A stretch of 64,000 nt of DNA from an uncultured Candidatus Nitrosopumilus sp. (lineage in GTDB: Archaea > Thermoproteota > Nitrososphaeria > Nitrososphaerales > Nitrosopumilaceae), in the NCBI GenBank assembly GCA_905612485.1, contig CAJQSE010000005.1:24848-88847 (forward strand), given 5' to 3'. Positions within the stretch are counted from its first letter, which is position 1, and every line of letters begins with the position of its first letter. The notes under the pieces are model-generated. The model made no database searches and was not told the origin of the DNA. It saw only the letters and a program-made list of their open reading frames with translations. Positions 1-64,000 of the stretch are shown here, in pieces. A program made the translations under genes and the position numbers.

Positions 1-197
1 ATAGTGTATGCACCTACACTACTGCCAACACCTGATGGAAATACAAGAATGATATCTTTAATTGCTTTTCCAAAAAGAGGGTGTTTTTTATCACTAATAA
101 TTCCAGTTTTTTTATCAACTGTTCCCAAAAAATTAATTGGATCATTTGATTTTAAAACAATACCTTCTACCTTTCCTGAAACTAAAATTTTATTCAT
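1..197 (-). CDS. Phosphomevalonate dehydratase small subunit (aconitase X swivel domain), 3' part outside window
   Basis: Reading the minus strand from an ATG at 197 gives MNKILVSGKVEGIVLKSNDP..., open to the window edge, so the C-terminus is missing. The start overlaps the stop of the large-subunit gene by four bases (ATGA), which indicates translational coupling. The segment with '...PLFGKAIKDIILVFPSGVGSS' fits the swivelling small domain of archaeal aconitase X. In archaea the two-chain enzyme dehydrates mevalonate 5-phosphate to trans-anhydromevalonate 5-phosphate in the modified mevalonate pathway. The ORF track lists only an antisense shadow (4..240) here. The call rests on both the sequence and the partner gene. 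Confidence 0.8.
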   Translation of the reverse strand, partial: MNKILVSGKVEGIVLKSNDPINFLGTVDKKTGIISDKKHPLFGKAIKDIILVFPSGVGSSVGAYT

Positions 198-1348
198 CTT
201 GTTTCATCTTCGACAATTTGTTTTAATGATTTTAAATTAACATCCACACCATTAGAATTTTTAAGATAAAATGCACCTTTGATACTATTAGTAGTAACTG
301 CATCAACATCATCTTTAGATATCAATGGAGTTAGACATGTACAACAATCAGCAAGAATTTCACATCCAGCACGCTCAAGTTCTGTTATGTAACCAATTTT
401 TTGTGCCTGTTCCTTTACAGTTCGAGGTAAGAAAACCATGCATCTTTTTTGAAATGAACGACCTTTTAGTTTAGCAGTAAGATCAGAAATTTCATCTAAA
501 CCTAGTTGAGGACTACCCAGTGTAATTAAATCGCCTTTTTCTGCAGTGTTGAGCTCATCATGAACATTTTGCATTTCTTTTTCATCAAAATCTATTTTTT
601 CAGTATTTGAGTCACCTTCACCAAAAATAAATTTAGCACAAGTTCCAGATGTTCCCATTCCACCACACATTGCTTTAGATTGTCTTTGATCCATTTCACC
701 AAGGCCAGAAATATTTACAGATGTATCACCTAATTTTCCAGCATAAAATCCCAACATCCCATATGTTAATTCATTTGGATTTTTAACTTTCATTCGTATT
801 GTAATATTTGGGGTATCTTCTTTTCTTAATGAGGAATAAGGGCTTTTACCAACAATAGCACTAGCTAGTGCACTAAATGCACTTTCTTTGTTTGTTTTTA
901 AATTATCATATGAATTTGCATGGATGGCAGCATTACTTTCTGCAAATGCAACTTGTGTTCCATTTTTAGGAATATCAAAAATTTCATAAGGAATACAAGA
1001 AAAGGATGGAATAACTCCCATTGTTTCATATGAATTTTTAATGGATAATTGCTTTGAAATAAAATTTTCATCTAATTTGTAATTAGATACATTATCAATA
1101 TCAAACCCCATTGGATTCAAAGTTGTTTTTACTGTAACACGAGCATCTTTACTAACGCTAGATAGAAGTTCTTCTCCAGCATCACCAATTGTGTTATAAT
1201 TTACACCAGAAAGATGAGCCCATTCAATAGGAATTAATTTTTCAGCATCAGTTGCTTCACCAGTTGCAACCAAAATTCTATATGCCATTTGCATAGTTTC
1301 TCCTTGTTCGCCTTTTAGTGCAGATTCTTCATCTCTAGTTAATTCCAA
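194..1348 (-). CDS. Phosphomevalonate dehydratase large subunit (aconitase X catalytic domain)
   Basis: This 384-residue protein begins MELTRDEESALKGEQGE, the usual opening of the aconitase X catalytic family. It also carries 'IEWAHLSGVNYNTIGDAGEE', 'TLNPMGFD', 'CIPYEI' and a C-terminal 'CTCLTPLI', cysteine-bearing segments expected to hold an Fe-S cluster. Length matches the separate large subunit of archaeal enzymes. The small-subunit gene overlaps it downstream by 4 bp. The family forms trans-anhydromevalonate phosphate for isoprenoid lipid synthesis. GGGP synthase, a later enzyme in lipid synthesis, lies elsewhere in the window. Hypro-2-epimerase-like or other AcnX activities are less likely in this lineage but cannot be excluded by reading alone. 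Confidence 0.85.
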   Translation of the reverse strand: MELTRDEESALKGEQGETMQMAYRILVATGEATDAEKLIPIEWAHLSGVNYNTIGDAGEELLSSVSKDARVTVKTTLNPMGFDIDNVSNYKLDENFISKQLSIKNSYETMGVIPSFSCIPYEIFDIPKNGTQVAFAESNAAIHANSYDNLKTNKESAFSALASAIVGKSPYSSLRKEDTPNITIRMKVKNPNELTYGMLGFYAGKLGDTSVNISGLGEMDQRQSKAMCGGMGTSGTCAKFIFGEGDSNTEKIDFDEKEMQNVHDELNTAEKGDLITLGSPQLGLDEISDLTAKLKGRSFQKRCMVFLPRTVKEQAQKIGYITELERAGCEILADCCTCLTPLISKDDVDAVTTNSIKGAFYLKNSNGVDVNLKSLKQIVEDETR

Positions 1349-1370
1349 TGGTCAATTATCATTATTACAG

Positions 1371-1378
1371 TTATAATA
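1371..1378 (+). promoter_or_regulatory. TATA box for nth
   Basis: The sequence ttataata lies about 27 nt upstream of the ATG at 1403. That is the spacing expected for a leaderless archaeal transcript. It argues for starting nth at 1403 rather than at the GTG at 1382. Confidence 0.5.
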
Positions 1379-1402
1379 CTTGTGCGTAAATTTCAATTGA
1401 AA

Positions 1403-2053
1403 ATGAAAAGAATTCTTACGGGTATGACAAATACCATGAATGCTGTAAAACCACCAAGAATTACAGCATTAAGAGATCTACATAATGCAGAAACAGGTCC
1501 ATTTAGTATTTTAATTGGAACTATACTTTCCGCAAGAACTAAAGATGAAACAACTACAAAAGCAGTAAAAGCATTATTTTTAAAATATAAAAATCCTGAA
1601 GATTTAGCAAATGCAAAAATAAAAGATGTAGAAAAAATAATTAGATCAATTGGATTTTTTCATGTTAAATCTAAAAGAATTATAGAAGTTGCAAAAATAA
1701 TTCATGAAAGATATAAAGATAAAGTTCCAGAAGATCTGGATACGCTAGTACAGTTACCAGGTGTTGGAAGGAAAACTGCTAATTGTGTTTTAGTGTATGC
1801 ATTTGAAAAACCAGCTATCCCAGTTGATATTCATGTTCATAGAATTTCAAATAGATTAGGTTTAGTGAATACAAAAAATCCTGAAGAAACAGAACAAGAG
1901 TTAATGAAAAAAATAGATAAAAAATATTGGATTGACATAAATGATACATTTGTAATGTATGGTCAAAATATTTGTAAGCCTATTTCTCCAATGTGTGATG
2001 TTTGTAAAATTAAAAAAAGTTGTAAATATTATAAAACTAAGAACGTTTCTTAG
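1403..2053 (+). CDS. nth: Endonuclease III, DNA base-excision repair glycosylase/AP lyase
   Basis: The protein contains the helix-hairpin-helix 'LPGVGRKTANCVL' followed by 'VDIHVHRISNRLGL', whose V-D-I-H carries the catalytic Asp of the HhH-GPD family. It ends with the four-cysteine [4Fe-4S] loop 'CKPISPMCDVCKIKKSC'. It removes oxidised pyrimidines and nicks the abasic site. The ORF track opens at a GTG at 1382; the TATA box at 1371 supports ATG 1403 (MKRILTG), giving about 216 residues, a normal family length. The 3' end overlaps the convergent gene at 2037 by 17 bp. Confidence 0.92.
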   Translation: MKRILTGMTNTMNAVKPPRITALRDLHNAETGPFSILIGTILSARTKDETTTKAVKALFLKYKNPEDLANAKIKDVEKIIRSIGFFHVKSKRIIEVAKIIHERYKDKVPEDLDTLVQLPGVGRKTANCVLVYAFEKPAIPVDIHVHRISNRLGLVNTKNPEETEQELMKKIDKKYWIDINDTFVMYGQNICKPISPMCDVCKIKKSCKYYKTKNVS

Positions 2054-2702
2054 TAAAATATAATGTTGCACCTAAAAGTCCAATCCCTGCTGCAACATAA
2101 AATGGGAAAAATGCAAACATATTTTTTCCAGGATCACCAGACAATATGTCTATAATCATAACTCCAGAATTTATTGCAGGTGGATCAGTACTTCCTTGCA
2201 TTCCATAAACTGAATACGACTCAATTTCAAATTGTCCAATATCCAAATTTGTTACAACTATTCTTGCTCCATTGTTTACAGTTAATCCTGCTCTATCAGT
2301 ATATGACACAATAGATTTTGCTTGAGGATACCACCCTCTATCTAAATCACTATGAACAACAATGTATCCCTCATCAGGAGTTTGTACCGCAACCCAAAAT
2401 TTATTGTCAGGTTTTGGACCCATACCAACTTCAATAAATTCACTATTATCCAGTTTATCATATACTCTAAAAACGGCATTACCATCTGGATTTGCATAAA
2501 GTAAATTGTTATCAATAGTAATTTGCCAGCTTACACTGTGAATATTATCTAGTGGAATTATTGGTGCATTACGCAATACGGTGTTAAATTTTTCTGCAGG
2601 AATTTCCATATTTTCAATAATTAAAGAAGGGTTTACTTCTTGAGCAAATGCAGGAGTAATTATGAATCCAAGAAATATAATTATTAAAAATAAATATTTC
2701 AT
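2037..2702 (-). CDS. Secreted, C-terminally membrane-anchored protein of unknown function
   Basis: I do not recognise the family. The N-terminus is a signal peptide (MKYLFLIIIFLGFIITPAFA, then QEVNPS) and the C-terminus has one hydrophobic helix (FFPFYVAAGIGLLGATLYF) followed by KKRS. The body of about 170 residues would therefore sit outside the cell, anchored by its tail. It is rich in beta-prone segments (SWQITIDNN, FRVYDKL, YIVVHSDL). No cysteines suggest disulfides or metal sites. It stands alone between nth (convergent, 17-bp overlap) and the sat-cysH pair. It may be a thaumarchaeal envelope protein. Confidence 0.7.
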   Translation of the reverse strand: MKYLFLIIIFLGFIITPAFAQEVNPSLIIENMEIPAEKFNTVLRNAPIIPLDNIHSVSWQITIDNNLLYANPDGNAVFRVYDKLDNSEFIEVGMGPKPDNKFWVAVQTPDEGYIVVHSDLDRGWYPQAKSIVSYTDRAGLTVNNGARIVVTNLDIGQFEIESYSVYGMQGSTDPPAINSGVMIIDILSGDPGKNMFAFFPFYVAAGIGLLGATLYFTKKRS

Positions 2703-2732
2703 GAGCTAATCTAAATTTGTTTGAATAAATAT

Positions 2733-3875
2733 CTAATCAACAAAAGGTTTTGGATTATCCAAAATTACTTTTGCTACTTCAGGTCTTAAAATAAATTCAG
2801 ATGGTGCTTGTCCATTTTGAATCATTTCTCTAAGTGCAGTTCCACTAATTTGCTCTTTTACATCATTATCATGTGGACATGCCTTTGGAGTTGTATAAGT
2901 TAGACATTTTTTACAGTAGAAGAATGGTGGGAAAAATACTGGAGAAATTTCTAACTCAGGATAATCATCAAAGATTTTTTGTGCTGCCATTGGATCATAA
3001 AATTTTCCAACACCAGCATGATCACGTCCTATAATGATATGAGTACAACCATAATTTTGTCTCATAATTGCGTGATGTATTGCTTCTTTTGGACCAGCAT
3101 ACTTCATTTGTGTATGTAATGTTCCAAGTTGACATCTATTTTCAGGATAGTATAATTTTATCATAGTTTCATAACATTTTACAATCACTTCATCTACAAA
3201 ATCACCAGATTTTTTCTTACCAATTACAGGATTTACAAATACACCATCACGAGTTGTTATGGCTGTTTTTTGTAACATTTCATGTGCTACATGTGGTGGA
3301 TTTCTTGTTTGAAAGGCACAAATTGTTTTCCAACCAGCTTTTACAAAAGATTCTCGAGTTTGAATTGGTGTTAATCTATTTTTTCTAATTTCAGTATCAT
3401 TTGGTCTTTGGAGATAATCAATTTTTCCACTAACCAAGAAATCTTTCATTGACATTGTATATGCAACACCAGGATGTGATGAATCAGTAGTACCATAGAT
3501 TCCCTGAGCAGTTTTCTCTTTATCAAAAGTAAATGTCTCATCAACATGTAATATTGCAATTCCAATACCATCTGGATTTTGTAATAAAACATCTCCTGCT
3601 TCTTTCATTTTAGATGCAGTATTATCATCAACATCAAGTACAATTGGAATAGTCCATGCTAAATCATTGGAAAGTCTTCCACGAGATACAACACTTTCAA
3701 AGTCTTGTTGTCCCAAAAATCCTTCTAAAGGACTAAAAATACCATCTGCAATATTTTCAACATCATTTGCTAAATCTTCAGTAATAGTAATTGAAAATAA
3801 TTCCGTAGCATCAACTTTAGTAATTCTGTTAACTAGAATTCCACCATGAGGTACTATTGAATTATTCTCTGACAT
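2733..3875 (-). CDS. sat: Sulfate adenylyltransferase (ATP sulfurylase)
   Basis: This enzyme activates sulfate with ATP to adenosine 5'-phosphosulfate (APS). The 380-residue protein has the catalytic '[11 protein letters not shown]' near residue 190 and '[11 protein letters not shown]' near 285, both signatures of the Sat/MET3 family. A Cys/His-rich segment '[17 protein letters not shown]' near 320 probably binds zinc, as in other archaeal and bacterial Sat proteins. It lies 10 bp downstream of the APS reductase gene on the same strand, with a GAGAG element before its ATG, so the two form an assimilatory operon. Confidence 0.95.
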
Positions 3876-3885
3876 GTTTAGCTCT

Positions 3886-4602
3886 CTATTTATGGTCTAT
3901 ATGAAGGCCACATTCTTTGTTACCATCTTGTTCCCACCACCATCTACCTGCACGAAGATCCTCACCTGGTTTTATTGCTCGAGTGCAAGGTTCACATCCA
4001 ATACTTGTAAAACCTTTGTCAAGAAGACTGTTGTATGGTAAATTATTTTTTTTAATATATTCTTGAATTTGATCCCAAGTCCAATCAACTATTGGATTAA
4101 TTTTTAAGATTTCACCATGTCCATGATCTAATTGAAACATTGTAACATCTTCACGATTTTTTGTCTGATCACGTCTTAATCCTGTTATCCAACCATCTAA
4201 AGTATTCAACATTTTATTCATTGGATGGACTTTCCGAATTTCACAACAAAGTTTTCTGTTATCTACACTTTCATAGAAAAGATCTAATCCTTTTTCTTTG
4301 ACCATTTCTTCAACTTCTTTTGTATTAGGAAGTAGAACTTCAACTGAAATATTGTACTTTTTTTCAACAATTTCCATAATATCATAGGTTTCTTGTGGAA
4401 GTCTTCCAGTACCAAGAGTAAAAAATCGAAAATTAGGATTAATTTTTAACATAATATCCATAACAACGGTATCTTCAGCACCAAAACTTGATGCTTTAGC
4501 AACTTTAGGATGTAAATTATTTGATACCCACTGCAAAGCTTCATCAGTAGTTTTGATTGTAGAATTCAGATTATCTACTTGTTCCTGTGTAAATTTTGTC
4601 AC
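3886..4602 (-). CDS. cysH: APS (adenylylsulfate) reductase, assimilatory, Fe-S type
   Basis: The protein has the PP-loop-like '[11 protein letters not shown]', a paired cysteine '[11 protein letters not shown]', then '[22 protein letters not shown]' and 'KECGLH'. The CC...CxxC set ligates the [4Fe-4S] cluster that distinguishes APS reductases from PAPS-specific enzymes; KECGLH carries the nucleophilic Cys. It reduces APS to sulfite. The ORF track opens at TTG 4641, but a TATAAAAG box starts 27 nt before GTG 4602 ([11 protein letters not shown]), so I take GTG 4602, giving 238 residues. It is the first gene of the cysH-sat operon. No sulfite reductase is in the window. Confidence 0.88.
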
Positions 4603-4621
4603 ATATTCATATAAAATATTT

Positions 4622-4629
4622 CTTTTATA
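4622..4629 (-). promoter_or_regulatory. TATA box of the cysH-sat operon
   Basis: TATAAAAG on the minus strand, starting 27 nt upstream of the GTG at 4602, fits a leaderless transcript. It lies inside the longer ORF of the track, which argues against that longer start. Confidence 0.6.
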
Positions 4630-4686
4630 TTGATTACCCAAAAATTTATGCTAAATTATAAACAAGTGAAATTCAAAATAGAAAAG

Positions 4687-5802
4687 ATGAATAAAATATC
4701 ATATGTAGTAGTTTTCCCCAGTATATTTTCTAAAAATAAAATTCCACAATTAATTAAAAATATTAAAAAAATTCTTAAAATAAAAAATCAAGAATATAAT
4801 TCTGTAAAACGTGATGGAGATATTATTTTAGTTGATGCAAATGATCCTGTATTTGCATCATCAGTTATCAATTTACTTTTTGGTATTGAAAAAATTATTA
4901 TTGCAAGACAAATAAAAAATGATTTTCAAAGTATTATTTCAGAAATTACAACAATTGGAGGTAATTTATTATTAAAAGGAGAAAAATTTTTAGTTAAAGT
5001 AGAAGGAATGTCAAAAGGATTTCTTGTTAAAGATATAGAGATAGCATCTACTTCTAACATAATAGAAAAAAAATCAAATTTAGGAGCTCATCCAGGTACT
5101 GATGAAAATTTTGATAAATTGCTTTACACTTATTTAACAAAAAATAATGCATACATTTGCATTTTTTTAGATAAAGGTAAAGGTGGAATTCCATATCAAT
5201 CACAAAATCAACAAACAATTTGTGCGATATATGATGAAATTTCCGCAGTATCTTGTTATGAAACAATTAAGCAAGGATATGATACAAAGATCATAGTTTG
5301 TTATAGACAAAAATCTGAATTAATGAATTTAGCTAAAATAATTAATCAAATAATTCCAAGATTAGTACAAGAAAAAATTGAATTGGAATTTTATTTTTTA
5401 AAAATAAAACCAAATGGAATCAAAAATTATTTAATTTATATAAATTCAATATTAGAAATTATGTTAAATCATTCAAACAATAGAATATCTTTAGCCTTAT
5501 CACCATTGATATTTCCTGCAAATTTTATTGATAATGCATTAAATTATGTATTCAGTAAAAACAAAATTCCAATTATTCCTCTAACAGGTGTAGATAATGA
5601 ACTATTTACAGAAGCAAAAGAAATTGGTTTAGAACGAAATATTAAGAAATTAGAAAAAATGATCAATATTAGTTCAAATGATGTTCCCAAATTTTCTAAA
5701 ACAAGTGTAGAGTATGCTCTTAAAACAAAACAAAAAATTTTTGTTAAAGTAGGAGTAAATAATGTTCATGATATTTTAGACTCATTAAATGAAAATCATT
5801 GA
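4687..5802 (+). CDS. THUMP-domain protein related to ThiI but lacking the PP-loop
   Basis: The protein resembles the ThiI architecture. An N-terminal ferredoxin-like plus THUMP region covers about residues 1-165 ('FLVKVEGMSKGF', 'SNLGAHPGTDENFDKLLYTYL'), where THUMP domains bind tRNA. It is followed by a Rossmann-like region. Where ThiI has its ATP-binding SGGxDS loop, this protein has 'TICAIYDEISAVSCYETIKQG', so adenylation chemistry is unlikely. The ORF track opens at TTG 4630; a TATA-like ttataaac at about 4656 supports ATG 4687. Function is inferred as RNA binding only. It diverges from the cysH operon. Confidence 0.6.
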   Translation: MNKISYVVVFPSIFSKNKIPQLIKNIKKILKIKNQEYNSVKRDGDIILVDANDPVFASSVINLLFGIEKIIIARQIKNDFQSIISEITTIGGNLLLKGEKFLVKVEGMSKGFLVKDIEIASTSNIIEKKSNLGAHPGTDENFDKLLYTYLTKNNAYICIFLDKGKGGIPYQSQNQQTICAIYDEISAVSCYETIKQGYDTKIIVCYRQKSELMNLAKIINQIIPRLVQEKIELEFYFLKIKPNGIKNYLIYINSILEIMLNHSNNRISLALSPLIFPANFIDNALNYVFSKNKIPIIPLTGVDNELFTEAKEIGLERNIKKLEKMINISSNDVPKFSKTSVEYALKTKQKIFVKVGVNNVHDILDSLNENH

Positions 5803-5832
5803 AAATTTAAACAGTATATTTAATTAGAAATT

Positions 5833-7068
5833 ATGTTCAAAATAGGGGAATTTATCTATCCGTGGGGAAGTGGTCATTATTCTCGAATGATGAGACTAAA
5901 TGATGCATTATCAAATGAAATTAAAGATGAATTAGAAGTTCATTTTTCAAGTAAAGATCATGTTTATCAAAAATTATTAAAAAAATTCCCTGATAAAAAA
6001 GATAAAATTCATGAAATTTTAATGCCAACTCCAATTGATGGAAAATTTGGTCCTAGTATTTCAAAATCATTGATGAATATACTATTACCAATCCAAAATA
6101 ATCCTTCATTAATAAAACAGATTATGAATTATTTAAGAGAAGAAAGAAAACTATACAATAAAGAAAAATTTGATTTAGTAATAAATGATGGAGATATGGG
6201 TTCAAATATTTTAGCAAATAATAGAAACATCCCAAGTTTATTTGTAACAAATCAATTTAGACCAAAATTATATAATTCAAGATCATATCTTTATCCATCA
6301 CTAATTTTTATAGCAAAACAAATCAATAAAGCATCAAAAATTCTTGTTGCAGATTCTCCTCCTCCATATACTATGTGTGAATATAATCTAAATTTTATCA
6401 AAGAATCTGAACATAAAGTAGTTTATGTTGGCCATTTTACAAATAGTAAAAAAATTAAAAATCAGACTAAAACTGATCTAGAAAAATTGGTAAAAAATAA
6501 TGAATTTGGTTATTGGATGAGAACGGGAAATAAATCAGCTAATGATGCAACTGGTGAAAGATATAATGAAGTCTTCAGCAAAAATGAAATGATAAAAGAA
6601 AAAAGAATTATTTCACATGCTAGAAATGAATCAAGTATTGATTCAGTAATTGGAAAAGATGGTAAAAAATATTCGATTTCAGATGCTTTAGAAAAGAAAA
6701 TAGATTGGATACAAATTGATATTGGTTTTCTTTCAGAACAAGAAAAAAACACAGTCTTAGATTTATGTAAATATGCAGTTGTAAACGGTTCCCATACAGT
6801 AATGGGTGAGATAATGGGTGAAAAGGCAAAACCGATAATTGGAATTCCAATTCATGATGAAAATACAAATAATATCAAATGGGCTGATGAGAAAAAATTA
6901 GGAATTTTAGTTTCAAAAACAGAACAAGTTGTAGGTGCTATTTCTAAAATTAAAGAAAATTATGAAATATTTGAAGGGAATTTGAATGAATTTTCAAAGA
7001 ATTTTGTGCCTAATGGTGCTGAAAATTCAGCAAAAATTGCATCTGAACTGTTAGAAGAAAAGAGATAA
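5833..7068 (+). CDS. GT-B-fold glycosyltransferase-like protein
   Basis: The 411-residue protein opens with 'IGEFIYPWGSGHYSRMMRL', a glycine-rich loop plus 'GHYSRM' typical of the N-terminal domain of MurG/UGT-like enzymes. Its C-terminal half carries 'VVNGSHTVMGEIMGEKAKPIIGIP', resembling the nucleotide-sugar region 'GGxxTxxEa...P.i..P' of the GT-B fold. An 'ILVADSPPPYTM' segment lies between. The sugar donor and acceptor cannot be read from sequence. It is 30 bp downstream of the THUMP gene on the same strand. An alternative is a GT-B-fold enzyme with another activity. Confidence 0.6.
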   Translation: MFKIGEFIYPWGSGHYSRMMRLNDALSNEIKDELEVHFSSKDHVYQKLLKKFPDKKDKIHEILMPTPIDGKFGPSISKSLMNILLPIQNNPSLIKQIMNYLREERKLYNKEKFDLVINDGDMGSNILANNRNIPSLFVTNQFRPKLYNSRSYLYPSLIFIAKQINKASKILVADSPPPYTMCEYNLNFIKESEHKVVYVGHFTNSKKIKNQTKTDLEKLVKNNEFGYWMRTGNKSANDATGERYNEVFSKNEMIKEKRIISHARNESSIDSVIGKDGKKYSISDALEKKIDWIQIDIGFLSEQEKNTVLDLCKYAVVNGSHTVMGEIMGEKAKPIIGIPIHDENTNNIKWADEKKLGILVSKTEQVVGAISKIKENYEIFEGNLNEFSKNFVPNGAENSAKIASELLEEKR

Positions 7069-7092
7069 TAGATTATTTTAGAAATTTTTATC

Positions 7093-7160
7093 ATCTGGCA
7101 CGCGGGATTTCGATGGGCGAACGGACCGCAAGGGATGATGAAAAAATCTGCGTGCCAGAT
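7093..7160. ncRNA. Candidate structured RNA: GC-rich hairpin with perfect 11-bp stem
   Basis: ATCTGGCACGC (7093-7103) pairs perfectly with GCGTGCCAGAT (7150-7160), closing a 46-nt interior that includes gggcgaacggaccgcaaggg and GATGATGA. The GC content stands out sharply from the AT-rich flanks, as is usual for structured RNAs in such genomes. GATGATGA resembles a C-box/kink-turn strand, so an H/ACA- or k-turn-type guide RNA is possible, but no clear ACA box follows the stem. It is not a tRNA: there is no T-loop. A bidirectional terminator or a leader element for the gene at 7222 are alternatives. The strand is not determined. Confidence 0.5.
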
Positions 7161-7221
7161 AAAATATCGATCAATAAAGAACGTGCGAACGCTTTTATGG
7201 AAAAAATTAATGTAAATTTCA

Positions 7222-7533
7222 TTGGTTGTTTGTCCTGAATGTACAGCAAGAGCAAAAAAGAAAATTTTAACTAAATATGAAGAAGAAGTAGAAGAAGAGG
7301 ATAGAGATAGACAAGATCTTTACAAATTATACGATGAAGTTGAAATTCCAATGGAAATGGATAAAAATACAAAAAATTTTATTTGTAAAAAATGTGGATT
7401 ATATGCATCAAGAGAGCAGGTTTCAGATATTAGATTCAAATTAAATCAAAAAGAAAGAACACGTGATGATAAACATGATGACTATCTTGAATGGTGGTCA
7501 AAAAGTAAAAAAGATAAAAATTTAGATAATTAG
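7222..7533 (+). CDS. Small zinc-ribbon-like acidic protein, function unknown
   Basis: This 103-residue protein has two CxxC pairs, 'CPEC' at residues 4-7 and 'CKKC' near 54-57, which could form a zinc ribbon. They are separated by a strongly acidic stretch (KYEEEVEEEDRDRQDLYK). The C-terminus is charged (KERTRDDKHDDYLEWW). The only usable start is TTG 7222, since an in-frame ATG at 7210 is followed at once by TAA. A tttta element near 7193 gives a leaderless spacing. I do not recognise a named family. A nucleic-acid-binding or transcription-related role would be a guess. Confidence 0.65.
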   Translation: MVVCPECTARAKKKILTKYEEEVEEEDRDRQDLYKLYDEVEIPMEMDKNTKNFICKKCGLYASREQVSDIRFKLNQKERTRDDKHDDYLEWWSKSKKDKNLDN

Positions 7534-7546
7534 TAATGAATTAACA

Positions 7547-7945
7547 ATGGTAAAGAAAGATAGTATTCCTGATTTGGTTACTAATGAAATTCAAAATGCT
7601 AAATTTGAAAAACCAAAGAAATTGAAAATATCAGAATATGTTTTAGAAATGAATTAAGAAGACAATAAAACATACACTCAATTGTATGAACCATTAGAAG
7701 ATAGAAGACAAATTATCACAATGGATTTACCAAAAAAAATTAAAATTTTAGAATTAGAAAAAGGATTAGTATACAAATTTACTTTTGAACAGTACAAAGC
7801 ACCATTAAGTAAAAAAATTCCAGAGTTTTTGTAGAAAGAAAAAGAAATAAATATAATTTATGATTTTAAATTAAAATCAATTAAATTAATAGATGAAGGA
7901 GGTTCTAATCAAGCCTCAGAAAATAAGATTAATCAATTTTTGTAG
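7547..7945 (+). pseudogene. Decayed gene with two in-frame stop codons
   Basis: From ATG 7547 one frame runs 132 codons to TAG 7943, interrupted by TAA at 7655-7657 and TAG at 7832-7834. The translation across the stops stays protein-like: MVKKDSIPDLVTNEIQ..., then EDNKTYTQLYEPLEDRRQII..., then KEKEINIIYDFKLKSIKLID. There is no frameshift, so two nonsense changes in a once-intact gene of about 130 residues is the simplest reading. It begins 13 bp after the zinc-ribbon gene and its end overlaps the convergent SDR gene by 17 bp. Assembly error or stop-codon readthrough are alternatives. The ORF track shows nothing here. Confidence 0.65.
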
Positions 7946-8729
7946 AATCTAATTGTTTTTTAAAAGATTTTCCTAAAATTGGATTAATGAAATAAGGAAA
8001 TGTGTGTTTTAACCATACTGCAATACGAACTATGGAAGGTGTAATGATTTCAAGTCTAGATGAATTTGAAGCTTTTACAATTGCTTTTGCAACTGTTTTA
8101 GAATTAAGAGATGTTGGTGAGTATTTTGGCATTTTTTCAAAAGATGGATGATCAAAAAAAGTAGTTTTTACCATTATTGGACTAACAACTGTGATTCCAA
8201 CTCCAGTACCACTAAGTTCATGCTTAAGACCTTCAGAAAATCCTAACATTGCAAATTTTGATGCACAGTATGAAGCAATTCCAGGTAAACCAAAGCTTGC
8301 AGCAACAGATGCTACATTCACTATATGACCTGATTTTTTCTCTAGCATTGATGGAAGAAAATTTTTGGTGCAATAAATCATACCAAAATAATTAGTTTCC
8401 ATTTGAGATTCTATATCATTTATTGAAAGATCATATACAGAACCATAAATTGCAAAACCAGCATTATTTACCAAAATATCAATAGAATTAAATTTTTTAA
8501 GAACAATTTTTGACATTTTCTCTACTTGATCTTTTTTTGAAACATCACATGTACAAACTAATGTATTTACATTGAATTGTTTTAATTCATTTTCTACTTG
8601 TTCAAGCTTATTTTTTCTTCTTGCAACTAAAATAATACTTGAACCTAATTTTGCAAATTCTATTGCAGTTTGTTTACCAATTCCTGATGATGCTCCAGTG
8701 ATTAAAACTACTTTATTTTTAAAATCCAT
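7929..8729 (-). CDS. Short-chain dehydrogenase/reductase
   Basis: This is a classical SDR of 266 residues. 'VVLITGASSGIGKQTA' (TGxxxGxG) binds the NAD(P) cofactor, 'ILVNNAGFAIYG' is the NNAG motif, serine is in 'IVNVASVAAS', and 'YCASKFA' is the catalytic YxxxK. The Arg-Arg after beta-2 ('LVARRKNKLE') suggests a preference for NADP. The C-terminal extension 'VWLKHTFPYFINPI' is hydrophobic and may touch the membrane. Substrate cannot be predicted. It sits 34 bp downstream of the flippase-like gene on the same strand and may be co-transcribed with it. Confidence 0.9.
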   Translation of the reverse strand: MDFKNKVVLITGASSGIGKQTAIEFAKLGSSIILVARRKNKLEQVENELKQFNVNTLVCTCDVSKKDQVEKMSKIVLKKFNSIDILVNNAGFAIYGSVYDLSINDIESQMETNYFGMIYCTKNFLPSMLEKKSGHIVNVASVAASFGLPGIASYCASKFAMLGFSEGLKHELSGTGVGITVVSPIMVKTTFFDHPSFEKMPKYSPTSLNSKTVAKAIVKASNSSRLEIITPSIVRIAVWLKHTFPYFINPILGKSFKKQLDSTKID

Positions 8730-8763
8730 AAATAAAAAAAATCAATTAATGATAAAGTGCTTT

Positions 8764-9780
8764 CTATTCATTTTGATTTTTTGGAATTTTACTCAAGGCT
8801 AATTTTACTAATAATAGCCATGTAATGGCTATTGGAATATAATATGTTGCAATTCTCCAACCAATTACTGCATCCCATGCAAGAATTCCTTCAATGATGG
8901 TAAAGTCAAATGGATTTAAATTATTTAGATAAGCCACAATACCAAATTCAGCTAAACCTGAACCACCAATTGTAATAGGTAAATTTCCAATTGCATTTGC
9001 ACCCATAACTGCCATTATTGAATCAAACATACTAATTATGTATCCAGTTCCCATTGCTATAATCATAAAAGAGATTCCATAAAATGACCAGGATACAAGT
9101 GAAAGTAAGAAAGAAACTGTAAAGATTTTTTTAGATTCTGATGTTTGTATATTTTCTCTAATCATAGTACATGTTTCTTCCATCCAAGAATTTGTTTGAT
9201 CAATAATTTTAATTCCTTTTTCTTTTCCTAATTTTTTAACAACTATTTCTAAAATATTTGGAACTTGAAATGTATGTTTAGAAGATAAAAAGAACATAAC
9301 CATCCATAAAAATGTTATAGAAATACTAGTAGCTAAAATAACTATCCCAACAACATATGCTCCATTCAATAATGCAATTATTCCTGCTAACATAGATAAC
9401 AAACCTGCTGCAAGTACCTCAGTTACAATATCAACAAGTGCAATCCATGTGGCTTTTGACAGTGCAATTCCCTTTTTCTTCAAATAATAAATTACAACAA
9501 ATTCTGCTCCAATAAACATTGGAGTTGTAAATTTAATAAATTCACTACCAACTCTAACACCAACTAATTTAAAAAATGAATCAGTATTACCAAGATATTT
9601 TCTTGTAATATATGCAAATTTAATTCCCTGTAAACCCAGTTTAATCATCATTGCAATAATTGCACCCACAAATGGGAAAATCCCAATTGCAAGAATATCT
9701 TCTATCTTAATATCAAATTGAATAGCAATTAGAATAATTGGAATTAATGTAACAGGTATAGCTACTATTCTCCAGTTCAT
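8764..9780 (-). CDS. Multi-pass membrane protein of the lysylphosphatidylglycerol synthase transmembrane / UPF0104 family
   Basis: The 338-residue protein has about eight hydrophobic helices. It carries the family features 'GLQGIKFAYITRKYLG', 'VRVGSEFIKFTTPMFIGAE' and 'AIGNLPITIGGSGLAEFG', seen in the transmembrane domain shared by MprF and archaeal AglD. Such proteins are thought to act in lipid or lipid-linked sugar transfer across the membrane. No cytoplasmic synthase domain is attached. It starts at 9780 and is followed by the SDR gene. A role in lipid or glycan precursor handling is inferred from the family only. Confidence 0.8.
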   Translation of the reverse strand: MNWRIVAIPVTLIPIILIAIQFDIKIEDILAIGIFPFVGAIIAMMIKLGLQGIKFAYITRKYLGNTDSFFKLVGVRVGSEFIKFTTPMFIGAEFVVIYYLKKKGIALSKATWIALVDIVTEVLAAGLLSMLAGIIALLNGAYVVGIVILATSISITFLWMVMFFLSSKHTFQVPNILEIVVKKLGKEKGIKIIDQTNSWMEETCTMIRENIQTSESKKIFTVSFLLSLVSWSFYGISFMIIAMGTGYIISMFDSIMAVMGANAIGNLPITIGGSGLAEFGIVAYLNNLNPFDFTIIEGILAWDAVIGWRIATYYIPIAITWLLLVKLALSKIPKNQNE

Positions 9781-9840
9781 TTGATATTTTATTCAAAGAA
9801 TCAAATATGAAAGTTGATAAAATTTTAGTTGATGAATTCT

Positions 9841-9860
9841 CATGCCTAAAAATAGGCATG
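9841..9860. repeat. Perfect 8-bp inverted repeat (hairpin)
   Basis: CATGCCTA-AAAA-TAGGCATG forms a perfect stem-loop in the 221-bp gap between the divergent genes at 9780 and 10002. It lies about 60 bp upstream of the membrane-protein start. It could be an operator or an RNA hairpin. Nothing else in the gap is clear beyond AT-rich promoter-like sequence. Confidence 0.5.
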
Positions 9861-10001
9861 AAAAAGACGATTAAATTGAAATTAAGATAAATTTCTAACT
9901 AATTCTAAATTTAAAATAATTATAAAATAAATTTCAGTAAAAAATTTCTTAAATTATCATCTAGTTTGAAATATAAGCAAAGAAAAGTAATCTAGACAAG
10001 A

Positions 10002-10760
10002 TTGAAAACAATTTTTATTACTGGAACAGCAGGAGCAGGAAAATCATCGCTTACATCAAAATTACAGGAATATTATACAAGAAATGGAGCATTTGCTGCA
10101 GTTTTAAATTTAGATCCTGGTGTTGAAAGTATGCCATACAATTGTGATGTAGATGTTAGAGATTATGTAGATTATGTTTCAATAATGCAACAATATAGTC
10201 TTGGACCAAATGGTGCATTAGTAATGGCAAATGATTTGATTGCATCAAAAATTGATGAAATACAAAATGAAGTTGATAACATAAACCCAGATTATCTAAT
10301 TGTGGATACACCAGGTCAAATTGAATTATTTGCATATCGTTCTAGTGGTCGTTTTATTATAGATAATTTAACATCTGATGAAAAGACAAGTATTTTTCTT
10401 TTTGATGGTTCAATAGTTACTACACCTACAAATTTTGTTTCAATTGCATTACTTGCAACATCAATTAGATTACGGCTTAATTTACCAACAATAAATGCAA
10501 TAACAAAAACAGATGTAATAGATACTAAACTAAAAGACATATTGGAATGGTCAACAAATTTGAATACATTAGAAAATGCAATTTCTAAAGATACAGATGG
10601 TGAAACTTACACACTAACTACAAGTATTTTACGAGGATTAAATCTTAGTGGGTTTGCACAAGGATTAATTCCAATTTCAAATTCAACTGGTGAAGGAATT
10701 GTTAATCTTGAAAGTGCCCTAAGTAGAATTCTTAATTTGGGTGAAGAGGTAGAAGGGTAG
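10002..10760 (+). CDS. GPN-loop GTPase
   Basis: The P-loop 'ITGTAGAGKSSLTSKL' is at residue 4. The defining Gly-Pro-Asn motif is in 'YSLGPNGALVMAND', 'VDTPGQIELF' is the switch II region, and 'NAITKTDVID' is the NKxD-like base-recognition site. This is the archaeal homologue of Gpn1-3, homodimeric GTPases linked in eukaryotes to RNA polymerase II assembly; the archaeal role is not settled. The start is a TTG at 10002. The stop TAG is followed directly by the TTG start of the homoserine kinase gene, so the two are probably co-translated. Confidence 0.9.
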   Translation: MKTIFITGTAGAGKSSLTSKLQEYYTRNGAFAAVLNLDPGVESMPYNCDVDVRDYVDYVSIMQQYSLGPNGALVMANDLIASKIDEIQNEVDNINPDYLIVDTPGQIELFAYRSSGRFIIDNLTSDEKTSIFLFDGSIVTTPTNFVSIALLATSIRLRLNLPTINAITKTDVIDTKLKDILEWSTNLNTLENAISKDTDGETYTLTTSILRGLNLSGFAQGLIPISNSTGEGIVNLESALSRILNLGEEVEG

Positions 10761-11684
10761 TTGGTATCAAAAATAACAGTTAGAGCACCATCATCTACGG
10801 CTAATTTAGGACCTGGATTTGATATATTTGGACTAGCAATAGATGCATTTTATGATGAAATTACATTAACAAAAACAAAAAGTGGAATTACAATAATTAC
10901 AGATGATAATATTCCTACAAATCCAGAAAATAATACTGCTGGATTAGTAATAAAAAATATGAAAAAAGAATTAAAAATAAAAGACGGAATTGAAATTAAG
11001 ATAAAAAAAGGGATACCTACTGGATTTGGTATGGGTAGTAGTGCTGGATCTGCAGCTGCTGCTGCAGTAGCATTTGATAAATTATTTAAATTAAAATTAA
11101 ATCCCAATGCACTAGTAGAATTTGCAGGGTTTGGTGAAAAAGCAAGTGCAGGAACAATTCATTATGATAATGTTGCAGCATCAGTTTTGGGGGGATTTGT
11201 TATTGTTAAAACAAATCCACTAAATGTAGTTACAATAGAACCTCCTATGAATCTAAGAATGTGTATTGCAGTTCCAAAAATAGAAGTTCCAAAAAAGAAA
11301 ACAAAAGTTTCAAGAGGAGTAATTCCTAAAAAAGTAAAATTAACGGATGCCGTGTTGAATATATCAAATGCAGCAGTAATTGTTGCAGGATTTATGAAAA
11401 AAGATCCTGAATTAATTGGAAATTCAATTAAGGATGTAATTGTAGAACCTGCAAGACAACATATGATTCCAGGATATCAAAAAGTAAAACAAAATGCCCT
11501 AAAAGCAGGAGCATATGGTGTTACAATTAGTGGTGCAGGTCCATCAGTAATTGCATTTTCAAAAAATTCATTTGATTTAAAAAAAATTAGTAGTGCAATG
11601 TCAAAGGGATTTAAAACTGTAAATATTGAATGTCAGACAATAATTTGTAAACCAAGTAAAGGTGCAATAAATACACAAAAATAA
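10761..11684 (+). CDS. thrB: Homoserine kinase (GHMP family)
   Basis: The N-terminal 'APSSTANLGPGFDIFGLA' and ATP-binding 'GIPTGFGMGSSAGSAAAAA' are characteristic of ThrB. The C-terminal 'GAYGVTISGAGPSVIAF' completes the GHMP fold. It phosphorylates homoserine on the way to threonine. The TTG start abuts the stop of the GPN GTPase with no gap, and queC follows 4 bp later, so the three genes form a tight transcription unit of unrelated functions. The length (307) is normal. Other GHMP kinases such as mevalonate kinase are less likely, given the 'STANLGPGFD' opening. Confidence 0.9.
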   Translation: MVSKITVRAPSSTANLGPGFDIFGLAIDAFYDEITLTKTKSGITIITDDNIPTNPENNTAGLVIKNMKKELKIKDGIEIKIKKGIPTGFGMGSSAGSAAAAAVAFDKLFKLKLNPNALVEFAGFGEKASAGTIHYDNVAASVLGGFVIVKTNPLNVVTIEPPMNLRMCIAVPKIEVPKKKTKVSRGVIPKKVKLTDAVLNISNAAVIVAGFMKKDPELIGNSIKDVIVEPARQHMIPGYQKVKQNALKAGAYGVTISGAGPSVIAFSKNSFDLKKISSAMSKGFKTVNIECQTIICKPSKGAINTQK

Positions 11685-11688
11685 TTAA

Positions 11689-12372
11689 ATGATGAATATG
11701 AAAAAAGCAGTAATTGTATTTAGTGGAGGAGTAGATTCTGTATGTGCAGTATCATTTTTAAAATCAAAATATGAATTATATGGGATCACATTTTCCTATG
11801 GTCAAAAAGCAGGTATGGAAATTAATGCAGCAAAATCTTTTGCAAAAAAACTGGGATTAAAAGAACATAAAATTATTGATATTGGTTTTATGAAAAATCT
11901 CTATGGAAATTCAAATGTTTTAACAAGTTCAAAAAGAAAAATTCCAACTAAATTTGAATATTCAATTGTGGTTCCAATTAGAAATGCAGTATTTCTTTCA
12001 ATAGCATCGGCATGGGCTTTTACACTTAATGCATCTCTTGTTGCATATGGTGCACATACAGGAGATACAAATTATCCAGATTGTAGACCAAAATTTGCAA
12101 AAAAATTAGAAAATGCATTTAATGAAGGAGAAATTGATGGAATTAATTTAAAATTAAGAAAAAATATTGAGATTTGGTCACCATATCGTAAGGGATTATC
12201 TAAAAGTGATTTATTAAAATCAGGAATGAAAAATCTAGGTGATTCAATTTTTAAAACTTGGAGTTGTTATGCAAATAAAAAACATCACTGTGGAATTTGT
12301 GAGTCTTGTAATAATAGAAAAATTGCATTTAACAAAGCTGGAATTATAGACAAAACAAAGTATCTAAAATAA
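11689..12372 (+). CDS. queC: 7-cyano-7-deazaguanine (preQ0) synthase
   Basis: The PP-loop 'VIVFSGGVDSVCAV' near the N-terminus binds ATP, 'YGAHTGDTNYPDCRP' contributes to the active site, and the C-terminal 'WSCYANKKHHCGICESCNNRK' is the four-cysteine zinc site of QueC. The enzyme converts 7-carboxy-7-deazaguanine to preQ0, the precursor that archaeal TGT inserts into tRNA to make archaeosine. The start may be ATG 11689, 11692 or 11698 (MKKAVIVFSGG); the last gives the usual family N-terminus. It ends the 10-12.4 kb operon. FolE and QueE of the same pathway are encoded just downstream on the other strand. Confidence 0.93.
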   Translation: MMNMKKAVIVFSGGVDSVCAVSFLKSKYELYGITFSYGQKAGMEINAAKSFAKKLGLKEHKIIDIGFMKNLYGNSNVLTSSKRKIPTKFEYSIVVPIRNAVFLSIASAWAFTLNASLVAYGAHTGDTNYPDCRPKFAKKLENAFNEGEIDGINLKLRKNIEIWSPYRKGLSKSDLLKSGMKNLGDSIFKTWSCYANKKHHCGICESCNNRKIAFNKAGIIDKTKYLK

Positions 12373-12381
12373 TTAAATTAT

Positions 12382-12627
12382 TTATCTAAGAATTTTCTTT
12401 TTTAGAATTATACTTCTAATTAATACATACCAAACTAAAAAGAATGATGCAAAAATTCCTGTAATTACATAATTATGTTGTTCAGTAGTTAATCCTTCAA
12501 ATGTATCAGTAATTAGAACTGCTGAGAAAAAAGCAATTACAATAAGAGCTACACATTCTACTGCATACCATATCCAACCTGGAAATGATTCTTTTGGAAT
12601 GTGAACATATGGATTTGCTTTTCCCAT
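12382..12627 (-). CDS. Small two-helix membrane protein, function unknown
   Basis: Two hydrophobic helices, 'WYAVECVALIVIAFFSAVLI' and 'YVITGIFASFFLVWYVLI', are joined by a short polar loop (TDTFEGLTTEQHN), with a basic tail KKKILR. The N-terminus MGKANPYVHIPKESFPG is soluble. I do not recognise a family. It is convergent with queC (9-bp gap) and lies downstream of folE on the same strand. Confidence 0.6.
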   Translation of the reverse strand: MGKANPYVHIPKESFPGWIWYAVECVALIVIAFFSAVLITDTFEGLTTEQHNYVITGIFASFFLVWYVLIRSIILKKKILR

Positions 12628-12669
12628 ATTGATGATGAAAAATATTGATTATTTAATTTTTGAGTATTA

Positions 12670-13227
12670 TTAGAACAATGAATTTGAAGCACGTTTTCTA
12701 ATTAGTGCTATAATACTCTCTTTTTCGTCTTTATTCTCATAGATTCCTCTAAATGCAGATGAGGAAAGAGTTGCATCGTTTCTCACACCACGCATTTTCA
12801 TACAAAGATGTTCTGCATCAGCAAAAACTACTACACCTTTTACTCCTTGAGAGTATAATTCATCAGCAATATTTTTGGTTAAACGTTCTTGAATTTGGAG
12901 TCTTTTTGAATATTTTTCAACTAATCTGACTAGTTTTGATATTCCAAAAACTCTCCCATTTGGAGAATAAGCAATGTGAATTTTTCCATAAAATGGCAAC
13001 ATATGATGTTCGCACATAGAATAAAATTGTATATCACGTGCAATTACTACATCAGAATCTTCTGAAAATTGTACAGACAATTCTGAATCTGAGTCATATC
13101 CTCCAAAAATTTCTCTATACATACTTGCAATTCGTTTAGGAGTTTCTCTCAGTCCTTCACGAGTTGGATCCTCACCAATTTCAATAATTAATTCTCTCAC
13201 AAGTTTTTTTACGCGTTCTTCATTCAT
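12670..13227 (-). CDS. folE: GTP cyclohydrolase I
   Basis: 'FYSMCEHHMLPFYGKIHIAY' carries the zinc ligands, and 'GISKLVRLVEKYSKRLQIQERLT' and 'CMKMRGVRN' are the family's GTP and active-site motifs; the third zinc ligand is the Cys of 'EHLCMKMRG'. The 185-residue length matches type IA enzymes. It converts GTP to 7,8-dihydroneopterin triphosphate, the first step of deazaguanine and folate/pterin synthesis. Its position between queC and queE indicates a role in making archaeosine. The next enzyme, QueD, is not seen in this window. Confidence 0.95.
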   Translation of the reverse strand: MNEERVKKLVRELIIEIGEDPTREGLRETPKRIASMYREIFGGYDSDSELSVQFSEDSDVVIARDIQFYSMCEHHMLPFYGKIHIAYSPNGRVFGISKLVRLVEKYSKRLQIQERLTKNIADELYSQGVKGVVVFADAEHLCMKMRGVRNDATLSSSAFRGIYENKDEKESIIALIRKRASNSLF

Positions 13228-13291
13228 TTTATATTTTTACTCATTTTTTCTAGTATTTGAACGTAATCTGATTTTTAGACTAATGTCAAGG

Positions 13292-14005
13292 TTATGGAGC
13301 CCCGATAAATTTGTGTAATTGTGGAACTACCTTGACATCAATATAATATGGAAATACCACATCATACAAATTTAATAAAAGATCCAAAGAAGGTTCAGAA
13401 ATTCCATATGTTGGTTGAATTACAAATCCATTGATATTTTCTTTTAAAATATTATTAAAAATCTCATCAATTAATTTTTTAAATTCATCTAATTGAGTTT
13501 TAGAACTTACGACAATTTTGATATATGTTGTTTTTTTAGATTTTACAGATGATTCAAGACATTTCATAGTATGGCCAATTAATTTCTCATAATGTTCAGA
13601 ATCTACAAAATCAGAATCTTTTGTTTTAAATTCAATTTTAACAATATCCATAAATGGTAAAACATGATTAAATCGATCAATATCAAAACATGATGATTCC
13701 AAATAAGTAGGGATATTTTTATTTTGGATGTGTTTTGCAAGTTGTGCAACTGCTTCATGTTGAATTAACGGATCACCTCCAGTAAAATTCACTTTGTAAG
13801 TTTGATCTTGTAAATTAGTGTCAATTAACTCATTTGCTTCTTCAATTGTATATTCTGTTCCAGAATTAAGTGGTAAAGATTCCTTAGTATCACAATAAAA
13901 ACATGTGAAAGGACATCCTGCAAGTCTAACAAAAAGAGTTTTTGTACCATAAAGAATACCTTCTCCTTCTACAGATGTAAATATCTCAAATAATCTTACT
14001 TTCAA
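13292..14005 (-). CDS. queE: 7-carboxy-7-deazaguanine synthase (radical SAM)
   Basis: The N-terminal 'FTSVEGEGILYGTKTLFVRLAG' and the cluster motif 'CPFTCFYCDT' (CxxxCxxC) identify a QueE-type radical SAM enzyme. 'NFTGGDPLIQHEAV' is the SAM-binding GGD/E region. It rearranges 6-carboxy-tetrahydropterin to the 7-deazaguanine ring, using a [4Fe-4S] cluster, SAM and magnesium. It lies 64 bp upstream of folE on the same strand, so the two are probably co-transcribed. The length (237) is typical. Confidence 0.93.
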   Translation of the reverse strand: MKVRLFEIFTSVEGEGILYGTKTLFVRLAGCPFTCFYCDTKESLPLNSGTEYTIEEANELIDTNLQDQTYKVNFTGGDPLIQHEAVAQLAKHIQNKNIPTYLESSCFDIDRFNHVLPFMDIVKIEFKTKDSDFVDSEHYEKLIGHTMKCLESSVKSKKTTYIKIVVSSKTQLDEFKKLIDEIFNNILKENINGFVIQPTYGISEPSLDLLLNLYDVVFPYYIDVKVVPQLHKFIGAP

Positions 14006-14049
14006 GTAATAATGCTAATTTTTTTCATTATTTATTTAATGAGTTTGTA

Positions 14050-14244
14050 CTAATGCATTACAGGTTCTTTTGTATAAAATAGTCCTGAAATAAAGAATAC
14101 AACGCCTAAAATTCCAATAGTACTTCCAATCAATTCTACTTGATTTTGTAATTCTCCTCCCATTGGAGACCATAACCAAACCATTAAAGCGCCAACTATA
14201 ATCATTGGAATTCCTACACCTATTGTAATTGATTTAGAAGTCAT
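14050..14244 (-). CDS. Small two-helix membrane protein, function unknown
   Basis: This 64-residue protein has helices 'ITIGVGIPMIIVGALMVWLW' and 'ELIGSTIGILGVVFFISGLFY', with a short tail KEPVMH. It resembles the 68-residue product at 18398 in size and layout, but I cannot show homology by reading. It lies between the secreted coiled-coil gene and queE on the same strand. Confidence 0.55.
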   Translation of the reverse strand: MTSKSITIGVGIPMIIVGALMVWLWSPMGGELQNQVELIGSTIGILGVVFFISGLFYTKEPVMH

Positions 14245-14275
14245 ATTGAAATTCTTTAGAAAATGTATATGAAGC

Positions 14276-15103
14276 TTATGTTATTCGTATTGAATATCCA
14301 ATATTTTGCATTAATTCCTTTAATTCACCGTATACTAGTTTAGCATCATGAATTTGATTTTTTGAAAGTAATTCTCTTATTTCGAGAATTAATGTATGAC
14401 CTTTATCAATTTGAAATTGATCAATGCCATCATCTTGGGCTTTTGTTAATTGTTTATCAATTCTATCAAGTAACCTATCAAAAAATCGCTTGATAAAATC
14501 AGATCTGTGTTTTATAGCAGATTCACGTATATCATTTTTAATAGAATCAAGAATAATCTTTATTTCATTAATAACATCATTATATGATCCATATCCATTA
14601 TTAATTTGAATACGTAATTCCTGAATTAAATCATAAATTTTAATAAAATCAGATTCTACGTCAGCATTATATTTTTTAGAAATTTTTTCTAAAGTTTTAA
14701 CATATTTTTCTAATCTATCAATTTCACTGGTTAAATTCCTATTAGATTTATCAGATACAGTTACTACTACAACTTTTTCTGAAGATTGGGAAATTATTCT
14801 AGAAATTTGCATAAATGAATTCATTGCTAAAAGAAAATCTTGCTTTGCTTTTTCAATATCATCAGGTAAAGATTCATCTAATGAATATACAGCTCTATGA
14901 CCTTTATCATATAAAATTTGTAGATTATTTGGAATTTGATCCCCATATACTCTATCTAATTGATTTACAATTTGTTTATCTGCTTGTACAGCAATACGCA
15001 ACAAAATACTTGGATCATTTTGTCCATATGCACGATCAACTAATGACGGAGATACTGTACCAAAAATTAAGACAATTATTGCAAATACGGCTAATTTTTT
15101 CAT
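14276..15103 (-). CDS. Secreted helical (coiled-coil) protein, function unknown
   Basis: A signal peptide (KKLAVFAIIVLIFGTVSPSLVDRAYG) is followed by about 250 residues that are almost all helical and charged, for example 'IDRLEKYVKTLEKISKKYN' and 'FFDRLLDRIDKQLTKAQDDG'. No membrane helix follows, so the product is exported or cell-surface associated. Its ATG overlaps the stop of the membrane-tethered winged-helix gene by 4 bp (ATGA), so the two are translationally coupled. It could be a ligand or partner of that sensor, which is inference from coupling alone. Confidence 0.7.
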   Translation of the reverse strand: MKKLAVFAIIVLIFGTVSPSLVDRAYGQNDPSILLRIAVQADKQIVNQLDRVYGDQIPNNLQILYDKGHRAVYSLDESLPDDIEKAKQDFLLAMNSFMQISRIISQSSEKVVVVTVSDKSNRNLTSEIDRLEKYVKTLEKISKKYNADVESDFIKIYDLIQELRIQINNGYGSYNDVINEIKIILDSIKNDIRESAIKHRSDFIKRFFDRLLDRIDKQLTKAQDDGIDQFQIDKGHTLILEIRELLSKNQIHDAKLVYGELKELMQNIGYSIRIT

Positions 15104-16017
15104 TCTTCCTCCTCCATATTCTTGCGTAATTTTACCAAATTTTGTAAATCTTTCTTTTCAATTTCAATTACTCCTTCACGTTCTAGTCTTTTTACTGCAC
15201 GCCACATAGTAGTTCTTGGTTGCAAGAATTTTTTACGTAATTCACTTTCAAGTGCTTTTCCTCCATTATTAAAAATAAATTTCACTAATTCTCTATCATC
15301 CTCACGGAGATCTGGTTTTAATTTAAAAATTGTTTCAATATCTAAAATATTATTTTTTTCAGTTATTGGATTATGGTTTACTGGTTTAGGATTTTTTTGT
15401 TTTGTACGAATAATTATTACAGCTCCAATTAGAATAATTATTAATACTCCCCCAATTATTGCATATGAAAAGTAATTTGTTTCAGTTTTTGGATCCGGTA
15501 TTGGATTAGAAATAGTATTACTAAACAAATAATCAATTTCAGTTTTCCCTGAAGGTAGTGTTAATTTATTTTGATCATTAATTATTTCCATATTAATTGG
15601 AAGATTAGTCATTCCAACAATTACAGAATTTTGTGGTAATAGTAATGTAAAATTAGAAGGAGAATCTAAAGAAAATGTCCAAAGTTTACTTTGTTTGGAT
15701 ACTAAATCATGAATATCATATTCGATACTAATAACAGATGAACCAAAAGTTTGAATTAAAGCAAAATTATCTAATACATCCGTATCTAATAGAAATTCAT
15801 TATCACCAATTACAACTAGATTATCAATACTACTTCCAAATAGATTTAATTCATAATCAGTAAGAAAGGAATCAACATCAATTTCTGTAGAAACATGTGT
15901 AGAACCATCAGGATAAATAATAAGATCAAGATCTCTAGGAGAACTAAATGAAGATTGGATTGGAAGTAAAGCTGCTACAATAATCATACTAGCTACCAAA
16001 AGAGGTGTTTTGACCAT
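15100..16017 (-). CDS. Membrane-tethered winged-helix regulator with extracellular sensor domain
   Basis: The track ORF opens at 16107, but the ATG at 16017 starts a signal-peptide-like helix (MVKTPLLVASMIIVAALLPIQSSFS), so I take that start. About 155 residues of beta-rich extracellular domain follow, then one transmembrane helix (YAIIGGVLIIILIGAVIII) and a cytoplasmic tail. The last 75 residues look like a winged helix: 'DDRELVKFIFNNGGKALESELRKKFLQPRTTMWRAVKRLEREG'. This one-component layout would pass an outside signal directly to DNA. It sits between a soluble winged-helix gene and a secreted helical protein in one operon. Confidence 0.7.
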   Translation of the reverse strand: MVKTPLLVASMIIVAALLPIQSSFSSPRDLDLIIYPDGSTHVSTEIDVDSFLTDYELNLFGSSIDNLVVIGDNEFLLDTDVLDNFALIQTFGSSVISIEYDIHDLVSKQSKLWTFSLDSPSNFTLLLPQNSVIVGMTNLPINMEIINDQNKLTLPSGKTEIDYLFSNTISNPIPDPKTETNYFSYAIIGGVLIIILIGAVIIIRTKQKNPKPVNHNPITEKNNILDIETIFKLKPDLREDDRELVKFIFNNGGKALESELRKKFLQPRTTMWRAVKRLEREGVIEIEKKDLQNLVKLRKNMEEEE

Positions 16018-16111
16018 TGTATCAAAGATACCTTCATTCCTTACAAAAAGTATTCCATCGTCTCCTAGAGATTGGTTCGATTGAGTTGGTTCGATTAATG
16101 AGTACATTTGA

Positions 16112-16399
16112 TCAATACCTTAGATTCATGCTTTCTACTAGTCGTTGAAATCTTTTGAATTCCTGGAAAAAGCCTAGGCCTTTTTCAGTAATTTGAAAGA
16201 CCCTATTTCTATCATTTCTGACTGATTCTACCAAGCCAGCTTCTATCAGTTTCTCACATTTGTCTAACACTGCATAGTGAGATAGGTTGGCTTTTCTAGA
16301 AATTGCAGATACAATGATTCCATCACGACCACCGTCAGCGGTTACGTCTAAGATATCACCCATTATGCCCATTTCGGACCTGTATTGTTGTTTTGACAT
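16112..16399 (-). CDS. Winged-helix transcriptional regulator
   Basis: From ATG 16399 the 95-residue product reads MSKQQYRSEMGIMGDILDV..., with a helix-turn-helix 'GIIVSAISRKANLSHYAVLDKCEKLIEAGLVE' and a wing 'VRNDRNRVFQITEKGLGFF'. This small stand-alone fold is common among archaeal ArsR/PadR-like regulators. The ORF track extends to 16435 with an unlikely hydrophobic leader (MFLINYYILYYC). An A/T-rich TATA-like element lies about 28 nt before 16399. Two copies of the direct repeat AGCGGAACAC further upstream are plausible operators. It leads the three-gene operon that includes the membrane-tethered regulator. Confidence 0.78.
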   Translation of the reverse strand: MSKQQYRSEMGIMGDILDVTADGGRDGIIVSAISRKANLSHYAVLDKCEKLIEAGLVESVRNDRNRVFQITEKGLGFFQEFKRFQRLVESMNLRY

Positions 16400-16448
16400 G
16401 CAATAGTATAGAATGTAGTAGTTTATGAGGAACATTCTGAAACATTAC

Positions 16449-16470
16449 AGCGGAACACAAAGCGGAACAC
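16449..16470. repeat. Two direct repeats AGCGGAACAC, 12-bp period
   Basis: AGCGGAACAC occurs at 16449-16458 and 16461-16470, roughly one helical turn apart. It lies upstream of the winged-helix operon; on the minus strand it reads GTGTTCCGCT twice. A further TGTTCC occurs closer to the start (about 16430). The GC-rich repeats stand out in AT-rich sequence and look like tandem operator sites. The rest of the gap to 16629 shows only AT-rich promoter sequence. Confidence 0.5.
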
Positions 16471-16629
16471 CCATTTCTTCAAAAAAATCCTCAGATTTTG
16501 GTAAAAATAAGTTTACAATGAAAAATTTTAGAAAAACAAGCCTAGAAAATACAATTAAAATTCATTCACAAGGTCAGTTTTGAGATTTATAATAACTTTT
16601 TATTCCCATTTTCAATAGAAAATCATAAA

Positions 16630-17091
16630 ATGTTTGATAAGTTCAAAGAAGATAATGGAGGAGAGATGATGGAAGAAAAAATCAATGTATCTGAATCAGT
16701 AGAAGCATCTCCAAGTGCTGAATCTACCATCGGAATTGGTGAATTAATGGGAAAGCGTGCAAAATTAGAGGAAGCAATTGACTATGTCGGTTTAATGATA
16801 AAAAATCTTAAAGATAAAAGAACTATGCTTGAAAAAGATATAGAGGAAGAATCAGTAGATATTAAAAATCTTAAAGAAAAATTACAAAAAGTTAGTGAAT
16901 ACATTAATGAAGAAAATAGAGGAATTCAAGAACTTACAGATAAAAGAATGAAAGTAGAAAATGAAGCTGATGAAGTGGGAATAATAATTAATAATTTAAG
17001 AGATAAACTGGCAAATATCGATACAATTGTTGGCGAAGAAGGAAATAGAGTTAAACAAATTAAAGAAAGTAGAGATAATCTAGAAAGTTAA
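16630..17091 (+). CDS. Coiled-coil protein with internal heptad repeats, function unknown
   Basis: From about residue 40 the protein is one long coiled coil built of similar blocks: 'LMIKNLKDKRTMLEKDIEEE', 'VDIKNLKEKLQKVSEYINEE', 'IIINNLRDKLANIDTIVGEE'. There is no signal peptide or membrane helix, so it is cytoplasmic. Two starts are possible. ATG 16630 has a TATA-like element about 30 nt upstream. ATG 16666/16669 is preceded by a strong Shine-Dalgarno sequence (ggagg at 16657). It converges on the CdvB gene with a 3-bp gap. No family is recognised. Confidence 0.7.
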   Translation: MFDKFKEDNGGEMMEEKINVSESVEASPSAESTIGIGELMGKRAKLEEAIDYVGLMIKNLKDKRTMLEKDIEEESVDIKNLKEKLQKVSEYINEENRGIQELTDKRMKVENEADEVGIIINNLRDKLANIDTIVGEEGNRVKQIKESRDNLES

Positions 17092-17094
17092 AAA

Positions 17095-17736
17095 TTAGAA
17101 AAATTTAGTACTAGTTTTTTCTTGACTACTTGATGGAACTGATGGAAACATTTCACCAGTTGAATTTTCTGCAACAGCAGATGCTTCTCTTAAAATTTTC
17201 TCAGATTCTGCATTAGTAGTTTCATCCATTCCAAATGCTGCATCACCTGTAAAACTTTCAGTCATAAATCCTCCAAGCATCTCTGCCATTTGACCAATTT
17301 CTTGTTCAGCACCAGGCATTATTTTTCCAAGTGATGATTTCAAATTCTTCATTAGACCCATTGTTGGCATCATAGCTACTACAGTATCTCCAAGATCATT
17401 ACAAGTAGATAATCGTAATTCAATTTGTTCTAATGCAATTCTAGCACTGCTTAAAATTTTTGTAACTTTACGAACTTCAGCTAATTCATTTCCTAAAACC
17501 TTACTAGTTTGAACATCATGATTTTGTGTTGCAGTTACAATTCGTTGAAATAATTTAGCATCACGCTCTTGTAACCTAGTTAACATTGAATCTAATTTTT
17601 TGATTTGTGATTGTAATTTTTTGATTCCATCTTGAACTCGTGGTTTTAATGGACCTTTAGGCTTGATTGTATCATTTATTTTATCACTAATGCTTATTTT
17701 TGGTTGTTTTGACCATTTAGTTTCAAGACCAGACAT
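17095..17736 (-). CDS. CdvB-family (ESCRT-III-like) protein
   Basis: From ATG 17736 (MSGLETKWSKQ) the protein has the basic, helical ESCRT-III/Snf7 core: 'LKPRVQDGIKKLQSQIKKLDSMLTRLQERDAKLFQRIV', then 'LGNELAEVRKVTKILSSARIALEQIELRLST'. A flexible acidic C-terminal tail follows. Thaumarchaea encode several CdvB paralogues; CdvB proteins polymerise at the division site, remodelled by the CdvC ATPase. No cdvA or cdvC is adjacent, so this is one of the dispersed paralogues. The C-terminal region shows no obvious wH domain. The track ORF starts earlier (17769), but MSGLETK is the natural start. Confidence 0.85.
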   Translation of the reverse strand: MSGLETKWSKQPKISISDKINDTIKPKGPLKPRVQDGIKKLQSQIKKLDSMLTRLQERDAKLFQRIVTATQNHDVQTSKVLGNELAEVRKVTKILSSARIALEQIELRLSTCNDLGDTVVAMMPTMGLMKNLKSSLGKIMPGAEQEIGQMAEMLGGFMTESFTGDAAFGMDETTNAESEKILREASAVAENSTGEMFPSVPSSSQEKTSTKFF

Positions 17737-17904
17737 ATGTTTGATTTTTAAATTAATACTTAATTTCAAGTGTAAAAATTGCTTAACAGTACGTAAACTT
17801 TAGTTAGCTAAACTTGAAAACGGAACCAAAAAGTGAATCTGACTAGATAGACGTCCCTTCGGATCCATTGAACAATTTTAATACAAATTAATCTCTCCAA
17901 ATTT

Positions 17905-18357
17905 ATGAATAAAAAAAGTATTGGAATTTTAATGATTTTGGGTGTAGTAATTTTAGGTGTATCTATTTCAATGAACTCTGAAGAAAAAGATGATAGTGTG
18001 ATATTTCATGTAACTTTAGCAGATCCTGAACTGTATACTAATGGAATTTACACAAATAATTTTACAATGGAACCTGGCACATATTTTTTTAGATTTGTCC
18101 CAAATGGAAGTAGTCCTGAAATCTTATCAATAAAATTAAGTGGTCAAAATTATAGTTTTATAGAAAATTTTAATCTGAAAGGTATACCATATGAATCAGA
18201 AACTTCAAAATATTTTACATGGGAATATGAAGGAGTCAAAAACATCACGATTGATTCAATGAAAGAAATTACAATTGTAATTAATCCAAATGATAATGTA
18301 ATGGGTTCAGTATCTATAGATATTATTAAGGAAAAAAGTGACGAATCTACAAAATAG
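17905..18357 (+). CDS. Small membrane-anchored or secreted protein, function unknown
   Basis: One N-terminal hydrophobic helix (KSIGILMILGVVILGVSISM) precedes about 125 residues of beta-rich extracellular sequence ('YFRFVPNGSSPEILSIKLSG', 'NITIDSMKEITIVINPND'). The helix has no clear cleavage site, so it may be a membrane anchor. The gene starts a small co-directional set with the 68-residue membrane protein (41-bp gap) and CysQ. No family recognised. Confidence 0.65.
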   Translation: MNKKSIGILMILGVVILGVSISMNSEEKDDSVIFHVTLADPELYTNGIYTNNFTMEPGTYFFRFVPNGSSPEILSIKLSGQNYSFIENFNLKGIPYESETSKYFTWEYEGVKNITIDSMKEITIVINPNDNVMGSVSIDIIKEKSDESTK

Positions 18358-18397
18358 ATTCCCATGAATTTAATACAACCCAAAATTACAAAATATT

Positions 18398-18604
18398 ATG
18401 AAAGATAAAAAATTTAGAGCTAAATTAATAATTCTCTTAGGTTCAATTTGGATAGTTATCACATTACCATTACCATGGATTATAAATAATCCAGCAGTTT
18501 CAGAGGCTCAATTTAACACCATACTTGGAATAATAGGAGTTATGTCAATTCCATTTATTATGCTAGGAGTTGCATGGTCATTAAAGCCAGAATTAACAAC
18601 ATAA
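18398..18604 (+). CDS. Small two-helix membrane protein, function unknown
   Basis: Two helices, 'LIILLGSIWIVITLPLPWII' and 'TILGIIGVMSIPFIMLGVAW', are separated by a short loop (NNPAVSEAQFN). The N-terminus is basic (MKDKKFRAK), which places it in the cytoplasm. It ends 11 bp before the TTG start of cysQ and is probably co-transcribed with it. Confidence 0.6.
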   Translation: MKDKKFRAKLIILLGSIWIVITLPLPWIINNPAVSEAQFNTILGIIGVMSIPFIMLGVAWSLKPELTT

Positions 18605-18615
18605 GGAAATCATAA

Positions 18616-19431
18616 TTGAAGAATATTCCAATTCCTGATAAAATTCCTGAATTAGATATTGCAATTAAGGCTGCACAAGAAGCAAGTAATGTAATTTTAG
18701 AGATTTATCAAAAAGATTACAATACATTCACAAAAACTGATAATTCACCAGTTACAGATGCAGATTTAAAAAGTAATAAAATAATTAATGAAATTTTATC
18801 AAATACAAAATATTCAATACTTTCTGAAGAAGATATTGATGATCAAAGTAGATTATCAAAAGATATGATTTGGATTGTTGATCCCCTTGATGGGACTTCT
18901 GATTTTATTGATAAAACTGGAGAGTTTACTGTAATGATTGCATTAATACAAAATAAAAAACCAATTCTTGGAGTTATTGCATGGCCAACAGAAAAAACAT
19001 TATTTGTTGCACAAAAGAATTGTGGTGCTTTTAGATATTCAGATAACAAATGGGATAAAATTTCAGTCACTAAAATAGATAAACTACCTAAATGTAGAAC
19101 AGTAGGATCTAGGCACCATTTATCAGAAAAAGAAAAGGAATTCATTAAAAAAATTGGAATTGAAGATTTTACAAGTATAGGTAGTTCATTAAAAGTTGGG
19201 AAAATTAGTTCTGGTCAAGCTGAAGCTTATATCACTACAACAAACAAAATGAAAGAATGGGATACAGCTGCATCTTATTGTATTGTTTCAGAAGCTGGTG
19301 GGAAAATGACAGATATGTTAGGAAATGAATTAACATACAATAACAAAAATGTGTATCATCAAAATGGGATTTTAGTTACTAACGGATTAATTCATGATAA
19401 AATAGTAGAAGAATTTAAAAAATTAGAGTAG
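18616..19431 (+). CDS. cysQ: 3'(2'),5'-bisphosphate nucleotidase / inositol monophosphatase family (CysQ-like)
   Basis: Metal-binding motifs are present in order: 'LSEEDIDDQ' (E of motif 1), 'WIVDPLDGTSDFI' (DPxDGT) and 'EWDTAASYCIVSEAGGKMTD' (WDxAA...GG). The family includes inositol monophosphatase, fructose-bisphosphatase and PAP phosphatase. I favour CysQ because the gene converges with, and overlaps by 9 bp, an APS kinase gene; CysQ removes 3'-phosphoadenosine 5'-phosphate produced from PAPS. The opening 'FTKTDNSPVTDADLKSN' also fits CysQ. The start is TTG 18616. Confidence 0.78.
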   Translation: MKNIPIPDKIPELDIAIKAAQEASNVILEIYQKDYNTFTKTDNSPVTDADLKSNKIINEILSNTKYSILSEEDIDDQSRLSKDMIWIVDPLDGTSDFIDKTGEFTVMIALIQNKKPILGVIAWPTEKTLFVAQKNCGAFRYSDNKWDKISVTKIDKLPKCRTVGSRHHLSEKEKEFIKKIGIEDFTSIGSSLKVGKISSGQAEAYITTTNKMKEWDTAASYCIVSEAGGKMTDMLGNELTYNNKNVYHQNGILVTNGLIHDKIVEEFKKLE

Positions 19432-19938
19432 GTTTCTTTCATTAAGAAAGTCCTTTACTTTATTTGCACTGTCTGAAAGTGGATCATGCTCAGTATCAAT
19501 TACTAAATCTGCTTTTTCTGGAGCTTCATAAGGATCATCAATTCCTGTAAATCCTTTAATCTCGCCTTTTCGTGCCTTGGCATACATGCCTTTGACATCT
19601 CTTTCTTCACATTTAGCTAATGAACACTTTACATACACTTCTGCAAATTGATCACCTGCAGCAATAATATCTCTAGCATTTTCTCTATTCTCAACATATG
19701 GTGAAACTAGAGATACTATACTTGGAACACCATGATTCAACAAAAGCTTAGCTAGATGAGCAACTTTTTTGTTATGTTCATCACGTCCTGCTTTTGAAAA
19801 ATCTTTAGGTGAAAACCATTCTCTTAGTTCATCACCATCAAGCATTGCCAAATTTGGGATATCTTTCTGCAAATCTTTTACAATGGTAGTCTTTCCTGAA
19901 CAAGGAAGACCAGTCATCCAAAGAATGAAAGGTTTCAT
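19423..19938 (-). CDS. cysC: Adenylylsulfate (APS) kinase
   Basis: The P-loop 'WMTGLPCSGKTTI', 'MLDGDELREWFS' and 'DEHNKKVAHLAKLL' are CysC signatures, as is 'VYVKCSLAKCEERDVKGMYAKAR' with the lid region. It phosphorylates APS to PAPS. The track ORF opens at 19962, but MKPFILWMTGL at 19938 is the natural start. Its 3' end overlaps the convergent cysQ by 9 bp. Because the reductase at 3886 looks APS-specific, PAPS is probably made here for another use, such as sulfo-transfer; that is inference. Confidence 0.92.
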   Translation of the reverse strand: MKPFILWMTGLPCSGKTTIVKDLQKDIPNLAMLDGDELREWFSPKDFSKAGRDEHNKKVAHLAKLLLNHGVPSIVSLVSPYVENRENARDIIAAGDQFAEVYVKCSLAKCEERDVKGMYAKARKGEIKGFTGIDDPYEAPEKADLVIDTEHDPLSDSANKVKDFLNERNLL

Positions 19939-19975
19939 GTACAAAAATGTTGAAATAACCAATAAAGAGCTTACG

Positions 19976-20524
19976 CTAATTTTGAACCCAATCTTGATTC
20001 TCTAAATATTCAATTTCTTTAATCATTTCTTCCATTTTTTTTGAAACTGTCATAACTGATTTGAATTGTTCATACATTTCAAATTCTTCTTCTTTTGAAA
20101 TAATTTCAGCCTCTGCTTTATCAAAGAAAGTTTCTTCTTTTTTCATGTGATCCATCAGATAAATTGAATATGTTTTCAAAAATCTTGCAACAGGTTCTCG
20201 TGAATCCTCACCATTTTTCCATCTTTTTACATGTTTTTTGATCTGTATTGCAATTCTCCTTGAAAATTCATGTTCAATTAGTAATGCATGTATTTCTTGC
20301 TTCAAATGATCGTAACTTGCAACACATGGAAAATAGGAGTCTTCTTCTCGTGAATAATGAATTGAATCAAAAAATTCCTCAATAATTATTGTAATTTTTT
20401 CTAAATCAGAAATTGGAATATTTTTGCCTGCATAAAGATCTGTATAACATTTTACGATAACCTTATCTAAACGTCTAATTTGTTTATGATCTTCGCGTAA
20501 TGAATTAGTTGCACTCAATAACAA
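19976..20524 (-). CDS. Hemerythrin-like HHE domain protein
   Basis: The spaced metal ligands of the HHE four-helix bundle are visible: 'LREDHKQIRRLD', 'IHYSREEDSYFPCV', 'LLIEHEFSRRIA' and 'YLMDHMKKEETFFDKAE'. Such proteins bind a di-iron centre and sense or carry O2, NO or iron. The length of about 180 residues equals a single HHE domain. It stands just downstream of three small genes on the same strand, including the fluoride channel. The substrate is unknown; in an ammonia oxidiser, a role in NO or O2 handling is possible but unproven. Confidence 0.88.
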   Translation of the reverse strand: MLLSATNSLREDHKQIRRLDKVIVKCYTDLYAGKNIPISDLEKITIIIEEFFDSIHYSREEDSYFPCVASYDHLKQEIHALLIEHEFSRRIAIQIKKHVKRWKNGEDSREPVARFLKTYSIYLMDHMKKEETFFDKAEAEIISKEEEFEMYEQFKSVMTVSKKMEEMIKEIEYLENQDWVQN

Positions 20525-20544
20525 AAATTATTGTTACTATAGAT

Positions 20545-20844
20545 TTAATGTTTTTCTAAAAATTGATTAATTTTTTCAAGATATTTATTATTATACTCAT
20601 TAAACATCTCAATTTTGCTCTGATTCAAAGCCATTGCACCAGGTCTCGTGTTGACATGTTTTTCACAAATTTTTTGTTGTTTTAAAATATTATCTAAGTT
20701 TTCTTGGGAAATTGATTCTAAGTTTTCAACTAAAATTGAAAGTTCTTTTTCAAAAATAGTTTTTATTTCAATAACAGATGGCTCTGAACCAATAATTTCT
20801 TGAGTCATAATATTACCAAATACTTTTTTGTTTAATTCTAACAA
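20545..20844 (-). CDS. Small helical protein, function unknown
   Basis: This is a charged, mostly helical product with no membrane helix; 'IFEKELSILVENLESISQENLDNILKQQ' could form a coiled coil. The ORF opens at MLELNKKVFGNI; a start at MTQEIIGSEPS (20808) is equally possible. It lies 20 bp upstream of the hemerythrin gene and may be in the same transcript. No family is recognised. Confidence 0.55.
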   Translation of the reverse strand: MLELNKKVFGNIMTQEIIGSEPSVIEIKTIFEKELSILVENLESISQENLDNILKQQKICEKHVNTRPGAMALNQSKIEMFNEYNNKYLEKINQFLEKH

Positions 20845-20907
20845 TATTTTAGCACTAAATTAGTAATATAAATTCAATTTGGTTTATCTCATTATTGAAA
20901 ATAAAAA

Positions 20908-21138
20908 TTAAGCTGATTCTCCTAGAAAATGTATAATATCATTAGTTACAACAACTGTTCTATCTTTTGGAACATGGTATAATTTTTTTGAACCATTTAG
21001 TGATTGTACAATAAGTTTTGAAAATGGATCTTTAAGAGATTTGTAAAGAATTCCCTTATCACCAACTGATTGAGACCAATGAACTCCTTGAACAAAGGAA
21101 ATGGTTTGAAATTTAATTACTTGATATGAATAGACCAT
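20908..21138 (-). CDS. Small soluble protein, function unknown
   Basis: The ORF track opens at TTG 21144, directly against the crcB stop; the ATG at 21138 (MVYSYQVIKFQTIS) is the more natural start. The product is short and beta-rich ('KLYHVPKDRTVVVTNDIIHFLG'), with no motif that I recognise. Its near-zero spacing after the fluoride channel gene means co-transcription with it, so a connection to fluoride export is possible but not shown. Confidence 0.55.
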   Translation of the reverse strand: MVYSYQVIKFQTISFVQGVHWSQSVGDKGILYKSLKDPFSKLIVQSLNGSKKLYHVPKDRTVVVTNDIIHFLGESA

Positions 21139-21144
21139 TTTCAA

Positions 21145-21525
21145 TTAATTATTAATAATTGCACTCATTAAGGATTTACCTCCAATCAAAGCTACAATAG
21201 ATAATCCTACATTTGCTAAAATATTTACGATTAATGACACATATTGATTATTTTCAAGTAAATTACTAGAATCAAGTGCAAATGCAGACATAGTAGTTAA
21301 TGAACCACAAAAACCTACAGCAGCAAATAAAGAGTATTTTCCATCAAGATGCCATTGTTGGGAAAGTACAACAAATATTCCAAGAATAAACGCTCCAATA
21401 ACATTAACCACCAAAACGTTAACAGGTATTATATTGAAAAGTAATGGAGATTCAGTAATCTTGTATCTCAAATAAGCTCCAAGTACAGAACCTACACCAA
21501 GAAAAATAAATTCTAGTCCTTTCAT
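21145..21525 (-). CDS. crcB: Fluoride ion channel CrcB/Fluc
   Basis: The 126-residue protein has four hydrophobic helices and the family motifs 'GVGSVLGAYLRYKI' (G-x-G-x-x-G-A-x-x-R), 'VNVIGAFILGIF' (the N and G of the pore) and 'GFCGSLTTMSAF' (GFxGxxTTxSxF, lining the fluoride pathway). Fluc channels work as dual-topology dimers that leak fluoride out of the cell. One gene copy suggests a homodimer. I see no fluoride riboswitch in the 89-bp upstream gap. The following 76-residue ORF is co-directional. Confidence 0.92.
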   Translation of the reverse strand: MKGLEFIFLGVGSVLGAYLRYKITESPLLFNIIPVNVLVVNVIGAFILGIFVVLSQQWHLDGKYSLFAAVGFCGSLTTMSAFALDSSNLLENNQYVSLIVNILANVGLSIVALIGGKSLMSAIINN

Positions 21526-21614
21526 TTACTATCAAATTATCATTAGAGGTTATTAGTGATATTATAAAAAACTGATGTCCACAGTTTTTATATCTTAACT
21601 TAACTTTCAAATTT

Positions 21615-21809
21615 ATGACAATTAAACTACGATGTAATGATTATGGTTATGACTGTGATTTAGTTTTAGATGAAGAATTAACTGTAGGTTTAATTAAAAA
21701 ATTAAGAGATCATTTTGAAGAAGAACATGGACTTGACTATACAATGGGAGCAGTTACACAAATGATTACTAATCGTGGACATTCTTTAGAATCAATCAAA
21801 AAAGAATAA
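21615..21809 (+). CDS. DUF1059-family small protein
   Basis: The sequence 'IKLRCNDYGYDCDLVLDEE...FEEEHGLDY' fits the DUF1059 pattern: C-x-D-x-G-x-x-C near the N-terminus and a conserved E-x-H-G further on. The two cysteines could bind a metal. The family is widespread in archaea and bacteria and its function is not established. It is a single gene divergent from crcB. Confidence 0.75.
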   Translation: MTIKLRCNDYGYDCDLVLDEELTVGLIKKLRDHFEEEHGLDYTMGAVTQMITNRGHSLESIKKE

Positions 21810-21826
21810 ATTTTTAATTAAAAATT

Positions 21827-21916
21827 CTATGTAAAATTAACTAGTACAATAATTGCAGTGCATATACCCATTAAAGCAAACATGTATTTTCTATACTTTG
21901 GATCACTTGTTCTCAT
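21827..21916 (-). CDS. 29-residue single-helix membrane peptide (not in ORF track)
   Basis: An ATG at 21916 on the minus strand opens MRTSDPKYRKYMFALMGICTAIIVLVNFT and stops at 21827. A polar, basic N-terminus followed by one hydrophobic helix is the layout of real membrane micropeptides. The surrounding 150-bp gap otherwise has no gene. It is below the size cut of the track, so coding status needs conservation or expression evidence. Confidence 0.45.
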   Translation of the reverse strand: MRTSDPKYRKYMFALMGICTAIIVLVNFT

Positions 21917-21960
21917 AGTATTATTTTAAAAGTAATAGGATTTAAAAATTAATGCTATTT

Positions 21961-22479
21961 TTAAGAATTTGATAGTTTACCTAATACAATATTTCTAACT
22001 TTAACCATCTTTCTTGCCAGCATAAATCCACCACCAGTCATAGAACTTCCAACAATAATGTGTAATATGTTAGCCTCTTGTGTTGGTGCAACAAGTACAA
22101 CATATGCAAGTCCAATAATCATTAACAATACACCAAAACCTGCAAAAATAGCCATCATTATTGGAACTCTAGATGGTACTGGAGGCAAATAAGGTTCTTC
22201 TGCATATTTATCAGTAGTTGCTTGAATATCTACAAGATCTTTACAAACATTACAACAACGATGACGTTTTTTATTTTGCCATGTAGTAGTTAAGAAAAAG
22301 AAATCCTGATGACATGAATCACATGATCTCTTAGGTAGAGTAATTCTACCATGATCATCAAAGTCCTGACCAATTTCTTTCATACATTCTTTACAAAAAT
22401 ATCCAGGAACTCGCCATTGCTTTTGAAAATTGTACTTCTTAAAGCCCAGTGCTACATTGCACCCAGTACAAGAGGTCAT
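21961..22479 (-). CDS. Zinc-finger membrane protein next to the urea transporter
   Basis: The cytosolic first half has several CxxC pairs: 'CTGCNVALGFKK', 'FCKECMKEI', 'CDSCHQDFFF' and 'CCNVCKDLV', suggesting two zinc ribbons. Two hydrophobic helices follow ('MMAIFAGFGVLLMIIGLAYVVLV' and 'HIIVGSSMTGGGFMLA'). Its ATG shares one base with the TAA stop of the urea-transporter gene (TAATG), so the two are translationally coupled. A regulatory or assembly role for the transporter is an inference from this coupling. No named family is recognised. Confidence 0.75.
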   Translation of the reverse strand: MTSCTGCNVALGFKKYNFQKQWRVPGYFCKECMKEIGQDFDDHGRITLPKRSCDSCHQDFFFLTTTWQNKKRHRCCNVCKDLVDIQATTDKYAEEPYLPPVPSRVPIMMAIFAGFGVLLMIIGLAYVVLVAPTQEANILHIIVGSSMTGGGFMLARKMVKVRNIVLGKLSNS

Positions 22480-24479
22480 TATGCTCCTTGTGTTTTCTTT
22501 CCACTAAAGACTTTTGCGATTCCTTCTCTTGCTTCAATTAATGGCAAGAATATGATAATTGCTGATGCAATTGATACCCATATGACTGATATTGCTACCC
22601 AGACAGTGTAGGAACCAAGTTCAAATATATATCCTGATGCAATTAATGGCATTGGCCATACAATGATTAGTATCAAAGCCATAATACCTCCACCTCTAAC
22701 ACTGAACTTGAAGGCTTTCTTCAATGTCTCTTCATCTTCTTCCTGTTGTGTTGCAGTGATTTCGACAAGAGTAATCTTGGTTTTAAGTTCATTCCAATCA
22801 AATGTCTTTCCTGCTGCAAGACTTCCAACTATTGCAATTATACCACCGGAAATAATTGCTGTAATATTTGCAAATAGCATAGCGTAATTGTTACCAAGAC
22901 TAGCTAAGTCAATAACACCACCTGATTCGACAAAACCACCTGCACCAGATGCGACTATTACCCATACAGTTGTGGAACATAACAATCCAATAACCGCTCC
23001 ACCTGTCGCGGCAACTTTGTTGGTTTTGGACCATAATATCGTAAGTGCGATTGGAACTACTGCTGAACCAATCAAGATACCCATTGCTAGGTAGACGAAT
23101 CCAAGACTTAGACCCATTCCAAGTAGTACTACAGCTAGACCACCCATACCAATCCCAAACGCAACAATTGTCGCCCTGGATACTTTAACGAGTTGCTTAC
23201 CTGTAGCATTCGGATTTCTGTACGTCCTATACAGATCATAAGTTACAATTGAGGATACTGCGATTAATTCTGCAGATCCTGCAGAAGTTACTGCCATGAA
23301 TAACATTGTTAATACCAAAATTGCTCCAACTTCACCCATTAGTGCAGTTGCTGCTGCTGGAACTACTAAGCCCATTTGAGCTTGTTGCATTGTAATATCT
23401 ACATCGAGCGCAACCGCCGTCAGCCCCATCGTAGTTGCAAGTGTAAATGGAATTGCAAACCAACAAAGTCCACCAAGTAAGAAACCTTTTACAGTTGATG
23501 ATGGTTTGGCAGCAATTGCTCGTTGCCAATATGCTTGATCCACAAAGACAGTTCCAAAGTTACCAACTATGTTAATAATACCAAACATCAAACCACCGGC
23601 TGATGCCATAGTCAAGAATGCTCCTCCAGCATTACCTTCAATCGGTCTTATTTCGGCTGCTTGTACTAATTTATCATACATTCCTTCAATACCACCAGTA
23701 ATGTCAGTATTGATGTAGACTGCTGAAACAAATGTCAATATTGTAACGAATATGATAATAGTGTGCATGTAATCTGCAACGAAAGTTGCTTTTAATCCTC
23801 CAACTAAAGTGTAAATCATAACACCGACTGGAATTAAGAATGCGGCTAGTGAAATATCCATTCCAGTTAAACCATTGACAACTGCTGATCCACCAAGTAG
23901 GAGCATTGCAGTTACAATCATGTTAGTCATTAATGCAAATACCAAGAATACCTTGTGAGAACCGTTACCATATCTTGCACGAATAATTTCTAAGAAAGTG
24001 TGTGCGTTTGGTGCTTTTCGTTTTAATTCAATAGCTAAAATTCCGAATAATAGAACCTGAATTGATGCGCCTGCTGCGTACCAAAATGGACCACTGATAC
24101 CATATTGATATGCTACAGTGGATGATTGCAGTAATGTTGCCGCCCATGTCCATGCTGAAACAATTGCTGCTGCAGTAAGACCAGTTTTGATAGTTCTTCC
24201 TGCTGTGTTAAACATTTCAGAGGTTTGACTAACACCTAGATATTTTTCTTCAATTTTTACTTCAATTGTAATAATTACAGCAAATACCATTCCTAGACCA
24301 ACAACAATAGCCCAACCAATCCATTCTGGCAAGGCCTCTCCAATGGCAAAACCTTCAGATATTGCACCTGCTGCATAAACAGATTGAGGAATACCAGAAA
24401 CAGTAATGATCGCAAGTATAGCTAAAAGTGAAAACCCGTAAATAGATCTCGATTGCAACACTAAAAAAACTAATGCCAA
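22479..24479 (-). CDS. Urea transporter, sodium:solute symporter family (DUR3-like)
   Basis: This 666-residue, multi-pass protein (about 13-15 helices) has SSS features such as 'YTLVGGLKATFVADYMHTIIIF' and 'LFMAVTSAGSAELIAVSSIVTYDLYRTY'. The last closely fits DUR3-type urea transporters. Its position directly downstream of ureABC on the same strand supports urea as substrate. The start is uncertain: TTG 24479 in the track, but a TATA-like ttaaata lies only a few bases upstream, so a start at GTG 24461 or TTG 24458 is possible. Base composition is clearly more GC-rich than the neighbouring urease genes, perhaps reflecting high expression. Confidence 0.85.
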   Translation of the reverse strand: MALVFLVLQSRSIYGFSLLAILAIITVSGIPQSVYAAGAISEGFAIGEALPEWIGWAIVVGLGMVFAVIITIEVKIEEKYLGVSQTSEMFNTAGRTIKTGLTAAAIVSAWTWAATLLQSSTVAYQYGISGPFWYAAGASIQVLLFGILAIELKRKAPNAHTFLEIIRARYGNGSHKVFLVFALMTNMIVTAMLLLGGSAVVNGLTGMDISLAAFLIPVGVMIYTLVGGLKATFVADYMHTIIIFVTILTFVSAVYINTDITGGIEGMYDKLVQAAEIRPIEGNAGGAFLTMASAGGLMFGIINIVGNFGTVFVDQAYWQRAIAAKPSSTVKGFLLGGLCWFAIPFTLATTMGLTAVALDVDITMQQAQMGLVVPAAATALMGEVGAILVLTMLFMAVTSAGSAELIAVSSIVTYDLYRTYRNPNATGKQLVKVSRATIVAFGIGMGGLAVVLLGMGLSLGFVYLAMGILIGSAVVPIALTILWSKTNKVAATGGAVIGLLCSTTVWVIVASGAGGFVESGGVIDLASLGNNYAMLFANITAIISGGIIAIVGSLAAGKTFDWNELKTKITLVEITATQQEEDEETLKKAFKFSVRGGGIMALILIIVWPMPLIASGYIFELGSYTVWVAISVIWVSIASAIIIFLPLIEAREGIAKVFSGKKTQGA

Positions 24480-24608
24480 TATCTATTTAAGGATTTTAAG
24501 GTCATTAACTGTTAAATACATCAAATTTCAGGCTCAGATAAAAATACAGAATAGTCAACATAAAATTATTTTGGAGTAATCAAACATGTATTTTTGGTCA
24601 TATTTTTG

Positions 24609-24666
24609 AAATAAATGATAAAATATTTTTAAAATAAATGATAAAATATTTTTAAAATAAATGATA
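24609..24666. repeat. 23-bp tandem repeat, 2.5 copies, over the 3' end of ureC
   Basis: The unit aaataaatgataaaatattttta occurs at 24609-24631 and 24632-24654 with a partial third copy at 24655-24666. The partial copy is the coding end of ureC (…YHLF and stop), so the others look like slippage duplications of that end. Their AT-rich sequence may also act as a terminator. The rest of the gap to 24480 shows only the transporter promoter region. Confidence 0.65.
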
Positions 24667-26364
24667 TAGTCGTCCTAAAGATAATTTTGTTGCAGGATCA
24701 GTTGTAGTAATTTTTCCATCAACTTTTACTTCATATGTTTCTGGATTTACATCAATGTCAGGTGTTGCATCATTATACAACATATCTTTTTTCCCAATAG
24801 AGCGACAATTTTTTACAGCAACTAATTTTTTACCACAATTAATTTTTTCCTGCATGCCATTATCTAATGCTAATTGAGATGTAAAAATTATAGATGTAGA
24901 TTGTACTGCTTTACCAAGTGATCCAAACATAGGTCGATACAATACAGGTTCTGTTGTTGGGATGGATGCATTTGGATCACCCATTAAAGAATAAGCAATG
25001 AACCCACCTTTGATAATCATTTTAGGTTTTACACCAAAAAATTGTGGAGACCAAATTACAATATCAGCTAATCTTCCAGGCTGCAAGCTTCCAACATGAT
25101 CAGAAATTCCATGTGCAATAGCAGGATTAATAGTAATTTTTGCAAGATATCTTTTTACTCTAAAATTATCATTTTGAGAATTATCTTCAGATAAACTTCC
25201 AGTCATTTTTTTCATCTTATCTGCAGTTTGCCAATTTCTTGTAGTAACTTCTCCAACTCTTCCCATTGCTTGACTATCTGAAGACATCATACTAAGAACT
25301 CCAATGTCATGCAAAACATCTTCTGCAGCAATTGTTTCTCCTCTTATTCGAGATTCAGCAAATGAAATATCTTCAGGTACTGATGAATTAAGATGATGAC
25401 AAACCATCATCATGTCAAGATGTTCTGCTAAAGTGTTTACAGTAAATGGACGTGTTGGATTTGTTGAAGATGGAAGAACATTAGATAAACTTGCAACTTT
25501 TAAAATATCAGGAGCATGTCCACCACCTGCACCTTCAGTATGATAAGTATGAATTGTTCTACCTGCAATTGCTGCAATTGTATCATCTACAAATCCACAT
25601 TCATTTAGAGTATCAGTGTGAATAGCAACTTGAGTATCAGTTTTGTCAGCTACATTCAATGCAGAATTAATTGTTGCAGGAGTTGTTCCCCAATCTTCAT
25701 GTAATTTTAATCCACAAGCTCCAGCTTCAATTTGTTCAAATAATGCAGGTTCAAGAGAATCATTTCCCTTTGCAAGAAAACCAAAATTCATTGGAAAATT
25801 ATCTACAGATTCAATCATTCTATGAATATTCCATTTTCCAGGTGTGCATGTTGTAGCATTAGTCCCATCAGCAGGACCAGTTCCACCACCAATCATAGTT
25901 GTAGTTCCATTACAAATTGCATGTGTTGCTTGTTGTGGAGAAATAAAATGAATATGAGAATCAATTGTACCAGGAGTACAAATCGTATTTTCTCCAGCAA
26001 TGATTTCAGTGTTAGATGAAATTATCATATCTACATCATCTGCAATATTTGGATTTCCAGCATTTCCTACACCTACAATTCTTCCGTCTTTTACACCAAT
26101 GTCAGCTTTGATAATTCCTAAAACAGGATCTAAAATTATTGCATTTGTGATAACGAGATCAAGTGAATCAGCTCTAGATACTCCACTAGCTTGTCCCATT
26201 CCATCTCGAATACTTTTTCCACCTCCAAAAACAGATTCATCACCATGTTTGATCAAATCTTTTTCAATTTCAATAATTAAATCAGTATCAGCAAGACGAA
26301 CCCTATCACCTGTTGTAGGACCAAACAAATCAACATAATTTTTTCTAGAAATATTTAGAGTCAT
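24652..26364 (-). CDS. ureC: Urease alpha (catalytic) subunit
   Basis: The 570-residue protein carries the nickel-site motifs. '[12 protein letters not shown]' has HxH, '[12 protein letters not shown]' holds the lysine to be carbamylated, and '[11 protein letters not shown]' with '[14 protein letters not shown]' holds ligand histidines. '[22 protein letters not shown]' is the flap with catalytic His, and '[15 protein letters not shown]' has the ligand Asp. It hydrolyses urea to ammonia and carbamate. It overlaps ureB by 4 bp (ATGA). The order ureA-ureB-ureC with three separate subunits is the bacterial layout. Confidence 0.97.
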
Positions 26365-26741
26365 AATTCCATACCTCGAAATCCTTGTTCTTTTGCTTTA
26401 GAAAATGCTTCATCTTGTTTTTCAGATAATGAACCATTTACTAATCCACTAAATCCATAAACAATTCTTTTTCCAGAAAATTCTGTTAACTCTACTTTTT
26501 TATTATCTCCTGGTTCAAATCTTATAGAAGTTCCAGCAGCAATGTTAAGATGAAATCCATAAGATTTTCTTCTTGAAAATTCTAACGCCTTGTTCACTTC
26601 AAAAAAATGTGCATGAGATCCAACTTGAATTGGTCTATCACCAGTATTTGTAACATCCAAAGTTATTGTAATTTTTTCAGCATTTGCAATTATTGGTTCT
26701 TCAGATAGAAAATATTCTCCAGGAATCATTTTAGTTTTCAC
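26361..26741 (-). CDS. ureB: Urease beta subunit
   Basis: The N-terminal '[17 protein letters not shown]' and '[24 protein letters not shown]' are hallmarks of the urease beta chain, as is '[24 protein letters not shown]'. The subunit packs against UreC and is structural. It overlaps ureA by 11 bp and ureC by 4 bp, so all three are translationally coupled. A start at MIPGEY (four codons later) is equally reasonable. Confidence 0.96.
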
Positions 26742-27036
26742 CTATAGGATCATGAACAGTAACTAATTTTGTACCATCATCAAAAGTAGCTTCAACTTGT
26801 ATTGAATGAATTAATTCTGGAACTCCTGGCAATACTTGATCTCTTTTTAAAACTTGTTTTCCAGAACTCATTAATTCTGGAACAGATCTTCCATCTCTTG
26901 CACCTTCCAATATATGATCAGAAAGAATAGCTACAGATTCTGGATGATTTAATTTTAATCCCCTCCCTTGTCTTTTACGTGCTAATTCTGCTGCAACAAA
27001 AATATTTAATTTCTCTAATTCTCTAGGTGTAAGCAT
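26731..27036 (-). CDS. ureA: Urease gamma subunit
   Basis: '[35 protein letters not shown]' and the C-terminal '[20 protein letters not shown]'-like ending identify the gamma chain (about 100 residues). The track begins at TTG 27039; I use the ATG at 27036, which lies about 28 nt downstream of a minus-strand TATA box (27061-27069). It is the first gene of the ureABC operon. Confidence 0.96.
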
Positions 27037-27039
27037 CAA

Positions 27040-27121
27040 TAATTATCATATTCAATTACCGTATATAATAATTCAAAAAGTAATTACAAAACTATAACTT
27101 TATCAAAATAAGAAAATAATC
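27040..27121. promoter_or_regulatory. Bidirectional urease promoter region
   Basis: This short AT-rich gap separates ureA (minus) from ureE (plus). gtatataataa at 27061-27071, read on the minus strand as TTATATAC, sits about 28 nt from the ureA ATG. actataactt at 27091-27100 sits about 26 nt from the ureE ATG at 27122. Both spacings fit leaderless archaeal transcripts, so the structural and accessory genes can be driven from one locus. Confidence 0.6.
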
Positions 27122-27595
27122 ATGATAATCATCAATTCAATTTTAGGGAATATCTTCAAAGGAGAAAATTTAGAGAAAGAAAAGTTTGAGGAAATAAAAA
27201 TTTCCCGAATTGATTTAGAAAAAAGAATTCTGAGGAAAAAAACAAATTTAGGCACAGATATTGGAATTAATTTAGATTCAAGCATTAAGCTTCAACATGG
27301 AGATGTTATTGGTAATAATGAAATAAAAATTATTGTTAAACAAATTCCTGAAAAAGTAATTTTAGTAAAATTAAAAGAAAATAATCAAAATATAGCCATA
27401 ATTTTAGGTCATATTATCGGAAATAGGCACAGACCAATTTCAATTGAAGATAAAATGATATTATTTCCAATCCAAGAAGATTCAGAATTAGAAATATTTC
27501 AAAGACTATTCAAAGATATAATTGATCATGTTGAATTAAAAATAGAAGAAAAAATATTTTTGCCACATACTAGTGCTGATGTACATGAACACTGA
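27122..27595 (+). CDS. ureE: Urease accessory protein UreE (nickel chaperone)
   Basis: The 157-residue protein has an N-terminal beta domain ('ILRKKTNLGTDIGINLDSSIKLQHGDVI') followed by the metal-binding UreE domain with 'ILGHIIGNRHRPISIEDKMILFPI'. The C-terminus ends in 'LPHTSADVHEH', with histidines that could bind nickel, though it is not the long His tail of some bacteria. It delivers nickel to the urease maturation complex. It is first in the ureEFGD operon, and its end overlaps ureF. Confidence 0.92.
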   Translation: MIIINSILGNIFKGENLEKEKFEEIKISRIDLEKRILRKKTNLGTDIGINLDSSIKLQHGDVIGNNEIKIIVKQIPEKVILVKLKENNQNIAIILGHIIGNRHRPISIEDKMILFPIQEDSELEIFQRLFKDIIDHVELKIEEKIFLPHTSADVHEH

Positions 27596-28286
27596 TGAAA
27601 TTCATGAAGAGCTTGCAATTATGCAGCTTTCTGATTCATTTTTTCCCACCGGACTTTATGCAACATCAAATGGATTAGAATTTCTTTTTTCTAAAAATGA
27701 AATCAAAGGAGTAGAAGATATTAAAAATATGATTAAAGTAAATATTGAACAACAAATAGGACCTTCAGATTGTGTTGCACTTGAAAATTCACTTGAAAAT
27801 GCTGAAAAGAAAAATTTTGAGGAAATAATACAAGCAGATGAAATGGCATTTATTATGAAACCAATAAAAGAAATAAGAAAGGCATCAGTCAATTCAGGAA
27901 TTCAATTAATCAAATGTGTTTCAGAATTTGTAAAAGATGATAATATTTTTAATAAATATCAAAAAGCAATTAAAGAAAAAAAAGTACATGGGGTATTTCC
28001 AGTAGCATTTGGAATATGTTGTAGTGCATTAAAAATAAAAAAAGAAAAAAGTCTTACAATGCTACTATATGGTTTTACAGTTAGTGTTGTAGGAGCAGCT
28101 TTAAGATTAGGATTAATTCAACATTTAGAAGGACAAAAAATAATTCATGAAATTAAACCAATAATTGTTAAAACTCTAAAAGAAAATTCTAATAAATCAC
28201 TTTTTGATATGTGGCAATTTGCACCACAATTTGATATAATTCAAATGTCGCATGAAAAAATGGATTCTAAAATGTTTATTACGTAA
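27579..28286 (+). CDS. ureF: Urease accessory protein UreF
   Basis: An all-helical accessory protein with the UreF markers 'MQLSDSFFPTGLYATSNGLEFL' and 'HGVFPVAFGICCSALKIKK'; near the C-terminus is 'GAALRLGLIQHLEGQKII'. UreF bridges UreD and UreG in the maturation complex. The track ORF opens at GTG 27573; ATG 27579 or 27585 are more natural, and any of these overlaps the ureE stop, so translation is coupled. Length is normal. Confidence 0.92.
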   Translation: MYMNTDEIHEELAIMQLSDSFFPTGLYATSNGLEFLFSKNEIKGVEDIKNMIKVNIEQQIGPSDCVALENSLENAEKKNFEEIIQADEMAFIMKPIKEIRKASVNSGIQLIKCVSEFVKDDNIFNKYQKAIKEKKVHGVFPVAFGICCSALKIKKEKSLTMLLYGFTVSVVGAALRLGLIQHLEGQKIIHEIKPIIVKTLKENSNKSLFDMWQFAPQFDIIQMSHEKMDSKMFIT

Positions 28287-28303
28287 AAATTGATTTTTGC
28301 TTT

Positions 28304-28960
28304 ATGACTCACATACCAAGGATAGGCATTGGAGGACCTGTAGGTTCTGGAAAAAGTATGTTAATCGAATGTCTTGTACCTATACTAGCTGAAATTGGTT
28401 ATAGTATTAGCATCATTTCAAATGATGTTATCTCAAAAGAAGATGCTGATCGAATAAGGAAAAATTTAGCTACAGAAAGAGGATTGTTACCAGAAAATAT
28501 GGTAATTGGACTTGCTACAGGAGGATGTCCACATACGGCAGTTAGAGAAGATCCTTCAATGAATTTAGCAATAATAGAAGAAATGGAAGATAATCATCCA
28601 GAATTAGATTTAATTATAATTGAAAGTGGTGGAGATAACATTACCACAACATTTAGTCCAATTCTTGCAGATTATTTTATTTACATAATTGATGTTGCTG
28701 GTGGAGATAAATATCCAAGAAAGGGAGGATTAGGAATTACAAATTGTGATCTTTTGTTAATAAATAAAATAGATCTTGCAGAATTAGTAGGTGCAAATTT
28801 AGAAATTATGAAAACAGATGCTGAAAGAATAAGAAAAGAAAAACCATTTGAATTTATTAATTGTAAAACAGATCAAGGTATTAAAAAAATTGCAGAGCAT
28901 ATTATTCATGATTTGTTATTAGATTCTCAACCTAAATCAAATAATTTAAAAAAAGTGTAA
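28304..28960 (+). CDS. ureG: Urease accessory GTPase UreG
   Basis: The P-loop 'GIGGPVGSGKSMLIECL', 'ISNDVISKEDADRIRKN', 'GLATGGCPHTAVREDPS' (the CPH nickel site) and 'IIIESGGDN' mark a SIMIBI-class UreG; 'LLLINKIDLAELVGAN' is the NKxD motif. It couples GTP hydrolysis to nickel insertion into urease. It follows ureF by 17 bp. Confidence 0.96.
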   Translation: MTHIPRIGIGGPVGSGKSMLIECLVPILAEIGYSISIISNDVISKEDADRIRKNLATERGLLPENMVIGLATGGCPHTAVREDPSMNLAIIEEMEDNHPELDLIIIESGGDNITTTFSPILADYFIYIIDVAGGDKYPRKGGLGITNCDLLLINKIDLAELVGANLEIMKTDAERIRKEKPFEFINCKTDQGIKKIAEHIIHDLLLDSQPKSNNLKKV

Positions 28961-28963
28961 GAT

Positions 28964-29887
28964 TTGAACGACATAAAATTAATTTCAGATGAAATTCCGC
29001 AAGAGGTAAAAAAATATAATTTAAAAATAGAACAGTTAGAAGTTGGAAAATCAGGTAAAGTTGGAATTTTGGATGTAGAATTAAAACAAAATAATGAATT
29101 AAAAACAGTCATAACAAAACAATTTTCTCAAGTACCTTTACAAATTCAACGAGCCATATATCCTGAAAGTTCACTTCCAGGTATGGCATATTTGTATATT
29201 ATTTCACCTTCAGGCGGGATTTTGCAAGGTGATAGGTACAAAACAGATATCGCTTTGAAAAATAATGCTGTTAGTCATATTACTACACAAGGTGCAACTA
29301 GAATCTATAGTATGAATTCAAATTCTGCATCACAAATGGTAAACATTACACTAGATGAAAATTGCTATTTAGAATATATTCCAGATCAAATAATTCCATA
29401 TCAAAATTCTAGATATTATCAAAAAGTAAATTTGAATATACATGATAATGCAACTCTAATTTATTCAGAAGTTTTAACACCTGGACGAACAGCAATGAAA
29501 GAAACTTTCGATTATGATATTTGTTATCTTAGAACATATTGTAAAAATCAAAACAATGAATTTCGATGTCTAGAAAATATGAAAATAGAACCTAAAAAAT
29601 ATAATATGAAAATAAAAGGAATTTTAGGAAAATATAATATTGTTGGAACAGTATATGTCTTAACAAAGAAGAATCAGATAACAAAACTTGAAAATATTAT
29701 TAATGAAAATATAGAAAAATCAGAATTAATTTCAATGGGTACATCAATTCTACCAAATGAATCAGGAATTATTATTAAAATTTTAGGAAATAATACCGAA
29801 GATATTTTTAATAAAATTTATGATGTGTTAAAAATTATTAGAAAAGAAATTTTAAAAGCTGAATTTACTAAAATAAGAAAAAACTAA
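28964..29887 (+). CDS. ureD: Urease accessory protein UreD (UreH)
   Basis: The family motifs 'QVPLQIQRAIYPESSLPGMAYLYIISPSGGILQGDRY' and 'HITTQGATRIY' are present, as is 'YLEYIPDQIIPYQNSRYYQ'. UreD is the scaffold that binds apo-urease and recruits UreF-UreG. The TTG start at 28964 is 3 bp after the ureG stop, so the operon ends with a tightly coupled gene. No nickel-uptake gene follows. Confidence 0.93.
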   Translation: MNDIKLISDEIPQEVKKYNLKIEQLEVGKSGKVGILDVELKQNNELKTVITKQFSQVPLQIQRAIYPESSLPGMAYLYIISPSGGILQGDRYKTDIALKNNAVSHITTQGATRIYSMNSNSASQMVNITLDENCYLEYIPDQIIPYQNSRYYQKVNLNIHDNATLIYSEVLTPGRTAMKETFDYDICYLRTYCKNQNNEFRCLENMKIEPKKYNMKIKGILGKYNIVGTVYVLTKKNQITKLENIINENIEKSELISMGTSILPNESGIIIKILGNNTEDIFNKIYDVLKIIRKEILKAEFTKIRKN

Positions 29888-29888
29888 A

Positions 29889-30107
29889 TTATTGATAAAA
29901 ATCAGGTTCTTGATCCTTTTTCTGTTTTGGAAGATCTTCCATTACAGCTTGAACAACTTCGTTATGATTATAGGTCAAATGTCTTAAAAATTTTGCAGAT
30001 TCATCAGATCTTGTTTTTTCATCAGCAAAAAGCATTTCAGGACTACTTAATTCGCTCATCATTTCTTTACACTCTTTACAAGGTTCAAAATCAAGATAAA
30101 GTTTCAA
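29889..30107 (-). CDS. Small cysteine-pair protein, function unknown
   Basis: The 72-residue acidic product has one CxxC pair ('FEPCKECKEMMSE') and a histidine pair ('LRHLTYNHNEVV') that could together bind a metal. It lies between ureD (convergent, 1-bp gap) and cdc48 (30-bp gap, same strand), so it may be read through from cdc48. No family recognised. Confidence 0.6.
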   Translation of the reverse strand: MKLYLDFEPCKECKEMMSELSSPEMLFADEKTRSDESAKFLRHLTYNHNEVVQAVMEDLPKQKKDQEPDFYQ

Positions 30108-30137
30108 TATTTCATCTCATTTCCTTTAGTATTTAGA

Positions 30138-32279
30138 CTATTTTATGACTTGAGGTATAGGATCTTCTCTCTTTCGAGGCTTTACCTTATCCACAGCATC
30201 AATTAGATCTTGTTGAGTGATCTTAATCTCCTTGACATTCTTTAACTTACCAGAAACATATCTCCTCAAAGCTGCAATAGCTGCTCTGTTTGCGACTGCT
30301 GCAATTTCAGCACCACTAAAGTTATCAGTTAACTTTACAATTTCTGAGATTTTTGCATCACTTGCAAGAGGCTTACTTTTTGTATGGATCTCAAAGATAT
30401 GCTGTCTTCCTTTCTCATCAGGATTTGGAACTTTGATGATTCTATCAAATCTACCTGGTCTGAGAAATGCTTCATCAACAATATCTAATCGATTTGTTGC
30501 AGCAATTATTAACACATTGTTTAGCTCTTCTAGTCCATCAATTTCTGTTAGGATTTGAGACACTACATTTTCTGTAACATGTGAATTAGAACCTCCGCTT
30601 CCTCTTCTTGGAACAAGTGCATCAACTTCATCTAAGAAAATGATACATGGAGCAGCTTGTCGTGCTTTTCTGAATATTTCTCTGATTCCTTTTTCAGATT
30701 CTCCTACCCATTTTGAGAGTAGTTCAGGACCTTTGATACTGATAAAATTAGAATCTGTCATTTTGGCAAGAGCCTTTGCTATCAGTGTCTTTCCAGTTCC
30801 TGGAGGACCATCAAGTAAAATTCCCTTGGGAGATTCTACATTAACATAATCATATGCATCCTTGTATTTGATTGGCCATTCAACAGCTTCTTTGAGTTCT
30901 TCTTTTAGATTTTCTAAACCACCAACATCATCCCAACTTACATTTGGAACTTGAACTTGAACTTCTCTGAGTGCACTAGGACTTACTTCTTTTAGTGCAT
31001 CTCTAAAGTCATCACTGGTGATTTGGATCTTTTCAAGTATCTCTGATGAAATTTTTTCTTCATCATAATCAATCTCAGGAAGAATTCTACGAAGGGATTT
31101 CATTGCTGCTTCTTTAGATAATATTTCTAAATCAGCTCCCACAAATCCATGTGTAGTTTTTGAGATTTGTTTTAGATCTACTTTTTCATCAATTGGCATA
31201 CCACGTGTATGAATTGAAAGAATATCGAATCTTCCTTCATCATCAGGAATTCCAATTTCAATTTCTCTGTCAAATCTTCCTGGTCTTCTAAGTGCAGGAT
31301 CTATTGAATCTGGTCTATTTGTTGCAGCAATTACTACAACATTACCTCTAGACTTCATACCATCCATCAATGTTAATAGTTGAGAAACTATTCTTTTCTC
31401 AAGTTCTCCTGATACTTCATCTCTTTTTGGAGCAATGGAATCTATTTCATCAATGAATACAATGCTAGGGGCGTTCTCTTCGGCTTGTGTAAAAATTTCT
31501 CTAATTCTTTCTTCACTTTCACCATAATGTTTACCCATTATTTCAGGACCACTTATAGAGATAAAATGAGCATTAGTTTCTCCAGCTACTGCTTTTGCAA
31601 GTAATGTCTTACCAGTTCCTGGTGGACCATAAAGTAAAACACCTTTTGGAGCTTCCACGCCTATTTTCTCAAATAATTCAGGATGACGCATTGGTAATTC
31701 TACCATTTCACGAATTTTTTGAACTTCGTTTTTTAGACCACCAAGTTCATCATATGTTATTCTTGGAACAGAAACATCAACTACTTTAGTTAATGAACCA
31801 AGTTTGAAAATTGTTTTTTCAGTAACAATTACTGGTTTGGATGGTTTTGTATTTGTTACAACAAATTGAACTCTACTTCCCATTTGTGTATTTAGTGATA
31901 TTGAATCACCATTACTAAACACATGATTAAGATAGTTGTAAATCATATATTCTTGTAATCCATCAGTTGTAATTTTTTCAGTTGGAGACAAAATGATTTG
32001 TTCAGCTTCTACAGCTTCAACGGATTTAATAGAAATTTTATCATCTATTCCTGCTCCAATATTTTGTCTAGTAATACCATCTATTTTGATTATTCCTGCT
32101 CCATATTCTTGAGGTGTTGCAGGCCAAAGTTTAACATATGTTTTTTTGTTGTGTGTTAATTCTAAAATTTGACCAATATTCCAATTTTGATCCTCAATTA
32201 TTTTTGGATCAATTATTGCTCTACCTTTCCCAATATGTTGTTGTGGAATTTCATTAATTTTTAAACTTATTTTTTCCAT
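30138..32279 (-). CDS. CDC48/VCP-type AAA+ ATPase
   Basis: The 713-residue protein has an N-terminal double-psi barrel substrate domain (about 1-180) and two AAA+ modules. Walker A motifs 'GPPGTGKT' are at about 218 and 491, with Walker B 'IVFIDEID' and 'IIFLDEVD' and arginine-finger segments 'RRPGRFDRE' and 'LRPGRFDRI'. It unfolds substrates for degradation or remodelling. It is not CdvC, which has a MIT domain and a single AAA module. It is 26 bp downstream of hsp20, with a Shine-Dalgarno GAGGT six bases before its ATG, so the pair is an operon for protein quality control. Confidence 0.95.
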
Positions 32280-32285
32280 ATTATT

Positions 32286-32290
32286 ACCTC
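32286..32290 (-). promoter_or_regulatory. Shine-Dalgarno site of cdc48
   Basis: GAGGT on the minus strand ends six bases before the cdc48 ATG at 32279. A clear SD is expected for a downstream gene in an operon, unlike the leaderless first genes of this genome. Confidence 0.55.
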
Positions 32291-32305
32291 AAAAAAATGA
32301 GGGGG

Positions 32306-32800
32306 TTATTCAACCTCCACTCTTTTACTAGTTTGTTTTTCTACAACTAATTTGAAAATCAATTGTAAGATTCCATTTTTGTAGGTAGCTTTTGCAGAGT
32401 TTTCGTCAACTTTATGTTGTAGTGGAACTTTACAATGATATTTTTTTTCACCATGTTCTGCAGTAATATCTACAACATTTTTGTCAACTAAAATTTTGAC
32501 ATCAGTTTTTTCAACTCCTGGCATTTCAGCTATGAGTTTTACTACTTTCTCTTTTTCATCTACAATTGTATCAACAATTGCTTCTCTAGTATCAGAAATA
32601 TGAGGACAGTCTGATTTTATGTTTCCATATTCCTGTACAGAAGGTTTTCCATCTGAACCAACAGTCATTGTATAACCGTAAAAAAGTGGACCAGAATTGG
32701 AATTACCTTTATCTTCTTCAAAAGTATCATTTACGTCAAAAAATGAAGTTGTCATACTTTTGAAAATTCTATCAATTTCGGTATCAAAGAAACTTGTCAT
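32306..32800 (-). CDS. Small heat-shock protein (Hsp20/alpha-crystallin)
   Basis: The alpha-crystallin domain runs from about residue 70 to 155, with 'VVKLIAEMPGVEKTDVKILVDKNVVDITAE' and the signature 'KATYKNGILQLIF' (A-x-x-x-n-G-v-L). The N-terminus is variable and flexible. These proteins hold unfolding clients as large oligomers. The C-terminal IxI motif is weak ('VEVE'). It leads the hsp20-cdc48 operon. Upstream, a perfect 18-bp palindrome lies just before the gene and could be an operator. Confidence 0.93.
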   Translation of the reverse strand: MTSFFDTEIDRIFKSMTTSFFDVNDTFEEDKGNSNSGPLFYGYTMTVGSDGKPSVQEYGNIKSDCPHISDTREAIVDTIVDEKEKVVKLIAEMPGVEKTDVKILVDKNVVDITAEHGEKKYHCKVPLQHKVDENSAKATYKNGILQLIFKLVVEKQTSKRVEVE

Positions 32801-32813
32801 ATTAATCTACAAT

Positions 32814-32831
32814 ATGTAATATATATTACAT
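32814..32831. promoter_or_regulatory. Perfect 18-bp palindrome upstream of hsp20
   Basis: ATGTAATATATATTACAT reads the same on both strands. It sits 14 to 31 bp upstream of the hsp20 ATG, next to the TATA-like ttatataa at about 32832. A dimeric repressor bound there would cover the transcription start. Confidence 0.5.
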
Positions 32832-32916
32832 TATATAAATATATTGAATAATAATTTATATTATTACATAATCCTATTATAACTGACATATTATAATAAT
32901 TCTAATGAGATCAAAC

Positions 32917-33567
32917 ATGTCTATTCCCGAAGTTGTAAGAGAAATCATAACGAGAAATCGCTCAATTTATGATTGTATGAAAATGGATTTGATCAATTAT
33001 ACTGCATTAGCAGTAAAAATTCAACCAGAAATAGAAAAAATTTTAGGAAATTCTGTTAATCTCAATACTGTGGTAGTTGCAATCAAAAGATATGCAGATT
33101 CATTTGAAATTAAAGAAGAAATGAAAGAAGAACCAGTTTTAAAAAATGCTAGATTAGCTTTAACAGATGGAATCATGGATGTTAAATTTTCTATTAAGGA
33201 TTCAAATGAAATGGATCCTATGTCAATTTTAGATAAATTCTCTAAGGTAACTAATAATTATGAATTTTTTAGATTATCAGATTCATTTAGATTTCTTACA
33301 GAGGATATGGAAGATATTAGACAAATTTTCAATAGTGTTTCAGAAAGAAAAGATATGTTTAGTACCGGTCTTGCAAAAATTAGAATTTCAATACCAAACT
33401 CTCAAAACCAATCAAATGTAGTATCATATGTTGCAGAAGTATTACATGCAAATGGAGTAGAATTAGTTAATGCATTTTTCAGTCAAGATAATATTACAAT
33501 AATTCTTAATGAAAAAGATTCATCAAGAGCTTATGAGATTTTACATTCAGATATTATGAGAACATAA
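32917..33567 (+). CDS. ACT-domain-like regulatory protein
   Basis: The first 75 residues look like a helix-rich nucleic-acid or adaptor region ('IPEVVREIITRNRSIYDCMKMDLINYTALAVKIQPEIEKIL'). The C-terminal part from about 145 has the beta-alpha-beta pattern of an ACT fold: 'LAKIRISIPNSQNQSNVVSYVAEVLHANGVELVNAFFSQDNITIILNEKD'. ACT domains bind small ligands. The track ORF begins at 32905; a TATA box ttataata at 32891 favours the ATG at 32917. Diverges from hsp20. The function is not known. Confidence 0.65.
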   Translation: MSIPEVVREIITRNRSIYDCMKMDLINYTALAVKIQPEIEKILGNSVNLNTVVVAIKRYADSFEIKEEMKEEPVLKNARLALTDGIMDVKFSIKDSNEMDPMSILDKFSKVTNNYEFFRLSDSFRFLTEDMEDIRQIFNSVSERKDMFSTGLAKIRISIPNSQNQSNVVSYVAEVLHANGVELVNAFFSQDNITIILNEKDSSRAYEILHSDIMRT

Positions 33568-33631
33568 ATTAGTAGTTTTTTTAAAATTATACTTATAGCA
33601 TATATTCAGTCAATAAATGGATTAGATATAA

Positions 33632-34990
33632 TTGGTCAAAAGTAAGAAAAAAATTGTAATTTTAGGTAGTGGTTTTGCAGCTGTAGAATGTGCTAGACAA
33701 TTAGAATCAGAATTTGGAAAAGATCCTGGAATTGAATTAGTAATGATTGGAGAGGATAATTTTCTATTATTTACTCCAATGTTACCGCAAGTAGCCTCAG
33801 GCATGATTGAAACTAGGCATATAGTATTCCCAATTCGAACAATTTGTAAAAAAACAAAATTCTATGAGGGAAGAATCAAAAATGTGGATCCATATGGAAA
33901 ATTAGTAACAATATGGGGAACTAGAGATAAAAGAAGTATTTCAATTCATTATGATTTTTTAGTAATTGCACTTGGTAGTGAAACCAATTTTTTTGGTATG
34001 GCTGATGTTGAAAAAAATGCTTACACAATGAAAACACTCAACGATGCTGTAATGTTAAGAAATAGAGTAATTGATATGCTTGAACAAGCAGAAAATGAAA
34101 CAAATCCAATCCTTAGAAAAAGTTTTTTGAATTTTGTTGTAGTTGGTGGTGGTTTTGCAGGAATAGAAACTGCAGGGGAATTAATGGATTTACTTTTAGA
34201 TGCACGAAAATATTATCCTACTATCCACAAAGAGGATCTTAAAGTAATTGTATTAGAAGCGATGGGGGAAATTTTACCTGGATTTAATAAAAAATTAGCA
34301 GACTTTGCAAAAAAGAAATTAATAGAAAGAGGAATTGATATTCAATTAAAAAAAGCTGTTACAAGTTTTGATGGGAATGAAGTAACAATAAAAACATTAG
34401 ATGAAACCCCAAAAGATTCTATTGATCAATCTGAAGTTAAATCAATTATTACAAAAACTTTGATTTGGACTGCAGGAGTTACTCCAGTTAATACAATTAA
34501 AAGATCAATGTTCAAAACTGAAAAAGGAAAAATAATAATTAATAATTTTCTTGAAGTTCCTAAATTTCCAGGTGTATTTGCAATAGGTGATTGTGCTTTA
34601 TTTATAGATCCAATAACAAATAGACCATTTCCTCCAACTGCACAAATTGCAGAATCCCAAGCAAAAATGGCTGCAAAAAATTTAATTTCTTTAATTCAAA
34701 ATTCTGAACAAGAAAAATTTGTTTACCATTCTAAAGGACAAATGGCAATTATTGGAAAAAGATCTGGAATTGCAACATTTTTGGGAGTAAATATTTCAGG
34801 GTTTGTAGCTTGGTTAATTTGGAGAAATGTGTATCTATCAAAAATTCCAACATTTGATAAAAAAACACGTGTATTTCTTGATTGGGTAATAGATTTATTC
34901 TTTGATAGGGATATTTCCCGATTAAAATTAATGAAACGTGAGGCTGAATTAGAATACAAGTTACTTGATGAAGTAGATGATGTTTGGTAA
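33632..34990 (+). CDS. Type II NADH dehydrogenase-like FAD oxidoreductase
   Basis: Two Rossmann motifs, 'IVILGSGFAAVECARQL' for FAD and 'FVVVGGGFAGIETAGELM' for NAD(P), plus 'VFAIGDCALFIDPITNRPFPPTAQIAESQA' at the FAD-binding end, fit the NDH-2 family. The C-terminal 'FDKKTRVFLDWVIDLFFDR' is amphipathic and probably docks at the membrane, passing electrons to quinone without pumping protons. The TTG start at 33632 lies about 28 nt after a TATA element, as for a leaderless gene. A single gene with no partner nearby. Confidence 0.85.
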   Translation: MVKSKKKIVILGSGFAAVECARQLESEFGKDPGIELVMIGEDNFLLFTPMLPQVASGMIETRHIVFPIRTICKKTKFYEGRIKNVDPYGKLVTIWGTRDKRSISIHYDFLVIALGSETNFFGMADVEKNAYTMKTLNDAVMLRNRVIDMLEQAENETNPILRKSFLNFVVVGGGFAGIETAGELMDLLLDARKYYPTIHKEDLKVIVLEAMGEILPGFNKKLADFAKKKLIERGIDIQLKKAVTSFDGNEVTIKTLDETPKDSIDQSEVKSIITKTLIWTAGVTPVNTIKRSMFKTEKGKIIINNFLEVPKFPGVFAIGDCALFIDPITNRPFPPTAQIAESQAKMAAKNLISLIQNSEQEKFVYHSKGQMAIIGKRSGIATFLGVNISGFVAWLIWRNVYLSKIPTFDKKTRVFLDWVIDLFFDRDISRLKLMKREAELEYKLLDEVDDVW

Positions 34991-34998
34991 TTATAATT

Positions 34999-36510
34999 TT
35001 AAAATTTCTTTCTAATTCCAACAATCACTACAGCTGGAACTCCCAGATACATTCCAATGTTTAACATAATTACAGATAATCCCATACTCAAAACTTCTGA
35101 TTCAGATTCAGTATTTTCCATTAGTGATAGTGATGAAATCATTGGAGTGATTGCAAGCTTGACTGCTTCCTTGAATAGTGGGTTTTCACGCTCATAATCT
35201 GCTATAATTGGTGAGAAAGAATAGTAAATGTCATTGAATGTTCCCATGAAGGCAGTTCCAGATTCTGTTTGTAACAATTGATTATCTCTTAGTTCCCTGA
35301 GTTGTTGAACTTGTGGGGCTAATTCACTACCGTATGTTGCAGTAGCAATTAGACAACCACCACCTTCTTCTTCAGTTAATTTTATTATAGTAGAATCTTG
35401 TGATGGAATTGTAAATGAATTAAGTGATTCATTAAATTTTGAAATTTCATCATTAAAATTATCTACAGTATTACTATATGCAAATGTGTATAATTTATCA
35501 TTTGTAAGTATCATTGCCTCTATAAATTTAATTTTTAATGAAACATTATCAACTTCAAAAGAACCAATTGCTTCTGTTTGATAAACATTAGATTTAATTT
35601 TTTGTTGGGAAAGTATTTCTAATTGATTTTGATAAACTGCTTGTTCTAAAATATTATTTTTTGCAGTTATTAGATCATCTATAGTTTTTCCTTTTACATC
35701 TTTAATTGTTAATGAAATGTAAGGATTTATTCCATCAACTTTTGGACCAACTGCTACCACGTCAGGTGAATCTTCAGTAGTTTTTTCTGGTTGTTGTAAT
35801 AACCATCCTACTGGGGCACTAAATTTTACATCAAGTTGTTGATTTTCAAAAGTTGTATAACCAGATTCTGTACCTGTAACTGTTGATCCGCTACGTTTAG
35901 GTTCTGATAATTCTAAAATATCTGAAATTTCAAAACGATCAACTACTGTAGTTGTAATGATTTTAACTTGTTCAGGATTAATTGGTCTGTCATTAGTACC
36001 AGTTTGAACTGCAGCTATTTTATCAAGTGTTTCAAAACTAGATTCAGTTACAATTCTTCCAAATACAGTATATTCACCATCAAGAAAAGTTGAATCTTGA
36101 TGAACTATAAAAAATTGTGAGCCTGCACTGTTAGGATCAGATGATCTTGCCATTGAAACAATACCTCGATCATGTTGAATATTATTGAATTCTGCTTCGA
36201 TTCTATCAGAAATTGCTGCATCCCCACCTTGACCCCATGTATTTGGATCTCCATCAATTGTATTTGGATCTCCAGATTGGATCATAAATCCTGGAATTAT
36301 TCTATGAAATAATACTCCATCATAGTATCCTGTTTGAGATAATAAAAGAAAATTTTCAATATGTTTTGGTGCATCTAAATGAAAAAATTCTATTACAATA
36401 TCTCCTTGATTTGTTTCTAAAACTACTAAAGGATCAGAATATTGTGCAAATGCATAGTTTGTAAAACTAATTAAAATTAAAGAAGTCAATATTAAAAGAA
36501 ATTTATTCAA
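34999..36510 (-). CDS. Secreted cyclophilin (peptidyl-prolyl isomerase) with extra domains
   Basis: A signal peptide (residues 1-22) is followed by a cyclophilin domain (about 25-180: 'GVLFHRIIPGFMIQSGDP', 'GSQFFIVHQDSTFLDGEYTVFGRI'). A PsbP-like beta domain occupies about 220-370 ('VKFSAPVGWLL...'). The C-terminus carries 'GGGCLIATATYGSELAPQVQQLRELRDN', a CLIATATYG box found at the end of several thaumarchaeal envelope proteins, then a hydrophobic tail 'VIMLNIGMYLGVPAVVIVG'. It would fold proteins outside the membrane. It is convergent with the NDH-2 gene. Confidence 0.88.
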   Translation of the reverse strand: MNKFLLILTSLILISFTNYAFAQYSDPLVVLETNQGDIVIEFFHLDAPKHIENFLLLSQTGYYDGVLFHRIIPGFMIQSGDPNTIDGDPNTWGQGGDAAISDRIEAEFNNIQHDRGIVSMARSSDPNSAGSQFFIVHQDSTFLDGEYTVFGRIVTESSFETLDKIAAVQTGTNDRPINPEQVKIITTTVVDRFEISDILELSEPKRSGSTVTGTESGYTTFENQQLDVKFSAPVGWLLQQPEKTTEDSPDVVAVGPKVDGINPYISLTIKDVKGKTIDDLITAKNNILEQAVYQNQLEILSQQKIKSNVYQTEAIGSFEVDNVSLKIKFIEAMILTNDKLYTFAYSNTVDNFNDEISKFNESLNSFTIPSQDSTIIKLTEEEGGGCLIATATYGSELAPQVQQLRELRDNQLLQTESGTAFMGTFNDIYYSFSPIIADYERENPLFKEAVKLAITPMISSLSLMENTESESEVLSMGLSVIMLNIGMYLGVPAVVIVGIRKKF

Positions 36511-36583
36511 TATTTGTAAAAAAAATATCTCACTTAAAAGGCAATTGTATTAGTTTTTAACAAAGTCATACAAATCTTCCGTT

Positions 36584-37075
36584 ATGTATCCTGATGAGAA
36601 AATTCAGGCACATTTAGTTTCTGTATGGAGAGAATCTAAAAAATTCTTCTCAGTTGGAGGAAGAGAAGGAATGTTGGTTTTAACTGATAAGCATTTAACA
36701 TTTGTTCATAAAACAGAATCAAAAATAAATTGGTGGAAAAACATTACACAAAGACAAGTAATTAATTTGTTAAGATCAAAAAATACAATGATTCATCATG
36801 ATGGTTATGGTGAAAAAGATCTTTCAAATGATTTAGAAAATAGTAAAAATATTGAATTAACATTTAATGATATTGATAAAATTAGTTTTAAAGAAGAAAT
36901 ATGGGGTAGTGCTTTACATTTAGAATATGAAAAAGATGGTAAAAAAGAAAATTTTCAATATGCAATAGCTCAAGATTGGGTAAAATATCCTATGAAAGAG
37001 CCTACAAAATACTTGAAAGTGGATTGGGAACCATTTATCCAATATATTAAAGAAAGGCAAAATTTTACTAAATAA
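36584..37075 (+). CDS. Conserved-looking soluble protein, possible PH-like fold, function unknown
   Basis: The 163-residue sequence is beta-rich with a terminal helix ('FFSVGGREGMLVLTDKHLTFVHKTE', 'IELTFNDIDKISFKEEIWGSALHLEY'). This pattern resembles PH/GRAM-like domains that read out 'lTdkhLtf'. No catalytic motif is seen. It is 2 bp upstream of the cbiE start and so is probably co-transcribed with it. Confidence 0.6.
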   Translation: MYPDEKIQAHLVSVWRESKKFFSVGGREGMLVLTDKHLTFVHKTESKINWWKNITQRQVINLLRSKNTMIHHDGYGEKDLSNDLENSKNIELTFNDIDKISFKEEIWGSALHLEYEKDGKKENFQYAIAQDWVKYPMKEPTKYLKVDWEPFIQYIKERQNFTK

Positions 37076-37077
37076 AA

Positions 37078-37794
37078 TTGGGAAAAGTTTTTGCTGTTGG
37101 TGTTGGTCCAGGATCACCAAAATATGTAACAGAAATTGTAAAGGAAATTGTTCAAAATTGTGATATTGTGATTGGTTACAAATACACTCTAAAAACAATA
37201 GAGAGTCTTATTGAAGGAAAAGAAATCTATGAGATAACAATGAATAATCAAGAGAAATCCTATCAAAAAATACTTCCTGAACTTGGTGATAGAACATTAG
37301 TAATTCCGTTTACAGGAGATGTAAATTTTTCAGAATCTGAAGTTGTTGATAGATTAATAGAGATTTTTGGAGAAGTTGAAATTGTTCCTGGAATAAGTTC
37401 AATTCAAGTTGCCGCATCAAAGGCCAAAATTCCCTTAGATAAATCTAAAGTGATTACAATGCATGTAACAACCCCAATTGAAGATAAAAAATTAGAATTA
37501 CAAAAAGCATTGATAGATGGTTTTAGTGTTGTATTAGTTCCAAGACCTTGGCCAAAACAACCAGACAAACATTTTATGCCATCAGAAATTGCAATTTATC
37601 TTCGAGAAAATGGTTTTAATACTGTTAAAATGAAAGTTCATATTTTTGAAGCAATTACAACTGAAAATGAAACTAATTTTGAAGGAACTGTAAAAGAATT
37701 AGAAGGAAAAGAATTTTCTGATTTATCTGTAATGGTATTTAATCAAGCAAGTTTAGACTCTTACATGAATTATAAATGGCAATGGGAAAATTAA
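37078..37794 (+). CDS. cbiE: Cobalt-precorrin-7 (C5)-methyltransferase
   Basis: The N-terminal 'VFAVGVGPGSPKYVTEIVKEIVQNCDIVIGYKYTL' is the glycine-rich opening of the tetrapyrrole methylase family, and 'TGDVNFSESEVVDRL' plus 'VEIVPGISSIQVAASKAKIPLD' fit CbiE. It methylates the corrin ring at C5 in anaerobic-type cobalamin synthesis, which thaumarchaea carry out. The start is TTG 37078, two bases after the preceding stop. Other cobalamin genes are not in the window. CbiT (decarboxylating partner) is separate. Confidence 0.82.
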   Translation: MGKVFAVGVGPGSPKYVTEIVKEIVQNCDIVIGYKYTLKTIESLIEGKEIYEITMNNQEKSYQKILPELGDRTLVIPFTGDVNFSESEVVDRLIEIFGEVEIVPGISSIQVAASKAKIPLDKSKVITMHVTTPIEDKKLELQKALIDGFSVVLVPRPWPKQPDKHFMPSEIAIYLRENGFNTVKMKVHIFEAITTENETNFEGTVKELEGKEFSDLSVMVFNQASLDSYMNYKWQWEN

Positions 37795-37803
37795 TTATTT
37801 AAA

Positions 37804-38340
37804 TTATAATCCAGGCATCTCAATACTTTTATTTTGAATTAATTCAATCATATAAAATTCAATATATCCACCTATCAGAAGAAGTGTTATTACAATTCCA
37901 ATTTCAATAACTATTGGTTTTATAAACTGAGATAGATTTGATTTTGTAATTATTGCTTTAATTAAAATAAAACTCCTAGAAATTGCTAATGAATATGAAA
38001 AAATTTCCATTAATCCAAATGGGGATAAAAATAAAATAGAAAGTGGAGAAATATTAGCTATTTCAGGCATAGAAGTTACAATTGCTGCAAAGGCGTATCC
38101 TGTAGACCATGAAGAAAATAATCCCCAAAAAACACCAAATCCAGGAATAAACATTGGTAATGCAATGGTTGTATTATGTACAAAGATACCAAATGCATCA
38201 ATATCTAAAACTAATTTTTCAAATTCTTTTATGAATAAAGCTGCTTCTTCTTCACTAACAGTAGACATTGAACCAAGTTGAAAAATACCTGTAAAAATCC
38301 CCAAGAATACAAAAAATGTAATAATTCTAATTTTATTCAT
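37804..38340 (-). CDS. SpoIIM-like multi-pass membrane protein
   Basis: The protein has about five hydrophobic helices. 'VFWGLFSSWSTGYAFAAI' and 'LFLSPFGLMEIFSYSLAISRSFIL' match the archaeal SpoIIM/DUF95 family, with 'IFVHNTTIAL' near the first loop. The bacterial relative works in spore membrane remodelling. The archaeal role is not known. It is convergent with cbiE. Confidence 0.75.
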   Translation of the reverse strand: MNKIRIITFFVFLGIFTGIFQLGSMSTVSEEEAALFIKEFEKLVLDIDAFGIFVHNTTIALPMFIPGFGVFWGLFSSWSTGYAFAAIVTSMPEIANISPLSILFLSPFGLMEIFSYSLAISRSFILIKAIITKSNLSQFIKPIVIEIGIVITLLLIGGYIEFYMIELIQNKSIEMPGL

Positions 38341-38401
38341 ATTGCCTTGATTTAATGAACAATATTTGAGGGTTAGTTTAGAGCAGATTTAATTAAACCA
38401 A

Positions 38402-39865
38402 ATGATATTTTTTGATATGAAAAAAGAGTTATCCTCTGCATTAAACTATGCATTAAACAAAGGATTTCAAATTCATCCAGATGCATTTAAAATTTTAGAT
38501 GAAATTACAGATGTGAAACAATTAGAGAAAATAATAAAAGAAATTATTAAAGAAAAAACTAAACAGAAATTGTTTCAAATTAATCAAAATGATTTAGAAA
38601 TATATCTTGGAATAAAAGATGATCTTAATCTTCAAAATGAAATGAAGATATTATCAGATCCCACTAGTAAAATCACATCAGGAGAGGGGGTTAAAGGATA
38701 CAATGCCTTGTTTTCTAGTCGTTTTAACAAACTTAAACGAATTGTCTCTGATAGACCAGAATCAAAGATGATAAAATCCATATCAGTTGTTAAAACAACA
38801 AAATTAGAAAATGATGTGTATGTGTGTGGATTGCTTACCACACGAAATACTGAAAGAAACATCACAAAATTAGTTTTAGAAGACCTTTCAGGCTCACTTG
38901 AGGGTATTATTTTTGATGAGGAATTACAAAAAACTGCGGGAACTTTATTAATTGATCAATTTATTATGGCACGAGTAGCTACAGCTAAAAATTCAGGATT
39001 AATGATTAAAGATTTGATTTTGCCTGATATTCCAGATCAAAAAATTAACAAATCAGAAAGTGAAGTATATGCTGTATTTTTATCTGATTTACATATTGGA
39101 AGTAAATATTTCATGGAGGAGGAATTAATTGAATTTGTAACTTGGTTATCTAGTTCTGATCCTGTTGCTAGAAAAGTTCGTTTTGTCTTAATTGGTGGTG
39201 ATATAGTTGATGGTGTTGGAATATATCCAAATCAGAATAAAGAGTTAGTTTGTCAAACAGTTGAAGAACAATTACAAAAAGCAGAAAATTTACTAGATAA
39301 AATTCCAAAAAATATCAAAATTATCATTATGCCTGGAAATCATGACCCAGGAAGAAGAGCCCTGCCTCAACCTGCAATACCACAAAAGTACAATTCAGGT
39401 TTATGGGAAAGAGAAAATATTGAAATGGTTGGAAATCCAGCTCTGGTCTCATTAAATGGAGTTAAGGTATTGATGTTTCATGGTCAAAGTATAGATGATA
39501 TTGTAAAAACTACTCCTGGTCTAAGTTATGATAGACCTACAGATGTTATGAAAAATCTTCTTAGAGCTAGACATCTAAGTCCAGTTTATGGTAGTTCAAC
39601 ACCAATAGCACCAGAAGTAGAAGATCTTTTAGTAATTGAAGATATTCCAGATATTTTTCATGTAGGACATGTACATAAGGCTCAATTAGATATGTACAAG
39701 GGAATTTTATTAGTTAATTCGGGGTCTTGGCAAAAACAAACACCTTTCCAAGCAAGTGTTGGAATGGTTCCAAATCCAGGTCTTGCTATTATTGTAAATC
39801 TAAAAACTTTCCAAGTATTACATGAGAATTATAGTTCAAACTCAAATAATGTCTTGCAAAGTTAA
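38402..39865 (+). CDS. polB: DNA polymerase D small subunit DP1 (3'-5' exonuclease)
   Basis: The C-terminal half is a calcineurin-like phosphoesterase with intact metal ligands: 'FLSDLHIGSKYF', 'IGGDIVDGVGIYPNQ', 'MPGNHDPGRRALPQPAIP', 'MFHGQSIDD' and 'HVGHVHKAQL'. Proofreading should therefore be active. An OB-fold region precedes it (about residues 110-210). DP1 pairs with DP2 (encoded at 44142) in the replicative polymerase of archaea. A start at M6 (MKKELSS) is possible. Its 3' end overlaps the convergent cdc6 gene by 24 bp. Confidence 0.95.
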   Translation: MIFFDMKKELSSALNYALNKGFQIHPDAFKILDEITDVKQLEKIIKEIIKEKTKQKLFQINQNDLEIYLGIKDDLNLQNEMKILSDPTSKITSGEGVKGYNALFSSRFNKLKRIVSDRPESKMIKSISVVKTTKLENDVYVCGLLTTRNTERNITKLVLEDLSGSLEGIIFDEELQKTAGTLLIDQFIMARVATAKNSGLMIKDLILPDIPDQKINKSESEVYAVFLSDLHIGSKYFMEEELIEFVTWLSSSDPVARKVRFVLIGGDIVDGVGIYPNQNKELVCQTVEEQLQKAENLLDKIPKNIKIIIMPGNHDPGRRALPQPAIPQKYNSGLWERENIEMVGNPALVSLNGVKVLMFHGQSIDDIVKTTPGLSYDRPTDVMKNLLRARHLSPVYGSSTPIAPEVEDLLVIEDIPDIFHVGHVHKAQLDMYKGILLVNSGSWQKQTPFQASVGMVPNPGLAIIVNLKTFQVLHENYSSNSNNVLQS

Positions 39866-41050
39866 TTCATCTTTGAAAGATTTTTTAATCATTTCTGATG
39901 AAACTGTTAGTTTGTATTTTTTAGTTCTTCCATGAATTCCCTGATGAATTAATCTTCCAGAGATAATTCCAGATAATTCAATTTCACTTAACATTTGAGT
40001 AACTCGTCTTTGAGTTAATCCATCTTTTCCAACTACTTTACAGAGATTTTTGTAAGAAGAGTAAATCTCACCAGTAGATGACCCATTAGCCTTCATTATG
40101 GCTAAAAGTACTAATTTTTCATGTAGGGGGTATGATTTTAGAGAGGCTTCTTCTTTATTTTCTTCAATTTTTAGAGAGGCTTCTCTAACATGTTCAATTG
40201 TAACTTTATCAGATTGTTGTCTTTCAGCAAGTTCTCCAGCTACTCGAAGTAAATCAATTGCTCTTCTTGCATCACCATGTTCTCCTCCAGCAAGTGCAGC
40301 ACAGAGATTTAACGCAGGGTCTTCTACAGCGTTTTCAATAAAAGATTCTTTGATTCTTTCTTCTAGAATCTTTTTAATTTGTTCAACATTATAATTAGTA
40401 AATACAATTTCTTCTTCACCTAAACTACTGATTACTCTAGGATCAAGTTTTTCTTTGAATGTTAAGTCGTTTGAAATTCCCACCATAGTTAAAGATCCAA
40501 CCTCTAATTGCTCATTTGCTCTTGTTAATTGATATAGAATATCTTTACCAGTTTTTACAACTAGTTGAGCAAGATAATCAATTTCATCAATTACAAAAAC
40601 TGCATTAAGTTTCTCTGTACTAATTCTATTTAGGAGTCTTTTGAAGACTTCACTAATAGCAAGCCCAGTTGTAGGTAATTCTTTCTCATTTAGGCCTAAT
40701 TGCCTGCCTATACTAACTAATAATCCGTATAATGTTGTCTCGTTTTTAGAATTTGAATATATTAATTTTATTGGAAAATTTGATTTCTCAACTCTTTCTT
40801 GAATTTTTAAAAGAACTTTTTTAACAACTAAAGTTTTACCAGTTCCAGGTTTACCATAGACTAGTAAATTGGAAGGTCTAGATTGTTTTAGAATTGGTAA
40901 TAATGATTGAGTAACTTGTTCTTGTTCAGAATCTCTATGAAAAATAATATTTGGAATATATGTAAAATGAAGAATTTCCCTATTTTTAATAATAGATTTT
41001 CCAGATTCTGCTGCATCAAGCATTCTATCAATAGGGTCAGACATACTCAC
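39842..41050 (-). CDS. cdc6: Origin recognition protein Orc1/Cdc6
   Basis: The AAA+ module has Walker A 'YGKPGTGKTLVVKKVL', Walker B 'VFVIDEIDYLAQ', sensor 'LTMVGISNDLTFKEKLDPRV', and sensor 2 'GEHGDARRAIDLLR'. A C-terminal winged helix ('GLTQRRVTQMLSEIELSGIISGRL') contacts origin DNA. The track opens at GTG 41050; ATG 41044 (MSDPIDRML), with AGGTG upstream, is the likely start. It initiates replication by binding origin boxes, and such boxes lie about 150 bp from its 5' end. Only this copy is visible here. Confidence 0.95.
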   Translation of the reverse strand: MSMSDPIDRMLDAAESGKSIIKNREILHFTYIPNIIFHRDSEQEQVTQSLLPILKQSRPSNLLVYGKPGTGKTLVVKKVLLKIQERVEKSNFPIKLIYSNSKNETTLYGLLVSIGRQLGLNEKELPTTGLAISEVFKRLLNRISTEKLNAVFVIDEIDYLAQLVVKTGKDILYQLTRANEQLEVGSLTMVGISNDLTFKEKLDPRVISSLGEEEIVFTNYNVEQIKKILEERIKESFIENAVEDPALNLCAALAGGEHGDARRAIDLLRVAGELAERQQSDKVTIEHVREASLKIEENKEEASLKSYPLHEKLVLLAIMKANGSSTGEIYSSYKNLCKVVGKDGLTQRRVTQMLSEIELSGIISGRLIHQGIHGRTKKYKLTVSSEMIKKSFKDELTLQDII

Positions 41051-41193
41051 ACACCTTCATTTCTTCTCTGTTCCATCTTACTCATTTCCTAATAAAGAGA
41101 GTATAGAATATAATAGTAATTCTAGTTTAGTTTATGATTAGTTATTTTTAATTAGATTTAGATTTTCTAAAAAAATAAATTAAAAAAAAGATA

Positions 41194-41217
41194 GAGTGGA
41201 AATACTGGTGTGTGGGT
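41194..41217 (-). repeat. ORB-like element 3 (inverted, degenerate)
   Basis: On the minus strand it reads ACCCACACACCAGTATTTCCACTC. It shares TATTTCCACTC exactly with ORB2, and the C-rich 5' part is present in weaker form. It faces the other two boxes across the AT-rich stretch. Confidence 0.6.
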
Positions 41218-41291
41218 CTTTATGTTGGAAAAAAGATTAGTTAACAAATTGTTAATTTTATATGAAGAAAATCAAAAAAAACCTCATTTTA

Positions 41292-41314
41292 ACCCCTATA
41301 TTTCCAATCCAGGC
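41292..41314 (+). repeat. ORB-like element 1
   Basis: acccctatatttccaatccaggc matches ORB2 at 21 of 23 positions. The C-run followed by TTTCCA corresponds to the known archaeal origin recognition box read on its complementary strand (TGGAAAC...GGGG). Confidence 0.7.
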
Positions 41315-41352
41315 GTTAAGAAACCTATTAACATTGTGAATATCCCAAAACT

Positions 41353-41375
41353 ACCCCTCTATTTCCACTCCAGGC
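41353..41375 (+). repeat. ORB-like element 2
   Basis: acccctctatttccactccaggc repeats ORB1 in direct orientation, 61 bp downstream of it (start to start), close to six helical turns. Confidence 0.7.
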
Positions 41376-41432
41376 ATGATTATTTCATTATTAGGGGGTT
41401 TAAATTAGAAATTAAATGTTAATAATAGAAAA

Positions 41433-41453
41433 TAGGCTAGGCGTAGGCTAGGC
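41433..41453 (+). repeat. Direct repeat TAGGCTAGGC x2
   Basis: TAGGCTAGGC-G-TAGGCTAGGC is a GC-rich 10-bp direct repeat inside the origin region. The AGGC core also ends both ORB elements. Confidence 0.55.
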
Positions 41454-41456
41454 AGT

Positions 41457-41515
41457 CAATGTTAACAAACTACAATGTTAACAAAACTGATCAGATCACT
41501 TCAACCGTTAACATT
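41457..41515. repeat. CAATGTTAACAAA repeats in the origin
   Basis: CAATGTTAACAAA occurs at 41457-41469 and 41473-41485 (16-bp period), with an inverted GTTAACATT at 41507-41515. Related TTAACATTG and AGTTAACAAA copies are at 41328 and about 41239. They are distinct from the ORB boxes. Confidence 0.55.
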
Positions 41516-41535
41516 AGATCAATTAGATCTCAAAG

Positions 41536-41934
41536 ATGGCAAAAAAGAGAATTAGAATAGATATGGAGGATGCAGACGGTGCTCGTTATGATATTAAATT
41601 AGAAGGAAATGTGACTAGAGATAAGGTCCTCAAAATATTTGAAATGATGGATTTGATGAATATTGAAGAAGAGGAAGAAAAATCTATTAAAATGGATTCT
41701 ATAGGCTCTAAAATTTGGCATATTACAGATAAATTCTTCCCAATGGGTAAATTCACTTCGACTAATATTCTTGAAAAATATGAAGATGAATTTAATGAGC
41801 CTGTAAAACTTAGTGTAATATCGACATATTTGTCACGATTTGCAGCAAAAGGTAGGGTGGATAGAATAAGAACTGGCCGAGAATGGACCTATCAATCAAT
41901 TAGGATTGCTCAAAAACAACAATCTATCAAATAA
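41536..41934 (+). CDS. Origin-adjacent winged-helix-like protein, function unknown
   Basis: The 132-residue, charged, cytosolic protein has an N-terminal beta segment ('KKRIRIDMEDADGARYDIKLEGNVTRDKVLKIFEMM'). Its C-terminal half looks like a winged helix ('WHITDKFFPMGKFTSTNILEKYEDEF...SVISTYLSRFAAKGRVDRIRTGREWTYQ'). The gene starts right after the origin repeats, so it may be an origin-binding or origin-linked regulator; that is inference from place and fold. I do not recognise a named family. Confidence 0.7.
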   Translation: MAKKRIRIDMEDADGARYDIKLEGNVTRDKVLKIFEMMDLMNIEEEEEKSIKMDSIGSKIWHITDKFFPMGKFTSTNILEKYEDEFNEPVKLSVISTYLSRFAAKGRVDRIRTGREWTYQSIRIAQKQQSIK

Positions 41935-42088
41935 TAGTTACTTTCTTAACTATCAATTCATCCTTTCCAAGAATTATTTTCACATATTCTCCTTTTTGTA
42001 TATCCATAAATCTTCGAAATTGTTTTGGAATTGAAATAGTACCTGCAGATGTTATTTTTACTAACACTTCATTTTCTTGTACTGACAC
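41927..42088 (-). CDS. AbrB/SpoVT-type DNA-binding protein (53 aa; not in ORF track)
   Basis: A GTG at 42088 opens MSVQENEVLVKITSAGTISI..., a 53-residue protein that is almost only a swapped-hairpin AbrB domain: 'VKITSAGTISIPKQFRRFMD' then 'IQKGEYVKIILGKDELIVKKV'. The pattern 'G-T-I-x-I-P-K-x-x-R' is diagnostic. Dimers bind DNA and often serve as transition-state or antitoxin-type regulators. Its stop overlaps the convergent gene at 41934 by 8 bp. It was too short for the track. The gap to 42211 upstream is extremely AT-rich and holds its promoter. Confidence 0.8.
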   Translation of the reverse strand: MSVQENEVLVKITSAGTISIPKQFRRFMDIQKGEYVKIILGKDELIVKKVTII

Positions 42089-42211
42089 ACTATCATTATA
42101 ATTTAATAATATATATAATTTAATATTTTAATATATTAATAAATATTAAGAAAATACGGTGATTTCCAATTAAAATAATTTATTTTATTAAAAAATTAAC
42201 TTTGTAATAAT

Positions 42212-42817
42212 CTATACAATAGTTGGATTGTATACAACATCTTCAACTTTCGATTTTCCTTTTTCTGTAATTGAATATATGTATGGTTTTGTTTCTGTAT
42301 TTCTTTGTACTAAACCACTTTCAAATAATTTCTTCATTAATCTAGATGTATGCTCTCTACTTCTTTTTGTTGTGATTTGTATATCACGTGATGTCATAGC
42401 TTTATTCGTGATTAAATGCAACACATAATCAGTTGGACTCACATGTTCAATATTTGTTATATTAGGCGTAGAAATTTGCTTTTTAGGAACAGTTTGGGAC
42501 TCTTTAATCACTTCAATTTTCTTTTCGGGCTCCTTAATTTCTACTAATTTTTGTATAAATTGTTTCAAATCTAGGTTTGGATCAATTGGATTTTCTTCAA
42601 CTCCTTGAATATCTAATGCATCTAGGCGTATTTTCATATCAATTAACTGTCTTTCATAATATTCTAAACGCTCTGTTTGAGTAGGATCAGTAATATCACT
42701 ATTGGATTTTATGAATGGACGAACTTTGAAGAATAGATACAAACCGCCCAAACCTATCAAAAATGCTAAAATCACACCTAAAATTACTTCAGGTTCAGGA
42801 ATTTCTACTAACATCAC
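42212..42817 (-). CDS. Membrane-anchored winged-helix protein
   Basis: One N-terminal transmembrane helix (EVILGVILAFLIGLGGLYLFF) is followed by a coiled-coil and linker ('ERLEYYERQLIDMKIRLDAL') and a C-terminal winged helix ('DYVLHLITNKAMTSRDIQITTKRSREHTSRLMKKLFESGLVQRN...YIYSITEKGK'). The DNA-binding domain would be tethered to the inner face of the membrane. The start may be GTG 42817 or ATG 42814. The promoter region is packed with TCACAAT motifs. Position next to the origin invites a role in anchoring or regulation there, as inference. Confidence 0.75.
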   Translation of the reverse strand: MMLVEIPEPEVILGVILAFLIGLGGLYLFFKVRPFIKSNSDITDPTQTERLEYYERQLIDMKIRLDALDIQGVEENPIDPNLDLKQFIQKLVEIKEPEKKIEVIKESQTVPKKQISTPNITNIEHVSPTDYVLHLITNKAMTSRDIQITTKRSREHTSRLMKKLFESGLVQRNTETKPYIYSITEKGKSKVEDVVYNPTIV

Positions 42818-42960
42818 AATTTTTATGCCTAAATTGTGATTTATTGTGATTGACCAATATTATTTCACACTTTAGATTAACAATCTCACACTAACAATCA
42901 CATAATTAATATAATATCACAATTGATTATTCATTTTACTAATCACAACTATTACATATT
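42812..42960. repeat. Cluster of TCACA/TGTGA motifs
   Basis: In about 150 bp the core TCACA or its complement TGTGA occurs at least eight times (atcacaat, attgtgat twice, ttcacac, ctcacac, atcacat, atcacaat, atcacaac). Two of them, AATCACAAT and ATCACAAT on the minus strand, are one helical turn apart. The array fills the intergenic space upstream of the membrane-anchored winged-helix gene, so it is probably an operator array. Confidence 0.6.
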
Positions 42961-43314
42961 TGATGCCTGTCTGATTAACTTCTCTATCACAACAATCACT
43001 TCATCTTCTCTTTCTGGAAAGATATCACTATCATTAATCACACTAATCTGTTCGGAAAGTTTTGATATCACATCAATATCATCAGGCAAAAGTATGCCTA
43101 AACCTCGTAAAAGTATGATTGAATAGAATAATGCAACCAATTTCTCTCTAGATTGACCTACTTGTCTGTAATACGCTCCTTTAGATATGGAAAAACTTGA
43201 TTCTAAAAGATCCTTTTGATTTAAAATTATTTCAATTTGTCGCTCTGTAAACAGTGATTTTTTGATAATTTTACTCATAATATTGTTAAAATTAGATTCT
43301 TTAGACTCTGCCAT
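42952..43314 (-). CDS. Small helical protein near the origin, function unknown
   Basis: From ATG 43314 the 120-residue product reads MAESKESNFNNIMSKII.... It has helix-turn-helix-like helices ('LFTERQIEIILNQKDLLESSFSISKGAYYRQVGQSREKL') and a hydrophobic segment 'LVALFYSIILLRGLGIL'. The track ORF runs on to 43377 through an improbable leader. I do not recognise a family. The HTH-like segment suggests DNA binding. It diverges from the GGGP synthase gene, and the TCACA array overlaps and follows its 3' end. Confidence 0.65.
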   Translation of the reverse strand: MAESKESNFNNIMSKIIKKSLFTERQIEIILNQKDLLESSFSISKGAYYRQVGQSREKLVALFYSIILLRGLGILLPDDIDVISKLSEQISVINDSDIFPEREDEVIVVIEKLIRQASNM

Positions 43315-43379
43315 AGCTATACAAAACTGTATACCACTATTCCAATTAAACTTTAAAGTGTCATATACAAACCACAATT

Positions 43380-44129
43380 ATGGCAGGAAAAGTTGAATCG
43401 TTCCTAAAATCAGAATTAGAAAAGAAAAATGCATTGTTATTTGTTTTAATTGATTCTGAAGTTTCAAATTTAGAGGCTTCAAGTAAACTTGCTCAAGATG
43501 TTGAAAAAATTGGTGCTTCTGCTATCTTAGTTGGGGGCTCATCTGCTACTGATCAAATTGAAATGTCTCAAGTTGTTAAGGGCATTAAACAAGGCATTAA
43601 AATTCCATTAATTCTTTTTCCTGGTAATGTTACAGGTGTTGTACCTGATGCAGATGCTATTTTGTTTAGTTCATTAATGAATTCAGAAAATCCTTATTTT
43701 ATTACACAAGCACAAGCATTAGCAGCTCCAAGCGTTGCTAAATTTGGTTTAGAACCTTTACCAACTGCTTACTTAGTGGTAGGTGATGGTACATCTGCTT
43801 GGTTTGTTGGTTCTGCAAGAGGAATTCCTTTTGAAAAACCTAAAATCGCTGCTGCATATGCACTGGCAGCACAATTTTTGGGTATGAGATTTGTGTATTT
43901 AGAAGCAGGTTCTGGTGCAAAAACCAACATAACTCCTGAAATGGTTAAAACTGTTAGACATACGTTTAATGGATTTTTGATAGTTGGAGGTGGAATCAAA
44001 GATGTTGGAACTGCTGAAAGTTTGGTTAAAGCAGGAGCAGATGCATTAGTAATTGGAACTTTCCTTGAACAAGGAGGAAGTATTACAAAACTTGAAGAAA
44101 TAGCAAAAGCAATTCAAAGAAGCAAGTAA
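43380..44129 (+). CDS. Geranylgeranylglyceryl phosphate synthase
   Basis: The TIM-barrel motifs 'LFVLIDSEV', 'AILVGGSSATDQIEM', 'PLILFPGNVTGV', 'FVYLEAGSGAKTNI' and 'LIVGGGIKDVGTAESLVKAGADALVIGTFLE' (phosphate-binding GGG and GT loops) are those of GGGPS. It joins glycerol-1-phosphate to geranylgeranyl diphosphate, the first committed step of archaeal ether lipids. It is 12 bp upstream of the PolD large-subunit gene and probably co-transcribed with it. Confidence 0.95.
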   Translation: MAGKVESFLKSELEKKNALLFVLIDSEVSNLEASSKLAQDVEKIGASAILVGGSSATDQIEMSQVVKGIKQGIKIPLILFPGNVTGVVPDADAILFSSLMNSENPYFITQAQALAAPSVAKFGLEPLPTAYLVVGDGTSAWFVGSARGIPFEKPKIAAAYALAAQFLGMRFVYLEAGSGAKTNITPEMVKTVRHTFNGFLIVGGGIKDVGTAESLVKAGADALVIGTFLEQGGSITKLEEIAKAIQRSK

Positions 44130-44141
44130 TACTATTCTATA

Positions 44142-47100
44142 ATGTCTGAAAACGATGCAATTTCTCGTATTCGTCATATTGACATGCCAGACTATTATTT
44201 GGATTATTACTCAAATCTCTCAACTGAGACATATTCAATATTTGAGCATGCAGCATTAGCAAAATCTACTTTAGTTGATTCTTCAGGCATAATTGAGCCT
44301 AAAATTGCATTTGATTTAGCAGATCGAGTTTCAAAAATGCACGATATTGATATTGCTGAATCATTAAGAGAAATTTTAAAAATTGAATCCAAAGAACTTT
44401 CTGCATTAATTTTAGCTAAAGACATTGCTTTAGGAAAATATTCACTTCCAGATGCTTCTTTAGAAGATAAACTAGATCTTGCAGTTCGTGTAGGTTTAGC
44501 AATAATTACTGAGGGTGTTACTATTGCACCTCTACAAGGAATTAGTGAAGTAAAAATAAAGAAAAATAAAGATGGAACTGATTATCTTTCAGTTTCAATT
44601 GCAGGACCTATGCGTGCAGCCGGTGGAACAGAATCTGCAGTCACTTTACTAATTGCAGATTATGTTAGAAAAATAGCAGGATTATCAAAATTCCAAGCAA
44701 ATTCTTTTGATGATGAAACAGGTAGGTTTGTTGAAGAATTACGAATTTATGAAAGAGAAGCTAGTAGCTTTCAATTTCATATATTAGATGAGGATATTGA
44801 ACATGTTATTTCTAATCTTCCAGTTGAATTGGCTGGTGTAGATACTGATCCATATGAAGTTGTAAATCATAAGGGAATGACTAGGATTAAAACTGATAGA
44901 GTTAGAGGTGGAGCTTTACGTGTTCTTAATGATGGTTTGATTGGAAGATCAAAAAAACTACTCAAAAGAGTGGAAATGTACAATTTAGATGGTTGGGAGT
45001 GGCTTGGTGACCTTAAAGGTGCAGTTCAAACAGGTGATAATCAGGAAGATGCTGCAACAAAAAGAATGCGTGAGGTGATTACAGGCAGATCCGTTTTATC
45101 TATGCCTAACAAATTAGGTGGATTTCGGCTTCGATATGGAAGGGCTTGTAATACTGGTTTTGCAGCAATAGGATTTCATCCAGTTGTTGCTGAAATTTTA
45201 GATCATACAATTGCTGTTGGGACTCAAGTCAAAACTGATATTCCTGGAAAGGGAGCAACTGTTGCATTTGTTGATTCGATTGAAACTCCAACTGTACGTC
45301 TTGATAATGGTGACGTTGTAAAAATTAAAGATGTTAAACATGGAATAGAAATTAAAAATAAAATTGAAAAAATATTACATTTAGGTGATGTTTTAATTAC
45401 ATTTGGAGATTTTCTTGAAAATAATGCTCAACTAATACCATCAGGATATGTTGAGGAAATTTGGATAGAAGAATTAAAGTTAATTATTTCAAAATTTGAT
45501 ACTGAAAATCAGTATCTAAAACAATTTTTAATTAAAATACCTACAATTGAAGAAGCATTAAAAATTTCAATTAATTTCCAGTTTTCATTACATCCACATT
45601 ATCTTTATTTTTGGGATAAAGTTTCATCAGAAGAATTGGTTCAACTTTTAGAACCAAAAATTTTTAATGAAAATAATATTGAATATCCAATTAAAATAAA
45701 AAAAATTCTTGAGAAATTAGGAACTCCTCATAAAGTTAAAAATGAATATATAATTTTAGAAAATGAAGAAGCAAAAATTTTCTTTAATTTATTATTTATA
45801 ACAAAACCAATAATTGATGATTCCTCAGTTCCTCAGATTTTAACAAAATCATCAAAAATTAAAATTAATAATAAATTTTCAACTTCTGTTGGAATTAGAA
45901 TAGGAAGACCTGAAAAAGCATCAGCTCGACAAATGAAGCCTCCTACCCATGTATTATTTCCAATTTCTGATAAAGGCGGACCAACAAGAGATCTTCTTAA
46001 AGCATCACGAAATCAGCACTTTTTTGCAAATATTTACAATAGACATTGTTCACAATGTGATGAACCATCAATTGGAATAAAGTGCTCTAAATGTGGTGAA
46101 AAAACAATAATTACTTTTAGATGTAATAATTGTAGAGATACACTAACAGAACCATATTGTAAAAAATGTAAACGTAAAACTCCTGCACATTCTCATAAAG
46201 AATTTCCATTAAAATCACGATTACTTTTAGCTCAAGAAAAAATGGGTATTCGTGCAAAAGAACCTTTCAAAGGTCTCAAAGAATTAATCAGTAAGGATAA
46301 AATCGCAGAACCTCTTGAAAAGGGACTTGTACGTCAAAATCTAGGATTAACTACATTCAAAGATGGAACTATTCGATTTGATGCAACAAATTCTCCTTTA
46401 ACCCAATTCAAACCATCATGGATTGGAACTTCTATTGAAAAATTAAAGGAATTAGGTTATTCTCATGACATTGATGGAAAACCACTTGAAAATATAGATC
46501 AAATTATTGAACTTCGAATGCAAGATGTAGTAATTCCTAATGAAAGTGGAAGATATTTGGTTTCTACTTGTAAATACATTGATACACTTTTAGTAAAATT
46601 TTATGGTAAATCTTCATTTTATAATGTAAAAAATACTGAAGAATTAATTGGCCATTTGATTATTGGTTTAGCACCTCATACCTCTGTTGGAATTGTAGGT
46701 CGAATAATTGGATACACTGAAACTCATGTTTGTTTTGCAACACCAAATTGGCATTCAGCAAAAAGACGAGATGCTGATGGTGATGCTGATTCTATTATGT
46801 TGTTGATGGACAGTTTACTTAATTTTTCACGACAATTTCTTTCTGATAGAATAGGAGGTTTAATGGATGCACCATTACTTATTCAACCCCTTGTTTTGCC
46901 TCACGAATCTCAACCTCAGGCACATAATCTTGAAGTAACAAAAATACTTCCTTTAGAATTTTTTGAATCAACAATTCAACAAAGTAAAGCATCAGATGTT
47001 ACTTCAGTTGAAATTATTAAATCAAGATTAGAAACTAAGAGACAATTTTATGATTATCATTTTACTCATTCAACTTCATCATTAACAACTTCCAAATCTC

Positions 47101-47519
47101 GGAGTGCATATTCAACACTAGGTTCAATGCTTGATAAATTTGATATGCAAGTTAGAAATGCTGAATTAATTGATGTTGTTAATCCATCTGAACTTGTTTC
47201 AAATGTAATTTCAACACATCTTGTTCCAGATATTATGGGAAATCTTAGAGCATATGCAAGACAAAGTTTCAGATGTACTGCATGTGGAAAATCATATCGT
47301 CGAATGCCTCTTATTCAAACATGTGTGTGTGGTCATAAACTAATTGCTACAATTACAAGAGGTTCAGTTGAAAAATATCTCAAACTTGCAAAAAGACTAG
47401 TTGAAAAATATGATGTTGGTGAATATCAACGTGGACGAATTTATGCTTTATCTGATGAAATAGAATTAGTTTTTGGTAAAAGTCAGGGAGATCAATCCCT
47501 CCTTACAGATTATGCTTAA
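44142..47519 (+). CDS. polC: DNA polymerase D large subunit DP2
   Basis: The 1125-residue protein has the conserved core of DP2: 'AGPMRAAGGTESAVTLLIADYVRK' in the N-terminal part, and the catalytic 'WHSAKRRDADGDADSIMLLMD' near residue 880, with the DADGD acidic pair of the two-barrel active site. Zinc fingers are at about 630-680 ('CSQCDEP...CSKCG', 'CNNC...CKKC') and 1045-1070 ('CTACGKSYRRMPLIQTCVCG'). No intein is seen. It extends DNA with DP1, whose gene lies 4.3 kb away across the origin. Confidence 0.96.
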   Translation: MSENDAISRIRHIDMPDYYLDYYSNLSTETYSIFEHAALAKSTLVDSSGIIEPKIAFDLADRVSKMHDIDIAESLREILKIESKELSALILAKDIALGKYSLPDASLEDKLDLAVRVGLAIITEGVTIAPLQGISEVKIKKNKDGTDYLSVSIAGPMRAAGGTESAVTLLIADYVRKIAGLSKFQANSFDDETGRFVEELRIYEREASSFQFHILDEDIEHVISNLPVELAGVDTDPYEVVNHKGMTRIKTDRVRGGALRVLNDGLIGRSKKLLKRVEMYNLDGWEWLGDLKGAVQTGDNQEDAATKRMREVITGRSVLSMPNKLGGFRLRYGRACNTGFAAIGFHPVVAEILDHTIAVGTQVKTDIPGKGATVAFVDSIETPTVRLDNGDVVKIKDVKHGIEIKNKIEKILHLGDVLITFGDFLENNAQLIPSGYVEEIWIEELKLIISKFDTENQYLKQFLIKIPTIEEALKISINFQFSLHPHYLYFWDKVSSEELVQLLEPKIFNENNIEYPIKIKKILEKLGTPHKVKNEYIILENEEAKIFFNLLFITKPIIDDSSVPQILTKSSKIKINNKFSTSVGIRIGRPEKASARQMKPPTHVLFPISDKGGPTRDLLKASRNQHFFANIYNRHCSQCDEPSIGIKCSKCGEKTIITFRCNNCRDTLTEPYCKKCKRKTPAHSHKEFPLKSRLLLAQEKMGIRAKEPFKGLKELISKDKIAEPLEKGLVRQNLGLTTFKDGTIRFDATNSPLTQFKPSWIGTSIEKLKELGYSHDIDGKPLENIDQIIELRMQDVVIPNESGRYLVSTCKYIDTLLVKFYGKSSFYNVKNTEELIGHLIIGLAPHTSVGIVGRIIGYTETHVCFATPNWHSAKRRDADGDADSIMLLMDSLLNFSRQFLSDRIGGLMDAPLLIQPLVLPHESQPQAHNLEVTKILPLEFFESTIQQSKASDVTSVEIIKSRLETKRQFYDYHFTHSTSSLTTSKSRSAYSTLGSMLDKFDMQVRNAELIDVVNPSELVSNVISTHLVPDIMGNLRAYARQSFRCTACGKSYRRMPLIQTCVCGHKLIATITRGSVEKYLKLAKRLVEKYDVGEYQRGRIYALSDEIELVFGKSQGDQSLLTDYA

Positions 47520-47521
47520 AA

Positions 47522-48844
47522 TTATCTCAATTTGACGTATTCGTAGGCACCCAGTTTATTGTCAAAACAATATTTGACTTTTTGATATTCTTTTCTCCAA
47601 GATTTAATTTTGGAAAGAATTTTCTTTGGATCCTTTTTCTCAATAATTATTTGTTTCATGAATGTTGCAATCTCTTGCATTTCATTCTCTTTCATTCCCA
47701 ATCTTGTAATTTCAGATACACCCAATCTAATACCACTTGGATGGAAATAATTTCTTCCAGCTTTAATATCCCCAGGAATAAGTTGCCTGTTTACAATTAT
47801 GTTGGCTTTTTCTAATTGAGCTTCAACTTTACCACCATCAGAATAATCTAAAACATTAACTGCAATTTGATGCGACTCTGTGAATCCTCTACTTTCACCT
47901 AATACTTTGAATCCTGCATCACTTAATGCTTCAGCAAATGATTTAGCATTTTTAATTACATCAGATGCATAATCTTTTCCAAATTCTAAAGCTTCTGCAA
48001 AGGCAACTGCTTTTCCTGCCATATTGTTAATATGATGACTACTTGTAAGACCTGGGAATATTGCTTTTTTAATTGGTTCTGCATGTTCTTCAGAACCTAA
48101 AACTAATCCACCTTGAGGACCAAATAATGTTTTATGAGTACTCATTGTCATTGTATCTGCACCTTCACGTAATGGATCTTGGAATTTACCACCTGCAATT
48201 AATCCTGCAACATGAGCTGCATCATAATTGATGTGAATATCATATGTTTTAAGAAAATCAGATAGTTCCTTTACTGGATGTGGAAATAAGAATAATGATC
48301 CTCCAAACATTGCCATTTTAGGAAGGCGATTATTCTTTTTGAGTTCCTTTATTTTTTCTTTAGTTTTATCAACATCAATTGTCATTTCTTCAGCATTAAA
48401 CGGATAAAATTCAATTTCTAATCCATGAACTAATCCTGCAGTTCCTGAATGTTCTCTTTTACCGTGTGAAATATGGCCACCAGCTGGAATAGATGGTGCA
48501 ATCATTACATCACCTGGATTTGAATAAGCTGAATATACTGCTAAATTTGCAACTACACCCGAAATTGGTCTTACATCAGCAAATTTTGCTTTGTAAAGTT
48601 TTTTTGCTAATTTCATACATTCAAACTCTACCTCATCAATGTAGATACATCCTGCATAGACTCTTTCTCCAGGCCAGCCTTCTGCATATCTATTACCAAA
48701 ATCAGAAATAATTGCTTCTCTAACTGCTGGACTTGGAATATTCTCACTAGCGATTAATGGTATTGAGTTCTCAAACCATTTATGATGTTCTTTTAATTTT
48801 GCAAATATTTTATTATAAGATTCTTTATTTTGGGATTTAACCAT
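47522..48844 (-). CDS. glyA: Serine hydroxymethyltransferase
   Basis: The PLP-lysine motif 'MSTHKTLFGPQGGLVLG' is intact. 'PLIASENIPSPAVREA', 'GNRYAEGWPGERVYAG' and 'INYDAAHVAGLIAGGKFQDPL' are also SHMT family marks. It interconverts serine and glycine while moving a one-carbon unit to a pterin. The length (440) is typical of the archaeal type. It is convergent with the DP2 gene, 2 bp apart. Confidence 0.95.
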   Translation of the reverse strand: MVKSQNKESYNKIFAKLKEHHKWFENSIPLIASENIPSPAVREAIISDFGNRYAEGWPGERVYAGCIYIDEVEFECMKLAKKLYKAKFADVRPISGVVANLAVYSAYSNPGDVMIAPSIPAGGHISHGKREHSGTAGLVHGLEIEFYPFNAEEMTIDVDKTKEKIKELKKNNRLPKMAMFGGSLFLFPHPVKELSDFLKTYDIHINYDAAHVAGLIAGGKFQDPLREGADTMTMSTHKTLFGPQGGLVLGSEEHAEPIKKAIFPGLTSSHHINNMAGKAVAFAEALEFGKDYASDVIKNAKSFAEALSDAGFKVLGESRGFTESHQIAVNVLDYSDGGKVEAQLEKANIIVNRQLIPGDIKAGRNYFHPSGIRLGVSEITRLGMKENEMQEIATFMKQIIIEKKDPKKILSKIKSWRKEYQKVKYCFDNKLGAYEYVKLR

Positions 48845-48912
48845 GATTTGTAATTTGGTTTTCCCAATTTAAAAACACCGATACTTAATTATTTTTTTAT
48901 AATGATCTGGAA

Positions 48913-48922
48913 GGTATAAAAG
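48913..48922 (+). promoter_or_regulatory. Strong TATA box of the thermosome gene
   Basis: ggtataaaag lies about 27-30 nt upstream of the candidate starts ATG 48940 and 48946. It is the clearest archaeal TATA box in the window and fits a highly expressed chaperonin. Confidence 0.6.
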
Positions 48923-48939
48923 GGGAATCTGGACTTTTT

Positions 48940-50661
48940 ATGATTATGGGTATGCAAGCAACTTCAAAGGGAAATATGCCTGTTGTACTGCTAAAAGAAG
49001 GCGGTACAGAAACTAAAGGTAGAGATGCTCAAAAAAACAACATTGCAGCAGCCAAAATTGTTGCTGAAATTGTTCATACTAGTTTAGGTCCACGGGGAAT
49101 GGATAAAATGTTAGTTGATTCCTTAGGCGACGTTACAATTACAAATGATGGTGCTACTATTCTCAAAGAAATTGATGTTCAACATCCAGCAGCAAAAATG
49201 CTAGTTGAAATTTCTAAAACTACCGATAATGAAGTAGGTGATGGAACAACTTCAGCTGTTGTTTTAGCTGGTGCATTACTTGAACAAGCTGAATCATTAC
49301 TTGATCAAGACGTTCATCCAACAATTATTGTTGATGGATATAAAAAAGCAGCAAGAAAAACTAAAGAATATCTTGAAGAAATTGCAGATTCAATTTCTCC
49401 AGTTGATAAAAATATGTTAACTAAAATTGCAAAAACTTCAATGCAAACTAAACTAGTTAGAAAAGATTCTGATTTACTTGCTAATATTGTTGTAAAATCT
49501 GTAATGGCTATTACTGAAAAAGATGGTGAAAATTATGAAGCTGATATTGATGATATTAAAGTAGAAAAGAAAGCAGGAGGATCCATTAAAGATTCTATTA
49601 TTATTGAAGGCATTGTTCTTGACAAAGAAGTTGTTCATGGTGGTATGCCTAGACAAATCACTGATGCAAAAATTGCATTAATTAATACTGCATTAGAAAT
49701 TAGTAAAACTGAAACTGATGCAAAAATTAACATTTCAAATCCCCAACAACTAAAATCATTTTTAGATGAAGAAAATAGAATGCTAAAGACAATGGTTGAC
49801 AAAGTTATTGGTTCTGGTGCAAATGTAGTACTATGTCAAAAAGGACTTGATGATATGGCACAACACTATCTAGCTAAAGCAGGAATTATCGCAGTTAGAA
49901 GAATTAAAGAAAGTGATCTTACTAAACTTGCAAAAGCAACAGGTGCTAGAATTGTTACAAATCTAGATGACTTATTTGAAAAAGATTTAGGCAGTGCAGA
50001 AAATGTTGAAGAAAGAAAGATTGAAGAAGATAAATGGGTATTTGTTGAAGGTTGTAAACATCCAAAATCTGTAACTTTACTTTTACGTGGTGGTTCTCAA
50101 AGAGTAGTAGATGAAGTTGAACGATCTGTTCATGATGCATTAATGGTAGTAAAAGATGTAATTTTAAAACCACAAATTGTTGCAGGTGGAGGTGCTCCTG
50201 AAACGTTTGCTTCAACAAAACTTAGAGGTTGGGCAAAATCATTAGAAGGAAGAGAGCAATTAGCTGCAGAGAAATTTGCAGATGCTTTAGAAGTAATTCC
50301 ATTAACCCTTTCTGAAAATGCAGGAATGGATCCAATTGATACTCTTACACTCCTTCGTTCTAAGCAACAAAAAGGTGAAAAATGGACTGGAATTGATGTT
50401 ATGAAAGGAAAAGTTGGAAATATGAAATCAAGTGATATTATTGAACCATTAGCCGTTAAACTTCAAATCGTTTCAGCAGCATCTGAAGCAGCATGTATGC
50501 TACTTCGAATTGATGATGTAATCGCCACTCAAAGTTCTGGTGGCGGTGGAGGAGAAGGAGGAATGCCACCTGGAATGGGTGGAGGAATGCCACCTGGAAT
50601 GGGTGGAGGAATGCCACCTGGAATGGGTGGAGGAATGCCTGATATGGGCGGAATGATGTAA
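48940..50661 (+). CDS. Thermosome (group II chaperonin) subunit
   Basis: The 573-residue protein has '[32 protein letters not shown]', '[21 protein letters not shown]' (ATP site, GDGTT), '[27 protein letters not shown]' and '[20 protein letters not shown]', all chaperonin hallmarks. It folds proteins in a double-ring cage with a built-in lid. The C-terminus is a repeat of 'GGMPPGMG' that lines the cage interior. The start may be ATG 48940, 48946 (MGMQATS) or 48952. Confidence 0.97.
50560..50652 (+). repeat. 24-bp tandem repeat in the thermosome 3' end
   Basis: Three perfect copies of ggaatgccacctggaatgggtgga start at 50560, 50584 and 50608, followed by a degenerate fourth. They encode the glycine-methionine-proline tail of the chaperonin. 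Copy number may vary by slippage. Confidence 0.85.
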
Positions 50662-50722
50662 GATTATTTGAAAAATTTCCTTTCTTCAAAAGTTTATTTG
50701 ATTATTAAATTTACGAATCATA

Positions 50723-51001
50723 TTGAGTAATATTTCACCAAAAGTATTTTCAAGCTTCAAGTATGTTTATCTAATTGCATTTTTTGCTTTACTTTCTGGA
50801 GTTTTTTATCCATTAGTTACAAAAACAAGTTTTGAACCTGTGATTAGCGGAATTTTGATATTATTTTTAGGTTTAGCAGGTGGTGTTTTGTTATACAAAG
50901 CTACTACATCTGAAACTAAAAGAGAAATATTTTTTGGAGTTGGATTAATTTTAATTGGAATTTCATTATATTTTATTTTTCAAATTACTGGAAGAGTCTA
51001 A
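50723..51001 (+). CDS. Small three-helix membrane protein, function unknown
   Basis: Three hydrophobic helices ('YVYLIAFFALLSGVFYPLV', 'PVISGILILFLGLAGGVLLY', 'IFFGVGLILIGISLYFIFQI') are joined by short charged turns. The start is TTG 50723. It follows the thermosome by about 60 bp and its end overlaps the convergent glnA by 4 bp. No family is recognised. Confidence 0.6.
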   Translation: MSNISPKVFSSFKYVYLIAFFALLSGVFYPLVTKTSFEPVISGILILFLGLAGGVLLYKATTSETKREIFFGVGLILIGISLYFIFQITGRV

Positions 51002-52470
51002 ACATCAAAGTATAGATAAAATTCATGCGGATGTGGTCTAATTGCAATTTCTCTTTGATCTCTTCTTTCTAATTCAATAATTTTATCAATTACATCATTA
51101 GTGTAAATTGGATTTAAGAATTTTCTATCACTTTCTAATTCATCTAATGCCTCTCCAAGACTTTTTGGAAGAACTCCAATTCCTCGTTTAGCTCTATCAG
51201 ATTTTGTCATTTTGAATATATCATCACGTACTTGTTCACCTGGATCCATTTTCTTTTTGATTCCATCCATTCCTGCTGCTGTAACTGCTGCAAATACAAG
51301 ATATGGATTTGATGAAGGATCCGGTGCTCTAAATTCTAATCTTTTTAATTTGGAATGTCGTTTTCCTCTCAAATGTTTTGGGACTCTTACAATGGCAGAA
51401 CGATTTCCTGCACTCCATGCAATATATGCTGGAGCTTCATACCCTGGTACTAATCTATGATATGAATTAGTAGTAGGATTACAAATTGCAGATAACGCTT
51501 TTGCGTGATTAATAATTCCACCACAAAAATATCTTCCAGCTTGACTTAATTCAATCTCATCATCAGGATCATAAAATGCATTTTCATTTCCTTTCCATAA
51601 ACTAACATTAACATGCATGCCAGAACCTGCATCCATTGCAATTGGTTTAGGCATACATGTTGCAACTTTACCATATTTCTGTGCAACATTTTTGATTACA
51701 TATTTGTAAGATTGTGCTGCATCTGCAGCATTTGTCATATGATCATACATGATATCAATTTCACATTGTCCTGCAGTTGCAACTTCGTGATGATGATTAT
51801 CACATAATATTCCAAAATTATTACTAAGTATATTCACACATTCATTTCTGAATGGTGAAAGAGTATCTGAAGGCGGTGAAGGATAATATCCTTCTTGTAA
51901 TCCCATTGGATATCCATCTCCATCATTACTCCATGGAGCTTCTTTTGATTCAATTGAATATGATTGTCCTTTGTATGGTGTTAAAACATCCCAGTGAACT
52001 TTGTCAAAAACAAAAAATTCTACTTCAGGACCCCATGTACTAAAATCATATCCTTGAGTTTTGATATATTCTTCTGCCTTTTGAGCAATTCCTCTAGGAT
52101 CTCTAGATAATCTTCCTCTATCTTCACCCCAATAAACATCACAAAGAAGTCTAGCTGTTTTATTTTCAGTCATCCAAGGAATAATTGCAAATGTATTTGG
52201 ATCTGGTTTTAATAATAAATCTGAATCTTCTACAGTTGTAAAACCTACAATTGACGAACCATCTAATTTTGGTAAACCATCTCTCATTTGTTCTGGTGTG
52301 AATGTATTTGCTGAAATTGTGGTATGATGAAAATGACCAGTTAAACCTGTAAATTGTAAATCAATAAATTGAATTCCTTCATGTTGAATTCTTGAAAATA
52401 CTTCATCAGGTGAATATGATACCTGGATTGCTTTTCCGTGACTGACTTTATATGGCAATTTATACTTCAA
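50998..52470 (-). CDS. glnA: Glutamine synthetase, type I
   Basis: 'WGPEVEFFVFDKVHWD', 'CEIDIMYDHMTNAADAAQSYKYVIKNVA', 'DAGSGMHVNVSLWKGNENAFYD' and 'SIVRVPKHLRGKRHSKLKRLEFRAPDPSSNPYLVFAAV' cover the ammonia, glutamate and ATP/metal-binding segments. The 490-residue length fits GSI. It assimilates ammonia, in part from urea. The start is probably TTG 52470; a TTAAAT element about 26 nt upstream supports a leaderless transcript. There is no obvious adenylylation tyrosine segment to judge. It diverges from the Gins51 gene. Confidence 0.96.
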   Translation of the reverse strand: MKYKLPYKVSHGKAIQVSYSPDEVFSRIQHEGIQFIDLQFTGLTGHFHHTTISANTFTPEQMRDGLPKLDGSSIVGFTTVEDSDLLLKPDPNTFAIIPWMTENKTARLLCDVYWGEDRGRLSRDPRGIAQKAEEYIKTQGYDFSTWGPEVEFFVFDKVHWDVLTPYKGQSYSIESKEAPWSNDGDGYPMGLQEGYYPSPPSDTLSPFRNECVNILSNNFGILCDNHHHEVATAGQCEIDIMYDHMTNAADAAQSYKYVIKNVAQKYGKVATCMPKPIAMDAGSGMHVNVSLWKGNENAFYDPDDEIELSQAGRYFCGGIINHAKALSAICNPTTNSYHRLVPGYEAPAYIAWSAGNRSAIVRVPKHLRGKRHSKLKRLEFRAPDPSSNPYLVFAAVTAAGMDGIKKKMDPGEQVRDDIFKMTKSDRAKRGIGVLPKSLGEALDELESDRKFLNPIYTNDVIDKIIELERRDQREIAIRPHPHEFYLYFDV

Positions 52471-52511
52471 TCAAACACAAATACAACCAGCATTTAAGGA
52501 TTAGCTAGAAT

Positions 52512-53069
52512 ATGTCTGAATCGAATCAAATAGATATTAATTCATTACATAATACAGTTTTACGAGAAACTGAAAATGATTCTTTATTAGAAATAAAACC
52601 AAATTTTTATCGAAACTTGTCTGATTTTATTGGAAATTTAAGAAAACAAGAATTTGATGGTATAGAAAATAAAATTAAAGATACAATGATAGAAATGGCA
52701 AGTGAATTAACATCATTACTCATACATATTAGATTAGAGAAAATTTCTAATTCTAATGATTTTGATATTAGTTATCTTCTTGATGAAGAAAAATTCATTT
52801 TAGATTCACGAGAAGAACAAAATGAAAGAACGGAAATGATTCTATCTGCAACAATTAACGGAAAATCAAAATTCCTTGAATCATTAGCTGAAAATCACAA
52901 AATTAAGAAAGTTGTAATTAGATTTCTTAGTGAAGTAGACGAAATTATAGGTGCAGATCTTGAAAAATATGGACCATTTAAGATAGAAGACATAGCTACA
53001 ATCCCCTATGAAAATGCTCAGGCTTTAATTGCTAAAAAAATTGCAACTAAGGTTAGATGGGAAGATTAG
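52512..53069 (+). CDS. GINS complex protein Gins51 (Sld5/Psf1-like)
   Basis: The 185-residue protein has an N-terminal helical A-domain ('FYRNLSDFIGNLRKQEFDGIENKIK', with the 'LLDEEKFI' helix) and a C-terminal B-domain 'KVVIRFLSEVDEIIGADLEKYGPFKIEDIATIPYENAQALIAKKIATKV'. The latter matches Gins51, whose B-domain follows the A-domain. GINS binds MCM and Cdc45/RecJ in the replicative helicase. It lies in the same region as the polymerase and Cdc6 genes. No Gins23 gene is seen. Confidence 0.85.
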   Translation: MSESNQIDINSLHNTVLRETENDSLLEIKPNFYRNLSDFIGNLRKQEFDGIENKIKDTMIEMASELTSLLIHIRLEKISNSNDFDISYLLDEEKFILDSREEQNERTEMILSATINGKSKFLESLAENHKIKKVVIRFLSEVDEIIGADLEKYGPFKIEDIATIPYENAQALIAKKIATKVRWED

Positions 53070-53100
53070 GTAGAAATTATACCTATTATCTTTACAGATT

Positions 53101-53385
53101 ATGTCTCATACTGGAGTAGATGTTATTGATTTTCTCTTTTATACAATTTATCCAGTAATTGGAATTTTCATTGTTGAAATCATTAGTAGATTAATCAAAC
53201 TTCCAAAATGGATTAAACTTTGGACTCAGGCAGTTGTATCTGTAGCTTTTGGTACTTACTATTGGTTTATTCTACCTGCACCACAAAATTTTCCATTAAC
53301 TGCTATGGTTATGTTTGCATTAGCAATTGCCTTGATTTATCAAGGAAGACGAGCTAAAATTTCACCTGAAAAAAGTCCTTACTAA
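53101..53385 (+). CDS. Small multi-helix membrane protein, function unknown
   Basis: Three hydrophobic helices ('VIDFLFYTIYPVIGIFIVEII', 'LWTQAVVSVAFGTYYWFIL', 'PLTAMVMFALAIALIYQ') end in a basic tail (GRRAKISPEKSPY). It is 31 bp downstream of Gins51 and may be co-transcribed with it. No family recognised. Confidence 0.6.
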   Translation: MSHTGVDVIDFLFYTIYPVIGIFIVEIISRLIKLPKWIKLWTQAVVSVAFGTYYWFILPAPQNFPLTAMVMFALAIALIYQGRRAKISPEKSPY

Positions 53386-53391
53386 TTTTTA

Positions 53392-53610
53392 TTATTTTCC
53401 AAAAATTCGTTTAAAGATACTTCCTTTACTTTTATTTCCATCACGAATTATTTTTTTCTCTCCAAATTTTTCTGATCTAATTTGTCGTAATTTTACACAT
53501 CTATGTTCTTCTGGAAGTCTATGTTCCGTACAAAATGGATCCTTACAATAACTACAATGAAATGGCATCTCTGTTAAATCCCCACAATAAGCACAATTTT
53601 CAGATATCAT
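53392..53610 (-). CDS. AN1-type zinc-finger protein
   Basis: The N-terminal 40 residues follow the AN1 pattern: 'CAYCGDLTEMPFHCSYCKDPFCTEHRLPEEHRC', with two zinc ions expected from the Cys/His set. A basic tail follows. In eukaryotes AN1 fingers occur in ubiquitin and stress-response proteins; archaeal ones are short and uncharacterised. Single gene between the convergent membrane-protein gene and the SDR gene. Confidence 0.88.
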   Translation of the reverse strand: MISENCAYCGDLTEMPFHCSYCKDPFCTEHRLPEEHRCVKLRQIRSEKFGEKKIIRDGNKSKGSIFKRIFGK

Positions 53611-53723
53611 AAGTTAGTGTAGGTTTTTTCTTTTAAAAAACTTATTAAAATTTTAGTAACTTACTACCATCTAATATTTCTAAACATTTTTAGTATTGTT
53701 GATGAAAATTTCGATGATAACTA

Positions 53724-54464
53724 ATGATTAATGGTAAAATTGCAATAATTACTGGAGCAAGTAGCGGTATTGGGGAAGCTACTGCTTTAACACTGGCCAA
53801 AGCTGGTGTTAAAGTTGCAATTGGTGCTAGAAGAATAGAAAGATTGGAAGAATTATCAAAAAAAATTATTGCTAATGGTGGAGAGGTATTCTTTCAAAAA
53901 TTAGATGTAACAAAAAATGAAGAATGTAAAAATTTTGCTAAAGCAGTTTTGGATAAATGGGGTTCAATTGATATTTTAGTAAATAATGCAGGTCTAATGC
54001 CATTAAGCTTTTTTAAAAATCTCAAAATTGATGAATGGGATAGAATGATAGATGTAAACATTAAAGGCGTGTTGTATTGTACAGCCTCAGTTATTTCTCA
54101 TATGAAAGAAAAAAAATCTGGACATATAGTTAATCTTTCATCTGTAGCTGGTAGAGTTGTATTTCCTGCTGGTAGTGTTTATTGTGCAACAAAATTTGCT
54201 GTAGCTGCATTTACAGAAGGATTAAGACAAGAATTTAGTGTTCGTTCTAATATTCGAGTAACTAGTATTGAACCTGGAATAGTTGCAACTGAACTTACTG
54301 ATACAATTACTGATGAATCCCTTCAGCAATTTGTAGAAAATGGAAAAAAGATGGAAACTTTACAAGCACAAGATATTGCAAATGCAATTTTATATGCAGT
54401 AGATTCTCCATCACATGTTAATGTCAATGAAATTTTAATTAGACCTACAACCCAAGAAAAATAA
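53724..54464 (+). CDS. Short-chain dehydrogenase/reductase
   Basis: This SDR has 'IAIITGASSGIGEATALTLA' for cofactor binding, 'ILVNNAGLMPLSFF', 'IVNLSSVAGRVVFPAGSVYCATKFAV' with the catalytic Ser, Tyr and Lys, and 'RVTSIEPGIVATELTD'. Arg-Arg after beta-2 ('GARRIERLEEL') suggests NADP. It resembles the clavulanate-dehydrogenase-like/YdfG-type group. The TTG start of the flavoprotein gene comes two bases after its stop, so the pair is an operon. The natural substrate is unknown. Confidence 0.9.
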   Translation: MINGKIAIITGASSGIGEATALTLAKAGVKVAIGARRIERLEELSKKIIANGGEVFFQKLDVTKNEECKNFAKAVLDKWGSIDILVNNAGLMPLSFFKNLKIDEWDRMIDVNIKGVLYCTASVISHMKEKKSGHIVNLSSVAGRVVFPAGSVYCATKFAVAAFTEGLRQEFSVRSNIRVTSIEPGIVATELTDTITDESLQQFVENGKKMETLQAQDIANAILYAVDSPSHVNVNEILIRPTTQEK

Positions 54465-54465
54465 G

Positions 54466-55614
54466 TTGTCAAATATTCCCCATGTTGTAATTTTAGGAGG
54501 AGGATTTGGTGGCCTTTCTGCAGCTAACGAAATAAGAAATTCATTAGATTCATCTAAAGTGAAAATTACAATTATTGATAAAAAAGACTGGTTTATGGTT
54601 GGATATGCACAATTATGGATCATGAATGGAACTAGAACTTTTGAAAATTCTATTGGTTCATTAAATGAATTACCAAAAAAACAAATTAATTTTATTAAAG
54701 ATGAAATTATTGAAATTAATCCAGAAAACAATTTTGTAAAAACAAAATCTGAAAATATTCCATTTGATTTTCTTATAATTTCTATGGGTGCAGTATTGGC
54801 ACCTGAAAAGATATCAGGTTTAATAGAAAATGGATTTAATTTGTATGATCATAACCAACTCAATGAAATTAATCAGAAATTGAATAAAATAGAATCTGGA
54901 AAAATTGCTATTGTCATTATGGGAATGCCTTACAAATGTCCCCCAGCACCTTTTGAGGCTAGTTTACTAGTTGATTCAATGCTTAGAAAGAGAGGAATAC
55001 GAGATTCTGTACAAATTGACTTTTACAGTCCTGCACCAATTACATTACCGGCAGCAGGTCCTGAAGTAAGTAAAAAAATTCTTGATTTAGTAAACTCAGA
55101 AAAAATTACTTTTCATAATTCTCAAAAAATTAAGCGTGTAGAATCTAAAAAATTAATTTTTGAAAATGATGAATACCATTTTGATATTCTTTTAGCAATT
55201 CCGCCACATATTGCACCTAAAGTAATTTATGATTCTAATTTAGCAAAAGAACCAGGATTTATTCCGATTGATAGGAATTGTAAAACACCATTTGAAAATA
55301 TTTTTGCAGTTGGTGATGTGACAAGCTTATCAGTTACTGATTCCATAGTAGTACCAAAAGCAGGAATTTTTGCTGAAGGTGAAGGAATTACAGTTGCAAA
55401 AAATATCATTTCAAAACTTGAATCAAAAGAAACATCTGTTTTGTTTGATGGTAAAGGTGGATGCTTTTTAGAATCTGGCAGGGATACTGCTTCAGTACTT
55501 GAAGTAGATATGTTTACAAATGAAAAACCTTCTACCAAATTAACAGAATCTACCAAAGATAATCTATCTAAAAAATTAGATTTTGAAAAAGAAAGACTAT
55601 CAAAATGGTTATGA
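54466..55614 (+). CDS. SQR/FCSD-like FAD oxidoreductase
   Basis: 'VVILGGGFGGLSAANEIRN' binds FAD, 'YDHNQLNEINQKLNKI' and 'IAIVIMGMPYKCPPAPFEASLLVDSML' match the sulfide:quinone oxidoreductase/flavocytochrome c family, and 'NIFAVGDVTSLSV' is the late FAD motif. Two of the catalytic cysteines seem kept: C in 'YKCPPAPFEA' and C in 'GKGGCFLESG'. The third (N-terminal) cysteine of classical SQR is not seen. Sulfide or another thiol could be oxidised, but a different NDH-2-like role is possible. TTG start at 54466, right after the SDR gene. Confidence 0.78.
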   Translation: MSNIPHVVILGGGFGGLSAANEIRNSLDSSKVKITIIDKKDWFMVGYAQLWIMNGTRTFENSIGSLNELPKKQINFIKDEIIEINPENNFVKTKSENIPFDFLIISMGAVLAPEKISGLIENGFNLYDHNQLNEINQKLNKIESGKIAIVIMGMPYKCPPAPFEASLLVDSMLRKRGIRDSVQIDFYSPAPITLPAAGPEVSKKILDLVNSEKITFHNSQKIKRVESKKLIFENDEYHFDILLAIPPHIAPKVIYDSNLAKEPGFIPIDRNCKTPFENIFAVGDVTSLSVTDSIVVPKAGIFAEGEGITVAKNIISKLESKETSVLFDGKGGCFLESGRDTASVLEVDMFTNEKPSTKLTESTKDNLSKKLDFEKERLSKWL

Positions 55615-55824
55615 TGTATCTTCTTGATTTGTCTCTTTAGTTAGATGTTCTAGTATAGCTTTAACTTCAACACCCAAATCTTGATTATTTTTTGACAAGT
55701 TTAATTTTTCAGCAATACCATTTTTAAAATCTAGATTTTCTGTCTCTATGCTTCTTTTTTGAATACAATCTGTATGATCTTTATCAGTGGCTGAAATTTT
55801 ATGACAAATATTACATATTTTCAT
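55609..55824 (-). CDS. Small CxxC protein, function unknown
   Basis: 'MKICNICHKISATDKDHTDC' holds two CxxC-like cysteines and a DxC that could bind zinc. The rest is charged and helical ('NNQDLGVEVKAILEHLTKE'). It overlaps the convergent flavoprotein gene by 6 bp. I do not recognise a family. Confidence 0.55.
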   Translation of the reverse strand: MKICNICHKISATDKDHTDCIQKRSIETENLDFKNGIAEKLNLSKNNQDLGVEVKAILEHLTKETNQEDTS

Positions 55825-55880
55825 AATTTTTATTTGTTAATAGGACGATTTAATAATTTCATTTTGTGCCTGTGAAACTA

Positions 55881-55954
55881 GGGATCGTAGTCTAGCTTGG
55901 TATGATACTAGCCTGGGGGGCTAGTGGTCGCAGGTTCGAATCCTGCCGATCCCA
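55881..55954 (+). tRNA. tRNA-Pro (anticodon GGG)
   Basis: GGGATCG...CGATCCC closes the acceptor stem, followed by discriminator A and no encoded CCA. The anticodon arm is CTAGC-CTGGGGG-GCTAG (loop with GGG at 34-36), and the T-arm is GCAGG-TTCGAAT-CCTGC. The D-arm is GTC...GAT with one mismatch and has the GG of the D-loop. No intron is visible. The stop codon of the minus-strand kinase gene begins at the next base. CCA must be added by the nucleotidyltransferase encoded nearby. Confidence 0.95.
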
Positions 55955-56716
55955 TTATAATTTCAAAACTTTGAGTAAATTTTCAAAATTTTCTCTTGTT
56001 TTTTCTTGTTTGTATGATTTTAAGGCATTAATAATTTTTTTTTTGGAGGAATTTTTGTAGATTTTTTGAGCTTGTTTTGCAATACCTGATCCAATAAAAA
56101 ATGCTTGAGTTATTGATGTAACATTTGAAGGCTTTCTATTTGTGCTAGAACTTTCAAAATCAATTAAAGAAACTTTTGTTTTACCTACAATAACATGCTT
56201 TGAAATATTACTTAATTCACCATGATCAAATCCAATTTGATCTAATCTATAACAATCTTCTAAAGCACTTTTTATTGTAGATTTTAATTTTTTTACACTA
56301 CCAGATCCTTTCAACATTCCAATCCAATTACTAAATTTTTCTCCTTCAATGTATTCCATGATTAAGAAATTTTTACTTGCATCAATTATTTTTGGACCAA
56401 CATTAATTGAATTTACTAATTTTAATAACACAGCTTCATTTTTCATATTTTCTCTTTGAGAATCAGTTCTTCTAATTTTTAATGCAACTTTTTTATTTCC
56501 TCTTTTTACAAGTACTACAATACCAACGTATCCTTTTCCTAAAATTGCTAAACTTCCAATTGTAGTGGGACCTGTTAAACAAATTGATTTTATTTTTAAT
56601 TTTTCTAATTCATTAATTCTTGATTTAATTTGACGATTAGTTGCATTTGGATATCCTAAAATATTTGAATATGGTTCTTCTGTAAATTTTTTAATTGAAA
56701 TGAAGGAGTGTGCCAT
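55955..56716 (-). CDS. RIO-like protein kinase
   Basis: The kinase core has 'GKGYVGIVVLV' (Gly-rich loop), 'KVALKIRRTD' (the K of beta-3), 'LIMEYIEGEKFSNWIG', a catalytic loop 'GFDHGELSNISKHVIVG' and the metal-binding 'VSLIDFESS' (DFE rather than DFG, as in RIO and Kae1-linked kinases). Length is 253. Targets may be ribosome- or RNA-related by analogy with RIO kinases, which is inference. Its start overlaps the upstream CCA-enzyme gene by 26 bp, and it ends 0 bp from the tRNA-Pro gene. Confidence 0.8.
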   Translation of the reverse strand: MAHSFISIKKFTEEPYSNILGYPNATNRQIKSRINELEKLKIKSICLTGPTTIGSLAILGKGYVGIVVLVKRGNKKVALKIRRTDSQRENMKNEAVLLKLVNSINVGPKIIDASKNFLIMEYIEGEKFSNWIGMLKGSGSVKKLKSTIKSALEDCYRLDQIGFDHGELSNISKHVIVGKTKVSLIDFESSSTNRKPSNVTSITQAFFIGSGIAKQAQKIYKNSSKKKIINALKSYKQEKTRENFENLLKVLKL

Positions 56717-58022
56717 CTACTGAAATCAATTCAGCTACTTCCTCTTTAATTGATTTACTTAGAGTTTTATTTCCTACAAATACCTTAAAACCTCGTTTAA
56801 AATCATTTTGAAGGCCTTTTGGTATGCCTACTTGAAGATTTTTTTTCAAAAATTCTTTCATAAAACTTTCAGCATCAATATGTTTTCTTTTTTCTAGTGA
56901 AATTATTTTTCTATTATTTCCAACCCATACTAATTCAGCATCTTTAAGATTTTTAGAAATAAAACTATGCGTACTATCTTCTCTAAAGAATTCTGGTCCT
57001 TTCTTTTGATATATTTCAGCTATTTTTGTAGATTCTAAAAAGAAAATGAGATAAGCCTCTTTTTGTTGATCTGTATGAGATTTACTTCTAAGTACAGTAA
57101 ATCCTCCTAATTCTAACTGTGTAGATAATGTTGAAGTTGCTCTTTTAATTTGCCCCCAAATAATATCTGGACTTCTGGTTTTAAATTCAAATTTTACAAC
57201 TAGTAAATTATTCCAAAATTTATTTGATATTTTTAATTTTTTAGTTTTAAAAAATTCTAAACTTGGTTTTTGTTTTAATGCTCTACAAATAAGAATAAAC
57301 TTTCCAATGTTTTCATTTGAAATGGCAGCAGCTAAATTTCTATTACTATCAATTGGATCAATTACAACTATTGATGTATCAAAACATTTTGATGTTTTTC
57401 CAATAATTTGATTTTCTTTAATTTTTGATATTGATTTTATTAAATTTTCAAAACTTCCAAATTCTAAAATTAAAACTTCTGAAATATATCCACTAAATCC
57501 TTGTTTTGCAATTTCTGCACCATAGATTTTATTAGATTTTAAAAATGTCTTGAGAATTCTAACTTCATTTTTCATTTTTAAGGTCAATGATTTTTTCATA
57601 AATTTTGTGTGGAATGGTGATCTATCTGCAGCACTTTTCCATTCACCAATTTTGACATCATAACATGGTACAATGTTAATTTTAGTATCTTTAATTTTAG
57701 CTTCAACATAAGGATGTTGGGAATATCTAACATATGGAGAATATTTTTTTAGTGATTCAAAACCTATTTCTTTTGAAATATTTTCTAATTTTTCCTCAGA
57801 AATATTTTTTTGAAATTTGATAAAAATATCAATATCTGCATTTTTTGATAACCATGTATCTTTAGCATATGAACCTCCAAATTCCAATTCTATTACTTCA
57901 GAATATTTTTGAATTTCTTTTTTAACTAATTTGTATACTTTATCTGCAATTTCTTTTTTTGACTTTTGAATTACTTTAGATGGAATTGTCGTTTTTCCAA
58001 TTTTAGAAATAATTTGTTTCAT
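56691..58022 (-). CDS. cca: CCA tRNA nucleotidyltransferase, archaeal class I
   Basis: From ATG 58022 (MKQIISKIG) the protein carries the nucleotidyltransferase motif 'EFGGSYAKDTWLSKNADIDIFIKF' (G-G-S...D-x-D), and the tail and body domains of the archaeal CCA enzyme ('YVRYSQHPYVEAKIK', 'FHTKFMKKSL'). It adds CCA to tRNA 3' ends. The track ORF runs six codons further upstream. Length (443) is typical. It overlaps the kinase gene by 26 bp. Confidence 0.92.
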   Translation of the reverse strand: MKQIISKIGKTTIPSKVIQKSKKEIADKVYKLVKKEIQKYSEVIELEFGGSYAKDTWLSKNADIDIFIKFQKNISEEKLENISKEIGFESLKKYSPYVRYSQHPYVEAKIKDTKINIVPCYDVKIGEWKSAADRSPFHTKFMKKSLTLKMKNEVRILKTFLKSNKIYGAEIAKQGFSGYISEVLILEFGSFENLIKSISKIKENQIIGKTSKCFDTSIVVIDPIDSNRNLAAAISNENIGKFILICRALKQKPSLEFFKTKKLKISNKFWNNLLVVKFEFKTRSPDIIWGQIKRATSTLSTQLELGGFTVLRSKSHTDQQKEAYLIFFLESTKIAEIYQKKGPEFFREDSTHSFISKNLKDAELVWVGNNRKIISLEKRKHIDAESFMKEFLKKNLQVGIPKGLQNDFKRGFKVFVGNKTLSKSIKEEVAELISVDGTLLHFN

Positions 58023-58123
58023 TATTTTACCACTAATCATTTTTTAATTGATTTTATATTAATTTCATTATTTTTACTTATTATCTAATAGTTAACTTCA
58101 TAGACGAGTATTTTTTTTGATAT

Positions 58124-58675
58124 ATGTTGAGTAAACTACTCGTATGTTTAACAGGCATGCCTGGTGCTGGTAAATCTACAATTGCTGAGGGCTTGAAATC
58201 TAAAGGCTATGAAATTATTAATTTAGGAAATGCAGTGCGGGATGAAGCTAAAAATAGAAATCTAGAAGCAAGTAGAGAAAATCTTGGAAAATTAATGTTA
58301 GAACTTAGAGAAAAAAATGGACCTGGTGCAATAGCTGAATTAGTTGAATCAAAAATAAAATCCTCTACTGCAAATGTATTGTTAATTGATGGAGTTAGAT
58401 CCAATGATGAGATACAAGTACTTAGGAAATTTGGAACTGTAAAATTATTAGCAATTCATGCATCTATAGATACTAGATTTAATTTCTTACAAAAAAGAGG
58501 AAGAACTGATGATCCACAAACAAAAGAACATTTCAATGAAAGAGATAATCGTGAATTAGGTGTTGGTATTAGCAATTCTATTGCATTATCTGATTTTGCA
58601 ATATCTAATATTGGTTTAACAAAAAATGAATTAATAACAAAATCATATGAAATAATTCAAAAGTGGATTGAATGA
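58124..58675 (+). CDS. P-loop nucleotide kinase, UPF0200 family
   Basis: 'LVCLTGMPGAGKSTIAEGLKSKGYEIINLGNAVRDEA' has Walker A and the typical UPF0200 'NLGD/A.VR.E' segment. 'LLIDGVRSNDEIQVLRKF' and 'FLQKRGRTDDPQT' follow. The family resembles adenylate or dephospho-CoA kinases; the real substrate is not established. Its stop overlaps the start of the UPF0201 gene (ATGA), a pairing often seen in archaea. Confidence 0.85.
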   Translation: MLSKLLVCLTGMPGAGKSTIAEGLKSKGYEIINLGNAVRDEAKNRNLEASRENLGKLMLELREKNGPGAIAELVESKIKSSTANVLLIDGVRSNDEIQVLRKFGTVKLLAIHASIDTRFNFLQKRGRTDDPQTKEHFNERDNRELGVGISNSIALSDFAISNIGLTKNELITKSYEIIQKWIE

Positions 58676-59067
58676 ATATTCCAAGTCTTAGTTGCAAAAT
58701 AGAAATGTTTTGTACAGTAAATCCTTCTGAATCTATTGAAAAAATAGAAAAAGCAATTTCTAATATTTTTCCGTATTCAATTATAAATAATAATAATTTA
58801 TCAATTAATGCACAATCTAAAGAATTAAGATCTTTTGAAAAAATTTATCAATTTATTCATAATAATAAATTACAAAAAAATTATTTACGTTCACTAGAGG
58901 ATCATTTACAAGATGATACAACATGGTTTTATCTTAATAAACAAGCAGCATTTGTTGAGCAAATAGCAATTTGTGAGGAATCTGATGAATCTCCATTAGG
59001 ACCAATTAAAGTTAGTATAACATCATCTAATATTGATGCAATAATTGACTGGATAGTTTTTGATTAA
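58672..59067 (+). CDS. UPF0201-family RNA-binding-like protein
   Basis: The protein has 'CTVNPSESIEKIEKAISNIFP' at the N-terminus and 'TWFYLNKQAAFVEQIAICEESDESPLGPIKVSI' at the C-terminus, the marks of UPF0201, a ribosomal-L5-like fold with suspected RNA binding. The length (131) is normal. It is coupled to the UPF0200 kinase gene by a 4-bp overlap. The function is not established. Confidence 0.82.
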   Translation: MNIPSLSCKIEMFCTVNPSESIEKIEKAISNIFPYSIINNNNLSINAQSKELRSFEKIYQFIHNNKLQKNYLRSLEDHLQDDTTWFYLNKQAAFVEQIAICEESDESPLGPIKVSITSSNIDAIIDWIVFD

Positions 59068-59151
59068 ATAAAATTAGTTAAAAAAATTAACTCATTATTG
59101 ATTATTTTTTTTAGTTTGAATTTAAAATGAATTTTTTGAGAGTAACATCTA

Positions 59152-59565
59152 ATGTTGATAAAATTAGGCATAATTGCAGCTATTTTGATTTTAGGTGGTA
59201 TGATATTTTCTACAGAAATCACTACATTATTTCCAAGTACATCAGCATTATTAGCTGATTCATTAAAAGATGACATTAATACCCTTAATGAAAAAGTAAC
59301 AAATTCTGCTGAGAATCGTCTAGATACTTCTATTGATAAAACTATTCAAAGTGTTAGTGATAGTGTCTATCAAGGAATTACAGAAACTGGAGATAAATTA
59401 GTTGAAAATGTTAATGAAAAAATCTCTGAAGGAATTACAGAAACTGGAGATAATATTAAAACTCAAATTGTAAAATCAAGTGAATCATCTAAAGAAATTT
59501 TTACAAATGAAGTATCTGGATTTGATCCATTTAGTTTTATAAAAAATTTATTTAAAATTAATTAA
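59152..59565 (+). CDS. Membrane-anchored helical protein with internal repeat, function unknown
   Basis: A hydrophobic N-terminal helix ('[18 protein letters not shown]') is followed by a long amphipathic region with repeats of '[33 protein letters not shown]'. The repeats are of about 22 residues and look like a coiled-coil rod facing outside. It ends with '[10 protein letters not shown]'. It overlaps the convergent RNase Z gene by 8 bp. No family recognised. Confidence 0.65.
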
Positions 59566-60457
59566 TTATTACTTCTAAAAGATCTTTTGCAGTAATAACT
59601 GAATTATGAATTTGCTCTGCTTCTATTTTGTGTTCAATTTCATCTTTATATCTTGCAGAAAAATGTGTTAAAATCAAATTTTTTACATTTGCATTTTTTC
59701 CTAACTCCGCAGCTTGTTTTGCTGTTGAATGACACGTATCTTGTGCTTTTTGTTTTTCTTCATCAAGAAATGTAGAATCAAAAACTAAGTAATCACATCC
59801 TCCAAAAAATTTTTCTAATTCTTTTGTTGGCATTGTATCTCCTGAGATTCCTATTTTTTTCCCTGGACGTTTTTTACCTAATACTTGTTCAGGTTTAATT
59901 ATTTTTTCATTATTAGTAATATTTTCTCCATTTTGTAATTTATTCCATAATTCACCTTCTGGTATGCCTAATTTCTTTGCTTTTTCAACATTAAATCTTC
60001 CTGGTTTATCTTTTTCTTCAAATAAATATGAAAATGCAGTTATTGAATGATTTGCTTTTGCTGCATGAATTAAAAATTTATTATTTTCATATATTGTTCC
60101 TTCATTAACAATTGTAATTAAAATAGAAAATGATAATCCAAAATTTAATATTTTAATATTAGCTGCAAGAAATTCATCAATTCCTTTGGGGCCAAAAATT
60201 TCTAGAGATTCAGTTCTATTTTGCATTGACATTGTTTGTAATAATCCTAGAATTCCTACACAATGATCTCCATGCAAATGTGTTACAAATATTTTCATTT
60301 TTTTATTCCATCCCAACCCTGATTTCATATATGAAATCTGTGTAGATTCACCTGCATCAAACATTAGAATTTCACCCTCTCTTTCTAAACAAATGCAAGA
60401 CAATCCCCTTTTTTCTGTTGGTTGTGCAGCTGATGTTCCTAAAAATACTAGTTTCAT
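59558..60457 (-). CDS. rnz: Ribonuclease Z (tRNA 3' processing endonuclease)
   Basis: The metallo-beta-lactamase motifs are '[18 protein letters not shown]' at the start, '[18 protein letters not shown]' (HxHxDH), '[15 protein letters not shown]' and '[12 protein letters not shown]' near the end. '[27 protein letters not shown]' carries the ELAC-type His. It removes the 3' trailer of pre-tRNAs, making the end to which CCA is added. Length is 299. It overlaps the methyltransferase gene by 4 bp. Confidence 0.94.
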
Positions 60458-61401
60458 TTAATCAAAATAGTTCTTGTGAGACTTTTATGCCTATAGATCT
60501 GATATTTTTTCAATCCTTTTAATTTCATTTTAGGATCTAATTCTTTTTTATACATTACAGCAATTTTCTTGTTTTTAGGAATAATTGAAATAAATCTTTT
60601 CAAAATTTCTTCAGGTTTTTCTGATGCTTTTGAAGATCTACCATATGGTAAATCAGTAACAATTCCATCAAAATCATTTGATATTTTTACCAATTCTTGA
60701 AAATCTGATTTCAAAATTTTTGATTTGTAATTATTAATCTCAAGATTTTTTTTGGAAATTTCACACATATTTTCATCAAAATCTATTCCAATTGCATTGA
60801 TACCCATAGATTCAGATTCAAGTAATGTTGTACCTGTACCACAAAATGGATCACATAAAGTTTCTCCTTTTTTTAATCCAACTAAATTTATCATAACTCT
60901 TGTCAATTTCCAATCTAATTCATGAGGATATTTTTTACTTTTTTTAGGACGTTTTCTATTTTCATTTTTTTCTGAAAAACCAAAAAAATTTTCTTCATTT
61001 GTAAAAATTAGATATACTGTAATGTCAGGATTTTCTAAATTTACTTTTGCATGTGTAAATTTAGATATCATGTCACCCATAGATCTTTCTAATTCTAATG
61101 TATTCAATTGATTTGATGATAGATTAATTACTCTACATACAAAACTTTTTGTATTTTTTAGAACCTGAAAATTTTCATCATCTAAAAATAATCCTGACAT
61201 TTTTCTTAATATTTGTCCAGAAATTTTTACAAATGTAGCACGTTCCATAATTTTATTCCAATTAGTTTTTGATTGAATTATTATTAGATTTGAAATTATT
61301 TTTATTTTAGCAAACCTATCATACATTTTTACAATTGCAACAACCTCATCAGTTGCAAGTTCTAAATAATCTTTAGATAAAATAAAAAAACTTTCTGGCA
61401 T
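60454..61401 (-). CDS. tRNA (guanine10-N2)-methyltransferase (Trm-G10/Trm11-type)
   Basis: The C-terminal half is a class I SAM methyltransferase ('[31 protein letters not shown]'), with the N-methylase catalytic motif '[12 protein letters not shown]' (D-L-P-Y). The N-terminal ~150 residues fit a THUMP-like RNA-binding region. Archaeal Trm-G10 makes m2G/m2,2G at tRNA position 10. It overlaps rnz by 4 bp and ends one base inside prs, in a compact run with the tRNA genes. Other N2-guanine targets are possible. Confidence 0.82.
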
Positions 61402-62282
61402 TACATTATTGCCTTTGCAATAGTTTTTGAAATATCTACTTTTGATGTTTTTCCTGGAATTGTATTTGTACTAATGATACTTGTAACTCCTGCTTTCTTT
61501 ATTTTCTTTTCAGCATCATTCATTAGAAGTGCATGTGTACATGCAACATAGATTCTTTTACATTTTTGTTTTTTAAGAAATTGTGTAGCTTTGATAATAC
61601 TACCTCCAGTACTTATGATATCATCAACTAAAATCAAATCTCTATTTTTAACTTCTTCTAAATTTTTTGTTTTAATTTTTACTTTACCTGTTTTTCTATC
61701 TCTTGTTTTCTCTAATGAGATATAATCTGAATTGAATTCCTTTGCAAATTCCTTTGCTCTTTCTTTTCCACCTTGATCTGGCGATACAATTAAAGGATTT
61801 TTTAGGCTCAATTTCTTAAAAAATCCTACAAGATCTGGAATTGCAGTAACATTTTTTGTTTTGATACTAAAATGCTTCAATCCAATTGAACTATGGATAT
61901 CCACAACAATTATTTTTGATGCTCCAGCACTTTTGAATAACTTACCAAGTACTTTCATTGTAACAATTTCACCTGGTAAAAATTCTCTATCTTGTCTTGC
62001 ATATCCCATATATGGAATTACAGCAATTACTTCTGATGAATTTTCTTTAGCTTTCGTAATTAATGATAATACTTGAACTAAATTGGTATCTACTGGGGGA
62101 TAGATTGATTGTAAAACAATAGATTTCTTTTTTGATATTTTTCCAATTAATGTTATTTTACTTTCTCCATCAGAAAAAACTCTAATTTCTGATTTTACAA
62201 GATTTGCCTTTATTTTTTTAGATAATTTTCTTGCTAAATCTTCAGAAGATTTTCCAGCAATTACTGATAATTTATTCAACAA
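61401..62282 (-). CDS. prs: Ribose-phosphate pyrophosphokinase (PRPP synthetase)
   Basis: 'EVIAVIPYMGYARQDREFLPGE' is the nucleotide/flexible-loop region, 'IIVVDIHSSIGLKHF' contains the DxHs motif, and 'RDLILVDDIISTGGSIIKA' is the PRPP-binding loop. It makes PRPP from ribose-5-phosphate and ATP for nucleotide, histidine and tRNA-base synthesis. The length (293) fits archaeal Prs. It abuts the methyltransferase gene. Confidence 0.95.
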   Translation of the reverse strand: MLNKLSVIAGKSSEDLARKLSKKIKANLVKSEIRVFSDGESKITLIGKISKKKSIVLQSIYPPVDTNLVQVLSLITKAKENSSEVIAVIPYMGYARQDREFLPGEIVTMKVLGKLFKSAGASKIIVVDIHSSIGLKHFSIKTKNVTAIPDLVGFFKKLSLKNPLIVSPDQGGKERAKEFAKEFNSDYISLEKTRDRKTGKVKIKTKNLEEVKNRDLILVDDIISTGGSIIKATQFLKKQKCKRIYVACTHALLMNDAEKKIKKAGVTSIISTNTIPGKTSKVDISKTIAKAIM

Positions 62283-62325
62283 AATGATGTGGTTTTATGG
62301 GATTCTTAAGTTTTGAGAAATTTTT

Positions 62326-64000
62326 TTAGTCATCTCCATCTCCACGACCTAAATCCCCAACACCATATTCATCAGTGACTTGTTTACGCTTACTTTCATG
62401 TTCTGCAATTTCTTGCGCTTCCCTCTTTTCATCTCCCTGATACACTGTTCTAATTGGCCATGGAATTCTAATATCGTATTTCTTAAATTCTTCATACATT
62501 ATGACACGCATATCACTTTTCATTTTGAATTGTGAACCATAATCCCTAACATATACAATGACAGCAAAATCAAGAGATGAATCATTGAATTCATTAAATC
62601 TAACAACTGGTTGTGTTATGTCTACATGTAGATCTTTATCACAACCACAACTTGATTTATTTTCATCTAAAAATGAACATCTATTTTGTCTAACTAGATG
62701 TTTTCCTTTACCATCTTTAATTTCTATCATTCCACGTTTACCAATTTTTACTAAAATAGCTGCAACTTGTTTTGGATCATTTAGATATGATACTCCAACT
62801 TTAATTATTGCTGGAACAAGTTTATTTTCTTTTGTATAATTGATAATTTGTGCTGTTACTAACTGTCTTGTAGGAATTATTGCTACAGATTCATGTAATC
62901 CATCTCTAACATAGGTCACTCTAGGTGTAATTTTATGAACATATCCATTATATCCTGATTCTAATTGAATTCTTTCTCCTTCTTTGAAAATATTGTCTTT
63001 TCTAATCATTATATATGCAAAGTAATTTTGCATTGTTTCTTGTAAGGCTAAACCAATACCAATTGCAAGACCACCTGTTGCAGTTGCTAATACAAACAAA
63101 TCTACTCCCCACCAAGATACAATTCCTAAAATGGTTACACCAAAAATTCCTACAGGTAAAATTTGTTTAAATGATTTAGGAATACCTTCTCTTTTTTTGC
63201 TTGCATATCCTACTGGTCGAGAACTTGGAACTAATGGCTCAAAACCATTAATCCTCTTTTCTTCTCTCCAAATATCTATTGCAAATATTTCATTTGGCTT
63301 TGCACCCAGTTTTAATTTTCTTCCTGATTGATTATTTCCCGTAATACAATTGTTCAAATATTTTAAATATTTTCCTCTTTCAGATTCTTTCCATTTTTCA
63401 AAAGTATTACTTACTAATTTTTCATAACTTCCAATAGGGTTTCCTTTTGAAGTACGATATTGTTCTAATTGAATAATTCCTTTTTTTGTTTTACATAAAT
63501 TCTTGAATTCTTCATCAGTAAAATCTTCAGGTGTAATAGTTGGTGCAATCCATTTGTATAATTTGTGAAAAAGACCATCATCATCTGAAAAACCTTGCAT
63601 ATCATACCAAACTTGAAAATCTTGTTTTTCAAGAATTGATTTATCACGTTTTGTAAGCATTATTGGTATTAAATGAGAAATTGTATATCCGATAACTAGA
63701 ATATTGAAAGTATTGAGAATTTTTGCAAAAGTTTCTTCAGGAGTTAATTCCATTGTAGAAATATTTGAATCCTGTTCAAATAATTCTGAAGTTTGAATAT
63801 ATGCATTAGTTGATGAAATTAGAGCAATCGCAAAAAATGGTAATACTGCATTTTGTACAAATTTTGATAAATGTGGTCTAGTGTAAAATATTTTTTTTGA
63901 TTTTATCAGTGATGAGAATGTTCTATATGCAGCAGCTATCATAACAATTCCAACTATCATTATGATGAAAGCTAATTGGAGTGATTCTGATGAAGCTAAT
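62326..64000 (-). CDS. MscS-type mechanosensitive channel, 5' end outside window
   Basis: The reading frame stays open from 63960 to the window edge (…SLQLAFII before MIVGIVMI), so the N-terminus is missing. Four hydrophobic helices precede the MscS core: pore helix 'ATATGGLAIGIGLALQETMQNYFAYIM', then 'FKEGERIQLESGYNGYVHKITPRVTYVRD' and the beta domain 'IIPTRQLVTAQIINYT'. It releases solutes on osmotic downshock. A cysteine-rich insertion 'RCSFLDENKSSCGCDKD' sits in the cytoplasmic part. The ORF track's start at 63960 is probably internal. Confidence 0.85.
   Translation of the reverse strand, partial: LASSESLQLAFIIMIVGIVMIAAAYRTFSSLIKSKKIFYTRPHLSKFVQNAVLPFFAIALISSTNAYIQTSELFEQDSNISTMELTPEETFAKILNTFNILVIGYTISHLIPIMLTKRDKSILEKQDFQVWYDMQGFSDDDGLFHKLYKWIAPTITPEDFTDEEFKNLCKTKKGIIQLEQYRTSKGNPIGSYEKLVSNTFEKWKESERGKYLKYLNNCITGNNQSGRKLKLGAKPNEIFAIDIWREEKRINGFEPLVPSSRPVGYASKKREGIPKSFKQILPVGIFGVTILGIVSWWGVDLFVLATATGGLAIGIGLALQETMQNYFAYIMIRKDNIFKEGERIQLESGYNGYVHKITPRVTYVRDGLHESVAIIPTRQLVTAQIINYTKENKLVPAIIKVGVSYLNDPKQVAAILVKIGKRGMIEIKDGKGKHLVRQNRCSFLDENKSSCGCDKDLHVDITQPVVRFNEFNDSSLDFAVIVYVRDYGSQFKMKSDMRVIMYEEFKKYDIRIPWPIRTVYQGDEKREAQEIAEHESKRKQVTDEYGVGDLGRGDGDD

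Follow-up and report, generated by a model that had tools for sequence, protein, structure and literature searches.

Does the intergenic gap at 41051–41535 of the window (the whole 64 kb stretch of DNA that was analysed) hold the start of chromosome replication in this marine ammonia-oxidising archaeon, and which conserved elements does it carry? We conclude that replication almost certainly starts here. Taken as a whole, our reading is of an oriC with four origin recognition boxes (ORBs), Cdc6 and MCM, orthologous to the mapped origin of Nitrosopumilus maritimus and equipped with TTMACA repeats as a second element; we place its probability at about 95%. The origin is of a type already known, an orthologue of a known origin and no new kind. 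The sequence of the locus, its uniqueness, its conservation and a switch in strand asymmetry are established and are described in turn below.

ORBs and neighbouring replication genes

The genes, the ORBs and the least stable part of the gap are arranged as follows.

38402–39865, plus strand: DNA polymerase D small subunit (DP1; Pfam DNA_pol_E_B, 2.9e-23)
39842–41050, minus strand: cdc6/orc1, replication initiator, 402 amino acids; GTG start at 41050 or in-frame ATG at 41044
41051–41070, plus strand: box D, the fourth ORB, degenerate (core match 12 of 15) and immediately next to the cdc6 start; ACACCTTCATTTCTT
41142–41181: 40 bp segment with the lowest nearest-neighbour stability in the gap, between boxes D and C
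41194–41216, minus strand: box C, an inverted, degenerate ORB with its G-run towards box A; GAGTGGAAATACTGGTGT(GTGGG); inverted repeats; conserved
41292–41314, plus strand: box A, ORB; ACCCCTATATTTCCAATCCAGGC
41353–41375, plus strand: box B, ORB; ACCCCTCTATTTCCACTCCAGGC
41536–41934, plus strand: divergent, single-copy gene for a 132-amino-acid winged-helix protein with a Penicillinase_R/BlaI-like C-terminal part
44142–47519, plus strand: probable DNA polymerase D large subunit (DP2); 1125-amino-acid ORF with DP2-like sequence

The gap is flanked by cdc6 on the minus strand and the winged-helix gene on the plus strand, which diverge from it. The cdc6 product matches TIGR02928 (4.1e-110) and the Pfam families Cdc6_lid (3.9e-25) and Cdc6_C, a winged helix (1.3e-20), and the closest solved structures are PDB entries 2v1u (2e-84) and 2qby_A from Sulfolobus. 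By these matches the adjoining gene encodes Orc1/Cdc6, as the initial annotation had stated, and the gap shows the orc1/cdc6 adjacency of an oriC1-type origin. DP1 is convergent with cdc6 and overlaps it by 24 bp, forming a replication-gene island, and the ORF that we name DP2 from knowledge of the family, a probable assignment, follows 2.2 kb past the winged-helix gene. Linkage of cdc6 to DP1 has been described in Euryarchaea (PMC2643942). A second, distant Cdc6-like gene (∼30–33% identical) is present in other genomes (G145:C1:1542751-1543890, G030, G035, G146 and G238); no such gene turned up in the incomplete assembly that contains the window.

Boxes A and B form a direct repeat with starts exactly 61 bp apart, as first described, and are the sole matches at ≤3 mismatches both in the 64 kb window (0.00 expected from 100 shuffles) and in the 948 kb assembly (74% complete, 50 contigs). 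Read on the other strand they match the published archaeal ORB consensus (Ori-Finder 2 table; PMC4164010), in agreement with the earlier identification of the TTTCCA core and C-run as an ORB on its complementary strand. Each box scores 14/15 over the ORB core and has the C/G run, giving the gap at least two consensus-matching ORBs with a G-string, as in Orc1/Cdc6-dependent origins of the oriC1 type; the full 20-mer has 3–4 mismatches to the consensus because TCCAGG stands in place of the TGGA half of the dyad. The background of ORB-like sequence is five matches in 800 kb sampled from two closed genomes.

Box C has 83% complementarity to box A and 78% to box B. A 75 bp AT-rich stretch (AT 0.79) separates the G-run of box C from the C-run of box A, which faces it, so that the third box lies inverted across AT-rich DNA as proposed, but this stretch is not the least stable segment. 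The earlier count of three boxes was also incomplete: all three are present, and the fourth, box D, had been overlooked. Box D (ACACCTTCATTTC) is ORB-like and touches the cdc6 start; it is degenerate but conserved in 85 aligned gaps, and the same place in other families holds a clear ORB, for example ACCCCTCCGCTTCCATTGGAGG. Part of this conservation may be unrelated to ORB function because the ACACC end overlaps the cdc6 ribosome-binding region. Box C is inverted relative to A, B and D, and the gap has segments of AT 0.79–0.91, giving it the inverted ORBs around AT-rich DNA that mark an oriC1-type origin. The arrangement +,−,+,(+) is repeated within the order, and in the wider phylum it recurs as +,−,+.

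The segment at 41142–41181 is a candidate unwinding element and/or the cdc6 promoter region. Of 28 Nitrosopumilaceae gaps, those of GC-rich genomes included, 25 are least stable in the D–C interval; the automatic placement of box C went wrong in two or three divergent gaps of this comparison. Because the cdc6 promoter must also fit there, the D–C interval is just one candidate unwinding site.

By analogy with the archaea that have been studied, Cdc6 from the adjoining gene would bind the four ORBs (+,−,+,+; two strong and two degenerate) and would load MCM onto the AT-rich DNA flanked by the inverted boxes, from which two forks would depart in opposite directions. Through box D, at the cdc6 start codon, Cdc6 probably also restrains its own expression, again by analogy with those archaea.

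Conservation and strand asymmetry

The boxes were found in 200 of the 250 genomes of the family and in 122 of the 131 that are near-complete, usually as two boxes on the same strand 61–62 bp apart, and they adjoin cdc6 wherever coordinates were listed and compared. The check for conservation in related thaumarchaea suggested by the initial annotation therefore came out in favour of the origin. Among 85 distinct close sequences the gap measures 455–702 bp, with a median of 484. The +,−,+(,+) layout is shared by canonical ORBs of other families and orders. Nitrosopumilaceae have TCCAGG as the outer ORB half where other families have the canonical TGGA (ACCCCTTTATTTCCACTGGA), so the remark that the GC-rich flanks are lineage-specific was right. 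G111 (G111:C39 and G111:C86) and G177 have four box matches rather than two, perhaps reflecting a strain mixture or a duplicated origin.

Strand asymmetry was analysed in twenty 20 kb stretches (400 kb) from each of two closed, congeneric genomes, G006 (1,360,076 bp; cdc6 97% identical) and G145 (1,645,259 bp), the latter of which we take to be N. maritimus SCM1. In both, the strand-balanced third-position AT skew is below zero on the cdc6 side and above zero on the other side, changing sign at cdc6 and directly opposite; this placement is the best among all rotations. The differences are −0.269 and −0.184, with none of 2000 permutations giving a value as large (p < 0.0005). The two closed genomes thus show the strand-asymmetry switch of an oriC1-type origin at this locus. 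The window's own 89 kb contig is consistent with this, having an AT-skew shift of the expected sign (permutation p = 0.002) that is broad, best at ∼27–41 kb of the window with a peak at ∼29–31 kb, and not exactly at the gap. GC skew was rejected as an origin test; it is weak and mostly follows gene orientation (correlation 0.81). The cumulative GC-skew check proposed earlier is therefore uninformative here, and it is the AT skew that carries the signal. Along the G006 and G145 chromosomes the leading strand has T > A in a clean two-part pattern, and GC skew is nearly flat.

TTMACA boxes and the divergent winged-helix gene

Besides the ORBs, the gap contains the following repeats.

41241–41255: TTMACA cluster 1, between inverted box C and box A; TTAACA-N3-TGTTAA
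41328–41340: TTMACA cluster 2, between boxes A and B; TTAACA-N-TGTGAA
41417–41422: TTMACA box TGTTAA
41433–41453, plus strand: direct repeat of TAGGCTAGGC; GGCTAGGC/AGGCGT element, conserved in part
41460–41513: TTMACA cluster 3; TGTTAACA at 41460 and 41476 (16 bp apart), TTAACA at 41508

There are nine TTAACA/TGTTAA hexamers in the gap (ten with one TGTGAA) versus ∼0.8 in shuffles; elsewhere the maximum is four per 486 bp stretch of the window and five in the 800 kb from the two closed genomes. The 85 close gaps have 7–13 TTMACA boxes each, and the boxes are retained in gaps of 45–59% GC. In other families of Thermoproteota TTCACA replaces TTAACA. This idea came from two sequences, L154 and L165, and was then tested on the remaining gaps and on 20 later-fetched gaps from other families. 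Unbiased hexamer rankings put TTAACA at the top in the first group (316 versus 29) and TTCACA at the top, above the ORB hexamers, in the other-family gaps (89 versus 12), the counts being non-independent because the gap sequences within each group are related. For TTCACA the gap also beats every other stretch in four 20 kb controls. Steps of 9, 11 and 15–16 bp between boxes recur in both groups; the 16 bp step is the commonest same-strand spacing of TTMACA boxes and the 9 bp step is also seen in the phylum-wide TTCACA boxes. The information is almost limited to the hexamer, with no ORB-like flanks or G-string around it. The GGCTAGGC/AGGCGT elements are also among the enriched hexamers of Nitrosopumilaceae origins. 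Alongside the ORBs, the TTMACA boxes form a second element conserved in origins of this class, and the repeat set is very old. They are probably bound by a further protein.

The winged-helix protein occurs as a single copy per genome in 15 of the 17 families of the order that were sampled, usually encoded in the same divergent position; it was unmatched in f5 and f17, each represented by a single genome (75% and 91% complete). Among 128 genomes belonging to other families in the phylum, 71 also encode it, and in 28 of these 71 (11 families) the gene is divergent from cdc6 within 1.5 kb. A sequence search gave only weak BlaI/MecI-type matches. The recognition-helix region is conserved, the predicted structure is confident in the winged-helix part only (pTM 0.50), and a fold search with the model returned no PDB match at E ≤ 0.001.

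Genomes in which cdc6 and the winged-helix gene are apart separate the elements. In families f25, f30 and f45 it is cdc6 that has the ORBs upstream, and in f20, f41, f43 and f49 it is the winged-helix gene; 18 of the 18 genomes examined across both groups fit this pattern, with the winged-helix-side ORB resting on a single match in f41 and in some f20 genomes. In the latter four families the ORBs stay with the winged-helix gene although cdc6 is distant, which ties this gene to the origin even without cdc6. TTCACA boxes are present in the f25/f30/f45 group and missing or near chance in the f20/f41/f43/f49 group; they follow the cdc6-side ORBs and are therefore tied to cdc6-adjacent origins. The notion that TTMACA boxes accompany ORBs everywhere was accordingly discarded. 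Origins in f20, f41, f43 and f49 may have become separated from cdc6. At L284, L286, L288, L290, L292, L294 and L296, all from these four families, the 1 kb upstream of the best cdc6 match has no ORBs.

With divergent promoters in the gap and box D right at the start of cdc6, the boxes could be operators for cdc6 and the winged-helix gene only, with replication beginning elsewhere. We regard this as very improbable, given that the AT skew switches at the locus in two closed genomes and that an origin has been mapped in SCM1; moreover, the ORB array is found beside either gene where the two are far apart and so is not simply tied to the cdc6 promoter. The strong origin call made initially is thus upheld by the ORB match, the conservation of the boxes, the AT-skew reversal and the mapped SCM1 origin. 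Additional origins in this organism are possible because the assembly is 74% complete and in 50 contigs.

The TTMACA boxes have two competing explanations of their own. They might be mini-ORBs, recognised by Cdc6 or a second Orc1 paralogue and not by a different protein. In favour of this, every occurrence is at a cdc6-adjacent ORB array, arrays beside the winged-helix gene alone lack them, and euryarchaeal ORB cores such as TTACACTTGAAA loosely resemble TTMACA. We think this unlikely, although it is the stronger of the two: the information is almost confined to TTMACA with nothing ORB-like flanking it, TTAACA and TTCACA interchange among lineages while the ORB core stays constant, and several box-bearing genomes show a single Cdc6. 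Less probable still is an operator by which the winged-helix protein represses its own gene, with no role at the origin. The boxes in the window do lie between the ORBs and that gene, whose product has a conserved recognition-helix region, but in f25, f30 and f45 they remain at the cdc6 ORBs with the gene elsewhere, and the gene's own upstream kilobase has 0–1 TTCACA. This separation makes it unlikely that the boxes are merely the gene's operator. A second origin element bound by a further protein remains our preferred reading.

Comparison with known origins

That the locus is an origin was to be expected; of more interest are the second motif and the winged-helix gene linked to the origin. 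These seem to be new: the open-access literature, with most subscription papers outside the scope of the search, yielded no description of a TTMACA motif with archaeal origins or of a conserved helix-turn-helix neighbour of cdc6. The phylum-wide comparison of gaps separates two cis-elements, the ORBs and the TTMACA boxes, and the winged-helix gene stays beside the ORBs in lineages whose cdc6 has moved away.

The closest known system is the oriC of N. maritimus SCM1, which belongs to the same genus and, taking G145 as SCM1, has the same box pair, spacing, cdc6 gap, divergent winged-helix gene and AT-skew switch, differing in sequence divergence alone. One origin was mapped in SCM1 by marker frequency (Pelve et al. 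2013, as cited in PMC4010727 and PMC5333045), and N. maritimus is listed at 1645 kb with one origin (PMC5333045). For 'Ca. Nitrosocaldus cavascurensis' an origin with ORB repeats before the cdc gene was proposed with Ori-Finder 2 and by analogy with N. maritimus (PMC5797428); the ORB repeats before cdc6 are shared with the window, as are TTAACA boxes in G037 (putatively that organism), but the ORBs have a canonical-type dyad and the winged-helix gene is ∼3 kb away, not adjacent as in the window. The Pyrococcus oriC is accompanied by a cdc6–DP1–DP2 replication island (PMC2643942), and the window likewise has cdc6 beside DP1 and probably DP2 at its origin; neither the winged-helix gene nor TTMACA boxes are described for Pyrococcus.

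In Sulfolobus, oriC1 has the arrangement ORB3–DUE–ORB2 and an essential ucm element bound by UBP, with ORB3–ucm–ORB2 spanning 130 bp; reports of UBP are confined to Sulfolobales and Desulfurococcales, and the same 2025 study asks whether more divergent archaea have UBP-analogous origin proteins (PMC12141716). The boxes and the winged-helix protein supply named sites and a named candidate for that question. Many Thermoproteota origins that are not Sulfolobales-like could, we tentatively suggest at somewhat less than even odds, share regularly spaced TT(A/C)ACA arrays around the ORBs, read by a dedicated non-Orc factor, with the ancient winged-helix protein having a part in initiation, as a functional counterpart of ucm and UBP. 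The TTMACA boxes are proposed as a ucm analogue by position, not by ucm sequence: a second motif is present between the inverted ORBs of the window. Both origins have inverted ORBs around AT-rich DNA beside cdc6 with a non-ORB motif between them, and the ∼120 bp from box C to box A, with TTMACA in the middle, resembles the 130 bp of Sulfolobus. They differ in that Sulfolobus has one 11 bp ucm whereas the window has many TTMACA boxes, and in that Sulfolobus has three origins versus one in the Nitrosopumilus type.
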